The translations under genes and the position numbers were made by a program. The notes beneath the pieces were generated by a model. The model was not told where the DNA came from and searched no databases. It saw only the letters and a program-made list of their open reading frames with translations. From Alopecurus myosuroides (taxonomy: Eukaryota > Streptophyta > Magnoliopsida > Poales > Poaceae): 64,000 bases of DNA. Positions 1 through 64,000 of the stretch are shown here, in pieces (position 1 is the first letter of the stretch; each line of letters begins with the position of its first letter). Location of the stretch: NCBI GenBank assembly GCA_028641055.1, contig CM054063.1:48171920-48235919 (forward strand). The letters are read 5' to 3'.

Positions 1-705
1 CATGGGTATGCATTGACACATAAAAGTTAGTACGAATCAAATATTTTGATTATAATGGTAATATTGTGGAAAATAACAAATATTTTATTTTTCATTACTT
101 TATTGAAAACTTAGACTCTATAGAGCGTAGTGCATATATCAAAATAATCATCCTTTTTTCTCATTTCCAAAAAGTAGCATCTGAAAAAAATTCTTTTTTT
201 CCTGATATGTTGACGGAATTATTTGAATTCAAGTCCTCAGTTTCATATCCAGATCTCTCAGCCCAAGGTCTGATACCAATAAAGATAAAAACAAGAGAAA
301 ATCAACCCTCTTTGTTAATATGCGACATGCCTAACGCTATCTACACGACAGACGGACGTGGGGAGCATAGGAAGCTAATGTGTTGTGGTCGCCGTTCATA
401 TGTGTGGGGGTTGGGGAGGGGAGAAGGCGTCGCGATCCTGAGAGATACAATGGAACGTGAATGATGCCAAGGAACGGAAAGTTCAAGTGGGCTTTGGGCT
501 TCGTGGAGGAAGAAAGGCCGAATCGACCAGAGGCCTATGATTTTATGATTTTATCTCCGGAGTAGCTGCCATGGGGACGTTTGGCTCGTGAGAAATCTCA
601 CGACTTAAAACGAAATGAGAACGAGATATGACGGCCAAAAGTGACTAGTTCGTGAGAGATGCGTGAGAGGTCTTCTTTTTGGCTCAGTTTTAATATCCCT
701 AACTA
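1..705. other. Left-edge non-coding stretch
   Basis: No recognisable gene. An ORF of 132 codons at 66-464 (+) has an AT-rich first half and a G-rich second half with no familiar motif, so I do not call it a gene. Around 583-600 there is a short inverted repeat (cgtgag / ctcacg). The stretch ends at the first Stowaway MITE. Confidence 0.4.
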
Positions 706-867
706 CCCCCTCCGTCCACTTTTATAAGTCATTTCAATTTTGTTTACATACATTTTAAAATGAGTGAATGTAGACTTATTTTGTATATAGATTCACTCAT
801 TTGAATATGTATGTGGTCAAAGCTAAAATGGTATGTAGTGAGCCTTATAAAATTGGACGGATGGAGC
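706..867. mobile_element. Stowaway-type MITE (Tc1/mariner, non-autonomous)
   Basis: The left end reads CCCCCTCCGTCCACTTTTATAAG and the right end is its imperfect inverse, finishing in ggacggatggag. The element is about 160 bp, AT-rich, with no coding capacity, and starts next to a TA. The CTCCCTCCGTCC-type terminal inverted repeat is the hallmark of grass Stowaway MITEs, which are moved in trans by mariner transposases. The right end is slightly decayed (gagca where gagta is expected). Confidence 0.75.
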
Positions 868-1565
868 AATATATTTCTTACCCAAGCTCACAAATCCATA
901 TATGGATGCGTAAACCAAGAAAATCAGTCAACTTATCTAGGCCGGGTGATTAGGATCGGCCATATGGATCGCTGGTTACATTCTCTTCTTCCGCGCATCT
1001 GTGGTACGTAGACAGTAGAGGCATCACGCATGCCTTTTTTTTTTACGTTTTGTGTCGTGAGATGGGATCAATCACCGGTTCGTTTCTCTTTTTTCTTTAG
1101 GCTTTCCGATCGCTCGCTGCTGATTTTTTGTTTTTCACGCACCGTTTCGCTGGTTTTTTAGACGTAAGAACAACCGTCAACGATGGATATGGAAAGCCAG
1201 ATAGGAGGACGATTTCGTTCCGATTTTAACAGGGAAGTACATGCGCGCGCTATGGAAAGCTCGAGTTTTCCTTGGCCACGCCCACGCTGGTCGACTTGGT
1301 CTTGATTCATCCATCATTGCCTGGCAATATATATAAACGTACGATAGGATCAGGATCGGAGTTCAGTCCCATACGATGCAGTCCTGCAGGCTCTTTGCGA
1401 TCCCCGGCTTCTCTAGACACCGTGAATTTGATTTGCAAGCATTAAATGATATCAGTTACCTATCACTTCATGTGTCATTTTGTAGTGGTGCGTTATGGAG
1501 GCCCAAGATTTAGTTTAAGACATAGTAATTGTAAAATTGTGTGCATCTTTTTGTTGTAAGATGTA

Positions 1566-2089
1566 CTCCCTCCGCTCCTTTTTACTCTACATCCTGAAAA
1601 AAATACTGACAAAATAAAAAAAACATTTATTAGTGCTAGTTTCACACATATATGCATGCATTGTAATAATTGTACAAAGGATACAAAACATTAGTACCGA
1701 TTACCCATGATTAATTAATGATAGGCATGCAATTTGCACCCAATGAGGAACCAGCATGCGTAGCTTTTCTCTCTCTCTTATTAATTCGGCGATGAGTACT
1801 CCCTCCGTCCCGGTGTATATGGCACAATACCAAAAACATGCAGTCCATGTTTTGGGCATATTTTGCATTAATTTTCTTGGCCCTCTCCACCAATGCATGT
1901 AATATTTAAACCCCAATGAATGAATATTTAGGGTCTAGAAAATTGCTATATGTGCCCTATACACCACGACATAGAGGGGGTACTATGCTTTCTCTCTCTT
2001 TAATTAGCTAGGTGGGTCCTAGCCAAAACATAGACTATTTTGGAAGTTAATATGGACCCAGAATATAGAGTAAAAAGGAATGGAGGGAG
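1566..2089. mobile_element. Stowaway-type MITE interrupted by a second MITE
   Basis: The left end CTCCCTCCGCTCCTTTTTAC and the right end, read on the minus strand (CTCCCTCCATTCCTTTTTAC), match over about 30 bases. This gives terminal inverted repeats around a 524-bp span. TA precedes the left end at 1564-1565. The span is too long for one Stowaway because another MITE sits inside it at 1799-1980; without the insert it would be about 340 bp. Confidence 0.75.
1799..1980. mobile_element. Stowaway-type MITE nested inside the previous one
   Basis: The left end CTCCCTCCGTCCCGGTGTAT and the right end, read in reverse (CCCCCTCTATGTCGTGGTGTAT), form the terminal inverted repeat. Both sides carry the TA target duplication (1797-1798 and 1981-1982). 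At 182 bp and without an ORF it is a typical Stowaway unit, and it inserted after the outer MITE. Confidence 0.8.
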
Positions 2090-5000
2090 TTTCATGTGGC
2101 TAAGACTTGGATCACGAACTAGACGGAAGTCGCATCAACCAACACAGATGCACTAAGGGGGAGGGGAGTTTTGAGGGCGGGGGGAGAAACCGAGGAAGAA
2201 GAGAAAGAAAACGTTAGCGTCCGGCTCACTAACAACCGCCTCTTGTTTAAACGGCGATGGCTACCTTGTGGATCTTATCTTCCTAGAATGTCATGGCACA
2301 GTGGAGCATGCAAGCCATGCGGTGGAGCTACGTAGCGATCAGCTCGATCATGTTTTCTTCTCACACATATCCATGCACGCACATGGTGATCGATATGGAA
2401 AATATTCATTGCCTTTACATGCATCATAAAATATAACTCGGTTAAATAACAATGAAAAACACATACTACCTAACTATAAATTGATGAAGCCTAGATCTGG
2501 CGTTGCTATCTTGGGAAACAAGCATAAGTTCAAGTTGCTTGCAAACTTCACCTATCTCAAAGGAGAATGAAGCAAAGAAGCATATCCATGGTGGGCATTA
2601 GTTTCACCTACCTCAAGCATGGTATCACCCAGGCACGCCAGATGGATGTGGGTGTCGATCCTTGGGGCGCCCTAAGAGAACCATGTGTCGTCGCCCCTGT
2701 TCCACACTCCTCGTTGTCCCCGTTCCGCCACTGGAGGATGCGGGGCAGAGCGCGATGGCTGCAGTAGCGTTGTTCATCTAGGAGGTGGCATGGTGCGCTT
2801 TCCCACGGCAGCAGGGCGAACCCGGTGGCCCAGAAAAGATGCCTCCTCTACCTCGGTGGGGGCGGCTGCTCGGCGTGGCTACAGGTCTAAATGCGGAGGC
2901 AGAGTTGCGCTGGCCTAGTCTAGAGTTGCCATTGGCCATGTAGGCCACGACTATGGATGGGAGCATGTGCATCGCGTCGTCTCTGGGGCGTCATGGGTGG
3001 AGGTTGTTCCAGGCTCCCCGGACAATGTGGTGGTATAGGTGGGACAATTGCGTGTAGTTGTTCTCCTCCTCCATGGTCAAGTAGTGGAGAAGTTTGACGC
3101 TCTAGAAGGTGCGACCAGCAAGACGGCGGACCTGTTCAGGCTGAGTACTGATCTTTGCCCTCCCTGACCGCGGTCCGGTATCCGCGGTAGATGGATGGTG
3201 GGGTGGTGGCCATAAGATCTAAGGCCATGAGTGGCTATGGAGTCGCTACTAGCCACTGGCCAGTTCTACCTCCTACGTTTCCAGGTGTAGTTCTCACGAT
3301 GGGGCCCTTACTGTTGATGGGTGTCTCACGTGCAACAGGGCTGGGAAAGGAGATATAGTTCCACCTCATGGTTGCCTGGGCGCTGACCCTGGATGGTGAA
3401 GGGTGGTGGGTGATCGTGGTATTTTCATGGCTTTGATGGTGGCGGCTCCCTTGTCTTCATCTGGAGGCCTTGTCCACCCCTCGGGTTGGATCGACGACCA
3501 TGGTACCTCGTGTGACATAGTGAGGCTCCGAGAAAAGGCTCCACGCTACGACATCCACGACACGACTCCTTTGGGTGTCATATCCCTCTTGAGGTGTTGT
3601 TGTGGGTCCCCTCTATGTGTAAGGGCTCTGGGTTAAACCATTAATCTCGGTTTGGAGGTGGCACATTGTGGAACGTCGTCACCCTATTGGAGGCATCGTC
3701 ATGGAGCTCAAGTACCTGCTAGTGATAGCATGTCGTCGACTTTGAGCATGACTTGATCCAGCATGAAGTTTCTTTAGCTCGGGCATGGGATGGCCTGGTC
3801 CCCTATCTTGAAGAGGTTTTAGCGGCAGAAGTAGTTGGGTCCCAATCGCCACGTAGGTGCAGCCCTAGAAAATTGGTCCCCATCCTAACTCTTTGAGAGC
3901 TTTTGATTAACGCTTGCGGAATCGCCTCCATCAGATCTACGTGGAGAAGTTACATATATGAAACTCATAGTATGAAACAAGGATGCTAATATCAGACGAC
4001 GACACGAAATGCCACTTGAAGTAATAGGTAATAACCATCTTTGACTAAGAACCCTAGTAACGCATGACAACGAACTTGCACATGAAATATGAGTAATAAG
4101 CATAAAATAATAATGCATCACAACTGAATGCCACATTAAATCATTGGTAACAACTATCTTCTAGCATAACAAAATAACACTTGGCAACGAGATGGCACAT
4201 GAAATAACAGGTAATGACTATGTCAAATGCTCGAAGAGGACTCTATCATCTTCGAGCACATTCATATGAAATTTTCTCTCCTTTTGTTTTATCTAACGTA
4301 CATGGGTGTTCGAGGGCCCAAATGGTCTTTTTTGGTGTCGAAATGTTGTGATGCCTAGATATTCAAGCCCGCCGCCATGTCGATGGTACGACACACGAAA
4401 ACGGGAGGAAAATGCCAAACAAAGACAATGTGATATAGCCCCGTTAATAGGGGAACACGCCAAAACGAAGTCTTCGTAATTGTTTTATTGCGTTCATCGG
4501 TTGTGAGAATCCTCTCGCGGGCAGCAAACAATGTGCTATAGCCCTCAAAAAGGGTGAGAAAACCCCATAACAAAAATTAGTGGCAAAAGTCCAAGCCAAT
4601 GATTTCCTATGACGCCTCTCTATAACCATGTACGGAGGTTCCTAAATCCGGAGTGTGATAGTGAGATGTTCGGAGGTATTCACGTCGCCAAAGTGACGAT
4701 ATGTCAAATGAAATGGTTAGTAATGGATATTGTTAATGCATTATATAATAAGGCGGAACAACGAGACGACACATGAAATCATATGTAATAGCCATGCGAT
4801 GGGGAAACAACACATGAAATGATATGTAGTAGATATCTCGTCGCATAAAATAAGGTTTCCGATAAAAAAATAGGAGGATACATCACATGAAATGACGTTC
4901 TTATGATATCATTTCAAGCACGCACTAAATCTCACGCACACACTAATAGCCAGCATTTAAAAAAGAAGATGGCATAAATTCTGCTAGCTCATAGATCCCA

Positions 5001-5351
5001 CCATATTCCGCCGATGTCATTTGCGGGATGAACCTTCTGCCGCTCCCCTTGGTTGAACAGCCACTCCGCCCTTCCGTCCGGCGAGAGGAACATGTGTCGC
5101 CTTTTCTCCTTTTTGCCAGGTTACTTTTAACAATGAATTTCAGTGGGGGTTAGTTTTGACTATACCGTTAGGCAGTGGGTTATATTTGTAAAAAAATAGA
5201 GGCGGCAATGCCTTCCGCCACCCACCCAGACGACATGACGAGCGAAGCGGACAAAAAAATGGAGCAGTGGGCCATAACGCCATGAGGTTGACATGCTGCC
5301 CTGCTGCCACTCCCCAAGGCGGCACGTTGTAAGATGGTAGTTTGACACTAA
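2090..5351. other. Gene-free stretch, repeats in its second half
   Basis: No intact gene is visible. 2600-3850 is GC-richer with short ORFs in several frames and no recognisable domain; it could be remnants of an old transposon or gene. 3990-4900 holds a degenerate dispersed repeat, listed separately. 5000-5340 is unremarkable. Confidence 0.4.
3990..4905. repeat. Degenerate short repeats, core cacatgaaat..gtaat
   Basis: About eight copies of a core resembling cacatgaaatNNNNNgtaatNNNNat occur near 4010, 4078, 4130, 4193, 4702, 4769, 4811 and 4886, all in the same orientation with irregular spacing. They look like decayed tandem or subterminal repeats of a DNA transposon, but I find no terminal inverted repeats to bound such an element. 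Confidence 0.45.
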
Positions 5352-5582
5352 TCTCTCCTCTCTCCTATCTAAAAGAAGGAATTGGTTCCTTCAACCGTCA
5401 CGAATTCGTCCTGCCGATCCTTCGTCACACCTCGGTCGCGTGCCTCCTCCCGCAGGATTTTTTGGGCCAGTTGCACTCGGCCCACTTCGTCTTCTCTATA
5501 TAGCGTTCCACTAAAAAAACGTCAACGCCAGCGCCGCAGCTAGGTCACGCATGCACTCCTCATTGGCCGCCGCTGCCGCGCT

Positions 5583-5870
5583 ATGCCGCCGCCCATGCCC
5601 GATTGCCCCGCTCCCAAGCTCCCCCTCCCTCCGTCTTCTCGCCATCACCAACGGCGCCTAGAGCAGCGTCCGGAGATCCCCACTCGGGGGTGGCGCCGAC
5701 CAAGCAAGGGTTCTGCGCTACCGGAGCGCAGGTCGCGCAGGAGGTCGTGGTCGGAGTCGCTGCTGATCCGCCGCCAGCCCAGACACATTCCTCACCTTCC
5801 CGCCGTCGATGATGAAGACCACAAGAAGGCGGGCTTCTCGTGGACCCTCTCTCCTCCAGGTTTTTTTCCG
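5583..5870 (+). pseudogene. GC-rich captured first-exon-like piece in Helitron
   Basis: A proline- and arginine-rich frame opens at 5583, just after a TATA-like ctatatag (5495-5503) and a C-rich leader. The frame reads on into AT-rich sequence after about 5865, as a first exon running into an intron would. No domain is recognised. It may be the 5' end of a captured host gene or the promoter/leader region common in these Helitrons. Confidence 0.3.
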
Positions 5871-6538
5871 ATCTGTAACGTCATTACTGGATGCCTTCGA
5901 GCAGTACAAAAGCACATTATATATGAGTTTCCCGGCTTGTCTTCTCCAGCTCTCTATGTATGTGATGTAAAACTGCACACATATATATGTAGTAGTTGCT
6001 AAAAGAATAATGAGAAATTTCTGTTTTCAGGTTGTCAAACTATTCTTGATTATAACATTGCTGACCAAGTTTCGTGTGTTAGCATGTGTGCAGCAGTATA
6101 TGAATTTTGTGTATTCTGACATGTACTAATTAATTCTCAACGACGGATCCAATTTACCATATCTCACGATTTACCAAAGAAGTGTCTGGCCAAGTTTTAT
6201 GCACGACAATGAGTTATTTACGGACCTTGTGCATTTCTCTTGGTCAGACTAAGTTTGAACTGAATTTTCACATGAGTTATTTGACCTAAGCTTCATTTTC
6301 CTGCTTGGATGCATATGCAATACTTGCACTAACCATTTAACCTTCTACTGAAATTTGGGATGCCCTTCTTGTTGCAGCACAGTCCGAGGTACCTCTTGTG
6401 TGGAGAAGGTGAGGAAGGCTCCCAGGCCTCAGTTTAGGGCGATGACATGGCACTGAGACCTGCTATGTTTTGCTCTGTATTTGAACAAGTTTGAATCTAG
6501 CTAATTCGCGGTAGCTGATTGATTCGCTTGGATTTCAG

Positions 6539-6695
6539 GTTTGGCCGTGACCGGAAGAAGATTAGAAGACTGAACAAGCAGCTGCAACACATGCATGTGA
6601 TGGCTCCGGAGCTGATACCAGAAAACCATGACCATAGCTACAAAGATAAGTTGGTGGCATGGACTGGGCTGGCACCGGAGGCACAAGCGAATTAA
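6539..6695 (+). pseudogene. Captured exon-like fragment, function unknown
   Basis: A pyrimidine tract and CAG at 6536-6538 precede an open stretch of about 52 codons rich in charged residues (it begins FGRDRKKIRRLNKQ) that ends in TAA at 6693. It looks like a last exon of a captured gene. I do not recognise the protein. Confidence 0.3.
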
Positions 6696-6890
6696 CCAAT
6701 ATGAACGTGCCACAACTTATGTTACAGGTTTTATTTCTTTCTTCGTATCAATTTAGCATGTTCTTTTGGTTCATTATACAGACACTATATGGTCATGAAA
6801 GAGCTCCAAGTAGATGTTATTGCTAAGACTATGTGTGGTATTGGGTGTAGACGAACAATATTGAGATGTTAGACCGTTCATTATACCGAC

Positions 6891-7073
6891 ATGAAGTCCC
6901 TGCTCAACACCAGGGCACTGCAGAGCTTCGTGCCGGTGGAGTCACGATCGGGCCCGTTCAAGTGCATGCTGCATCCCATGGGGTTCGTGCTTCAGGTCAT
7001 GCCGTTCCTGGATCTTCACGTCCCTCCGACCAGCAACGACTACACCGTCGAGATGCAATCGGACAGGGTATGA
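6891..7073 (+). pseudogene. Captured exon-like fragment, function unknown
   Basis: An open stretch of about 60 codons beginning MKSLLNTRALQSFVPVESR is GC-rich compared with its AT-rich surroundings and ends at a possible donor (cagggtatgag). It is bounded like an exon inside the Helitron. No motif is recognised. Confidence 0.3.
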
Positions 7074-7618
7074 GGATGCTTGATGAATGATTTCATGGAT
7101 CTTTCTTCTTATATGCTGGACAGGGTATGATTGCTTATTTCCATTTAAGTTCTGTTTGGTGAAAGTTTGAGGTTCAGATTCCATCGAGCAGCAGATTGAA
7201 AAAATTTCACGCCATGCTTAATTATTTTGTTGTGTGTCTGCTATCTAGCTGTTAATATTATCCCCAAGCAATTTATCTTTGTTCATGGTGCAATAGTTCA
7301 CCAGTTATTAGTTAGCTATGTTTCACCACAAGAATTTATGCTAGACACATTTGGTGTCTCTGCCCAGTACTGCAATACATCGCCCTGATCAGTAATTTGC
7401 TCTGCCAATTAAAATAATATTAGTTGTAGTCTATGAACAATTGAATTGAAGCATGAGATGGAGTGTTTGATGTTTGCAGTGGTTATGAACTTATGGGGAG
7501 ACAATCGTGATCAGGAGCCAAGCTTAGACATTGATGTGTGCATTCACTTTAGTAACACACGGTACACCACCTAGATGACAATGAGATCACAATTCCACCA
7601 GCTATAAATTTTCATATT

Positions 7619-7885
7619 TTGTTGCGCCCCTTCTTCCACAACCATCGCAGCGCTACTGACAAGGAGAATCTGCTTCATGACACCTCCTCCTATTTCTCCT
7701 ACGACGAGGAAGAGGAAGAGCCGATGATCGAGAGTTCCGGTGATGAAGGAGCAGTTGCCGAAGTACCAGCGGTCAGGGCGTCCCTGGGTCTGGTGGCCGC
7801 GGGAGGATGCAAGTTCCATCAGCCTCAAAAAGCGTGCAAGGCACTGCCCACCGACCGGCGCTTGGGAGCGTGCAATTTTCCGTAA
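7619..7885 (+). pseudogene. Captured exon-like fragment with acidic run
   Basis: The frame from 7619 carries an acidic cluster (YDEEEEEPMIE) and continues to 7885, with a GC-rich composition unlike the flanks. Codon-like composition and size suggest an exon of a captured gene. Overlapping frames at 7740 and 7807 are shadows. Function unknown. Confidence 0.3.
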
Positions 7886-9329
7886 GCTTTTCTCCCCATC
7901 TATTTTGCTACTCCACTGCCGATTGCGTCGATATAGTAGAGATCCTCGAGATTTCGGGCTTACCTATGCTGTCTGTACATTTGCAGCGAGTAGCGATTGT
8001 TGTTGTAGTGGAGTTTCCAATGTCTTGCTGATGCCTGTAGGTGTGGAAAAAGACGGGGCACGAGGTAGGGTTTCAACGGCATGGTGAACATCAATTGCCC
8101 CATGAAGAGCCTGCTTTGTTCAAAATAAAGGCCACTACGTAAGTTTCCTGGATTCTTATGTTCAAATTCGTCTTATTACCGTTTCTCTGGTGTCCCAATA
8201 GCCAGTGACATGTGTTCCGATTATGTACTGATTGATGATTTTTTGTGAAAATATGGGAAAGCTTTCAGTTCAGTGTTTATTCCTTCCCTTTTCAAGTGTA
8301 ATCTTGTAATCCTTGGTCCTCTTTTTAATGACCTCATATGATTTTTTTTTTGTCAGGAACATATCTTACGAAATTAGAGCTAGAATTCAATTACCTCATA
8401 TGATTTGTTGTATCTTCTTTTGATCAATGTCTCCACATTTTCATGAGAAGAAGTATCCAGGTGACTAATAAAATGAAGGCTTATTAGTTAATGATTTTCT
8501 TGATTAGACCAGCAAACTTAAAATTGATGGTTGAGATGGCATGCATGGGCCTAATCTTCGGTTTCTTGGGATCATTTCCTTAGAAACATTGGTATGATGA
8601 TGTTCATGTATATGCTTTGCTTCTCCTACTATTTCTCCGTGTATCATAATGTTCATGTATATGCTTGCTTCTCCAAATATATATTGGGATCATTTCCTTA
8701 GAAAACTCGGTATGCTAATGTTCATGTATATGCTTGATTCTTTAAATATTTCTGTCAAGTCTCATCAGATGCAGAATTTATGGAACTGCTATTTTCGTTG
8801 TTCTGATATCTCATTTTTTGTTGCAAGGACTTCAATTCCTACTGCAGACAAAATTGTGAATTTAAATGTAACTATACCTGAGGAGAAAGGATATTCAGTG
8901 GCATTGCGCCTAATGGAATGAGCAAGATGTTATTCTTAGTTTAGTCTAGAAATTTGCTCAACTCTAATTAACCAGGCGTTAATTAAGTTACAAACCTTTT
9001 ATCCAAGGGCAATTTGTTGTTGGCAGTAATGGGAGAAAATTAGTTGCTTTTGTTGGAGGCCTTGATTTGTGTGGTGGGCGCTATGATATACTCCCCCAAC
9101 GTCTTATATTTATGAACGGATGCAGTAGAACACTTCACGGCTAGCACTGCAACATTTATTTTTATTTTGATGTAGCAGACCTACGGGTGCTTTATATAAA
9201 GTTCTAGATCGAATATATACTATTTGTTTTTATTCTCGTTTATTCTACTCATGACTATCCCCCCAAAGAATATGGAGACACAACTGTAGTTTGTGCACCC
9301 GATGACAGATAGAAACGAATATTGATAAT

Positions 9330-9357
9330 CCGTAGCAACGCACGGGCATTCAGCTAG
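9330..9357 (+). other. Helitron 3' terminal hairpin and CTAG end
   Basis: The stem ccgt/acgg encloses the loop agcaacgc; about eight bases later the element ends in CTAG, with a T following. In Helitrons this hairpin marks the 3' terminus for rolling-circle replication. Confidence 0.7.
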
Positions 9358-10717
9358 TGTTCATAAAAATTAAGTACTAGTCATGCATGCATGGTATTCA
9401 TGACAATTGTGCATGGTACTATATTAGATCCATGCATATGTACGTACTAGCTAGAAGGATGTCAACTAAGATCAAAAAAAATTAAGCAAAGCCTAGTAGA
9501 GCGCGTAGTGCTAGTGACAAGCAGTATCTTTGCAAGGGTGCCATCTTTGGGAGTGGCGGCGGGGCGTCAGCCTGTACCATGGCGGAAAGGCAGCTCCATT
9601 TTCTGTTCGTGGTCAAAGGTCAGTTCTTCGTGGGCAAAAAATCGTTTTGCTAAATCATGCTGCGTGGCGGCAGGCTTTGCCCCACGGCGGCGTGTCACCC
9701 GGCTAGGCTGCCGCCACGTTACTTCTGCCAACTCGTGTGGAAGGTGGTCTTTTGTGGCATTTCACTTGGGCAAGTAGTGGTCCTTTATGACAAAAAAATC
9801 CTTGTAATGGTCATGCATCGTTCTGGTGCTATGTTGTCATCACCTTGTGGTAGAGAAAGCAGGCATCGTCTGGATCAACGTCGTCAACCCCCTGCCGTTG
9901 GCGGTCGTCGTAGCAGGAGTAGTGAGGCGGGCCACCGGTGAACATGTTTGTGAAAAGGTAGTGGATGGTGGTGATAACCGAAAGCACGTGCAGCTCACGG
10001 GAGACAGTGACGAGGTCGGTGAGGTGCATCAGGCACAACCGTCGACGGTAGCTATCCACCACCGTCATAGGAGGAGGAGGAGGAGGATAACCGTTTGAAT
10101 TAATTATGCGACGGACTGGCGAGTTGAGGTAAATCTCTTTCCTCCACCTAGATAAAAACCGTATCGTGGCGAGCGATATAGACTGCTACTTGGACACCAT
10201 TATACACACCCTAATAGAAGAAGCTGTAGCACGTTAGGGTTAACTCCCGATGGAGCGTGCCCTCGATTGCCCTGGGGACTGGGGTCGTGTGTGAGGGACG
10301 GCACCCCGGTGGCCCTATTCCGCCTTGGCTCCTCTCGCTACCGCGATTAATATGGTTTTGAGATGAATCTGTCGATCATGATATGATATATGTATAATCG
10401 TGTTTGATTCCAAAAGCACGAGCACTTACACGTACAGTTGAGATGTTATTAAGAAAGGGGCATGCATGCGTGAGTTGATCGATGGTTAACGCGCGCGCGT
10501 GGCTAATTAAGCGATAGCGCTAGGCATCGCGTCTGCCAATTTTTTTTTCTTTTTAGGAAGTCGTCCAAAACATAACTCGTGTTTGAGTAAAAAAAAAAAA
10601 CGTACAGTAGTGATGTAATTAAACGCGCAATTGACGCAGGATTGCTCCTTCACGGTTGACCGTGGGGACGGTGAAATTCCACCACGGTACCTCCTCTCCT
10701 AATTACCTAGCCCTAAC
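9358..10717. other. No recognisable gene
   Basis: After the Helitron, mixed AT-rich and GC-rich sequence. A 79-codon minus-strand ORF (9829-10068) and overlapping plus-strand ORFs at 9508-10098 show no familiar domain. A run of GGA/GAG triplets lies at 10070-10090. Confidence 0.35.
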
Positions 10718-11383
10718 CTAGTAACACCAGACGTACTCTGTCTTAGTCGTCCCAGGCTTACAGTCACATGTGGGCAAGCTGAGTAGCTCACATGCGCATG
10801 CGGGTAAGAGCAGTAGTATCGGTGACGGGAGCTCACTAGGATCCGGCGACGACACTACGAATGTTGGTCCTGCGAAAGCCTCTTCGTCATCGTCTTCTTC
10901 CTCAGCATCGTCTTCCTCCCTCCAGTCTTGGTCACTAGCGGCCGAGGAGCCACAGCCGAGCTTGTGGGCGTCCCACCGGTCGTCATCAGGGGACCCGCTG
11001 CCGAGGTGGCGCGAGAACCCCCGGCGAGACTTGTGGGCGTCCCAGCGCTCGTCGGCGGAGGAGCCACGGCCACTGGGATTCTGCTTCAGCTTCGTCGTCG
11101 TCGTCCAGTCTTCGTCTTCAGCGGCTGAGGAGCCACAGCCGAACTTGTGGGCGTCCCAGCGCTCGTCGGCGGAGGAGCCGCGGCGCCTGGGCTTGTGAGC
11201 GTCCCACCGGGCGTCGTCAGAGGAGCCGCTGCCGAGGTGGCGCGAGAACCCCCAGCGAGACCGCTTTTCGTTCCACTGTGGCGCCAGCCGGGGAAGCACC
11301 CCTGCGTCTGCGCCACTTCTCTTCTTCTGCATCTGCATGCTGCTGACCTGCATCACAACACTAGCTTGAAAGTTCATTAGCAA
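10718..11383 (-). CDS. 221-aa repeat protein with PNRC-like motif (possible host gene)
   Basis: A single-exon ORF of 221 codons. Its middle carries four copies of RWDAHK (around 10963, 11029, 11143 and 11192 on the plus map), usually preceded by GSS.D(D/E). Two larger blocks begin GFSRHLGSGS and end near GCGSSAA..(Q/E)DW, so an internal duplication of roughly 40-50 residues is visible. After an acidic stretch (EEDDAEEEDDDEE) comes FAGPTFVVSSPDPSELPSP. This resembles the plant PNRC-type motif (FAGP.F..SP.PS.LP.P.F), which in that family binds decapping factors or nuclear receptors. The tail after it is leucine- and cysteine-rich and looks out of frame, so the C-terminus may be altered. Repeats and motif support a real coding origin; whether the gene is functional is unknown. 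Confidence 0.45.
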   Translation of the reverse strand: MLMNFQASVVMQVSSMQMQKKRSGADAGVLPRLAPQWNEKRSRWGFSRHLGSGSSDDARWDAHKPRRRGSSADERWDAHKFGCGSSAAEDEDWTTTTKLKQNPSGRGSSADERWDAHKSRRGFSRHLGSGSPDDDRWDAHKLGCGSSAASDQDWREEDDAEEEDDDEEAFAGPTFVVSSPDPSELPSPILLLLPACACELLSLPTCDCKPGTTKTEYVWCY

Positions 11384-12275
11384 ATTGGTGGTCGCGGGGA
11401 CCGATGTTCATTGCTGCTTCCGGGTAGTTAAGCAGGTAATCTCCGCTCTAAATTGCCGATGTGGGACTAAACATAGGGGCGCAGTTCCGCACGCCGGCCG
11501 GCGATCGTTGATTATGCCCCCGTAATTAAACTTTGAGTTGGGCTTTCTCTCCCGAGCGCACACTAGTGGGCCGCCGGTCGGAACGAACAGCACGCGCACA
11601 TCCGTCGTCCCCAACCTTCCCACCTCCCCTGCTCCTCCCCAACCACCGCCGCAAGGCCGCCGAACCTCAGCTGTTCCCCCCACCGGCGTTCCCACCTGCT
11701 CGGCTGCTCCTCCCGCACCGACGCAAGCTCGCGCGCCTCCCGCCGGCGCGAGGCCACCGCCAGCCCCGTTTGTCCTCCGCCGTGGCCGTGCGCCTCAACC
11801 CCGGCGGCAAGGGCAGCCCGGCATCGGAGCCGTACGCGAGTTCCAGCAAGTTGGCCCTCTCGGCCATGACGCTGCTCCTCACAGCGCGATTGGGTGCCGC
11901 CGTTTCCGCCTAAGGCGCCACGCAGACGATGGCCGCAGCCCGCTGACGCCGCGCACCGCGTCGTTCAGATTGATGAGCGTCCTGCCGGAGGAGCTCATCC
12001 ACCTCCGCCTCGTCGCCCACCGGCTTCCGGCCGCCACCGCTCATCGGGTTGGACGATGGAATAGGGATAAATTGTTGGGGGAAAGTGTTCCAGTATATAT
12101 AGCTGGGCGCTAGGCAATTGATTCCGGGATTTTCTCTCGCGCCGACGCAAGCGCTAAGCCTATTTTTTTTCCTGTAGAAGGCGGTTTGACTGGGCGACAG
12201 GTGCTTGCTCAAGGCGCTAGAAAAGAAAGGAAATCGAGACTCCTCGTCGCCCATCGTCCATAATGGCGGTTGCTG
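11384..12275. other. GC-rich stretch with unassigned ORFs
   Basis: 11538-12113 is open on the plus strand for 191 codons, proline- and alanine-rich, with a competing 126-codon frame. The openness may come from high GC alone. 12095-12275 holds a partial, diverged copy of the motif seen in the following array (gacgcaagcg...gcttgctcaaggcg). Confidence 0.35.
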
Positions 12276-14770
12276 CCATCGTTTTTCTGTTGGTCATCCA
12301 CCATGGATTAGCAAAGAGTACGACGCAAGATGCTTAGAGTAGCCACAACACGGCGCTAACAAGTCACGCCAGGATCCTGATCGAACCCGGGATTTTTCCT
12401 CTTAGCTATGGGCCTATGGCCAAATCCTGATCGATTTTTGGGGCTAAGCCTATTTTTTCCTGCACGAGCCGGATTGTCTTGGCGACACGCGCTTCCTCGA
12501 GGCTCTAGGAAAACGCCGACTCAAGCGACAGGCGCTTGCTCGAGGCGGTAGGAAAAAAAAACAGGAAATCGAGGCGCTTGCTCGAGGTGTTTCCTCAACT
12601 GATTAACTCGTCCAATTCGTGCGACACATTCTTTTTAGATAACTCGGCAACTTTATTGAATCAAATCATTACAAAGAGTGTCTCGTATGCACTACGGGGA
12701 CGCGCCCGAGAGGGAGAGAGCGGTGACTCCGGGGTTCGCCCCTAGGGACGCTGCCCCTAGTTTGCCGGCGGCCGACATTGTGGTGGCGTGCCGCCTCCCG
12801 GGTAGGTCTCCGTTCGTGCTCCAGATTGGGAACGAGGGGGAGGGGATGCGGGGCTCTTTGCTTGGGCCTGGGCCGGGGCCCGTGCGGAACCCTTGTCCTG
12901 CCATCGTTTTTCTGTCGGTCATCCACCATGGATTAGCAAGGAGTACGACGCAAGATGCTTAGAGTAGCCACAACACGGCGCTAACAAGTCACGCCAGGAT
13001 CCTGATCGAACCCGGGATTTTTCCTCTTAGCTATGGGCCTATGGCCAAATCCTGATCGATTTTTGGGGCTAAGCCTATTTTTTCCTGCACGAGCCAGATT
13101 GTCTTGGCGACACGCGCTTCCTCGAGGCTCTAGGAAAACGCCGAATCAAGCGACAGGCGCTTGCTCGAGGCGGTAGGAAAAAAAAACAGGAAATCGAGGC
13201 GCTTGCTCGAGGTGTTTCCTCAACTGATTAACTCGTCCAATTCGTGCGACACATTCTTTTTAGATAACTCGGCAACTTTATTGAATCAAATCATTACAAA
13301 GAGTGTCTCGTATGCACTACGGGGACGCGCCCGAGAGGGAGAGAGCGGTGACTCCGGGGTTCGCCCCTAGGGACGCTGCCCCTAGTTTGCCGGCGGCCGA
13401 CATTGTGGTGGCGTGCCGCCTCCCGGGTAGGTCTCCGTTCGTGCTCCAGATTGGGAACGAGGGGGAGGGGATGCGGGGCTCTTTGCTTGGGCCTGGGCCG
13501 GGGCCCGTGCGGAACCCTTGTCCTGCCATCGTTTTTCTGTCGGTCATCCACCATGGATTAGCAAGGAGTACGACGCAAGATGCTTAGAGTAGCCACAACA
13601 CGGCGCTAACAAGTCACGCCAGGATCCTGATCGAACCCGGGATTTTTCCTCTTAGCTATGGGCCTATGGCCAAATCCTGATCGATTTTTGGGGCTAAGCC
13701 TATTTTTTCCTGCACGAGCCAGATTGTCTTGGCGACACGCGCTTCCTCGAGGCTCTAGGAAAACGCCGAATCAAGCGACAGGCGCTTGCTCGAGGCGGTA
13801 GGAAAAAAAAACAGGAAATCGAGGCGCTTGCTCGAGGTGTTTCCTCAACTGATTAACTCGTGCAATTCGTGCGACACATTCTTTTTAGATAACTCGGCAA
13901 CTTTATTGAATCAAATCATTACAAAGAGTGTCTCGTATGCACTACGGGGACGCGCCCGAGAGGGAGAGAGCGGTGACTCCGGGGTTCGCCCCTAGGGACG
14001 CTGCCCCTAGTTTGCCGGCGGCCGACATTGTGGTGGCGTGCCGCCTCCCGGGTAGGTCTCCGTTCGTGCTCCAGATTGGGAACGAGGGGGAGGGGATGCG
14101 GGGCTCTTTGCTTGGGCCTGGGCCGGGGCCCGTGCGGAACCCTTACCCTGCCATCGTTTTTCTGTTGGTCATCCACCATGGATTAGCAAGGAGTAGGACG
14201 CAAGATGCTTAAAGTAGCCACAACACGGTGCTAACAAGTCAAGCCAGGAGACTTATCGAACCCGGGATTTTTCCTGTTAGCTATGGCCAAATCCTGATCG
14301 ACTTGCGTCGGGGCTAAGCCTATTTTTTCGCATCCGGATTGTCTGCGCGACATGCGCTTGCTCGAGGCTCTAGGAAAAGTTGAACGCCGACGCAAGCGAC
14401 ATGCGCTTTCACGAGGCGGTAGAAAAAAAAGGAAATCGAGGCGCTTGCTCGAGGTGTTTCCTCAACTGATTAACTCGTACAATTCGTGCGACACATTCTT
14501 TTTAGATAACTCGGCAACTTTATTGAATCAAATCATTACAACGAGTGTATCGTATGCACTACGGGGACGCTCCAGAGAGGGAGAGAGCGGTGACTTCGGG
14601 GTTCGCCCCTAGGGACGCTGTCCCTAGTTTGCCGGCGGCCGACATGGTGGTGGCGCGCCGCCTCCCGGGTAGGTCTCCGTACGGGCTCCAGATTGCGAAC
14701 AAGGGGGGGGGGGGGAAGCGGGGCTCTTTGCTTGGGCCTGGGCTAGGGTCCGTGCGAAACCCTAGTCTTG
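12276..14770. repeat. Tandem array of four 625-bp units
   Basis: The start ccatcgtttttctg recurs at 12276, 12901, 13526 and 14151, an exact 625-bp period. Units 1-3 differ by only a few substitutions (for example gagccggattg/gagccagattg, cgtccaatt/cgtgcaatt). Unit 4 is clearly more diverged, with small deletions and a G-run, and loses homology near 14766. On the minus strand each unit contains caataaagttgccgagtta followed by tctaaaaagaa, which resembles the 3' tail of a plant retroposon transcript. The predicted 60-94-codon ORFs recur identically in each unit and are by-products of the repeat. Confidence 0.85.
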
Positions 14771-15479
14771 CTTCGGGGGCCCGGTAGCCCATCCCATTAT
14801 GGGATGGCACATCCAGGACCCTGTGCGGCTGGTGGGCTACTGCCAGCCCAACAAAATTGCCGATAGCTAGGTGACTTTGGATCCCAAAGGGCACGCGGGC
14901 CCTGGATCTAGGGTTCCCTCCTTCTCAGGGGGCACATCCTCTCGAGGCCCAGTGTCGACGTTGGATGCATGGAAGCTCGGGGTGGGGCGGACGTAGGCCG
15001 GGTGGTTCGCCCGGACGCACGGGGTCGCGGGCCCGTGAGGTTTCCCTGCGTGACGACTTGCTGCAGGCAGGGGCCGGGGGCTTCCCATGGAGGGTCGGCG
15101 CTGAACCGGCCGGCGCAGGGTGATGCCTGGGGCGCGGCTCGGTCGGATTCTCCCGGTGCGTGGCGCGATGATTCCGGGGGTGGGGGTGGGGGGGGGGGTT
15201 CATAGCGGGCGAATCGTGGCCACTCTCCTCGCCATGATGCTCACTCCCCGGTGATTGAAGTTTCGCGTCGGTTCCAAAGAAGAAGAAGAATAAGACAAAA
15301 AAAGGGCCGTGTCCGGTGATGGGGATGTTGTAGCTTGCTCAATGGTGCCCGCAGGCACGGTGACGGGGGACGAGGGGGGGGGGGGGGGCTTCTGGGTGGT
15401 TCCTCTCGCCCCGTGGCTCCCATTGTGACGTCTTAGCCACTCTAGAGGGAGACTCTTGCGCTCCTGGGTCATGGCATTG
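14771..15479. other. GC-rich linker between tandem array and LINE-like remnant
   Basis: No gene recognised. It contains G-runs at 15189-15199 and 15376-15388. The junction at 14771 looks like the continuation of the repeat source into other sequence. Confidence 0.35.
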
Positions 15480-16200
15480 ATGTAGGCTTCTACTACATCA
15501 ACCTCGGGGAAATCAAGCTCTCTGCCGCAGTGTTCATGGCTGTGGTGACGGTCCTCCCGGACCCGGCCAGATCACCGTCCGTGGAGATCTCCGCTGAGTC
15601 AATTCGCGCAGCGTTCCTGATGCTTGAGCCGGAGGCCCCTTGGGTGGTGACTAAGCTGTCCCTCTTGGAGTTTGCCGTGGAGTTCCCTTCTCTAGGATGT
15701 TCAAGGCCTTGTCCTGGGGCGAGTTTACCACGCTTCCCGGCTGCAACCTCAAGGTCTCCATTGAGCAGTCCTCCATCGACCTAGCTTCTCTCTACTCTTG
15801 ACTCTGTCTGGATTCGGATCCACGGGAACCCACCCGAGGCAAAGATTGTTCCTATTGTGGATCTGATCTCTCAGGCTGTGAGTCGCCTTCTGGAGGTGGA
15901 CTAGACCTTGCTTGCGGGGCGTGGTCCTGTGCGCATGCGAATGATGTTCTTGGATGTGTCAAAGCTGGAGGGTCCTCTGCCCCCTTTCTACTTCGATGGG
16001 GTGGAGAAGCCCCTAAGCGTAGAGGTGGAGGCGAAGGGTGCTCAACTGGGATCCTCGCCGTCGCCTTCTCGTCGGTCCTTGTCCCCTCACCTTCACAGCT
16101 CCTCGGAGGACGAGGATGAATCCTCATGGGACGACTCCGACACTGGGCCTCGAGAGGATGTGCCCCCTGCTACGGTCACGGCTCCTCCACCCGTTGCCCC
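15480..16200 (+). pseudogene. DUF4283-like LINE ORF1 remnant
   Basis: Conceptual translation across frames gives a pattern typical of the DUF4283 domain in ORF1 proteins of plant L1-type LINEs and related zinc-knuckle proteins: a block around MFKALSWGEF, then LDSVWIRIHGNPPEAK, then a VSRLLEVD block followed by VRMRMMFLDVSK. The reading is broken by at least one frameshift (near 15700-15800) and an in-frame TAG at 15901-15903. No reverse transcriptase follows; the sequence switches to AT-rich DNA at about 16430. I recognise the domain by pattern only. Confidence 0.5.
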
Positions 16201-16429
16201 ATAGCCGGGTGGGGTGGCTGTTGACTCTACTGTCGCTGCGGTTCAGGTATCTTCGCTTGTGCCTTCTCTGCCAGCCCCCGCCACTCTGCCTAAGTGTGCC
16301 GGCCAAACTGGACCTGGTGGATGTTTCTCGGCACGTGGCTCCGTTGTCCCTGGGACTCCCGCTATCGCAGTACGGGTCAAACCTTTGTGAGGGCCCTGGC
16401 TCCCTGGACATGGCGAGCTCGTCTCGGAC

Positions 16430-19400
16430 CGTAACATCCCTGATTTTTTGAAAGTGCAAAAATCAGAAGAAAAAAATTGAAACTTTTGTTTTCATGTTAA
16501 ACAAGTCATCAAAAAACCAAAGGAGATGCATGAAACAAAAGAAAACAATGCACATTTCAATGAAATTGGAATTAAGAATTCAAACTACCTTTCTTCCTTA
16601 ACCCTAAGCCTATTTCAAATTTAGTTTTCATTATTAAGAGGAAATATTTCTTCTTAGGAAACCTCTTTACAAACATGTTTTCAACCCATTTATAACTATA
16701 AATTCTTTTATGATATTAAAAACTAGAGAATTACTATCTCTAATATTATCTTCATGCCTCCAAAAATATTTCATGTGAATAAAAATATTTTCATACTGCC
16801 TTTCAAATATTATATCAAGTAATAACCAATAAAGTGTTTATATAAATTATTTTGTTTTTGAAAACAAGTTGAAATGACTTTGGAAAGAAATGTTTGACCT
16901 ATAGAATTTATTTGAAAATTTAAATTGACAATAATGTCATTTAATTATTTCTCAAAATGGAAAATAGCAATAAGTCACTATGAGTGAATTATTCATATTG
17001 TCCAATTTGAAAAATTAAAAGTGTTGAAGCCAACTCAAATATGTTTCTATTTGAATGAGTTGTTTTTACAAGTAATTATAAATTGGTTTGATGCAATTTG
17101 GAATTATAAAATATAAATTATGAATTATTAAATAAAAACAGGAAAAGAAAAAGGACTCAGAACAGAAAAAAAAAGAGCCAGAACAGGACGACCCAACCGA
17201 GCCGACCCATCCATTATCTACGGCATGCGCGCGGAAAACAGCCCACCAGCAGCCCAACTCTCTCTCTCACTTTGTGTGAGAATGACACATGGGACCCGCG
17301 CCGATGTCATGAGTGTCTTCATCGTCTTCCACCTCCTCCCGTTTTCCCGCGTCGTTAACCGTCGAGCTCTCGCACGACCTCCTCACCCACGATCTCCTGA
17401 ACCAAAACCTCTCTAGAAGTGACCCCGGACGCCCTCTCTGTTTCCCCTCTGCTCCTCCAGAAATCCCGCCGCCAATCGCCCATGATTCCTCGATAGAGTA
17501 GCTCGTTGCTGCCGCCGCTTTTCGTCGAATCCAGCGACGTAAGCGAGCCAGAGCCGCCCTTTCAGTCCCCATGGACTCGCCGTGATCTGTGCATCCCCTA
17601 AGCCGCTTCTGTGCCTTTTTCGTGCAGCCCATCGTCGCTGCTATCTACTTCCATATCTCACCGGAGCTTCACCATTTCCATTCGCAAGCCGCCGTCCACG
17701 AAGACCACACCCGAGAAAGATGTGACCATGTTCGAACTCTCCGTGTGGTGCTGAGCATCGTAGTATCTCCCCCGAGCCCGAAGCGCAACAGTAGCGTCGC
17801 CGTTGTCAACTTCCGAGCGGCAGCACCATTGATGTCTCCATTTCCGGCCGTATTCCGGCGACCCAAGGTGAGAACCCTAGCCCAAAGTCGTTCGATCTTG
17901 ATCTAATGCGTAGGATTAGATCACTAAGTGGTACGACATTAGATCCGTCAGATCTGGATCTAACGATCCACATTAAATCACTTAAGTGCGCCGTGTGGTT
18001 CCTAGTCAGCCGGCGCATCAGCCAGTCTGAGCCAATCGGGAGCCCGCCATGTGGCATGTCCATTATTCTGTTTATCACAAATAGAATTAGTTTGACAATA
18101 ATAATCATAACTTTTGATCCACTTAGCCAAAATTAACAAACTTGGGCGTTTTGAAATCCCCTGAACATATGGAAACTTTTAGCACTGTCCAAATTTAAAT
18201 TTGACAAATTTAAATTGGTTCAAATTTAAATATGCTTGTTTGATGAATTTTGGCATAATTCAAATTCTACAAATCAAAAAATTGCAAATAAAATATATTT
18301 GGAAACCTTAAGATGTGTACTTCAATACCTTCCGTCTCAAAATAATTTTTGAACCAATTAAAATGGAATTTAGAATTTAAATAGCCATTTTAGTATTTTC
18401 CACCTAGTTTAAATTCTATAAATAATTTTAATATGGTTTCTTTTGCAAAATTGTTCCAAATAGCAACCTTTGACCAGAGAGACCAAGACCCAACCTATTT
18501 AAGTTCATTTGTTTCATAAACATGTGAACTTGAGTTAAAACCCTTAGTAATGACTTAATATTGGCCTTAGTGATTTAATTATTGTCTAACCCTTTTTCCA
18601 AAACTTGTGTGACCACGCTGGACCAAGACCAGCACATAGTGAGTGTCAATCACATGGTAAACAACCTAGTGATCCTAAAAAATCATTTGCAAGCTTACAA
18701 TTCCTGTTGTAAATTTACTAGAAACCTAGTACCCAAACACTTTTTGTTCATGTTATTCATGAATTTTAGACCAAAGCCTGGTGTGATCTTTGTGATAAAA
18801 TAGCAAGACTTATCAATTTGGAAAGCCTAAACCAAACATCTTAATTCCTTTTTATACATTAAATTAGGTATTAAACCCAAAAACCTTATCACATCCACTT
18901 CTTTTTTATATTGAGTGAAGTGATATTCCTTGACAACCCTTAACCACCAAAGGAAAACCCCATATCAAAACCCTTAGTTTATTTTTGCACATTGAATTAA
19001 GTACCAAAGTTTACCACATTGTTTCCCTTTATAATACTGAAGTAAATGTGATAACCCTTAGGTGAACTCTTGGAACCTCCTTGACAATATGAATCCACTA
19101 GTGTTTGAATCTTTCAAACTTAAACCTTGACCAACCCATAAACTAGTAGGTAGCCCTACACCCTTTTACCATAATTCTTTTTGTAAATTGATTTATGTGT
19201 TAAAACTAACCCAAACCACTATAATTTATTTTATAAATTGAATTATTGTGATAAACTTGAACTTGTCAATAAAATACCAAACAATAACCATCTCCTCATA
19301 ATTATTTTTGCATATTGAACTATGTGCCAAAACCTTGTCCATGTTAACACCAATCAAGTTGAATAACTTGTTATGCTTCTTTATTGTGTATTTTATTGTA

Positions 19401-19894
19401 TTTGTTTGTATGAGGGTGAATTGATTGTTTATTGTTATTTATTTGTATTGTTTAGATTGTATGGAGATCAACGTTCTATTTGTAAAGAGAGTGTCTTTAT
19501 ACCAAACTCCACAAGGCAAGTGATACTTCATGTCCCACTTTTTTTCCAATTACATTATTGTTTGCTAGTAGTATGCATCATAGGTGGTTTTATTTATTTT
19601 CCAAGTATATGCTATGCTTAGAACACCTAGTAGTGTGTATCCATTCTAAAACCCCTACTACTTACTTGTTTAGCTGTACTTGACTACTATCACAAATACT
19701 GTTGTTTCATTTTGGTTGTGGTATTTATGAAACTTGAAAATTAACAACCATAATAAACCACCTGGGTGGATTGATGTTGAATGGTTTATGTTGAGTGGCT
19801 CCTTGGGGCCATGCTTATGGTGTTTTTCACCTAAGGAGTACACTTGTGGATTGCCACCCACGAATAAACAGATTTTTAGGTCTTTGATACGTTT
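16430..19894. other. AT-rich unassigned block, possibly a long LTR
   Basis: The block begins with gtaacatccctgatttttt, like the TGTAACATCCC start of many grass LTRs, directly where the LINE-like remnant is cut. It is strongly AT-rich except for a GC-rich, leader-like section at 17260-17880. No retroelement protein and no second copy occurs in the window, so LTR identity is not proven. The short ORFs in it have no recognisable domain. Confidence 0.3.
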
Positions 19895-20440
19895 TGTAGG
19901 ATATATGCCAAATAGGGGTATATCCGGCTTTGGACGAGCGACGGATTACTAGGGTGGCCCACAAGCAATGGAACACAGTCCATTGGGCGGCCCAGTAAGG
20001 TGACGCGCAGGAAGCCGGATTCTAGAAGAACCCAGACCACGACCCAGAGTGGTGCGACTTGGAGGAGAAGCCGAATTCCTTACTTTCCAAGTTGGATACT
20101 TTCCGTAGTTTTCTAGGTTTCCTTCTTGTAAGCCGTAGTACAGCTATCTATATAAAGCCGGATGGGAGCGAGGAAAAGAGAAGTTCACAACTAGCTAGAA
20201 GCCAACTCGCCGTGAAGTTTATCCTCGTCGAGTTAGCAAAACCATACTCACAATTGTACTCTGTATACTTCAGGCTTCAGCCCTGATTTAGTGATATTGC
20301 AGGAGTAGGAACGCCGCCTAGTTGCGACACCGAATCTGGTAAACTCGGTATTCTCGTTTACCGTTCTTCCACACCCCCCACGTTTCTACCAGTAGACTTA
20401 TGGCACCCCCGTCCATGAACCTTACTACGATGCCTCGACG
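19895..20440 (+). repeat. 5' LTR of truncated Tat-like Ty3/gypsy element
   Basis: The start TGTAGGATATATGCC is inferred. The end is set by the primer binding site two bases downstream, so the LTR finishes in CGACG where related elements here have CGACA. A TATA box (ctatctatataaag, about 20145-20158) lies in the expected position for U3/R. There is no 3' LTR partner in the window, so the left edge has not been checked against a target duplication. Confidence 0.55.
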
Positions 20441-20600
20441 GTTGGCACCCACCGTGGGGCCAGCGACGTCGGGAGTTACGTTCCGAACGGGAATACTCGG
20501 CGAAATCGGCATCTCAATTACCGTCGGAAGCCTGGAATTCGACGGAAACGTCGGACGCTTCCTCGACAACGGATCATATATGCTGACACGGAATCATCTG
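20400..20600 (+). CDS. Leader ORF crossing LTR end and PBS (partial)
   Basis: Starting at ATG 20400 inside the LTR, the frame reads through the primer binding site as RRLAPTVGPA and continues with a glycine-rich segment (GEIGISITVGSLEFDG). The same arrangement occurs at 51925 and 63203. The frame is followed by gtaagt at 20600, a possible splice donor. The related NIFIGF block appears in another frame from 20640, so either an intron or a frameshift separates them. Confidence 0.5.
20443..20460 (+). other. Primer binding site, truncated gypsy element
   Basis: TGGCACCCACCGTGGGGC follows the LTR end after GT. It differs by one base from the TGGCGCCCACCGTGGGGC site of the two gypsy elements further right, so it belongs to the same broad group. 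Confidence 0.7.
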
Positions 20601-20608
20601 GTAAGTGC

Positions 20609-21829
20609 TTGGGTTTTACCGATCGGATCGGATCTGCTAATATTTTTATCGGTTTCGCAGCAGAAGCGACGGGATTCCGTGGTGGAAGTAATTTTATCCC
20701 ACCCTCCCTATGGCCAATAGATGAAGGCTTGAATGCCATATTCAGCCCTAATTTTACCTATTCATATATAGGAGCAGATCAAGTTTCCATAGTTGCATAT
20801 CGCCAAAACACATCTAGATTTGCTGCCTTTCCCAAGATGCCTGCAACCAGATCCCACTTTATTGGTATGGTGCAGTCTGAGATCGTTGAAAACACGGAAG
20901 ACGAAAATCCCCTGGGAAAGGCAGAAAATCATGATCCCACAGAAAAGATGGAAGACCCGAGATTCATCGATCAAGCATCAAACTTGGAAGCTGAATCTGT
21001 ATTAGCAGCCATAGAGGCAAATCTAGATTCAGAAACCGGATCTGCAGAGTCAGATTCTGAAGATGAAGACGAAGATGCTTTCGAAAGAAAGGTCAAATCC
21101 ATGCAAGGGAGTTTCCATGAAGTACTCATGGAAAAACCTACTGGAAATTCGGATGTTGTGGAAGATAAAGATCCCAGAACACCTCCACCAGATGAAGAGG
21201 AAGAGGAAGGTGAAGTTAGTCCGACTTATCCCGACGTCAAGGAATTGATTGAACATGAACCTAACAAAAAGCCTCCATCTTCCAAGAAGAAAAAGAAGTC
21301 CGCCAAGAAACTCCAATCCAAACTCCAGAAGAAAAAGATGCATAAATTGGCAGACATTGCCACCCAAAACCTTGAAGTAGGAGGAGGCAGTGGAGTCAAG
21401 ACTGTGGAGAAAAACAAGGCTGAAATCCCTGTTCCCCAAATGTTGGAACAGGAGGAGATTGATCTGATTCAAAACACGGTTGCACGAGACGAGCCCCCGA
21501 AAGTGCTGGAAGCCAGGAGACAAGCTATAATGCAGCAACAAGAACATTTATTCCGAACTTGGGAAAACCTCCTCAAAACCCAAGCTGATATTAAAATGCA
21601 GCAGGAAGAAATAGAGGAGTACGAAAGAAGGAATATATTTGGAATTAAACCTACGCGGTTACCCGGAATTTCAAAGCTGAATGAACTGCCAGCAAGAAAG
21701 TGGTTTGAAAACCCTTCTTGGCAAAGGCATGTTAACAACATTAATGCTAAGGGAGAACACATCTACAAAAGGGATTATTACTCTTGTGCCCCCGATTCCT
21801 TAGTTCTGCTCACTTTTCCCCACGGTTAA
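20609..21829 (+). CDS. Partial gag-like ORF of truncated gypsy element
   Basis: 406 codons are open. Early on there is NIFIGFAAEA, like the leader of the inner gypsy polyprotein. The middle is very acidic (SDSEDEDEDAFE), followed by a lysine-rich tract (SSKKKKKSAKKLQSK) and a region predicted to coil (RRQAIMQQQEHLF to QQEEIEEYERR). No capsid major homology region or zinc knuckle is reached, because element sequence stops at about 21780. The last 16 or so residues come from the next unit. It is the N-terminal part of gag of an element with no pol in the window. Confidence 0.55.
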   Translation: MGFTDRIGSANIFIGFAAEATGFRGGSNFIPPSLWPIDEGLNAIFSPNFTYSYIGADQVSIVAYRQNTSRFAAFPKMPATRSHFIGMVQSEIVENTEDENPLGKAENHDPTEKMEDPRFIDQASNLEAESVLAAIEANLDSETGSAESDSEDEDEDAFERKVKSMQGSFHEVLMEKPTGNSDVVEDKDPRTPPPDEEEEEGEVSPTYPDVKELIEHEPNKKPPSSKKKKKSAKKLQSKLQKKKMHKLADIATQNLEVGGGSGVKTVEKNKAEIPVPQMLEQEEIDLIQNTVARDEPPKVLEARRQAIMQQQEHLFRTWENLLKTQADIKMQQEEIEEYERRNIFGIKPTRLPGISKLNELPARKWFENPSWQRHVNNINAKGEHIYKRDYYSCAPDSLVLLTFPHG

Positions 21830-22614
21830 AAGTTTTACTCACTTTTCTCCATCTCGTTAGGTGAAACTCTCACGAATTCTCACACTTGACATTGTTGTGT
21901 CTTCCGTTAACTCTGACTAGTGGGTCCGTGTGGGACGGTGTCGCTCGTTGGACCTGACAAGTGGGAAAAGTGCGGCTGCGTTTCGCTGGCATTGTCCGTT
22001 GGGCCGTTGTATGCTTCGTATGTCCTAGAACGGGCCGAGTTTGTTGATAATTAAATTCAGCCTGCTAGCATACCCACGCGCGCGATCAGCCTTTTATGCA
22101 TGCCATCGTTTCAGCCTGCTATGCATGCGCCCGATGTTGGCATTGATGAGCGCAACGTTGACTAGTTTACGTGATTAAAAGGTAGTGATTCAGCCGCCAC
22201 CTAGCCATGCACGACTGCGATTCAGTGGCAATGCTGCCATGCTCGCAGCCACCTAGCCACCTAGCAACGCACGCAACTTGATTCAGTCGCACGCTCGATT
22301 AATTTGTCGCGTCGTTTCACTCGTCGAGCCACGCAGCGGGGCACGGCCGGACTGAGTGATGAAAAAACGGCGGTTCCTCCACCCCTCCTCTCCACAGTAC
22401 AACCGCGACGCCTCGATGCAGTGTGAAAAAAAGTACAACCGCGGCGCCTCGATGCAGTGTCAAAAAACGGCGGTTCCCTCCACCCCTCCTCTCCCTTGGC
22501 TACTTAAACCGCGTCTCGTAACCTACTCCTCCACATCTTCAATCTCCGCCTCCTCCCAATTCTCTTCTCTCCAACCAGAGCCAAAGCACAACCAACAACT
22601 CGACGTACGTGAAG
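21790..22614. other. Upstream region of the following broken gene; no ORF called
   Basis: Mixed sequence with a direct repeat (accgcgacgcctcgatgcag near 22400 and 22440) and a TATA-like tacttaaacc near 22500, about 115 bases before the next ATG. It could be a promoter carried with that gene copy or part of a DNA transposon. Confidence 0.3.
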
Positions 22615-23031
22615 ATGCAGTTCAACGCACCCACCTTCCGCTTCCCACCCACCGTGTCGGGGTCCGCTACCCCCCGGCAGGGTCGTTGAGACCGCGCTGC
22701 GCGTCTGGTCGTTCTCACAATGGAGGAAAAATACAGAGTTGGCCCGTCTCTTCCTCCGTGCGGGCTTTAACCACCTCCCGGCGGGGTCGCCAGTCATGTT
22801 CCGTCTGGAGGAACAGCGCGCGCACACCACTGCTCTAGTGGTAGGCCTCGTCGCCTACTTCACAAACAGGTTTGATGCTACTACCTGCTCGACCGTGTGT
22901 TCTGGTGTGGATGCGAGTTCATCGCATTCACGACCTACAACATGTACACCGACTTCGAGATAATCTTCCCCGAGGAAAACCACATGCACACCCTCCCCTA
23001 CTATCTTGGCGATGACGGTGTCGAGGAGTAG
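22615..23031 (+). pseudogene. Broken gene copy of unknown function
   Basis: From ATG 22615 an open frame (MQFNAPTFRFPP) hits TGA after about 25 codons. A second frame then carries a long convincing stretch including LARLFLRAGFNHLPAGSPV and VGLVAYFTNRF. A third frame finishes with FWCGCEFIAFTTYNMYTDF and TAG at 23029. At least two frameshifts are therefore present in an original protein of about 140 residues. Even codon-like composition across the three pieces supports an ancestral single gene. I do not recognise the family; it may be a transposon-captured gene. Confidence 0.5.
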
Positions 23032-23988
23032 TGAAGACGACGAGTACGGAGGCAACAAGGAGTGAAGACGACGACGGTGAAGTCCAGACGGTGTTAGTGT
23101 TGCGCGCCCGTAGTGTTGCCGATACTAGCCAGTGTACCGTGCTATGTACCGTTTATCATGTGTTCCCCGTACTATGTATCGTACTATGTAGGGATCTAAG
23201 AATCCCATATCTAAGTTACTTATCGTTGGCCGTGCGTGATGTGTTCTTTTTATCTGTATTCATATTATTTCCAAGTGGTTAGCCCCAAGTTAATTAAGGC
23301 ACGAGTAAGAGCACATACAACGCAGCCGTCTAGAGTAGACGCAACCTTTTTTTATCTTTTCTTTCCTATATTTGAACTAGTAGTTACACTAGTTTGTGAA
23401 AAAGAAAAGAACCCAAACTAAAATGTAAGTAAGACAAATTTATGAACTAGTTCTGTGTATGCTGAGATAAGGACAGAAAATCAAAACATATTTGTGAACT
23501 AAATAAGGTTAGATATCAAACTAGTCGAAAAATTAACTCATTTTTTTGCACGTGCATGACAACTAACTTGTGGAAAAAAGAAAAATAATATTCTTTTCCT
23601 TCCTTTTTTGGCATTCTTAAAACCCTTTGCATTTTGTGAACAATTTGTATTTTACTATCACCTCCAGCAAATAGAAGAGGGTGGGAAATGAAACCTCAAA
23701 TAAATGAAATCTCTTTGAATCATTGAAACAAAAATAACCCAGAGCATCGCGTGTTTGTGGATTTTTCCTAGAACTCGGTGTAACCAAACTGAAGCTAAAC
23801 TGAACTAAAGAAGAGATGATCTAGAGGTATTTGTGCTGCGCAAGTAGTGCTAACTGTCATCTGGTCAACTAAAAAACTAGGTACAGTAACAAACAAACTT
23901 AGATGATCTTGAGATGTGCGCATTGAAATCCATCGCATTAAGGTTTCATGACATGGACTTAATATACAGTTAACAGTACACGACATCT
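23032..23988. other. No gene seen
   Basis: AT-rich sequence with short ORFs only. Confidence 0.4.
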
Positions 23989-24467
23989 CTAACGAGGGTT
24001 GACCAGCACGTACACAAATCCTACAGCAACAATGCAAAAATAAAAGACTAAAGCTATCATATTTGCTTGTTGCATCACTTGAATCATATGCTTCAAGTTC
24101 TTGTTCATCTTCTTCAATTCACCCTTCAGATCTGCATCCCCCACTGTCGGAGCACCCTTCAACTCTTCATTCCCCATGTTCTTCACGGATGGAGGCAGAT
24201 TGAGCTCGAGGGTTGGAGCCCCCTTTAAATCAATCAAGCCCTCCCTTTGAAGCCTCTCCACATACTCATCCATCCACTCGAAATGATTGCATTTTTCACG
24301 ATCTGAAAACGAAATAATGAAGCATAAATCCCAATTCCATGGATGCAAGAAGAGAACCCAGATCTGGAAACGAAAAATTTAGAGCTAAAGGATCCGAGAG
24401 GAACCAAGATCAACCTGCCCCTATGACCTACTCTCGCATCTGACGAACTCGCGCCCAAAGTTGCCAT
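23989..24467 (-). pseudogene. GRF zinc-finger-like protein, zinc-binding part missing
   Basis: The C-terminal ORF (119 codons, 24348 to 23989) begins within an exon carrying REKCNHFEWMDEYVERLQ. This matches the end of the plant GRF-type zinc finger (..C.FFEW.DEY). A coiled segment (LKKMNKNLKHMIQVMQQ) and a C-terminal hydrophobic helix (MIALVFYFCIVAVGFVYVLV) follow, as in the common single-pass GRF proteins of grasses. An N-terminal frame starting at 24467 has GHRGRLILVPL, the usual lead-in. The CxxC part normally between them is absent, replaced by non-coding-looking sequence, so the zinc site cannot form. Likely a retained or captured copy with a lost exon. Confidence 0.55.
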
Positions 24468-25363
24468 TTTTCTCCTCCTTCGTAGTCCACCGCTTCAGTG
24501 GCGCATGATGGCCTTAATGCCCTCGTTGGTAAACCCCAAGAGAAATGTTGTGAAGAGTGTAGCAGGTAGTTTTCCCTCCGAAAAGAAACCAAGGTTGAAT
24601 CGACCAGTAGGAGGACAAGTGATGGCTAGGCTGAGACTCCAAGTGCAGAGTGTGTAGCTAGTGGCAAGCCTTCTTCCTCACGAGGGTGACTCGAGGGTTT
24701 ATATCGAACTCTTGGGGAGCCAGTATTTCAGCAGTTGTCTTCCAAGCTTCCTCCAGGATCCTGCAAACAAGTAGAGAATTTTGTGCACTCAACCTCACCA
24801 AGTGGTTGTCAAGCACAAGGTGTGAGACTTCTAAATTGCAATGCAGAACTGAAAGTAAATGTGCAATAATTAAATCTACTACTAAATGCAAATGAGAAAA
24901 TAAATATGCAATGGATTGTTTTTGTATTTTTGTGATGCAAGTGGTGATGGAGATAATGTAAATTCGAATTGGAGATGCAAGTAAAGTAAAGTGCAAGTAA
25001 AGTAAATTGCAGCAAAGTAACTAGAGTGTTTTCTTATAATTAAAATAGGACCGTGGTTCATGGTTTCGCACTTGCATTCTCTCAAATAAAGTGGTAGACG
25101 GTGGACATAAAGAATTACATGTGAGATTACAATAACATGTTTAACATTGAGTACTTTCATATGGGAATCACGTCCTAGCATAGAGATCTCTACGGTCATA
25201 TTGATCCCTCTTATACTCCACCAAGATGCGAAGTAAATCATAACACCTAGACAATTAAGGAAAAACCAGAGTATAGCTTTAAGCAATATGACATGAAGTT
25301 GAAGTAAGAACTTGCTAGATCTAGTCAAGGAGATTTATTAGTGTCACTTCAAATCCCCGGTAA
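24468..25363. other. Host of the copia insertion, left part; no gene
   Basis: No recognisable protein. This sequence and 37453-38624 were contiguous before the copia insertion, and with 63977-64000 they form the oldest layer here. Features such as catccccaagctt near 38410 suggest another LTR retroelement, but I cannot name it. Confidence 0.35.
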
Positions 25364-25368
25364 CAAGG

Positions 25369-26870
25369 TGAAAGTTCAATATGGTCAACTAGAGGGGGGG
25401 GGGGAGGGTGAATAGGTGACCTACAAATTTTAATGCTTTTCAACTTTTAGTGGGGGCTTTTAAGAAAGTAAATACTTGATTAGCTAGATGTGCAACTAAA
25501 TGAGTAACCTAGGTGATACGAAGCAAGTAGCAGCGGATATAAAGGAACGGTACAAGAGAACAACAAGTGAAAACACGGAGACAAGGATATGTTTCCCGTA
25601 GTTCCTTCTTAAAAGAAGTACGTCTACGTTGGAGAGGTGGGGAGCCACCTAGGCGCTCCTCAATAGCACGGATGTGCACACCTTGTTCTCCTTGAGCTTC
25701 TCCGGTGAGAGAGATGCTCGTTTCCACTATGAGGTCGACTTGAAGGCGTTGACCAAACCTTTACAAGGGGGTTGAGGCTACTCCACAAGTGAGATGGAGG
25801 CTCTCAACAATCGAAGCTTCTTGCTACAAGGTGGAAGTTACAAGCACTAGGGTTTCCCTTGGATGACAAAGCAACCAAGAGATTACAAGATCCCGAGAGT
25901 TGTGGTGTGGGTACACACGTTTTGGCTTGGTGGAAAGGTAGATCTAATCCTCCTCCATGAGATCCTTGAAGGGCATCGAGTTTGGTTGGAGGAGGAGAGA
26001 GATCGGGGCGTTTTGAGCTCTACAACAATGGAGGAGAGAGAGGAATGGACGAGCTACCTATCTAGAGGAAGAAGACAGCTATTTATAGGCTCCTCCAAAT
26101 TCTGACCGTTGCAGTCCCGCGGGACCGGAAATTTCCGGGGTAAAGGCCGGAATATTCCGGTGTGAGTTGACCGGATAATTGAAAACTCCGGGGGGCGGAT
26201 AATTAAAAAATCCGGGGCGGAAATTTCCGCCCCAATACTCCGCTCCCATCTCTGTGCGCAGGCATCAACATGTTGAAGAAAAATTGCAAAGGACCAAGGG
26301 CCGGAGATTTGCTCCGGAAATTTCCGGGGCAAATTTCCGCCCCACCTTCTGTGCGCGGGCATCAACTTATGATAGGAAAATGGCTAAGGACTTCGATGCC
26401 CGGAATATTGAAATATCCGGGGGGCGGATAATTGAAATGTCCGGGCCCGGAATTTTCCGGACTGAATCTCCGCCCCCATCTCTGTGCGCGGGCAACATGA
26501 AGTAGTCCAATTTCTGCTAAGTCCTTGAAGGCCGGATTTTTGCCCGGAAATTTCCGGGGCAAATTTCCGCCCTGGCTTCTGTGCGCGGGCAGACAAACAC
26601 TTGGTCGTTTTCGTGGAAGCCAGATAGGAGGCCGGAAATTTCCGGCGAGAGGGCCGGATAATCCGCTCCTTAAGTTCCGGAATTTCCGCCCTTTATACTG
26701 AAAAATCCGGTGGCTGTAATTCCACAATAGAGAGCTTCTCTTTGATCTTTTGACGAGGATATAACGATGATCATCTAAGATAATAGCTGCACAGGCTGAA
26801 TCACATGTTAGATAGGAGATATCCGTGTTATCATCATCACCAAAATCATTAGAGGGATCATGAGCTTTCA
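25369..26870 (-). repeat. 3' LTR of the copia element
   Basis: 1,502 bp, TG...CA bounded, near-identical to 35965-37447 apart from scattered substitutions and small indels (for example around 26215-26250). It contains a TATA box (cctataaatag on the minus strand, 26079-26089) and upstream of it the palindrome array 26125-26715. Confidence 0.93.
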
Positions 26871-26886
26871 ATCTCCCCCTTTTTGG
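26871..26886 (-). other. Polypurine tract of copia element
   Basis: On the minus strand ccaaaaagggggagat directly abuts the 3' LTR start. This is the plus-strand DNA priming site expected at that position. Confidence 0.85.
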
Positions 26887-27173
26887 TGAATGATGACAAC
26901 ACGGGTATTTGCGGGGAATAAAGCTAACTATGCAGGATATGAAAACGTCACAGATAGCATATATAGGAGACATGCCTCCCAATAATAATAGTTCAACATA
27001 AAAGATGAGTACGGTAGAACGAAGTTCGAAAAAGACGCACGAAAACGGAAATGGCAACAAAGAACGAAAGAAACCCTCCCAAGCAAATCCCCACGATCAT
27101 CTAAATCTTCTCCCCCTTTGGCATCAAGACACCAAAAAGAGAAAAGAGAGAGCTACATCCCATGGAGCACACT

Positions 27174-29037
27174 CTAGGCCTGGGCGTCCTCTTCTTCCTC
27201 TTCAGCTTCACTGTCGGTGGCATCCTCCATGTCCTCATCTTCATCAACACCGATATCCCAGTCAACGTCACGGTTGTTCCAGTTCTTGTACGCAACCCGA
27301 GGAGGAGGAAGAGGTGGCACAGTGGGAGTCTTGAGGGCAGTCATGATGTGGTGCTGGTTCTCTAAAATAGTGCGACGCTCCACATAGGCAACGTAGTTCT
27401 CCTTGTGGACGCAAACCATCAAGCTCAGCACCTTCTCAACAGCACGAGCAAGCCACGAGCGCTTCTTCTTGCCAGGAGGAGGAGGACGCATGCGAGCATC
27501 CCTGTGTCCCTATCCAGATGCGCCAACATTATGAGCGGCCTGCTGCGTGTGGGCGGACTTCTTATAGAGATTGACGTCCTTGTGATCCTCACAGTCTAAC
27601 TCCAAGTCTTCTCGGAGTGCTTCAGGATAGCGTGCCTTGATGAGCTTCATGATGTAGGGGGCATATGGAGGCACCTTGCGATGGAAGAGAGCATAGTGGA
27701 TCTCATTGAAAATGAAACCATCACATCAATCCTGTGAGCCTCCATATCAGTCATATCAGTCCCAGAGAAGGTCAAGAAGGCGTGGTGCATAAGGTTGACC
27801 AAGCCACCACGAATAGCATCATTGTTTCCCCCACTTGGAGCAATGGACTCCCTGAGCATGCGCAGGAGGATATCATAGACTGCGAAGAGGCCTTTAGCTG
27901 ATCCAATTGTACCCTGAGAACCATAGAGCTCAGCAAGCCTGTTCTTCTCATACTCTTCCCCATGGATGTGCATGCGGTGGCCCTGTGGAGTGTTGAGGCC
28001 AGCAAACGGATAGTCAAGTACAGTGGCAAAGTCATGAAAGTTTGCAGTGAGCATGTGAGGGCCAGACATCCAAGTCATCCCAATCTCTTCAGAATCATCA
28101 ATGACTAGAGTGGCATAGAACTGCTGGATGTAGGTGGTGTTGTAGGAGCACCGAGTCTCCATAAGCGGACGCATACCAAGAACCTCAGCAAGCTGAACAG
28201 AGTTGTTGAAGTAATCTGGGTGGGCATCTAGATGAGCAAAATTGATCACCTTCATGGGGCACACTGGTTTTCTCATTACGGTGTACACTTGCTTGAAGAG
28301 GGTCTCCTGCTCAACGTGCCAAAAGCACGAGTCAATAGTGGGGTCCTGAGGACCCTCCGTGTACCAAGCCTTGGCACGCCATGCCTTAAACTCTACAATG
28401 GGCATGGTGCCCACATTGAGAGTGGCCTTGCCTTGCTGCCTACCACCTCGGCGAGCCGCCCGATCAGCATCACGTTGCTGCTCATATGCTCTCTGAGTAT
28501 CTCTTTCACGCCGGCGAGTCTCATTGTCTTCTACATAGGTCCCCTCCTCATTTTCTGTCAGGTGACGGAGGCGCTTGCGGGAACTGAGCAGCTTGCCAGA
28601 CCTAGAGGTGGAACCATCTGCGAGGAAAGCAGAAAAAATCCAAAGAAAAAACAAACAAGAATCAAAACCAGGGGCTCACGAATTGAGGAATGGAATATCG
28701 TGGAGTTCTGTTGGAGATTCAGTATAGGCCGGAAATTCCGGTCATGGACACGGAAATTCCGGAGGATGGAAATTCCGGCCTCAGGGCAAATTTCCGGCGT
28801 GCGGAAATTCTGGCCCTGGGCGGAAATTTCCGGCCTTCAGGATTTTCGAATTCAGATCTGAATCTGGGCCTATAACGAATCTAGAACGAGGAATCTAGTA
28901 CGAGGATGAATACTTGAGAATATATGGTACTTTGTTGAGCAAAGAACCATGCGAGAACATGAATAACACAAGATAGAGGAACAATGCATCTACTCAACCC
29001 AAAATTGCGGAGAAAACAAACACGTACCGGGATCCAT
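27174..29037 (-). pseudogene. Extra copia gene after pol, own promoter, two exons, broken
   Basis: Exon 1 is tiny: ATGGATCCCG at 29037-29028, followed by donor GTACGTG. The intron ends in ctttcctcgcag (acceptor AG at 28619-28618) and exon 2 starts at 28617, joining in phase into DGSTSRSGK. Exon 2 codes for a basic segment (RRRERDTQRAYEQQRDADRA), then a folded domain with MPIVEFKAWRAKAWYTEGP, YIQQFYATLVID and FHDFATVLDYPFAG, and an acidic tail ending in EEEEEDAQA. It resembles proteins known as putative plant transposon proteins (inference by pattern). It occupies the envelope position, but I see no signal peptide or membrane helix. A one-base shift near 27705-27720 and an in-frame TAG at 27510-27512 break this copy. 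The intact form would have been near 485 residues. Confidence 0.65.
28729..28837. promoter_or_regulatory. Palindrome cluster within the intron of the extra gene
   Basis: A third, smaller set: ccggaaattccgg, cggaaattccgg, aaatttccgg and cggaaatttccgg within about 110 bp, all inside the intron 29027-28618. Function unknown. Confidence 0.55.
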
Positions 29038-29201
29038 GAATCAGGAAAGGACGTGCGGTCTCTTGATCCGCAAGGGAAAAGGAGAGGATGAAGAGGGGAG
29101 GCGAATAGGCCTCCCGGAGGTCTTGGAGGCGGCGGCGGCTGGCTGGGGGCGAGTGGAGAGACGAGGGGAGGGAAGCAACGCGGACTGCTCCCTCCCGTCG
29201 T

Positions 29202-29211
29202 CCTTATATAG
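29202..29211 (-). promoter_or_regulatory. TATA box of the extra copia gene
   Basis: The minus strand reads CTATATAAGG about 165 bases upstream of ATG 29037, followed by a GC-rich, pyrimidine-rich leader typical of a grass 5' UTR. A perfect CCGGAAATTTCCGG palindrome ends 16 bp upstream (29228-29241). Confidence 0.65.
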
Positions 29212-29227
29212 CCCCAGACCAAGAGCA

Positions 29228-29551
29228 CCGGAAATTTCCGGCATTAATACCGGATATTCCGGCGTCCGGAGATTTGGGCCGGAATATTCCGCCCAAATAT
29301 CCGGTGTGCCTTCTGCGAGCGGGCACGCTGGATAGTTGGGGAATTATTCGAGTCCAAATCTAACTCCGGAAATTTCCGTGGCTTAAGACACGGAATATTC
29401 CGGGCCCCGGAAATTTGGTCCGGAAATTTCCGCTGAAATTTCCGGTGTGCCTTCTGCGAGCGGGCACAACGGAAGTTAGCGAAATTTCTGGGTCAAACGT
29501 CTGAGGGCCGGAATATTCCGGTCCAGAACCGGAATTTCCGGAGTGCCAACG
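29228..29551. promoter_or_regulatory. Palindrome array upstream of the internal TATA box
   Basis: About seven dyads of the forms CCGGAAATTTCCG(G) and CCGGAATATTCCG(G), interleaved with two copies of a spacer (ccttctgcgagcgggcac) nearly identical to that in the LTR array. It sits between the end of pol (29908) and the internal TATA box. Confidence 0.65.
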
Positions 29552-29907
29552 CCATCCGAGTTTGGTGGAAGATGGATCAAAACGTGAGCCTCCAAAAACG
29601 GAAAACACAAATAATCGAACAAACACGAGGAAAACATCAAACAAAACACATTCAAAGGAAAAAGTTGGTGGCCGGAGCCACCGTGTTTGAGTGACACCAA
29701 GGAGCCGCGAAGATGTATCTTGGACTCAAGAGTATCACTCACGTTTTTAAGCACAATAAGTCACGAACTGACTAGATATGCATTACGTTTTGATTGTTTT
29801 ATGCATGATAGGTGGAGTGTTTGTTCATGAGTTGAACTACGCTCCCCTATGTCCATGCCTACATCTAGACTAGATAGCACATATAGTGAAGGTATGCATG
29901 AAAGGGT

Positions 29908-32900
29908 TCAAGAGAAGTTAGACGCATCGATCACATTTAGTTCATTCCTCAAACCCCGAAATCTTGGTTCATCAAGGGCCTTCGTGAAGATATCCGCGAG
30001 TTGATCCTTGGTAGCAACATAGGAGAGGTCAATATCACCCTTCTCAACATGATCCCGAATGAAGTGATGCCGTATCTCAATGTGCTTCGTCTTGGAGTGA
30101 AGAACGGGATTGTAGGCGATCTTGATGGCACTCTCATTATCGCACAAGAGAGGAACGTTGTCGAAGATGATGCCATAATCTCTCAATGTTTGCCGCATCC
30201 AAAGTAATTGAGCACAACAACTAGCCGCGGAGATGTATTCGGCCTCAGTGGTGGAGAGAGCAATGCAGTTTTGCTTCTTGGACGACCAACATACCAATGA
30301 GCGGCCAAGAAATTGACAACTTCCGGATGTAGATTTCCTATCCGTCTTCTCTCCCGCATAGTCCGCATCCGAATACCCAATGAGCTGAAAGCTTGAACCC
30401 TTGGGATACCAAAGACCAAAGTTTGGGGTATGAACTAAATATCGAAAGATACGCTTAACTGCTTCAAGGTGACTTTGTCTTGGGGAGGCTTGAAACCTTG
30501 CACATTTACCAACGCTATACATAATATCGGGTCTAGATGCACAAAGGTAAAGCAAAGAGCCAATCATGGAGCGGTATACCTTTTGATCTACCTCTTTACC
30601 ATTCGGATCGGGTTTCAAATCAGTAGTCGTGGACATGGGAGTCTTCATAGGTTTAGCATCATGCATATTGAATCTCTTGAGCATATCTTGAGTATACTTG
30701 GCTTGCTTAATAAATGTGCCTTCTGGATGTTGCTTGATCTCAAAGCCAAGAAAATACTCCAATTCTCCCATCATAGACATCTCGAACTTGTCCGTCATAA
30801 GCTTGCAAAACTCATCATTGAATGCAACGTTAGTGGAACCAAAGATGATATCATCCACATAGAGTTGGCATATGAACAAGTCGCCTCCGACCTTTTTGGT
30901 GAAAAGGGTGGGATCGATTAAACCAAAATTGAACCCACGATCTACCAAAAACTCTTTAAGGTGCTCGTACCACGCACGTGGAGCTTGTTTAAGCCCATAT
31001 AGTGCCTTATTGAGTTTGTAGACATGATCGGGGTGGTTGGGATCTTCGAAACCCGGAGGTTGCTTGACATAAACCAACTCATGGATGGGACCATTCAAAA
31101 AAGCACTTTTAACATCCATTTGTTGCAATTTGAAGTTATGATGAGAGGCATATGCAAGTAAGATACGAATAGATTCAAGACGAGCAACGGGAGCGAATGT
31201 TTCACCGAAATCGACACCTTCGACTTGAGAGAAGCCTTGAGCAACCAATCTAGCCTTGTTGCGGATGATGATGCCGTCCTTGTCTTGTTTTTTCTTGAAG
31301 ATCCATTTAGTGCCGATGACGTTCTTGCAATCTTTGGGCCTTGGAACCAATTTCCACACTTTGTTGCGCTCGAAATTGTTGAGTTCATCGTGCATAGCTT
31401 CAAGCCAATCTTGATCTTCAAGAGCTTCATAGACCTTCTTTGGCTCAATGTGAGAGACGAATGCATGAGCTTTGCTAAAGTCCGCTAGTTGCCTTCTTGT
31501 GACGACCCTTCCACGAACTTGTCCAAGAATCATGTCCTCCGTGTGACCGGCACGAGCAAGATTATCTAGCCTTCTCTTTGCTCTACGAGCTAGCATCTCC
31601 TCCAAAGTTTCCTTGGATAGTACTTGATCATCACCTTCATCATCGGAGACATGTCCACCTTGGTCTTGATCATTGATGGGAGGTGGATCCCTTATGTGAT
31701 GAATTACATCATCACCATGTGTATCTTGTTCTTCATTATGAGCTTGGCCTTGATTGTTTGCTTGGCCTTGTGGTGAGGCATGAGGGCTTGGTGCATCTTG
31801 TTGGGTAGCATGGTTATCAATGGATGTAGTCAATGGCTCCACTTGAGTAGAGCATAGTCCTTCTCCCTCCGTCATCCGGTGTTCCTCAATGGGTATTATT
31901 TCACCAATCCCCATTCTTCTTATGACGATGGGAGGGATTGCATCTCCTACAAAACCATGATCTATACGGCCCCCTTGGGACCCATTATCCTCATCGAACA
32001 CCACGTCTATAGCTTCTTCAACTTGTCCGGTGGATTTGTTGTAGACTCTATAGGCGTGAGAGTTTGTGGCATAACCAACAAAGATACCCTCATAGGATTT
32101 AGTCTCGAACTTTGACAAGCGTTTCCCTCTTTTGCGAATGAAGCATTTGCATCCAAAGACCTTGAAGTATGAAACGTCCGGCTTCTTGCCCGTGAGAATC
32201 TCATAGGGGGTCTTGTTCAAAATCTTGCGGAGATATAATCGGTTGCTAGCATGACAAGCGGTGGAGACGGCCTCGGCCCAAAAGTTGTAAGGAGAAGAGA
32301 ACTCTGCAATCATGGTACGAGCCGCATCCATAAGAGTCCGATTCTTTCTCTCCGCCACACCATTTTGTTGAGGTGTGTAGGGAGTGGAATATTGATGAGC
32401 AATGCCTTCCTCACTAAGAAACCCCTCAACGGTGTAGTTCTTGAACTCGGAGCCATTATCACTTCGGATAGCCATGATACTTGTATTATGTTGTCTTTCC
32501 ACCAAAGTGATGAACTCGATGACCCGCTTTTGAGTCTCACTCTTTCTCTTGAAGAAGTACACCCAACAATATCGTGAGTAATCATCCACAATCACCAAGC
32601 AATACTTCTTGCCTCCAAGACTATCATATGATAGAGGACCAAAGAGGTCCAAGTGAATGAGCTCGAGGATTCTTGATGTAGTGATGTTTGTCTTGGTGGG
32701 ATGTGCTTCTCCATGTTGCTTTCCTAGAACGCAAGAGCTACACACACGATCTTTGGCAAACTTAGCATTTGTTAGTCCTAGAACGTGATTGCCACTTTGA
32801 AGGTCATGCAACGTCCTCATATTGGTGTGGGCTAACCGGCGATGCCATAGCCAACCCACATCAACTTTAGCCATTATGCATGTCGCGGCACACGTGTCTC

Positions 32901-33274
32901 CTTTGGAGAAGTCCACTACATACATGCCGTTCTCGACATGCGCAACAAAGGCTACTTTAAGAGTCGTTTCCCAAGTGACAATCACATTCTCCTTATTAAA
33001 GAAAGAGGTAAAACCACTTTTAGCAAGTTGAAGAACCGAGATGAGATTGTAGCCAAGGGACTCAACAAGAAGAACATTCTCAATTGACAAGTCATTTGAG
33101 ATTGCTACCTTGCCTCGTCCCAATACCTTTAGTTCGGAGTTGTCACCAATAGTAACGCAATTGAGATGAGGTAATGGAGGATGAATATCACTCATTGCGT
33201 CATTGCTTCCGGTCATATGTTGGGATGCACCACTATCTACCGTCCATTTGCTCGAACCGGAAGCACTTCCCTAC
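29908..33274 (-). CDS. pol: Copia pol: protease, integrase, RT, RNase H
   Basis: The longest ATG frame is 33216-29908 (1,102 codons), but the protease active site ([12 protein letters not shown]) lies just upstream in the same frame, so the domain begins soon after the TAG at about 33266. Then come the GAG-pre-integrase zinc region (HRRLAH...[10 protein letters not shown]), the integrase D,D,E triad in [17 protein letters not shown] and NGVAERKNR (about residues 189, 250 and 286), reverse transcriptase with [10 protein letters not shown] and YVDDIIFGS (about 787), and RNase H ([21 protein letters not shown]). All catalytic residues that I can check are present and no internal stop occurs. It follows gag in the +1 frame. 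It would copy element RNA and integrate the DNA. Confidence 0.92.
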
Positions 33275-33280
33275 AATAGA

Positions 33281-35911
33281 TTAGTTGCTTGATTTAGGGA
33301 CCCATCTTTGAATGGGTCCTCTCATGTTAGCGACAAGGGTCTTAGGAACCCAAATACTCCAATGATAATCGTCACCATAAGAAGTACCAACATATTTAGC
33401 ATAAACATGACCATCTCTAGACTTCATAAGAACATAAGATGGATTATATTTCCCGGCAAAGTTATTGTGAGTGGTGCTCCCCCTAGAGGTCTCACCACCC
33501 ACAATGGTGTTGGTCTCCTTCCCTTTGGTCACCTCTCCCTCTTTCACAAATCTTACTTCTTGTGAGGAGGAGGTGACTCTCTTCTTGTTCTTCTTCTTGT
33601 ACTTCTTCTTTGACTTGGCTATGTAGCCAAGTCCCTCCTTTCCATTGTTGGCACGTTGAGAATCAATCTCATGGGAACTCTTCTCATTTCCTACAAGATT
33701 AGTTGTACTACAAGAATTGCTAGACAAGACATTCAAGCTAGAAAGTGAAGTGGATACAACTTGCTTGTTTGATTGTTGAGCTAGAAGATTGTCACGAGAT
33801 TTGGTTAACTTGTCATGAATTTCCTTAAGAGACATGAACTCCTTTTCAAGTTTTTCATAACGAGTACCAAGTTCCTCGTGAGCAATTCCTAGCTTCAATT
33901 CTTCATGCTCAAGAGTTTTAATTAAGGCAAGAGATTGAGCATTTTCCTTCCTAAGCTTAGAGACACTTATGGCAAAGTTTTCTTCAAGACAAGACAATTT
34001 CTCCTCAAGTGAGGCACGAATGGAACGCTCATTATCAAGAGCTTTTTCAAGCTCTTGCTCATTGCAAGTGTGACCTCCATGGCTTTCTAAGGTCATGATG
34101 ATCTCCTCCTTTTCATCAACAAGAGAGTTAGCCTCATCAAGTTGCCCCAAAAGGGAGTTCACCTTTTCCTTAGTCTCACCCTTAAGGCTAGATAGCCATA
34201 TGCTTAACTCATTAGACTCACTATCCTTCTCACATGCATTTTCAACACAATCCAATAACGAAGGAGGGTTAGTGACAATGGTCTTGGAGTTGGGAGAGCA
34301 TACCGAAGTGGCTTTTGCCATAAGACATGTAGGTCGGGTAGCCACATTCTCATTGGGGGATTCGAATAGAGAGATTGAAGGTGAGGATGCGGTGGCCTTG
34401 GCGATGTGAGCAACTCCAACTACCTCATCTTCTCCTTCATCTCCGGAGATGTAAGTCTCAAGAACCGCCCCTTCTTGAACGTAGAGAGCTCTTGGCACCT
34501 TCCTTGCAAAGTTCTTGTTTTGAGGAGGCTTAGTCTTGTTCTTGCGAATGAGCTTGCCTTTGTTTTCTTCTCTTGGCTCAAAGGGGCACTCCTTCACGAA
34601 GTGGTTAGCGCTACCACAATTATAGCATGTCCTTGGTCGCTCCCCCTTCTTCTTGTAGTTCTTGTTTCGTGGAGGCCTTGGAGATCCGGTCTTGTGAGCT
34701 TCCCATCTCTTCCAATATCCATGCATAGCAAGGGAAATGCACTTGTGAGCTCCTGTGTAAGTATCTTCATAGTCTTCCTCATCATCATCATCTTCTTCAC
34801 TTTCATCAACTCGAGCCATTGCCGTTGACTTCAATGCAAGGTTGGGAGACTTTCCTATCCCTCTAGAGCGAGCTAGAGCATCATCCGCACTCTTGTGTGA
34901 GAGAGAGATTGCGATGAACTCACTAAGAACACCTATGGAGTTGAGAGTATTGTAGTCCGCTCTTGTCCGGATGCTAGTGGCGAGATTCTTCTCGAAGGGT
35001 GTGATAGCCTTGACAAACTTCCTCTTTATCCATTCATCCGTGATCTCTTCCTTGCCAAAGTCTCTCAGTTGATTGGCGAGAGTGACAACTCGTCTATAGA
35101 GCTCTTCAGGAGTCTCATCCTCTTGCATAACGAAGTTCTCGGAGTTATCAATGGCCACATCATACTTGGAGGACTGAATACTAGCATTTCCTTGAAACAA
35201 GGTATCAAGTTTGTCCCAAGCTTCCTTGGCGGTCTTGCAACCGCGAATGTGAGTGAGATGCTCCCTTGGGAGAGCCTTCTGGATAATAACAAGAGCAGTT
35301 TTGTTGAGTTGAGATTCAACATCCTCCCTTGGAGTCAAGTTGCTTGGATCATGAGGATGAAATCCATGGATCACGCTTCTCCACAATGCCGTACACGATC
35401 CTGAAATGTGAGATTCCATTTCAAACTTCCAAGAGGAAAATTCGTTAGTGTTAAGGATGGGTGGAACTCCAACATTAAGGATGTGTGGCATGGAAACGAT
35501 TGGGTGGATAGAATCATAGTTTTGTGGTGGTGGAACTTTAGAATTGGACCCCGAACCATTAGCCGTTTGAGACTTGGAGCCACCGTCACTCTCCTTAGCT
35601 TTGGCTTTAGCCTTTTGTGCGGCTTTAGCCTTAGCTTTGGCAATGTTTTCTTCGATTTCGGAAATATCCGGATTTGTTTCCTCATCCGAACTATCCTCAT
35701 CGGTGACATGGGGTGAGTGAGACGGCTCCTTGGTTCTACCCATCATGTTCTCCAACATCTTCTTGATGGAGGAAACCTCCGAGCCCACACTAGAGCTAAC
35801 CTTGGACAATTGGGTTTGAATGGTACAAACCGTTGTCTCAAGGTTGGCTATAGTGTCAGCCATTTTGGAGAGCTCCTCCTTAGAAGATTCGGGATCATCC
35901 CCGTTGACCAT
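33281..35911 (-). CDS. gag: Copia gag polyprotein
   Basis: 876 codons, starting 53 bp after the 5' LTR. The N-terminal third is charged, with a short coil. The UBN2/gag-type capsid domain begins near residue 155 (FSSWKFEMESHI) and includes the region KAITPFEKNLATSIRTRADY. A canonical CCHC zinc knuckle (CYNCGSANHFVKEC, about residues 427-440) binds RNA. Residues about 590-715 are a long coiled coil (LEKALDNERSIRASLEEKL and onward), and the C-terminus is basic. The protein assembles the cytoplasmic particle that packages element RNA. The frame is intact and ends with TAA at 33281-33283, a few residues after the conserved RWVPKS. Unusually long for copia gag but normal for Maximus/SIRE. Confidence 0.9.
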   Translation of the reverse strand: MVNGDDPESSKEELSKMADTIANLETTVCTIQTQLSKVSSSVGSEVSSIKKMLENMMGRTKEPSHSPHVTDEDSSDEETNPDISEIEENIAKAKAKAAQKAKAKAKESDGGSKSQTANGSGSNSKVPPPQNYDSIHPIVSMPHILNVGVPPILNTNEFSSWKFEMESHISGSCTALWRSVIHGFHPHDPSNLTPREDVESQLNKTALVIIQKALPREHLTHIRGCKTAKEAWDKLDTLFQGNASIQSSKYDVAIDNSENFVMQEDETPEELYRRVVTLANQLRDFGKEEITDEWIKRKFVKAITPFEKNLATSIRTRADYNTLNSIGVLSEFIAISLSHKSADDALARSRGIGKSPNLALKSTAMARVDESEEDDDDEEDYEDTYTGAHKCISLAMHGYWKRWEAHKTGSPRPPRNKNYKKKGERPRTCYNCGSANHFVKECPFEPREENKGKLIRKNKTKPPQNKNFARKVPRALYVQEGAVLETYISGDEGEDEVVGVAHIAKATASSPSISLFESPNENVATRPTCLMAKATSVCSPNSKTIVTNPPSLLDCVENACEKDSESNELSIWLSSLKGETKEKVNSLLGQLDEANSLVDEKEEIIMTLESHGGHTCNEQELEKALDNERSIRASLEEKLSCLEENFAISVSKLRKENAQSLALIKTLEHEELKLGIAHEELGTRYEKLEKEFMSLKEIHDKLTKSRDNLLAQQSNKQVVSTSLSSLNVLSSNSCSTTNLVGNEKSSHEIDSQRANNGKEGLGYIAKSKKKYKKKNKKRVTSSSQEVRFVKEGEVTKGKETNTIVGGETSRGSTTHNNFAGKYNPSYVLMKSRDGHVYAKYVGTSYGDDYHWSIWVPKTLVANMRGPIQRWVPKSSN

Positions 35912-35950
35912 GATTACTCTTAGGCGGTTAAGCCCGATAAAAGAGCCGAG

Positions 35951-35962
35951 GCTCTGATACCA
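35951..35962 (-). other. Primer binding site, initiator tRNA-Met
   Basis: The minus strand reads TGGTATCAGAGC two bases after the 5' LTR. This is the standard site complementary to the 3' end of plant initiator methionine tRNA, used by copia elements. Confidence 0.95.
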
Positions 35963-35964
35963 AT

Positions 35965-37447
35965 TGAAAGTTCAATATGGTCAACTAGAGGGGGGGGGTG
36001 AATAGGTGACCTACAAATTTTAATTCTTTTCAACTTTTAGTGGGGGCTTTTAAGAAAGTAAATACTTGATTACCTAGATGTGCAACTAAATGAGTAACCT
36101 AGGTGATACGAAGCAAGTAGCAGCGGATATAAAGGAACGGTACAAGAGAACAACAAGTGAAAACACGGAGACAAGGATATGTTTCCCGTAGTTCCTTCTT
36201 AAAAGAAGTACGTCTACGTTGGAGAGGTGGGGAGCCACCTAGGCGCTCCTCAATAGCACGGATGTGCACACCTTGTTCTCCTTGAGCTTCTCCGGTGAGA
36301 GAGATGCTCGTTTCCACTATGAGGTCGACTTGAAGGCGTTGACCAAACCTTTACAAGGGGGTTGAGGCTACTCCACAAGTGAGATGGAGGCTCTCAACAA
36401 TCGAAGCTTCTTGCTACAAGGTGGAAGCTACAAGCACTAGGGTTTCCCTTGGATGACAAAGCAACCAAGAGATTACAAGATCCCGAGAGTTGTGGTGTGG
36501 GTACACACGTTTTGGCTTGGTGGAAAGGTAGATCTAATACTCCTCCATGAGATCCTTGAAGGGCATCGAGTTTGGTTGGAGGAGGAGAGAGATCGGGGCG
36601 TTTTGAGCTCTACAACAATGGAGGAGAGAGAGGAATGGACGAGCTACCTATCTAGAGGAAGAAGACAGCTATTTATAGGCTCCTCCAAATTCTGACCGTT
36701 GCAGTCCCGCGGGACCGGAAATTTCCGGGGTAAAGGCCGGAATATTCCGGTGTGAGTTGACCGGATATTTGAAAACTCCGGGGGGCGGATAATTGAAAAA
36801 TCCGGGGGCGGAAATTTCCGCCCCCATCTCTGTGCGTAGGCATCAACATGTTGAAGAAAAATTGCAAAGGACCAAGGGCCGGAGATTTGCTCCGGAAATT
36901 TCCGGGGCAAATTTCCGCCCCACCTTCTGTGCGCGGGCATCAACTTATGATAGGAAAATGGCTAAGGACTTCGATGCCCGGAATATTGAAATATCCGGGG
37001 GGCGGATAATTGAAATGTCCGGGCCCAGAATTTTCCGGACTGAATCTCCGCCCCCATCTCTGTGCGCGGGCAACATGAAGTAGTCCAATTTCTGCTAAGT
37101 CCTTGAACGCCGGATTTTTGCCCGGAAATTTCCGGGGCAAATTTCCGCCCTGGCTTCTGTGCGCGGGCAGACAAACACTTGTCGTTTTCGTGGAAGCCAG
37201 ATAGGAGGCCGGAAATTTCCGGCGAGAGGGCCGGATAATCCGCTCCTTAAGTTCCGGAATTTCCGCCCTTTATACTGAAAAATCCGGTGGCTGTAATTCC
37301 ACAATAGAGAGCTTCTCTTTGATCTTTTGACGAGGATATAACGATGATCATCTAAGATAATAGCTGCACAGGCTGAACCACATGTTAGATAGGAGATATC
37401 CGTGTTATCATCATCACCAAAATCATTAGAGGGATCATGAGCTTTCA
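35965..37447 (-). repeat. 5' LTR of the copia element (promoter)
   Basis: 1,483 bp. The minus-strand U3 begins at 37447. The TATA box (cctataaatag) is at 36669-36679, and upstream lie at least six perfect palindromes of the CCGGAAATTTCCGG/CCGGAATATTCCGG type separated by a recurring spacer (tctgtgcgcgggca). Confidence 0.93.
36715..37290. promoter_or_regulatory. Palindrome array in copia 5' LTR promoter
   Basis: Perfect dyads include 36715-36728 (CCGGAAATTTCCGG), one near 36738 (CCGGAATATTCCGG), and others near 36893, 37121 and 37209, plus GCGGAAATTTCCGC near 36805. Imperfect half-sites fill the gaps. Repeating blocks end in ttctgtgcgcgggca. The dyad nearest the gene lies 35 bp upstream of the TATA box. 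A second copy of the array is at 26125-26715 in the other LTR. Confidence 0.7.
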
Positions 37448-37452
37448 CAAGG

Positions 37453-38624
37453 TACTCCTTTTTATCCCTAGTGAGGTAACTAAGAAAGGTTTAACAAAAC
37501 CTAAGTGGATCGCTGAACTTCTGTCACTTTCACAGCACTAGCCGCCCCCCAGTTACTCGAACTAATGCACCCATCACCCAGACACACTTACACGAACTAG
37601 ATTGATCAAAGCTAGCAAATAAGAACGGGGTACATAAGATACATCTACTCAAATAACTCAAGAGAAACAATTGCAATCTCAGATTCAATAACTCATAGAA
37701 AAGATCCACCACATAGGAATTACAACGGTGCCCGTAATCATGTGAGGCAGCTCATACGGATCTAATTAGTAAGCACATAGAGAGAGAGAGATACAATTGC
37801 TACTTCCACAAACCCATAGTCCCTGGGGTGGACTACTCCCTCTTCATGGAGATGTCAATGGAGATGACGTTGGAGGGGTAGGAGATCACACCGGCGGCGC
37901 CCTGCCGGAGTTTTCCCCTCCAATCTGGAACTTCTGGTCTCTGTTTCGGTGTTTCGGTGTTTCGGCGGCGTTCCTCTCTGTAAGGGTATGGGGGACCCTT
38001 TTTATAGTCGGTTTTAGGTCAAGACGGAGTCGGTAAGTCGAAAATGGAAGGAATTGGGGACACAGGGGCCAAAAGGGGTCCTCTCATGCGGCCAAGAAAT
38101 CTGGCTGCGTGGAGGGTGCTCTTTTGGGCCTCCTTGCCCAATTCTCGTGGATCCTTTGCCCGCAAGTCTTCTCCTTCCAAAAAAATGACCCCCGCAGATT
38201 TTCATGTGGTTTCGCGGAAGTTTGCCCCCTGAAACGTCAAAAATATAGAAAACGGGGTTTCTGACAGGCAGGGTTAATTCCATAAAAGTTGGGGGACTTT
38301 GTAATTTAACCGCAAAATAGTATAAAACATTGAATTATACCCTTATATGATGCAATATGTAATAGAAAACCATGTGAAAATATGCAAAATTCATCTATGC
38401 ATTTTACATGCATCAACATCCCCAAGCTTAACCCATGCTCATCCTCGAGTATGAAGGTGATAAAACTAAGATGGGTTTTGCATATTGAAACAATCATGGG
38501 ATATAAAGGAGGATTATTCATGCTACATATAATCAAATGATTAATACTAGAAATGAGTAGCAATATACAATTCATGTTGTAAGAAATATCAAATATGCAA
38601 GCAAACATGCTTCATGAAAGTTCA
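37453..38624. other. Host of the copia insertion, right part; no gene
   Basis: Continues the sequence interrupted at 25363. It contains a GA-repeat (37778-37791) and a stretch with catccccaagctt (38407) like the polypurine-tract side of a gypsy element on the minus strand. It ends with GTTCA, the target duplication of the outer gypsy element. Confidence 0.35.
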
Positions 38625-39480
38625 TGTCGTGGTGGTATCACGGCAGATGCCATAGGATGGCTAATCTGTTGGGGTCGATGGACACTGGAGGTGCTCGGGG
38701 AGGGATCATGCAGCGAGTAGCCGCGTGTGGGATGAGTCAAGCACTTCAAACAAAAAGATCTACCCAGGTTCAGGGCCCTCGTGTGGAGGTAAAACCCCTA
38801 CTCCTGCCTTTCTCTCTTTATATGTGTGTGTCACCGAGTAGCCACAGTACAGTTTTGGCCTACAGCCGAGTAGACACTCTTCTCTCTACGTGATGTGTAT
38901 GCTAAGTGTTCTCTCCGACGCAGCGACCCTCGCACAGGAGGAGGCAGGGCACCTTATATACTGGTGCCCAGCCGAATACAGCCAATAGGGAAAAGTACAA
39001 ACAGATGTCGACATAGTGTGCACACTGCACACTTCTAGCTTCTCGCTGACAGCTTTGGCTTCCTAGTTTGTCTTGTGTGCAAAGTCGTTGTGCAAAAGCA
39101 AGATGACGTTCTGTTATCACTGCCACAGCAACAGGGTAGGACCCCTAACCTGCGCCATCCTGCTGACACCCTGGCGCGGATAAGCACGCGCTCTGCAGAT
39201 GAACAGTGCACCAGTACGGACCCAGGATAAGCGGGATCCTGTGTCAGAACGTCTCCTTTGACTTCTGGCCCAAGTAGGAACTCACTCCCTCTACTCGGAC
39301 TACTTCCTCTACTCGGAGGAACATAACTTCCTTGATTCTTTCTCCTGGCCATCAGCGTGCATGGCCGAATAGCAGTCGACCGGGTAGCGTGTACCGGGTA
39401 GCTAGCTACTCTGCCAAACGTCTCTTCTGACCTTGCCCTTAGCACTTGCCTTTACCCTACTCGGGGGTAACCCCCCGACA
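38625..39480 (-). repeat. 3' LTR of outer gypsy element
   Basis: 856 bp, highly similar to the other LTR but with about 59 extra bp (about 38690-38750, ggtgctcggggaggg...) absent there. The motif ccgagtag/ctactcgg recurs many times. Confidence 0.92.
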
Positions 39481-39496
39481 TTAGTCCCCGAAGCTG
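39481..39496 (-). other. Polypurine tract of outer gypsy element
   Basis: The minus strand reads gcttcggggactaa, immediately preceding the 3' LTR. This is the expected site for plus-strand priming, although interrupted by pyrimidines. Confidence 0.6.
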
Positions 39497-40190
39497 GTAG
39501 AGTCCTGCGAACTTGTTCACTGGGCTCTTCCAGCTTAAAACAAATATTTGCCTTCGAACCGTAAGATGCGGAGTAGCACCTCCGAGTAGCCCTCAACTCT
39601 GGCTCGAGTATCTTCTTCTCCGAATAGCACTAGTTCTCTTCTCTGACGCCGAGTAAGAAAACTTAGCAAAATCCTGAACAGAATCTAACTGTGGCAGAGC
39701 AAATCCATCTCTCCGCATCGCTACCGGGCACGTGTCACGCCCTCGTACCCCCGAAGCCTCGGTGCCTGGGATATGATAGGCCACGCGCCTATCACTGCGA
39801 CCTGGGCCCACTGGCCCGTTAGGTCACTTCAACTGGATTTATCAACCCACGATCTCGACGTGGGATCAATTGCACCCGTTACGCGCGCATTATGCGTTGT
39901 GTGCGTTTCTAAACGGCTCGCATCCCACGTCTCACGATCTCCACACACAACTGATCCCACTAACTCTGCTGGTAACGACAACCCGAGGGGAGAGATAAAT
40001 ACCCCCTCGGTAACTCCTTCTTCTCTTTCCTGCTCGCATTCATCTCCTGCCCCTTAGTTTCTCCGCCGCCACAGAGCACTACGCCGCCGCGCATCCTTGC
40101 CGTGCCGCTGCTCCGTGCGACGCCAGAGAGACAGAAAGCACTCCCTCCACCTGAAACTCCCTTAGATCTCCCCCCAAGCATCTTCTCCTC
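39497..40190 (+). promoter_or_regulatory. Promoter and 5' UTR region of the antisense gene
   Basis: About 690 bp without ORF. A TATA-like gataaatacc at 39994-40003 sits about 190 bp upstream of ATG 40191, followed by a pyrimidine-rich leader (ccttcttctctttcc). Repeated ccgagtag motifs occur upstream. Confidence 0.5.
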
Positions 40191-43100
40191 ATGGCTCGCG
40201 GAGACGATGACGCCCGCGCCGGATGGGCGGGATCTGAGGTCACGGCGGAGGATTACCAATGGTTGGTCAATACCCGCCGTGTTCCTCCCGGCGTGCGGTG
40301 TAGGCAGCCGGACGGCGAAATCGTCCCCACACTGGAGGCGGACGAGTTCGTCGTCTTCCTCGCCCACTTCAAGCGAGGATTCGGCCTGCCGGTGTCCGAT
40401 TTCTTGAAGGATTTCTTGAACCACTTCGGGCTGCAACCGCACCACCTGCCTCCCAACGCCGTGGTGATGCTCGCGTACCAGGCCGTGGTCTGCGAGGCGT
40501 TCCTAGGCGTGCGCCCAACAGTGCATACCTGGGCGCGCTACTTCTTCTTCCGGAAGCAAAGCGTCCCCAAGCCCGGAAGCACGGAGAGCTCCCGCACCAT
40601 GACGAAGACAGGAAGCGCTTTGATGCTGCAGCACGGCTCCGCCAACCACCCGCGCATCAAGGGGCTCGACACGGTGCGCAAGTGGCAGCGCACCTTCCTC
40701 TACGTAAAAAATGTTCCTGCTGAAGAAGGAGCGCAAGTCACGGACCGGATTGGGCTCCCCAAGTGGACGAACACGCCGCCCACCCAGCAGAATCGGGAAT
40801 ACAAGCCGAAGAATCACGGCAATATCCTTCAGATTGAGCAGCGCCTTGCCGAGCTGAAGGGGCTAGGATTCAAGGGCGATGATCCCATCGCGTGTTGGAT
40901 CTCGCGGCGAGTGCTCCCGCTTCAGCGCTGCTCCCACATCATGTGCTACATGGGAGGCAGCAGGGACTGCACGAGGACCACTACCTTCGAGCTCAGCACA
41001 GCGGATGTGGCCGTCTGGGAGCGCTCCATCATGAAGACTGGCCTCACCGACACCTGGCAATACGGCTTCATGCCGTATAGCCGCGACAAGCCAATTGAAC
41101 AGGTTAGCCCTTTATGCTTTATCTCCACATTCTGATACCGAGTAGGTGGCTTTCCAGCTTAGTATGCTTAGTCTTTGCATGCTGCGCCGAGTAGAACGAC
41201 ACTAGAATCTCGTTGGCTTTATGTGCTTTGTGTTTGCACGCCATGTTGAGTAGAGAACCTTAGCCAAATATGCTTTGTGTTTGCATTCCGTACCGGATAG
41301 GATTCCTTAGCCTTGTGCTCAACTTGTTCGTATTGCCTGCTTGTCTTTCCAGCACATTGACCGCCAGCTCGTTGAAAATGAGGAGCGCTTTGAGTCCAAC
41401 TGGAGCAAAGACCGAGAAGAAGACGACGAGACCGCCTATGACACCCAGGCCACCCTCTGTGTCCCTCGCGCCGAACAACCGGGTAAGCACCAAGTTGATG
41501 CGTCCATTCGAGACTGGTCCGAGGACGATGAAGAAGGTGACTGAGTTCGCCTCTCTAGTTGCGAGTAGCGCAATCCAACATCCCTTTTCGTTTCTCAACT
41601 CCTTTTTCTTCTCTACTCTGCAGATGACCCCGAGGCGGACGAAGAAGACGACGTCGATCCTGTTGCTGTGGCTGCTCCTACTACTCGGAAGAGGGCGGGT
41701 AGCAGCGCCCAAGAGCCTACTGCCAAGAAGTCCAAGAAGACCGAGAAGAAGAAGGTCTCCAGCAGGAAACCACTCCCTACCCGCAAAGGGTAAGTAATTT
41801 CCCTCTAAGTCACATTATGCTGCTGCTTCTCGGTGTTCTCTTCTCCTCCTCTTTTTCTGAACTCCCTTTCTCCTTCAGCGATCCTCTGGACGCTGACGTG
41901 GCTGCAGCTCCCACTACCTCCAAGAGGAAATCCGTCATCAACCTCGAGCAACTCGTCGATCTCTCCGAGGATGAGGACGAGCCAGCAGCACGGGATAGGA
42001 CACGTGCGCCCTCTCCCGTGAAGGAAGAAGAAGAAGGCATCAACGCCGAGGACACGGGCGCTGGTGCCCAAGACATGGACCAGGAGCAGCAGGCCCGCGC
42101 AGAAGAGAGTGCGCAGGATGTTGCTCAAGATGAAACACCCCCTTCTCCCCCAGCTGCCTCAGCTGGGGATAATATCGCACAAGATGCCGAGCACCAAGAC
42201 GATGCCGCCCTTGAGCGGCAAGACGAGAACCTGGGGCAGCCGGAAGGTGAAGCTGCTGTTCAGGACGACCCCGCGGCCCAGCCGCGGGTAGAAGAACCAG
42301 AAGATGTACGACCCGATCCCGCTGCCGAGCAGCGGGTTGAGACGACTGCGGTGGAGCAAGACCCGCAGGGCCAAGCGCAGCCGGACGCTGCGCCGGGTAG
42401 CCGGCCCCCTGTGCCGCCTACCCAGCAGGTTACTCCACCTACTGCACCAAACCCTCCACGACCACCGAAGAAGACCAAGACTGCACCAAGCCCTCCAGCT
42501 AAGCAGAGCACACAGAAGACCGCGCCGAGCCCTCCTCCCAAGCAAGGCACTAAGAAGACTGCTTCTCAGACGGATGCTGCCGGCAAGAAGGCCGTCCAGT
42601 CTGACGCCCCAGTTCGCAAGAATCCACCGCGCAACGCTGCGCAGGATGCTGCTATGATGCCGCTGCCGAAATTAACCGTGAAGCCTGCCGTGAAGAGCGC
42701 GCAACTTACAATTGGCGCTTCTGGCAGTTCTGCTGGCGCGGGCGAGGGATCGAGCGCTCAACAGCCGCAACCCAGCTTCCTGCCCTACATGCTGCAGATG
42801 GCCAAGCAGCACAGTATCGAGTTGAGCAAGAGCGAGCAGTGGATCGCCCTTACGAAGGGCATCCACGCCAAAGCAGTGGACGCCAAGTTGCCGGAGAAGA
42901 AGAAAACCCTTGCGCTCTACTCACGCGAGGTCCAAGAGACTGAGGTGCAATCCGAGGGGCTCGAGCAGATGATTGACCGAGTAGGCTTCATCGACCAGGT
43001 GTGGGAAAGCGCCGCCCATGGCAACAAGACTTGGTATGGCACCACCGTGGGCTCGCTGGACCACTGGCGTATCGACTGGAACAAGGCTGACATGGGCTAC

Positions 43101-45128
43101 AATCCCATGACCATTGCCTCCAACACAAGCACGCTGGCTGCGAAGCTACTCGTTCATCGCAAAGCCGCCGAAGACATCGAGCAGACATATGCTGTAAGTT
43201 TCGTTTGCTTGTTCCGAGTTGCGACTCTTCTTCTCTTCTACTCTTCTTATTCTCCTTAGCCACTACCCAGTCCCCGAGATTCAGGCCGAGTAGACGCGAA
43301 CTCAACCGAGTTGCCGTCTTCTCGGGCCAAATCTTCAAAAAATTGTCTAACTCCTTTTCTTTCTTCTTCACAGAATAGCCTCATGAAGAGGACGAACCTG
43401 TTCCGGAGGCTGCTCTGGAATCATAGCATCGTCAGGAGACGCCTCGAGGCCTTGGAAAAGGAGCGCAAGAGTGATGCCGAAACGGAGCAAGCGGCAGTGG
43501 ACCGCGCCCTCCAAATTTCAGAAATTGAGAGTAAGCTTCTAGCTATTCGGTTAATGCGTTTTGTGTTTACGCCCGTGTTTGCTCTTTGCTCTAACTCCTT
43601 CTACTATGCAGGCAAATTTCAGGCGATGGCAAAGGAGCACGAATACTGCCATGTCTTCGTTGCCTCTGCTGATAGCACCATCAAGCAATTGGAAGGTGAG
43701 TTGCCGTCTGCTCTGCTTGTTTTTCTCCTTTTCCTCTATTACTATGCTCACCGTGCTATTCTTTCCGCGGAAGAGAACAAGCAGTTCCGTGAAGAGCATC
43801 TCAACTGTTTGATGCTTGCCGAGGTGCAGCAGCAGCTGGCCACCCAGGAAGCAGAGCTGAAGAAAGAACGCGACGCAGAGCGCGCCGAGTCCGAAGAGAT
43901 GCAGGTTAAGTTGAAGGAGACTCTCCAGGATGCCCTAAATCAAGCCGCCGAGAAAGACCAAGTCAAGGCAGCAGCCAAAGCTAAGGAGAAGGCCCTCGAG
44001 GTGGAAATCGAGGTGCTGAAGAAAAGCAACGCGGACCTCATGCTCCAGCTGGCCAACTGTCGTAAACTTGAAGACGGGCATGTCGCCGATGAGGAAACTT
44101 GGAAGAACAAGCTGCACGCGCTACTCATTGACCTCAACAGTAAGTTTTCGCTTCTCTATACTTGGCTGCTTCCTTCTTCTCTTTCCTACTCGATTTCATT
44201 TCTGCTCTGTTTCCATTTCTGACTCTTTCTGATAGCTTTCTCAGATATCTTCCCTGATCTCTGCGCGGTTAGCATGCCTGCTCTAGCCAAAGCTCAAGAA
44301 AGCCGAGCTGAGAAAGGATTGCCTGTGAGCACCAAGTCTACGATCGAGGATAATCTCACGAGCATCCAGTCACAGCTCTGTCAGCTTAGGGGCACGGGCA
44401 CCAGCCTGGTGTCCACAACCTTCAAGCTTCACGATCTGTTCTGGCCTCGTGAGTCTGCGCCAAAGACTATCCGCGCGCTCGCCGATAAGCTCGACGGTGC
44501 AAAGGCCGAGCTGAAGAAATGGCGTGCGTCCGCAGCTCGGGCAGGCGCCGATCTGCTACTTCTCTTCATATGCAGCTGGTATGAGAACCTGAACCTCGAC
44601 ACCATCCTTGAGATGCGCCAGAACTCGAAGTGGTACTCCGATTCCAACTGCGTGGCTCGCTGCAAGGCAGTCGCGTACGAGATCGCCTCCTACGCGGACA
44701 CTGCCCTCTTCATCGACGGCCCCACCGAGCCTGACACCGAGGTGGAAAGCGAGGATGAAGATGAAGATGAAGACGAAGACGAGGACACCGAGTCGGAGGA
44801 CTTGAGTTGCTTCGAAAACACTGGTGCCAAGGAGGGATCCGGGAAGGGGAAGGGCAAGGCTGCTGCGGATAGCGACGAGGAGCCGGAAACCGAGAGCCAA
44901 GTTGCCACCATCACCACCGAGATGGTGATCCAGGATGCGGCTCCCGATCTGGGCTCGTCTTCTGGCGTGGCACTTGATGACGCGGCGCTACTCCGCACTC
45001 AGTCCAATGCTTCTACTTCAGCTACCGACCCCATCTCAGTAGCCACTGCCACCTCCGAGCAAGCCACTGCCGACACCGAGACCGATGCTGCCAACGCCAA
45101 CTTGGACAACACTGCTACTTCCAACTAG
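40191..45128 (+). CDS. Eight-exon antisense gene of outer gypsy element, apparently intact
   Basis: Exons joined by GT-AG introns: 40191-41102, 41353-41536, 41624-41789, 41879-43193, 43374-43530, 43612-43695, 43774-44139 and 44245 (or 44236)-45128. Phases match at every junction, giving about 1,355 codons without a stop. The N-terminal ~300 residues (WLVNTRRVPPGVRC, FVVFLAHFKRGFGLPVSDF, RKWQRTFLYVKN) resemble the 'putative gypsy type transposon' domain (PF04195 type) found in grass retroelements. Exon 4 codes for a low-complexity Pro/Ala/Lys-rich region and then a helical segment. Exons 5-8 are coiled-coil rich (QATQEAELKKERDAERAES type). The last exon has an acidic run and ends TATSN. It runs towards pol on the opposite strand. 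Function unknown; a DNA-binding or regulatory role is only inference. Splice sites are unverified. Confidence 0.75.
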
Positions 45129-45822
45129 TAACCTCCTGAAAACACTTATGCTCCAAAACTTTATCAGATCCCCGGGATGCCGGGTGCATATGTATCAAAC
45201 AATTATCATTTTCGTTGCTACTCAGTTTTATTTCCCTTGAAGTTTGAAATTTATTAATTTGAGCAATTCCGGCTCGATGCCGGGTTGCGTTAGTATGCAA
45301 GTCCCCGAGTTGCATTTTTTATCCTCTCTTCCTTTTTATCTCAGCTCTTACCTGCAACTTGTTGCTTTTTTGGTAGTCGAGTCACAAGAGTTTAAAGTTG
45401 GAGTTTCAAATACTTAGCCACTTAGAAACATCCATAGTAACGCTACCCACCACTTAGCCGAAAAGAAGTTAACGAACAGCAGTAAAGAACGCTCTACTCG
45501 GTTCCTGCACTCATCTTTTCCTTAGTCATTTTTCTTGTGCTCATTGACCTCTAGCTTGTTCTCTTGCTTGCCATGAAGCCGGGTTTCGGACAGCAGCATA
45601 GTCGAAGAGTTGGCTTTTAGGTTTAAACACAGTACTAAATGTACTCATGAAATTCTAAGCAGAGCAACCGAGTAGACAAAAGTAGAACATAATAGAACCA
45701 CTTAGAGCAAGTTTGGACGAGGGCAGTCCCCGAGTTCAATTTCAGATTGCAGAGTAGGAGTTTAACTCGGATAAGAGAGTACATACACATTTTTTCTCAC
45801 GAATGAAAGCGACGGAGTAGAG
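45129..45822. other. Spacer between convergent antisense gene and pol
   Basis: No ORF. Several gtccccgagtt and ccgagtag motifs occur. Termination signals for both strands would be expected here. Confidence 0.4.
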
Positions 45823-48800
45823 CTACATTCCAGGGCGCCTAGATTCCTCTCCAGCTTTATCCGGCTTGTCCTTCTGCGATGGCTGCGCGTCTACTAGGTA
45901 GTACGCGTCATTGTGTAGAGCCTTGCTCACAATGAAAGGCCCTTCCCACGGAGGGGATAGCTTGTGCATCCCGGCTGTGCGCTACACGAGCCTAAGGACC
46001 ATGTCTCCTTCTCGGAAAACCCTTGGGTCTACTTTCCGGCTATGATAACGCCTCAAGTTTTGCTGGTAAACAGCTGAACGTGACAGAGTAAGCTCTCTAG
46101 CTTCTTCTAGCAGGTCAACGTCATCTTCTCGAGCTTCTCTCGCCTCCGCCTCAGTATAGAGGGTTACTCGGGGGGAGTCATGCTCTAGGTCAATTGGTAA
46201 CACGACCTCAGCCCCATAAACCAAAAAGAATGGTGTGTAGCCGTTTGACCGGTTAGGGGTAGTCCTTAGACTCCACAACACCGCTGGCAACTCGTCTAGC
46301 CAACACCCAGGTGTTTTTAGCAGCGGCTCAATCAGCCTTGGCTTTATGCCTGAAAACACCATGCCATTTGCTCTTTCCACCTGCCCATTGGAGGCGGGAT
46401 GCGCGACAGACGAGACATATAGCCGGATGTGCTTATCTCTGCAGAATCTCACCATGGCACCCTCAGCAAAGTTCGTGCTGTTATCCGTGATGATGCTATG
46501 CGGGTAGCCGTATCTCCGGATCACATCCTTCAGGAAACTCACAGCTGTGGCTCCATCGCACTTCCGAATAGGCTTCACTTCAATCCACTTGGTGAATTTA
46601 TCAACCATGACCAAGGTGTGAGTCATGTTGCCTCTAGCCGGCTTGAAGGGACCAACCATATCCAAACACCAAACAACAAATGGCCAAGTAATGGGAATGG
46701 TTTTCAACTCGGAAGCAGGCAAGTGGATCTTACTTGCGAATCTCTGGCAGCCGTTGCACTTTCTCACGATATCTTCAGCTTGCTTCAAGGCAGTAAGCCA
46801 AAAGAAGCCATGCCGAAAAGCCTTCTTGACCAAAGCCCGAGAAGAGGCGTGATGTCCGCATTCTCCTTGATGTATCTCCACCATAATTTCTTCTCCTTCT
46901 TCTGGTTCCACACAGCGTTGCAGCACGCCAGTGGGACTTCTCTTATGCAGCACTTCTCTGAATATGGTGTAGCCCTTGGATCTTCTCTGAATCTGCCTTG
47001 CGGTAACCTCATCATCTGGCAGGGTGCCGTCCTTTAGAAAGGATAATATGGGCATAGCCCAACTCGGTGTCTCCCGCGTGGGAAACACTGTTTCGTCCAA
47101 TTCCATCGGAACAATCACCACTGTATGCTCTTCAGAGTTAGGGATGCGTCTTTGAAGTACTGAGCGATTGGAAAGAACTTCCTCAATGAATGTGACAGTC
47201 CCCGAGTTGAGAGGGGCAGTCCTCGAGTAAGGAGGGACAGTCCCCGGGTTGCAGGCGCCAGTCCCCGGGTTCTCTGTTGCATTCTCCCAGTCAATCTCCA
47301 TGGGAACTGCTTCTTCGCTTGGCAGAGAAGGAATGAAAATAGATTCCGAGTTGGGGGATGGCTTGATGGATGGCTTTCTCAAATGCTCCAAGGCAATCCC
47401 AGCCGGGATGGATTGCCGAGAAGACCCCAACTTGGACAACTCGTCTGCTGCTTTGTTCCCTGCTTGGTGGATGTGTTGGAACTTGCAGCCTTCAAAAAAT
47501 CTAGTCATAGATTGCACCAAGAACCGATATGCTGCCATGTTGGCATCCAGAGCATCCCAAGTGCCAGAAACTTGCTGCACCACCAGATCTGAGTCGCCAT
47601 AGCATATAATGCGCTGCACACCAACTTCCTTGGCTACTCGCAAGCCGTGCACCACGGCCTCGTAATCTGCAACATTGTTGGATGCCTTGAGGTGGATCTG
47701 CAGTACGTACTTGAGTTGATCTCGCTTGGGCGATGTGAGCACTACGCCAGCACCAAGGCCTTCCTTCACTTTGGAGCCGTCAAAGTGCATCTTCCAGTAA
47801 TTGGTTGCGGGAGAAGGAGGCTCGTACTGCACCTCAGCCCAATCCACTAGAAATTCCGCCAGAATTTGTGACTTGATGGCTTATCTTCTCGCGTATGCAG
47901 GCGCGTACGCGGCCAGCTTGATTGCCCACTTGGCTACTCTGCCACTTGCTTCCTTGTTACCCATGATATCCTAGATGGGAGCAGAGCTCACCACAGTGAT
48001 AGGATGCTCCTGGAAGTAGTGCTTCAGCTTCTTGGCGCCCAGATACACGCCGTAAGTCATCTTCTGGTAGTGCGGGTAGTTCTGCTTGGAGCTGGACAGC
48101 ACCTCACTGAGATAATATACTGGCCACTGCACACTCTTGCCTTCCTCTTCTCGCTCCACCACAATCACCACACTGACTACCCGATTGGTAGCAGCAATGT
48201 ACATCAGCATTGGCTCTTTGGGTAGCGGACTAGCCAAGATGGGAGCGCTACCCAACATCGCCTTCAGCTCATTGAATGCCACATCCGCTTGCGGTGTCCA
48301 GACGAACTTCTCACTTTTCTTCACCAACTGGTACAGAGGCAGGGCCTTCTCGCCCATTCTGCCCAAGAAACGACTCAGAGATGCCAAGCAACCAGTAAAT
48401 TTTTGCACATCCTTCAGGGATCTCGGCAAAGACATGCTCTCAATAGCTTTTATCTTTGAAGGATTGGCCTCAATGCCCCGACTGGATACCAGGAAGCTGA
48501 GCAGCTTGCCAGCCGGGACGCCAAAGGTGCATTTACTCGGGTTCAGCTTCATCTTATATTTTCGCAAGTTGGCAAAGGTTTCCTCAAGGTCACTAAGCAG
48601 AGTATGTGTTTTATTCGTTTTGATGACAATGTCATCTACGTACACCTGCACGTTCTTGCCGAGTTGATCATGCAAGCATTTCTGCATGCATCTCTGATAA
48701 GTAGCACCCACATTTCGCAACCCAAAGCACATGACACGATAGCAATAAGCCCCATACGGGGTAATGAAAGCAGTCTTTATTTGATCAGCAGGGTTGAGAG

Positions 48801-50787
48801 CTATCTGATGAAAACCAGAGTAGGCATATATGAAAGACAAGAGCACACAACCAGCAGTGGAATCGATCACCTGATCGATGCGGGGTAGCGGAAAGGGATC
48901 CTTGGGGCAGGCCTTGTTCAAGTCGGTGTAGTCGACGCACATGCGCCACGCGGTAGCGGCCTTGTGGTCCTCCTTGTTCTTCTCAACCATGACCGGGTTG
49001 GCTAGCCAATCCGGATGCAACACTTCCATGATGAAATTGCTTATCAGCAGCTTGGTGATCTGATCACCGATGGCCTTCTTCACTGGTTTGGCGTCAGGAC
49101 ACACATGTAGCGAGTGCTCAACCAACTCCCTCGGGACACCTGGTAAATCCTCATTGGACCAGGCGAACACGTCCCGATTCTCACGGAGGAAGTGGATGAG
49201 CTCGCTTTCCTATTTCTCCCCCAACCCTGAGCCAATGATGGCAACACGGTCGGGGAACTCAGGGTCAACCTGGATCTTCTTCGTCTCCTGGGATGCCTGG
49301 AACGCAGTCCCGTACTGGGAACTCGGCATCCCGGGCGCACCACCTTGCGCTGTTTCTGCCATAGCCACCACTTCATGTGTCTTCTTCTTCTCGGCAGCAA
49401 TTACCATAGACTCCACCAACTGAGAACCAGCAGAGGCACACTCCATAGATCTCTTGTAATCACCAGAAATGGTGATCACACCATTGGGACCAGGGATCTT
49501 CATCTTCAGATAGGCAGCATGAGTAGAGGCCATGAACTTTCTCAGAGCAGGCCTGCCGAGTAGGGCGTGGTATGGGCTCTGGTGATCAACCACCTCGAAT
49601 TGCAGGCTCTATGTGCGGCATTTCTCCCTGGTGCCAAATAGAACGTCTATCCACACGCGGCCCATTGGAGAACAAGAGACTCCTGGCACAATGCCATGGA
49701 AAGTGGTTCTGCTGGGTAGCAACATGTTCTCGACCATACCGAGTTTCTCGAGTGTGTCTCTGTACACAATGTTGATGCTGCTGCCGTTGTCAATCAACAC
49801 CTTGCTGAACCTGACATTCTTCTGAGTACCCAAGAAGGTGGGATCCACCACCAAGGCGTAGCTACCCGGATTGGGCATCACCTTAGGATGATCCGCTATG
49901 GACCATGTGATCTCTTGGTTGCACCAGTGCAGATAGTGAGGAACAGCAGGGATCACAACATTGACCTCCATCGCACGCCTCTGCAGTGACTGCTTGTCGG
50001 TGGGCTCGAAGGTGAAGATCATGTAGCTCTCGTGATGCTCCTGGTACTGGTTGTGGCCTTCCGCACCATAGTTTCCGTTGTTGCCGTCGTCGCGGTTGTT
50101 GTTGTTGACGAAGTTGCGATTGCCGTTGTTGTTGAAGTTGCGGTTACCATTGTTGTTGTTGTAGTTGCGGTTGCGGTTGGCTCCTAAAGCCACCTGGTTG
50201 ACGTTCTCTCTTCTCGGGAATGCTGGAGGCCTTGCGGCGGCTGCTCGGATAGGCTGCACGTTGGCATTCGCAGCTGGCAGAGGAGGAGGCAGGCCCTCGT
50301 TCTTGATCTCATCCCACCAGCTGCACTGCCGAGTAGTGTGGTTGGCAGGTCTTGCGGGATGCCGAGTATGGAAGCTGCATGGGCCATCCCTGATGTCCTT
50401 GAATACAAAGTTTTGAACAGGACCCGAGTTGCCGCTACCCTGCTGGGGAGCATTGTAGGGTTTCTTGATGCCTTGGCCCTGATTCTGGTTCTGCCCGTAC
50501 TGGGCTCCAGCAGATTTTTTCCTTTGGCTACTCCCAGCCCCTGTAGCCACAACATTGACCTCCTCAGGATCGTACCGAGTATCAATCCGGTCACCTCTGC
50601 GCTTGTTGCTGTTGTAGTTTCTTCTCGGCTCAGCGGAGTCCATCAAGGGCTGAGTTGGGTCGCCGAGTGCGTACTGGTCCGCAATCTTGATGGTCAAGAG
50701 TACTCGACATCTCTCTCTGCAGCCTCTGCCACAGCATGCTGCCATGTCTGCAACCATGCGCGAACCAAGTGATGGCCTGGGCCTCAT
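45823..50787 (-). pseudogene. pol: Pol of outer gypsy element, five nonsense codons
   Basis: One reading frame runs from the gag C-terminus and protease to integrase. It has a C/H-rich knuckle (CSFHTRHPARPANHTTRQC), an Asn/Arg/Gly-rich linker, and protease LIDNGSSINIVY (DNGSS for the usual DGGSS). RT has VYVDDIVIKT. The first RNase H has lost its Asp (MLMYIAAT), and the second has MHFDGSK, NVADYEAV (Glu to Asp at the usual catalytic Glu) and YGDSDLV. Integrase has HHASS...CNGCQRF, CLDMVGPF, IITDNSTNF and GQVERANG. In-frame stops lie at 49609-49611, 49210-49212, 47971-47973 (TAG), 47881-47883 (TAA) and 45982-45984 (TAG). The frame would end at 45823. No frameshift is seen from protease onward. 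This copy cannot make functional pol. Confidence 0.88.
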
Positions 50788-51543
50788 TCACACCTTCACA
50801 GGTGTTCCTCAAGGTGCTCCACCGAGTAAGATACTCGCGATCCGTCTCGTCTTCCCGCTGCTTGCAAGCAGACAGCTGCTGCGGCCTATTCGGCCTCTTG
50901 TAAGTGTTGGTGAAGTTGTTGATGAAGGCCTCCGATAAGTCCAGCCAGCAATTGATGCTGTTCTTGGGCAGATTGTTGAGCCAAGTCCGAGTTGGGCCCT
51001 CAAGCATTTGCGGAACGTACCGCACAGCCCATCTCCGGTTGCCGTTTGCGATATGCACGGCTGTGACATAGTCATTGAGCCAATCTTCCGGCTTGGTGCT
51101 GCCGTTGTAACTCTTGGTACCTCTGGCGAGCTGGAACTGCTTCACGGATGGCTCGTTCATGATGCGGGGGCCAAAGCATTCTGGGCCATGCGGCCCCGTG
51201 CTCTCGAGTTTCGCGGATAGATTAATCCGGTCCAGCTTGTAGCTGGCATCAGTGGGCTCCAACACGCGCTCACCCACGCGATCAGTGATGTCATAACCAG
51301 CCAACCCCATAGCCGAGTAGCCATCATCATATCTGTCCACTTGCATAGCTGCAGGCTGCTCCACCAGGTTGGCTACTGGCATAGCCGCACGCGGCTGCGC
51401 GGTAGCTGGCTGCTGCGGCATCTACCGAGTAGGCTGAGCAACCTGATGCCGAGAAGGGCATGGGCGATCTCCATCTTGCGTCTTGCTGTGAGCTTTATGG
51501 GCTTGATAGCCTGCTCCCGCAGTGTTGTGTTTTTGACCGGACT
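50690..51543 (-). pseudogene. gag: Gag capsid part of outer gypsy element, broken
   Basis: The ORF at 51421-50630 includes the retrotransposon gag domain: FQLARGTKSYNGSTKPEDWL, RTWLNNLPKNSI, FINNFTNTYKRP. Upstream the same frame continues from the insertion point 51543 through a Gln/Ser-rich linker but is cut by TAG just before ATG 51421. Downstream a frameshift near 50700 separates it from the DQYALGDPTQPLMD segment, which continues in the pol frame. The missing 5' portion lies beyond the inserted element at 62058-63203. Confidence 0.8.
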
Positions 51544-52022
51544 TGATGGGGGGATAATAACCCGGTGGGCCAACTCCAAGGCGTAACCCGGCCCAAGGAA
51601 CACGGTGCGCAATCTGGTTAAGAATAATGAAGCTTCTAGAAGGCCTAAAGTTTGTAGGCTTCGTGACCCGGATTGTGGGTTACGGTAAGGAAAGTTAGGG
51701 TTTGTAAGCGGTGTCCGGATAGGATTCAAGCGGCGCCTTGGAGAATAGGGCCAAGGGGGTACGGGTGCTTTATAAACCGACCCCTAGGAGTAGTTGAAAA
51801 AGATCTAAGAACCCTAGCAATATCGCTTGATATCGAGCATCTAGTGTAATCCCAGAGTTGAGTTATTATATCAAGATCGGAGACTCGGTGACTTTGATTG
51901 CCGGCTACCAGATCGAGTTGCATCATGTTTTCCTCTGAGCTAAACCCTCTCCCAAACGCCTGTGTCGTCTTGCCCCAAGATCAGTTACCCCCGGTAACGT
52001 CTGCCGTGATTATCCCACGACA
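51544..52022 (+). repeat. 5' LTR of inner gypsy element
   Basis: 479 bp, TGATGGGG...CACGACA. A TATA-like tttataaacc lies near 51769. I see two mismatches relative to the LTR at 61579-62057. The end sequence codes in frame for the leader ORF. Confidence 0.92.
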
Positions 52023-55000
52023 GTTGGCGCCCACCGTGGGGCCTGCGTCCAAAGGTGTTTACATCACGGGAGAAGCTCGGAAGAACATGGAGAATCTTGT
52101 CGTCGGCGAGATCTACATCGATCACAAAGGAGAAAAGATGGTGGACGATTCCGGCTGGGGGCCAGAGTCGGGTCACCTCGAGTCCGGATCTATGGTAACT
52201 ATCGGCCGGATCAACATCTTCATCGGTATGGTACGTACGCCTGATTTAAAGGGACAATATCATGTGCATACTACAGGAACTTCTAGTAGGAACAAGGAGA
52301 CATTAAAGCGAGCGGTAAACTCGGTTTCTTCGGCTGCGCCGGGATACCTTAGATGGGCGGAACAAGAGGTAACGTGGAGTAGAAGAGATCATCCGGAAAG
52401 AGTAGAGCGTCCAGGAGTCTTGGCATTGGTGGTTGCTCCACAGGTTAATGGTTACGAACTGAAAAGGGTCCTGATGGACGGTGGAAGTAGCATCAACATC
52501 CTTTATTGGGAAACCTTCTTACGGATGAGTCTCAAAGAGTCCCAGTTACAGAAAAGTTCGACAGTCTTTCATGGGATCGTGCCGGGTCACTCAGCGAGCC
52601 CCGAGGGAAAGATCACCTTGGAGGTTGCTTTCGGAGAATCGACGGATAATTATCGAGTTGAGTGGCTCACGTTCGAGGTGGTCAAATTGCGCAGTCCTTA
52701 TCACGCGCTGTTTGGAAGACCGGCTTATGCTAAATTCATGGCTAGACCGTGTTATGTGTATTTACAGCTCAAGATCCCGGGTCCTAAACGGACTATCACC
52801 ATACATGGGAACCGGGATATAGCGGCTGAGTGTGATGAAGGAGATTCAGTAATGGTCGAGCAAGCGTGCAGAAAGGAAGAACTCGAATATTACCGGTCTC
52901 AAGTAAATCCGGATGATAGAACCGCCTTGAAAAAGCCGAATACTGAGGACGAGAGAGCAAAATTCAAGGCAGCGCAAGACACCAAGAAGGTAGATTTTGT
53001 CGAAGGTGATTCCACTAAGCAATTTACCATAGGGTCCAATTTGGGAAAAGAGCAGGAGAAGGCACTTGTAGAGTTTATTCGTTCAAATGCAGACGTGTTC
53101 GCCTGGACACCTAGCGACATGCCGGGTATCCCTACAGAGCTGGCCGAGCACAGTTTACATGTGGATCCCAAGTCCAGGCCCGTGAAGCAGGGTTTGAGGA
53201 AAATGAATGAGGAAAGAAGGAAGGCTATAGGCGAAGAGATCGCTCGGCTATTGGCAGCCGGCTTTATCATGGAAGTATTTCACCCGGATTGGTTGGCAAA
53301 CCCGGTTCTAGTGATGAAAAAGACCAATGAGTGGAGGATGTGCATTGATTTTACGAGTCTCAACAAACATTGCCCAAAGGATCCGTTCGCGCTGCCAAGG
53401 ATAGATCAGATTATAGACACAGTAGCTGGAAGCGATCTATTATGCTTCCTGGACGCATATTCCGGGTATCATCAGATTAAGCTCAAGAGGGAGGATTGGG
53501 AGAAAACATCATTCATAACCCCTTTCGGGGCCTTCTGTTATAAAACTATGAAGTTTGGATTGAAGAACGCCGGTGCAACTTACCAACGGTGTATTCAAAA
53601 GTGCTTCGAGGACCAAATTGGACGCAACGTCCATGCCTATGTGGATGATGTGGTCATCAAGACCAGGAAGGCGGAGACATTTATCGATGATCTAAAGGAG
53701 ACGTTCAAAAACATGAGGAGGTACCAGATGAAGCTTAACCCGACAAAGTGCGTGTTCGGAGTGCCAGCCGGGAAATTACTCGGCTTTATCGTTTCCGAGA
53801 GAGGAATCGAGGCAAACCCGGATAAAATCAAGGCCATCCAGAATCTGAAAAAACCGGAAAATTTGAAGCATGTTCAAAAACTCACGGGCTGCGTAGCAGC
53901 CTTGAGCCGATTCATATCCAGACTCGGAGAAAAGGCAATACCCTTGTACCGGCTCTTGAGGAAATCAGATAAATTCGTATGGGATCAAGAGGCGGATGAG
54001 GCGTTTGAGGCACTAAAGAAGCAGTTATCTGAAGCACCAGTACTAGCGGCCCCGGGTCCTAAAGAACCTATGTTGCTGTACGTGGCAGCCGGCCCCCGAG
54101 CCGTCAGCGCAGTAGTTGTGGTGGAGCGCAAAGAGGATGGGAAGGGTTACCCGGTCCAGAGGCCGGTTTATTACGTCAGCGAGGTATTGTCAGAAGCAAA
54201 GCAGCGCTATCCGCATTGGCAAAAGTTGGTGTTCGGGGTCTTTATGGCTAGCCGGAAATTGAAGCCGTATTTCCAAGAACACCCCATAACAGTGGTTAGT
54301 TCAATACCAATGTCGGATATCATCAGAAACTCGGACGCGACGGGAAGAATAGCCAAGTGGGCGATAGATATGGGGGATTATCACATCAACTACGAACCCA
54401 GGTCAGCAATCAAATCTCAAGCTTTAATTGATTTCGTTAACGACTGGACACATACAGGCATGACTACGACGGTTCCAAATTCCGAGTCATGGGTCATGCA
54501 CTTCGATGGATGTAAGCAATACGAGGGATCAGGAGCTGGGGTGGTGCTAACGTCACCCAAAGGAGATAAATTAAGTTACGTACTACAAATTCACTTTGAC
54601 TGTTCCAACAACGTGGCCGAGTATGAGGCCCTATTGCACGGCTTAAGGGCAGCCAAGGAGATGAACGTCAAGAGGATACGGTGTTTCGGAGATTCGGACC
54701 TTGTGGTACAGCAGGTGTCAGGAACTTGGGATAGAAAGGACGCAACTATGGCAGCATACCGCAGGGAAGTTGATAGGGTTGCAGGATGTTTTTCCGGGTA
54801 TGAGGTGGAGCATATAGACAGAAGAAAGAATGAGGCAGCCGACGCACTCGCTAGACTCGGCTCGCGTAGAGAGCCGGTTCCACCTAACGTTTTCCTGGAT
54901 GAATTATGGCGACCATCAGTTAAAACCGAGTCAGAGGAGGAATTGGCAAATCAAGACCCGGATTCAGGACTTGTGGCCACTGTACGTACTATTCCCGAAT

Positions 55001-56280
55001 GGACAGAACCGTTTTTGGCCTACCTATCGCGAGGCGAGTTACCACAGCAGGAGGTATTAGCAAGGCAAATTTTGAGGCGAGCAAAGGGATATTCTATCAT
55101 CAATGGGGAATTATATAAGAGAAGCGCAGCAGGGGTCTTTTTGCGCTGCGTAGCGCCAGAAGAAGGCCGACAGATTCTCAAGGAAATCCACGAAGGCGAC
55201 TGTGGACATCATGCGTCCACAAGATCTCTCGTGGCTAAAGCTTATCGACACGGGTTTTTCTGGCTCACGGCTCTAGCAGACGCGGAACAATTGGTAGCAA
55301 GGTGTGACGGATGTCAAAGGTACGCTCGCCAAACCCATGTGCCGGCTATGGAGTTACGGACCATCCCGTTAACTTGGCCGTTCGCCGTCTGGGGTATGAA
55401 CATGGTTGGCCCATTTCATATGTCACCATGCAAGAAGACACATCTTTTGGTGGCTATTGATAAGTTTACCAAATGGGTTGAGGTTATGCCAGTTACTAAT
55501 TGCGAATCAGCCACAACAGTCAAGTTCCTGAAAAGGATTATCTACCGGTTCGGGTATCCCCACAGCATAATTACCGACAATGGAACCAACATGTCCCTTG
55601 GTGAGATGGAGAGGTTCTGTGGCAACAATGGAATCCGGCTTGATGTCGCATCAGTGGCTCATCCACAGGCCAATGGACAAGTGGAGAGGGCAAACCAAGA
55701 ATTGCTTCGCGGATTAAAACCACGATTACGAGTCCCCTGTATAAGGGCAGCTGGCGCATGGGTCGAAGAACTTCCTTCTGTGGTTTGGGGTATCAATACA
55801 TCGCCTAATAGATCTACTCAGATGACACCCTTCTTCATGGTCTATGGCGCGGAGGCAGTACTACCGAGTGATATTATTCATGATTCACCACGAGTATCAG
55901 CATACGTCGAAGTGGAGAATGAAAAAACCCGGCAAGATGCTATGGATATGTTAGAAGAGCAAAGGGAACAAGCCCTGGAAAGATCAGCCATATATCAGCA
56001 GGATTTACGAAGGTATCATAGCCGGCACGTGAAAACCCGGGTCTTCCAGGAAGGAGACCTGGTTCTGCGCCTGGTACAGTCGAACGAAGGAAAGCACAAG
56101 TTATCACCACCCTGGGAAGGACCGTTTATCATAAGCCGGAATCTGCATAATGGGTCATATTACTTGATAGATGCAAGGGAAGAGTCGACCACAATTAATG
56201 ACACCGCTCACACCACTTCGTCTATGCAAGAAAGAGACAGACCGTGGAACGTGGCTCAGCTACGTCCATATTATACTTAG
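51925..56280 (+). CDS. pol: Inner gypsy polyprotein: leader fused to pol, no capsid
   Basis: The frame is open from 51898 to TAG 56280; the first ATG is 51925, inside the LTR. It reads through the PBS (PRQLAPTVGPA), then a leader with GEIYIDHKGEKM and GRINIFIGM, and passes directly to the protease (LMDGGSSINILY, about residue 195). The gag capsid and zinc knuckle are missing. RT has FLDAYSGYHQIKL and YVDDVVIKT (about 581). The first RNase H has lost its Asp (LLYVAAG), while the second has MHFDGCK, NVAEYEALL, FGDSDLV and EAADALARL. Integrase has GHHAST...CDGCQRY, ITDNGTN and GQVERANQ, but the first catalytic Asp is Asn (GMNMVGP, about residue 1168). No chromodomain. Numbering counts from 51898. 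The long open frame suggests recent activity of relatives, but this copy cannot integrate itself. Confidence 0.9.
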   Translation: MFSSELNPLPNACVVLPQDQLPPVTSAVIIPRQLAPTVGPASKGVYITGEARKNMENLVVGEIYIDHKGEKMVDDSGWGPESGHLESGSMVTIGRINIFIGMVRTPDLKGQYHVHTTGTSSRNKETLKRAVNSVSSAAPGYLRWAEQEVTWSRRDHPERVERPGVLALVVAPQVNGYELKRVLMDGGSSINILYWETFLRMSLKESQLQKSSTVFHGIVPGHSASPEGKITLEVAFGESTDNYRVEWLTFEVVKLRSPYHALFGRPAYAKFMARPCYVYLQLKIPGPKRTITIHGNRDIAAECDEGDSVMVEQACRKEELEYYRSQVNPDDRTALKKPNTEDERAKFKAAQDTKKVDFVEGDSTKQFTIGSNLGKEQEKALVEFIRSNADVFAWTPSDMPGIPTELAEHSLHVDPKSRPVKQGLRKMNEERRKAIGEEIARLLAAGFIMEVFHPDWLANPVLVMKKTNEWRMCIDFTSLNKHCPKDPFALPRIDQIIDTVAGSDLLCFLDAYSGYHQIKLKREDWEKTSFITPFGAFCYKTMKFGLKNAGATYQRCIQKCFEDQIGRNVHAYVDDVVIKTRKAETFIDDLKETFKNMRRYQMKLNPTKCVFGVPAGKLLGFIVSERGIEANPDKIKAIQNLKKPENLKHVQKLTGCVAALSRFISRLGEKAIPLYRLLRKSDKFVWDQEADEAFEALKKQLSEAPVLAAPGPKEPMLLYVAAGPRAVSAVVVVERKEDGKGYPVQRPVYYVSEVLSEAKQRYPHWQKLVFGVFMASRKLKPYFQEHPITVVSSIPMSDIIRNSDATGRIAKWAIDMGDYHINYEPRSAIKSQALIDFVNDWTHTGMTTTVPNSESWVMHFDGCKQYEGSGAGVVLTSPKGDKLSYVLQIHFDCSNNVAEYEALLHGLRAAKEMNVKRIRCFGDSDLVVQQVSGTWDRKDATMAAYRREVDRVAGCFSGYEVEHIDRRKNEAADALARLGSRREPVPPNVFLDELWRPSVKTESEEELANQDPDSGLVATVRTIPEWTEPFLAYLSRGELPQQEVLARQILRRAKGYSIINGELYKRSAAGVFLRCVAPEEGRQILKEIHEGDCGHHASTRSLVAKAYRHGFFWLTALADAEQLVARCDGCQRYARQTHVPAMELRTIPLTWPFAVWGMNMVGPFHMSPCKKTHLLVAIDKFTKWVEVMPVTNCESATTVKFLKRIIYRFGYPHSIITDNGTNMSLGEMERFCGNNGIRLDVASVAHPQANGQVERANQELLRGLKPRLRVPCIRAAGAWVEELPSVVWGINTSPNRSTQMTPFFMVYGAEAVLPSDIIHDSPRVSAYVEVENEKTRQDAMDMLEEQREQALERSAIYQQDLRRYHSRHVKTRVFQEGDLVLRLVQSNEGKHKLSPPWEGPFIISRNLHNGSYYLIDAREESTTINDTAHTTSSMQERDRPWNVAQLRPYYT
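52025..52042 (+). other. Primer binding site, inner gypsy element
   Basis: TGGCGCCCACCGTGGGGC starts two bases after the LTR. It is identical to the site of the outer element (63155-63172, minus strand). I do not assign the tRNA. Confidence 0.85.
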
Positions 56281-57325
56281 CAAAAATTGTGTTGGCATAT
56301 GGAATTGAACGATGTAACAGGCAGCAGGTTTTCAGACGTACTCTTTTCCTGTCCAGGGTACCCTTGGGGACTGGACGGGTTTTTAATGAGGCGGCTTGCT
56401 GACCTAGATTTTTCATATCAAGTAAAGAGGTGATTATCAAGAAAAGAGATGGTTATTATCAGGTTCTGTACTCTCAGTATGATGCGTATATCTAGGTCTT
56501 GGGGGCTGGTCGCTTGAATAGCACAGTTACGAACTCAAAGACCCGGCCATGATGCCTATGAGTTATAAGGGCCGATTACTTGCAAACGAGTACGGCTACA
56601 ATCTTATAACCGGACAAAGAAGTCCAAATTTCTTGGCTATTCTTACTTAAGCTCGATGTGACTCGCACTAAAGTGGCATGATTTGTTCGCTTACGATTAC
56701 AGTCAGCCATGAAACCCGACGGGGCTTGACTGGCCACGTTTTTGTATAGATGTAACAACATGGTATCCACGCGAAAGCCGGCTTACAGTACAAGATAGTC
56801 AAAAGGGTCATCTAAACCACAAGTTATGCAGAGTACAAGGCTAAACAGCTAGAAACTCAACGATTATTAAGCATAACTTCAACTCCTATGTGAAACGACT
56901 CAGGGATCTTTGTGAACTTAGCAGTAGACAATTCGTTCTCCGTTCAAGATCAAGTGTCCTAGACTTGGAGATCCGGGTCCGGGTGACTTGAAATCTTGAA
57001 AAGAGAAAAAATTGCTTACTTGTTAGAATTCCAAAAACCCAAATATCCGAGTCTTGGGGACTTAGAAGCAAATCCGCTTGTCAACACCCATGAGACCCGG
57101 AAATCGAGTTTCACAAAAGGAACAATAAAGAAAGCCGGATATCGAGAACAGAAGAGCTCAATAATGGATAAATTTAAAAAGGCCAGAGTATATCAAGACC
57201 TTAGCGTACATTACAAAATCCCGGTGAAAAGATATCAAAGGTGCACAGGCGCACCACCCAAATATAATTGTTTAAACGGCATATTGGCCGACCGGCGCAT
57301 AAGAAGAGGCATTAGATATCAGATA
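56281..57325. other. Spacer between convergent pol and antisense gene
   Basis: No gene. Many acccgg/ccgggt motifs (for example 56536, 57096) are dispersed through it. Confidence 0.4.
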
Positions 57326-60300
57326 TCACTCGGCGTTCATCTTGGCCTTGCCCTTGCCATCATTGGTGGTAGCAGCAGCACCCGGATCGGGAGTACCAGC
57401 CCGCGCAGGAGGTGGAATGACTGGTGTTGAGGTAGCGGGGGCAGAGCTGGCTTCAGCTTGCTTCTTGGCAGCCTCCGCCCTCAACGCAGCAGCTTCCTCC
57501 TTCCACCGAGCCAGCATATCATACGGCTCGGGAAGATTCGACTTAATCGCTTCACCAGCAGCGTCATATGCTGGAACAAGGATATCAACATCTAGGTCGT
57601 CAGCGATCACGCTGGCCGGGTAACGGACCTCCTTCTGGACAGCCTGAAAATCCTTCACCGAGAACTTGGACCCATCAAGCTTGAACTCTGGGAAGCCGCC
57701 CATAAGCTTCACTAGCTCGAGCTTGGGGAAATAAGCCTTGGCAAGTGCAAGCCCCCGGGTCACTCCAACCCGGCAAGACGAGCGTTTCCAGTGCCAAATC
57801 CACTCAGGAATAGTGGAGAAGGCATCCAGCATCCTCTTCAGATCAACATGTCCTTTACCCGGCCACCGTAATTCCTGAAGGATCCATTTGGTTCCGGCAC
57901 ATAGATGCCGGATAACGCTCTTCATAGTTTTCAGCTTGGCAATGTCATCCTCATCCGGCATGGCTTCGTCCGGGCCTGAAAAAATGGAAACATAAGTCGG
58001 GAAAACTCTTGTTATCTATCAAAAGGATAAACCCGGAGGAGGAAACGTACCAAGTAAAGCACGATATGTGTCAGATATTTGGACAGAAAGGCTTGTTAGA
58101 TCATCTTCTGCTTTGTGAGCCCTTTTCCTATATTTCCTCATTATCAGCCTATTCCTCCTGGCCTCAGCCTCGGCTGCTTCACGCAAAGCTACCTCCTTTT
58201 CAATGAGCTTGGTGGCGTCTGCCAGTTTCTCCTCAGATTGAGTCACGAAAGACTGCATGGATGCAAACAAGGATTAGTCGGGTAGAGGGGCAATTTATCA
58301 GTCGCTTGTATAATAAAGTCCCAAGCAAATTATGAATCAATTCACTCGGAACTTGGGGACTGGATAAGGGAACAAGCAACATCAGTCGGATTTACCTCGT
58401 GTTTGGCTATTAAAGCCCCCAAGATGTTTTCTTCATTAGCCCTTAAAGTGCGCAGGGTTTCCAGCATCTGGGCAAACGTCAGTTCCTCGGGTCGAGTACC
58501 GGAAGAGCCGGCAGCCTGGTCGCCTGGTGGGGGAGCTCTCCCCGCCCTTGGAGTCGAGACCCGGACAGTTTGAGTACCCGGGTTGGGAGAACCCATCGTT
58601 GTATCCAGAACCTCGATTTCCTCGTCCACTGGTTCTGATGAGGAAGGAGATCCGGCGGCTCGGGGAAGCGGATTGTTCAGAGGGCCTTGTTCCTGGTTAT
58701 TCGCCGTATCACCGCCAGTCGCGGCGTCTACGTTCTCAGTCGGCTTCTCTGCCCGATGGTTATCCGTCTCTACATTTTCCGGGTCACTGACGGTGACCTG
58801 AGTGCTGAAAGAAAGATGAGAAAAGGCAGTTATTAGTGGTGACGGTGGCTTGAGTGGAAACTTGTCAGACGTCAAAGGAAATCATGTAGCAAAAACTTAC
58901 CCGACATTCACGGTGTAGTCCGGCGGGAGCTCGCCGCTGGAAGCAGATGAGGTCGTCACAGGGACCACTAACGGAACCCAGAATTGCCCGGCACGTGGAT
59001 GGTTAGGAGAAGGGTGGCGTTGAGGAGAGTCGGAAGGACGGGACGGAGGAGCGCTGGCACGATGGACCGAGGGGGTAGAGATGCCCGGGTTAAGGGGATC
59101 TTCACCCGGGGAGCTCCGAGTTACTCTGCGCTTGGCTGGGAGAGAACCCTTCAAGCACGACGAATTTGATAATTGATGGTTAAGTCGTCGCATGGCGTCA
59201 AAGGAGTAAGGTTCAGAGGATAACAAGGAAAAAGGAACCTTGGACACTGCCCCTCTGGCCTTCCTCTTGGCTCCAACTGTCGCTTCTTGATCAGACTCGG
59301 TTGCCTCCGGGTAATCCTCGTTGGTCTCACCTTTGTCCGCCAGCCCTGCGAACCGGGTGTGTGTTCGTGGGAAAAAAGGTAAACGGGAGGAAAATGATAC
59401 AAGTAAAGATTATACAAGTTTTGTGCAAATACCTTCACTATCATCAGCCGGCTCGTCCTCTTCTTCCGGGTCTCTGGAAGGGGGGGGGAGGGTTCAACTC
59501 TCCAGAAAGGGTCATCAGCCTAAGACAAAAGAATGAGACTAAGGGTTAGAAGCTGTATCAAGTCAAAATGTGGAAATAAGTTATGAGTATCGGATATTAC
59601 CGCTGGAGCCGGGTTTTCCCGAGTAAATGGGGGTAACCCGGTGATGCCCTTTATCACCTCTAGCTTCTCTGTCAAGAAGCCCTTGATGGTCTTGTTGGTA
59701 TCGCCGGTCGCAAAGCTCTTGGTGGAGTATCGGAGTGCATCTGTGGTGTGTCCCGAATACTCGCACATCAATTTGGTGCGGATGGAGTTGGGTTGAATCT
59801 GAAAATCAACCCATGTTTTTACTAAATTTAGCCCGAGGGGGCCTTGGGCTGAGAGGATGGCTATCTTGGCTAATGAGGGAAGGATCGCCTCCCTGTCTGA
59901 GTGTGGTGCAAAGGCGTTGAAAGACTCGGAAGGTTCGAGGAGGCTTTCTGAGTAACCCGGCAGTTTCTTTTCGCCGTCTGGGGAGGTATCGTGGCAATAA
60001 AAGAAAGACAGCTGCCAATGTTTGACGTGGGAGTTTAAATTGAGGGTTGGCATCGGTGAATTCTTGCGGCGTTGGATGGATACCCCGCCGCAAGTAAGAA
60101 GTGCTCCGACGCCACTTTCGCGGCACGGCTTACACTGGAATAGCTCGATGAAGAGAGTCAAACTTGGCGGTATGCACAAGTACGACTCGGATAGAACGAT
60201 GAAGTGGGTAATATTCAACATAGAGTTAGGACCTATGTCGAATACCCGGAGGCCATAATGGCTTAAGACCTCCCTGAAGAAAGGGTGACCCGGAGGACGG

Positions 60301-61056
60301 AATCCCCGGGTTACGTGCTCTACGAAGCAGATTACCTCGTTATCGGCGGGTGTGGGCCGGGTCTCGTTGCCCGGCGCCCTCCAGTGAATGTCCTTCTGAG
60401 AAGGGAGAATTCCTAATTCGGCTAGCTCGTCCAACTTGGCCTTCGTAGCCGTGGAACGCCCCCAGTTGGAGGATATGGTTTGGGTAGTCCTTGCCTGAGT
60501 CGGCTATTTTCCGTGCCGTTTGGGAGCCATGGGATCAACCTGCAAAACACAAGAAAGAGGCATAGGAAATAAGACCCGGAAGTGTTGGATTATCCGAGTA
60601 TAAGGTATCAAGAAAGTATGAAGCTAAGAATTATCCGGGTATCATGCTATGAAGTGGAGATTACAAGGTATCCGAGTGTTAAGTACAATTGTGGAAATTA
60701 TTGGTCACTTACGTATGGAAAAGCATTTGGGGAAGATGGATGGTTGCCCATGTGTCTACTGCAAGCAAAATAGCTGGAAAAGGAGGATTTTCCGGGTGTT
60801 AATGCAATGAGCGGAAAATCGAGGAGGAATGGATCTAGATGGGAGAGTTTGCGAGCGATTTTACGGGAGATTTGGTGATTAGTAATGGTAGGAGGATGAG
60901 TTGTAACTATCTAGCAGGTGGTTAAAGGAGTTGGCGAGCATCGAATCGATCTAATTTGATGCAATCGGAAGAACGACTCACGGGTTGACCTAGATCCAAT
61001 CATGGATGGATTGAAAAATTGCGGGGCTAAATTAAACGAGTGCAAGGGGGCTTACT
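57326..61056 (-). pseudogene. Antisense multi-exon gene of inner gypsy element, damaged
   Basis: A non-coding leader exon ends at 61056 (ctcca/gtaag). The next exon starts at 60539, with ATG at 60530. Further exons: to 59601, 59519-59433, 59345-58901, 58797 (or 58804)-58396, 58252-58051 and 57975-57326, all with GT-AG borders. The N-terminus carries FVEHVTRGFRPPGHPFF, LSHYGLRVFDIGPNSML and HVKHWQLSFFYCH, matching in pattern the first exon of the outer element's gene (FL.HF.RGF..P, L.H.GL...PN). Exon 59345-58901 is Ser/Pro-rich, the next is a low-complexity linker, and the last two are helical, ending KGKAKMNAE. Defects: TAG nine codons after the ATG (60504-60506) and a nine-G run in the 59519-59433 exon that seems to shift the frame. 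The upstream promoter is cut by the junction at 61322. Same layout as the outer gene; function unknown. Confidence 0.7.
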
Positions 61057-61322
61057 GGAGATATTGGAGTCTGGCGCGACGGCGGCGAACGGCGTGGCTC
61101 GAATGCCCCTTTGCGACTCTTGGCGAGTGAAGCCTGGCGGCGGCGCGAGGTGGCTCGAGGGCGAGCGCGGCCGGCGGCGGCGTTGTTTCGATGGCGAGCA
61201 CGAACTTCTTGCGGTGGTGCTACAAGGGCGTAAGGAGCAAGGAAGGAAAGGGGGAATTGAAGTGGAGCGATGGGTTTAGGGTGGCTCGAGGGCTGCAGGC
61301 TGCTCCTTACATAGCTGCAGCT

Positions 61323-61578
61323 ATGTCGTAACCAGCCAATCCCATAGCCGAGTAGCCATCATCATATCTGTCCACTTGCATAGCTGCAGGCTGCTCCACC
61401 AGGTTGGTTACTGGCATAGCCGCACGCGGCTGCGCGGTAGCTGGCTGCTGCGGCCTCTACCGAGTAGGCTGAGCAACCTGATGTCGAGAAGGGCATGGGC
61501 GATCTCCATCTCGCGTCTTGCTGTGAGCTTTATGGGCTTGATAGCCTGCTCCTGCAGTGTTGTGTTTTTGACCGGACT
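61323..61578 (-). repeat. Duplicated segment of outer-element gag
   Basis: 256 bp matching 51288-51543 with about seven substitutions, mostly C/T or G/A. It ends with the same GGACT next to an LTR. The break on its left side (agct/atgtcg) marks the recombination junction with the inner element. Confidence 0.85.
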
Positions 61579-62057
61579 TGATGGGGGGATAATAACCCGG
61601 TGGGCCAACTCCAAGGCGTAACCCGGCCCAAGGAACACGGTGCGCAATCTGGTTAAGAATAATGAAGCTTCTAGAAGGCCCAAAGTTTGTAGGCTTCGTG
61701 ACCCGGATTGTGGGTTACGGTAAGGAAAGTTAGGGTTTGTAAGCGGTGTCCGGATAGGATTCAAGCGGCGCCTTGGAGAATAGGGCCAAGGGGGTACGGG
61801 TGCTTTATAAACCGACCCCTAGGAGTAGTTGAAAAAGATCTAAGAACCCTAGCAATATCGCTTGATATCGAGCATCTAGTGTAATCCCAGAGTTGAGTTA
61901 TTATATCAAGATCGGAGACTCGGCGACTTTGATTGCCGGCTACCAGATCGAGTTGCATCATGTTTTCCTCTGAGCTAAACCCTCTCCCAAACGCCTGTGT
62001 CGTCTTGCCCCAAGATCAGTTACCCCCGGTAACGTCTGCCGTGATTATCCCACGACA
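61579..62057 (+). repeat. Solo-type LTR of inner gypsy element
   Basis: 479 bp with GGACT on both sides, so taken alone it looks like a solo LTR at the original insertion site. No PBS follows: sequence after CGACA is GGACT and then outer-element gag. Confidence 0.9.
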
Positions 62058-63203
62058 GGACTGCCGCGGCACAGCGTGCTGTTTCGCGGCGACAGCCGGG
62101 TCGTACACCTGCATCTGCCTGTCTCTGCCAGAATAGCCACTCCGGTCCCTCTCACGGCTGGGATGCGGTGATGAGGCCTGATCGTTAGATCTGGCCGCAT
62201 GCGAATGCACCACCTGAGAAGCTCCAGCACCCGGATTGGCTTTCCGGAACTCCTCGTTCTGCCTAGCAGCATCTAGCACTAGCTCATTGAGCCTATCCTG
62301 CTGCCGAACGAGCGCATCGCCAGCGAGATTCGGAAACTCAGCAGCTACAGCCTCAGCGGCTCTAAGGGTTTTGGCGGGGGTGCTGTATTTGGGCCTGGTG
62401 GTAGCGGTGTTTTGGCTATCAGCCTGGCCAGCGGTTTCACCGACTGCTGCCATCTCGGTGCCTAGGTTGCGACGCGTAGCGCCTGCCTTGGCAGGCCTCC
62501 TAACTACAGGCGTAAAGCCGTGAGCTCTGTTGTACTCGTTCTGGTCCAGGTTAAGCTCAAGCCTAACTTTTTCGAATTCCACCTGCTCGGCGAGCAGCGC
62601 CTGGCGCTGCTGGTCGAGCTGCGCCCTCATGGTCATGAGCTCGAGCTCGGTGGGAGGCGGCATGCCTACTCGCACGGCGGACGCCGGTATCGTCGATGTC
62701 GTAGAAGGAGGGATGTAGCCCGGGATGTTCTGGGGCAGCTCATAGGGCTTGTGCGTCCTGGCAGGCTCACTCGGGCCAGCAACCTCCTCGACGACTGCCG
62801 CGGCTGCGGCTGCGCCCTTCCCGGCAGCGATAGCCGGGGCAGTCATCAACACTTCCACGCTGTCCGCAGAACAGCCAGTTGGCTTTCCGCGGGCAGCGAT
62901 GACAGCAGGGGGATCTTCCGCGACGTGTACCTGCTCTGGGTACTCGCGGACGATGGTGGTGGCGATGTAGACGATGTGCGAACCGAAGGAGAGCACCGAG
63001 CCGCCCTCCGGCATGGCCCTGCCGCCGAAATCGCCGGCGTTGTCGGTGACGAAGTCGACGGAGCCGAATCTGTGGACAAGGCCACAGACCACGCGCTCCC
63101 TAGTAGCAGAAATGGATCCCGTCCGAACGTGAACTCCAGCCAGCGCCGCTGGTTGCCCCACGGTGGGCGCCAACTGTCGTGGTGGTATCACGGCAGATGC
63201 CAT
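62058..63203 (-). pseudogene. gag: Leader and 5' gag of outer gypsy element
   Basis: ATG at 63203 lies inside the 5' LTR. The frame reads SAVIPPRQLAPTVG across the LTR end and PBS, then a leader domain (GSVLSFGSHIVYI), an Ala/Val-rich stretch (IAAGKGAAAAAAVVEEVAG), and a helical part with LELMTMRAQLDQQRQALLAEQ and LVRQQDRLNELVLDAARQNE. It stays open as far as the insertion at 62057; the remainder of gag continues from 51543. It would supply the N-terminal half of the particle protein, but it is separated from the rest by the inserted element. Confidence 0.75.
63155..63172 (-). other. Primer binding site, outer gypsy element
   Basis: The minus strand reads TGGCGCCCACCGTGGGGC two bases after the 5' LTR, identical to that of the inner element. 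Confidence 0.88.
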
Positions 63204-63971
63204 AGGATGGCTAATCTGTTGGGGTCGATGGACACTGGAAACAACAAGATCTACCCAGGTTTAGGGCCCTCGTGTGGAGGTAAAACCCCTACTCCTGCCT
63301 TTCTCTCTTTATATGTGTGTGTCACCGAGTAGCCACAATACAGTTTTGGCCTACAGCCGAGTAGCCACTCTTCTCTCTACGTGATGTGTATGCTAAGTGT
63401 TCTCTCCGAGGCAGCGGCCCTCGCACAGGAGGAGGCAGGGCACCTTATATACTGGTGCCCAGCCGAATATAGCAAATAGGGAAAAGTACAAACAGATGTC
63501 GACATAGTGTGCACACTGCACACTTCCAGCTTCTCGATGACAGCTTTGGCTTCCTAGTTTGTCTTGTGTGCAAAGTCGTTGTGCAAAACCAAGATGACGA
63601 TCTGTTATCACTGCCACAGCCACAGGGTAGGACCCCTAACCTGCGCCATCCTGCTGACACCCTGGCGCGGATAAGCACGCGCTCTGCAGATGAACAGTGC
63701 ACCAATACGGACCCATGATACGCGGGATCCTGTGTCAGAACGGCTCCTTTGACTTCTGGCCCGAGTAGGAACTCACTCCCTCTACTCGGACTACTTCCTC
63801 TACTCGGAGGAACATAAGTTCCTTGATTCTTTCTCCTGGCCATCAGCGTGCATGGCCGAATAGCAGTCGACCGGGTAGCGTGTACCGGGTAGCCAGCTAC
63901 TCTGCCAAATGTCTCTTCTGACCTTGCCCTTAGCACTTGCCTTTACCCTACTCGGGGGTAACCCCCCGACA
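63175..63971 (-). repeat. 5' LTR of outer gypsy element (promoter)
   Basis: 797 bp between PBS and target duplication. A TATA box (minus strand gtatataaggtg, about 63443-63453) is present. The ctactcgg/ccgagtag motif occurs repeatedly upstream of it, for example near 63783, 63801 and 63950. Confidence 0.92.
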
Positions 63972-63976
63972 GTTCA

Positions 63977-64000
63977 CAAAGTGTATAATGAAATAAAAGC
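63977..64000. other. Right edge, host layer resumes
   Basis: Only 24 bp after the GTTCA duplication. They should continue 38624 in the ancestral sequence. Confidence 0.6.

Follow-up and report, generated by a model that had tools for sequence, protein, structure and literature searches.

The accessory ('env-like', eORF-3'F) gene of a Sirevirus-like element in the window (the whole 64,000-nucleotide stretch of Alopecurus myosuroides DNA that was analysed) is preceded by an apparent promoter built from the same palindromic boxes as the element's own LTRs. We give even chances to the interpretation that the Sirevirus accessory gene is a separate transcription unit encoding a self-directed, palindrome-binding protein with an anti-silencing or activating role. 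Under this proposal, transcription would begin at the gene's own promoter, whose palindromic boxes and spacer module are those of the LTR U3, and splicing would join a 10-nt coding exon (M-D-x) to a single long exon. The product would not be an envelope but a protein with a basic N terminus, a VANC21-fold core and a coiled-coil tail, which would enter the nucleus and bind the palindromes characteristic of the family, both those of the LTRs and those of the accessory gene's promoter and intron. Once bound, it would relieve methylation or activate transcription at the palindromes, such that host silencing is countered and the element sustains its own expression.

Organization of the element

The whole element lies on the minus strand, from 37447 down to 25369, and comprises the following features outside the accessory gene:

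37448..37452: target site duplication CCTTG, with the other copy at 25364-25368, flanking both element ends
35965..37447, minus strand: 5' LTR (TG..CA) with U3 palindromes and a TATA at 36677-36670, from blastn and junction reading
33281..35971, minus strand: gag ORF (stop-to-stop) with gag_2, a CCHC knuckle and a long C-terminal extension
29908..33270, minus strand: pol ORF (stop-to-stop) with gag_pre-integrs, integrase and RVT_2
27109..27118, minus strand: extra polypurine tract copy AAGGGGGAGA, an exact pattern
26871..26884, minus strand: terminal polypurine tract, adjoining the 3' LTR
25369..26870, minus strand: 3' LTR

Ten of 1482 aligned sites differ between the two LTRs, which corresponds to ∼0.26 My if a general background rate of 1.3e-8 is assumed. 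The gag-pol layout is that of Copia elements, with PF14223 and CCHC in gag and with rve, SH3 and RVT_2 in that order in pol (integrase before RT). Where gag and pol meet (33270-33281), the two ORFs occupy different reading frames. The repeated CGG..CCG motif of Sireviruses is present both in U3 and upstream of ENV, a polyC stretch is found close to the LTR end, and two polypurine tract copies matching exact patterns occur upstream of the 3' LTR, near 27118 and 26881, where published Sireviruses are reported to have 3–5 in total (PMC2829016). The boxes, the layout, the extra polypurine tract copy and the polyC stretch fit a Sirevirus, a placement made by motifs and layout. This genus is described as having extensively colonised grass genomes (PMC3414828).

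Elsewhere in the window, Ty3/gypsy pol remnants are found at 46416-45895 (minus strand) and 55645-56166 (plus strand), with ∼27 percent identity to the gypsy integrase part of a Lolium protein, P0019. P0019 is a gene model in which a gypsy integrase tail is fused to the accessory ORF (aORF); it is probably a chimera, the alternative being that this gene is also carried by a gypsy element.

Structure of the accessory gene

The original prediction named a TATA box, a GC-rich leader, a 10-base first coding exon, a GT-AG intron and a long second exon on the sense strand between pol and the 3' LTR, all of which were located in the sequence:

29203..29210, minus strand: internal TATA box TATATAAG, 17 nt after the last palindrome
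29038..29180, minus strand: GC-rich leader without ATG, its transcription start being assumed
29028..29037, minus strand: putative coding exon 1, 10 nt, ATGGATCCCG; M-[DE]-x-G starts occur in relatives
28618..29027, minus strand: putative GT-AG intron, 410 nt, phase 1
27174..28617, minus strand: exon 2, the long coding exon of the env-like gene

The ATG at 29037 is the sole one within 29215-28990, and the donor at 29027 (GTACGT) is the only GTRNGT in the 1.25 kb from 29250 to 28000. Downstream of the donor, the best acceptor is the one that ends at 28618, with 16 pyrimidines in 20 positions, and a branch-point-like TTGAT sits 44 nt upstream of it; the patterns applied were those generally known for splice sites and branch points. 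Exon 1 leaves one codon base, which fits exon 2, and the predicted exons would therefore join in phase, as had been claimed. This copy is indeed broken, with a frameshift near 27716-27719 followed by a TAG at 27512-27510. When 23 relatives were compared with the window by tblastn, 13 spanned both lesion sites, nine ended before one or both and one had no match. Open versions of the gene therefore exist, the count being drawn from a protein database, which favours open frames.

Two other routes to the protein were considered and ruled out. Stop-codon suppression from pol, in the style of SIRE1, is precluded by the linker of ∼1.3 kb that separates pol from exon 2, and unspliced translation from the leader ATG would meet a stop within the intron. 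Translation may alternatively start at an internal Met of exon 2; the alignment of relatives has no invariant Met near the exon 2 start.

Candidate internal promoter and palindromic boxes

The region upstream of the internal TATA box, the intron and the LTR U3 regions share a set of palindromes (RM boxes) and spacers:

29229..29540, minus strand: eight CGG-A/T-CCG palindromes ahead of the internal TATA, a density of 22.9 per kb over 29211-29560
29452..29463, minus strand: spacer module CCGCTCGCAGAA, common to the LTR U3
29311..29322, minus strand: second copy of the spacer module
28730..28832, minus strand: three palindromes within the intron
26126..26688, minus strand: nine palindromes in the 3' LTR U3, with TATAAATA at 26087-26080

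With a loose pattern, nine palindromes were counted in the 3' U3, eight in the 5' U3, eight in the aORF promoter, three in the intron and one in gag-pol, and none in R-U5, in exon 2 and the stretch downstream of it, or in the linker at 29561-29907. Only three more occur in the 51.9 kb outside the element; the 32 found in the window compare with a mean of 4.67 and a maximum of 11 in 100 first-order Markov runs. The lone gag palindrome, at 35659, is the element's only one outside U3, the aORF promoter and the intron. The 14-mer CCGGAAATTTCCGG, allowing up to two mismatches, has 21 sites, compared with an expectation of 0.46 (0 of 100 shuffles), and 20 of them lie in U3 of the LTRs or near the start of the accessory gene. 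The non-palindromic spacer, counted in either of two forms on both strands, occurs 10 times, eight in the LTRs and two in the aORF promoter, where 0.13 would be expected.

The boxes are arranged in tandem units, 230 nt long in the LTR and, in the linker, as a 97-nt pair that is 78 percent alike, and the clusters are rich in methylatable CCGG. The LTR unit is seen as a palindrome-bearing tandem duplication at 26171-26591, so that box number can change by gain or loss of units. TATAWAWR has four sites on the element's minus strand, namely both LTR promoters, 29210 and 26965; the distance from the last palindrome to TATA is 37 nt in the LTR against the 17 nt of the internal promoter. By its box counts, spacer, tandem units and TATA, the internal promoter resembles a second U3. 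The autonomous promoter that had been predicted therefore stands as an architecture of U3-like boxes, spacer module and TATA, and its support is limited to that architecture; its construction from LTR boxes is a point that the prediction had not seen. A promoter of its own is not unprecedented for such a gene, and the idea is partly in print: an internal promoter of the Sirevirus env was argued for, and not conclusively identified, by Bousios et al. 2010 (PMC2829016).

The boxes could instead be only siRNA or chromatin features, or products of recombination between LTR and linker, with the protein acting in the nucleus in some other way, for example by binding RNA or suppressing silencing. Palindromes of maize Sireviruses are reported to be small-RNA hotspots (PMC5311732), another plant aORF has been likened to double-stranded RNA-binding proteins (PMC11728184), and some Sireviruses are described as keeping their LTR boxes without ENV, just as six with ENV lack boxes (PMC2829016), which also counts as evidence against the palindrome-binding proposal. 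We nevertheless regard this alternative as distinctly unlikely: boxes in the linker track ENV, being present there in all 9 RM-bearing elements that carry ENV and in none of the 4 that lack it (PMC2829016, Table 3), and the predicted fold of the protein, described below, matches that of a motif-binding protein.

Exon junction in relatives

The intron and 10-base exon are supported beyond this copy by the protein sequences of relatives, which are mostly gene models. The closest relatives of the gene are P0001-P0003; of 119 relatives, 100 carry the name Lolium and many have a Copia RT attached, the query itself being a Lolium protein. In 77 proteins the residues before the exon-2 motif SSDE could be compared. 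Eight (P0028, P0035, P0037, P0039, P0046, P0062, P0079 and P0101) have M-[DE]-x-G there, M-D-V-(G) being the expected product of a 10-nt first exon in phase 1; 40 have the DPN-G stretch of pol, and 29 have something else. P0039 is Lolium perenne LOC127296116 (nr), P0037 comes from a raw contig of 3.6 kb (DNA or RNA) and has M-D-V-G at the junction, and most of the others derive from a single Lolium multiflorum annotation, as gene models rather than transcripts. For 73 of the 77 the start of exon 2 could be fixed, using start patterns chosen from these same sequences, and the preceding residue is G in 61, S in eight and C, R, V and I in one each. Since a codon N-GT encodes G, S, C or R, 71 of the 73 fit one split codon in phase 1, whatever the donor.

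Nine raw-contig relatives reach the basic start of exon 2. Besides P0037, two of these (P0100 and P0103) start at the junction with MPKRKRR, and six (P0007, P0092, P0098, P0110, P0112 and P0122) read upstream into acceptor-like sequence, mostly rich in F, L, S and P and ending in Thr followed by Gly or Asp at the junction. Thr-Gly is also found there in two Lolium gene models (P0042 and P0132), and the window itself has Ala-Asp (GCA-G|AT). The eight read-through junctions are no independent test, because they were picked by eye among 138 proteins.

The same protein might be made from genomic RNA, if splicing of LTR transcripts used the acceptor of exon 2, in the manner of Bagy-2 or Athila, and the internal TATA and boxes formed no promoter. 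The DPN-G models, nearly all joined directly to exon 2 (P0137 uses another junction), would agree with this, as would the reported splicing of Bagy-2 env (PMC7264820) and the splice acceptors predicted in Athila (PMC2829016). These Lolium models may, however, be gene-finder artefacts; the gene is directly preceded by a cluster of U3-like boxes, a TATA, a leader without ATG and an exon that is in phase, and the eight M-[DE]-x-G starts also speak for the short first exon. Splicing from genomic RNA is therefore judged unlikely.

Predicted fold of the protein

In structure models of relatives, the core of the protein has the predicted fold of VANC21, a similarity that surfaced only in a second look at these models with VIA-align and had not been noticed in the original prediction. 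Foldseek gave nothing significant against the PDB or, with the first model only, against viral models, and PDB sequence searches did not find a VANC relative. For one sequence the latter returned eight weak matches, the best (2.2e-05) being to a designed protein over 28 residues, and further searches gave no match in one case and one weak match in another. No Rfam match and, in the viral contigs scanned, no relative were found. DUF1985 and DUF287 were absent among matches at E up to 10 (18 and 8 proteins), a range in which HMMER filters drop most weak ones; the lack of DUF1985 counts against the proposed VANC-like role. PF20167 (Transposase_32) matched weakly, at best 4.8e-08 and 33.5 bits, below the curated cut-off of 45 bits in every protein with a displayed score, and is listed for some relatives in the precomputed Pfam column of the database.

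An envelope-like or movement protein, serving a structural or cell-to-cell function and driven by the gene's own promoter, would suit the position between pol and the 3' LTR on the sense strand and the coiled coil predicted at the C terminus of P0002, and the Sirevirus ENV has been described with transmembrane and coiled-coil domains (PMC3414828). The absence of a membrane helix was borne out here, the maximum 19-residue hydropathy being 1.47 in 12 sequences. For a signal peptide, the view is that of hydropathy alone, in a set of which several members lack the true N terminus. Given also a basic N terminus and a core whose modelled fold matches a DNA-binding protein, an envelope or movement role appears quite improbable.

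Possible role in anti-silencing

A self-directed anti-silencing protein may be consistent with the marked drop in CG methylation reported between the LTRs of sunflower SIRE elements (PMC12844716), which could have other causes. More broadly, it is possible, as a tentative generalization, that env-like genes of Sireviruses, and perhaps of Athila and others, are VANC-type sequence-specific anti-silencing factors rather than envelopes, co-evolving with family-specific palindromes in LTR, own promoter and intron. If so, retrotransposons and MULE DNA transposons would share one self-protection system, self-directed anti-silencing would be a strategy of Copia elements, and the so-called envelope-like genes would gain a new reading. 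The SIRE1 env-like gene was reportedly described in a 1998 paper, and the role of plant env-like genes is said to have been a question since. Binding of the palindromes by the protein would give one answer for the env-like gene, for the boxes in the LTR and before the gene, and for the differences in box sequence from family to family. No link of Sirevirus env-like genes with VANC was found among the open-licence PMC papers listed by literature searches (titles, abstract starts and passages).

Comparison with known systems

The element shares with Sireviruses (Ty1/copia SIRE/Maximus lineage), as described by Bousios et al. 2010 (PMC2829016), the RM boxes located both in U3 and immediately before the gene, the TATA after the LTR boxes, the extra polypurine tract copy and the polyC stretch near the LTR end. 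It differs from that description in that the TATA, ATG-free leader, 10-nt exon and box-bearing intron are resolved here and a predicted fold is assigned to the protein; the word 'intron' has no occurrence in the main text of PMC2829016.

With VANC21 of the VANDAL21 MULE (PMC5735166; PDB 9lnj), the present protein shares the predicted fold of its core, and both systems have short motifs that cluster in tandem repeats, ahead of genes and within the gene's own intron. VANC21 is reported to bind clusters of YAGTATTAY in non-coding tandem repeats, including those upstream of VANA21 and in the VANC21 intron, and thereby to cause methylation loss (PMC5735166); targets of RdDM are reportedly enriched in VANC-hit regions (PMC10398659). 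Here the motif is a CGG..CCG palindrome, its clusters are known from sequence, and binding is proposed, whereas for VANC21 both binding and demethylation were demonstrated. The carrier of VANC21 is a DNA transposon and that of the present gene a Ty1/copia retrotransposon, and VANC proteins have DUF1985/DUF287, neither of which was detected here.

The accessory gene of maize Grande, likewise a plant LTR retrotransposon, reportedly has its own promoter and encodes a nuclear protein, by the title of Gomez-Orte et al. 2013. It is described as antisense (PMC7264820), whereas the present gene lies on the sense strand. Finally, the PF20167 domain that matches the present family weakly and below cut-off is also the one reported for an Athila aORF (PMC11728184).
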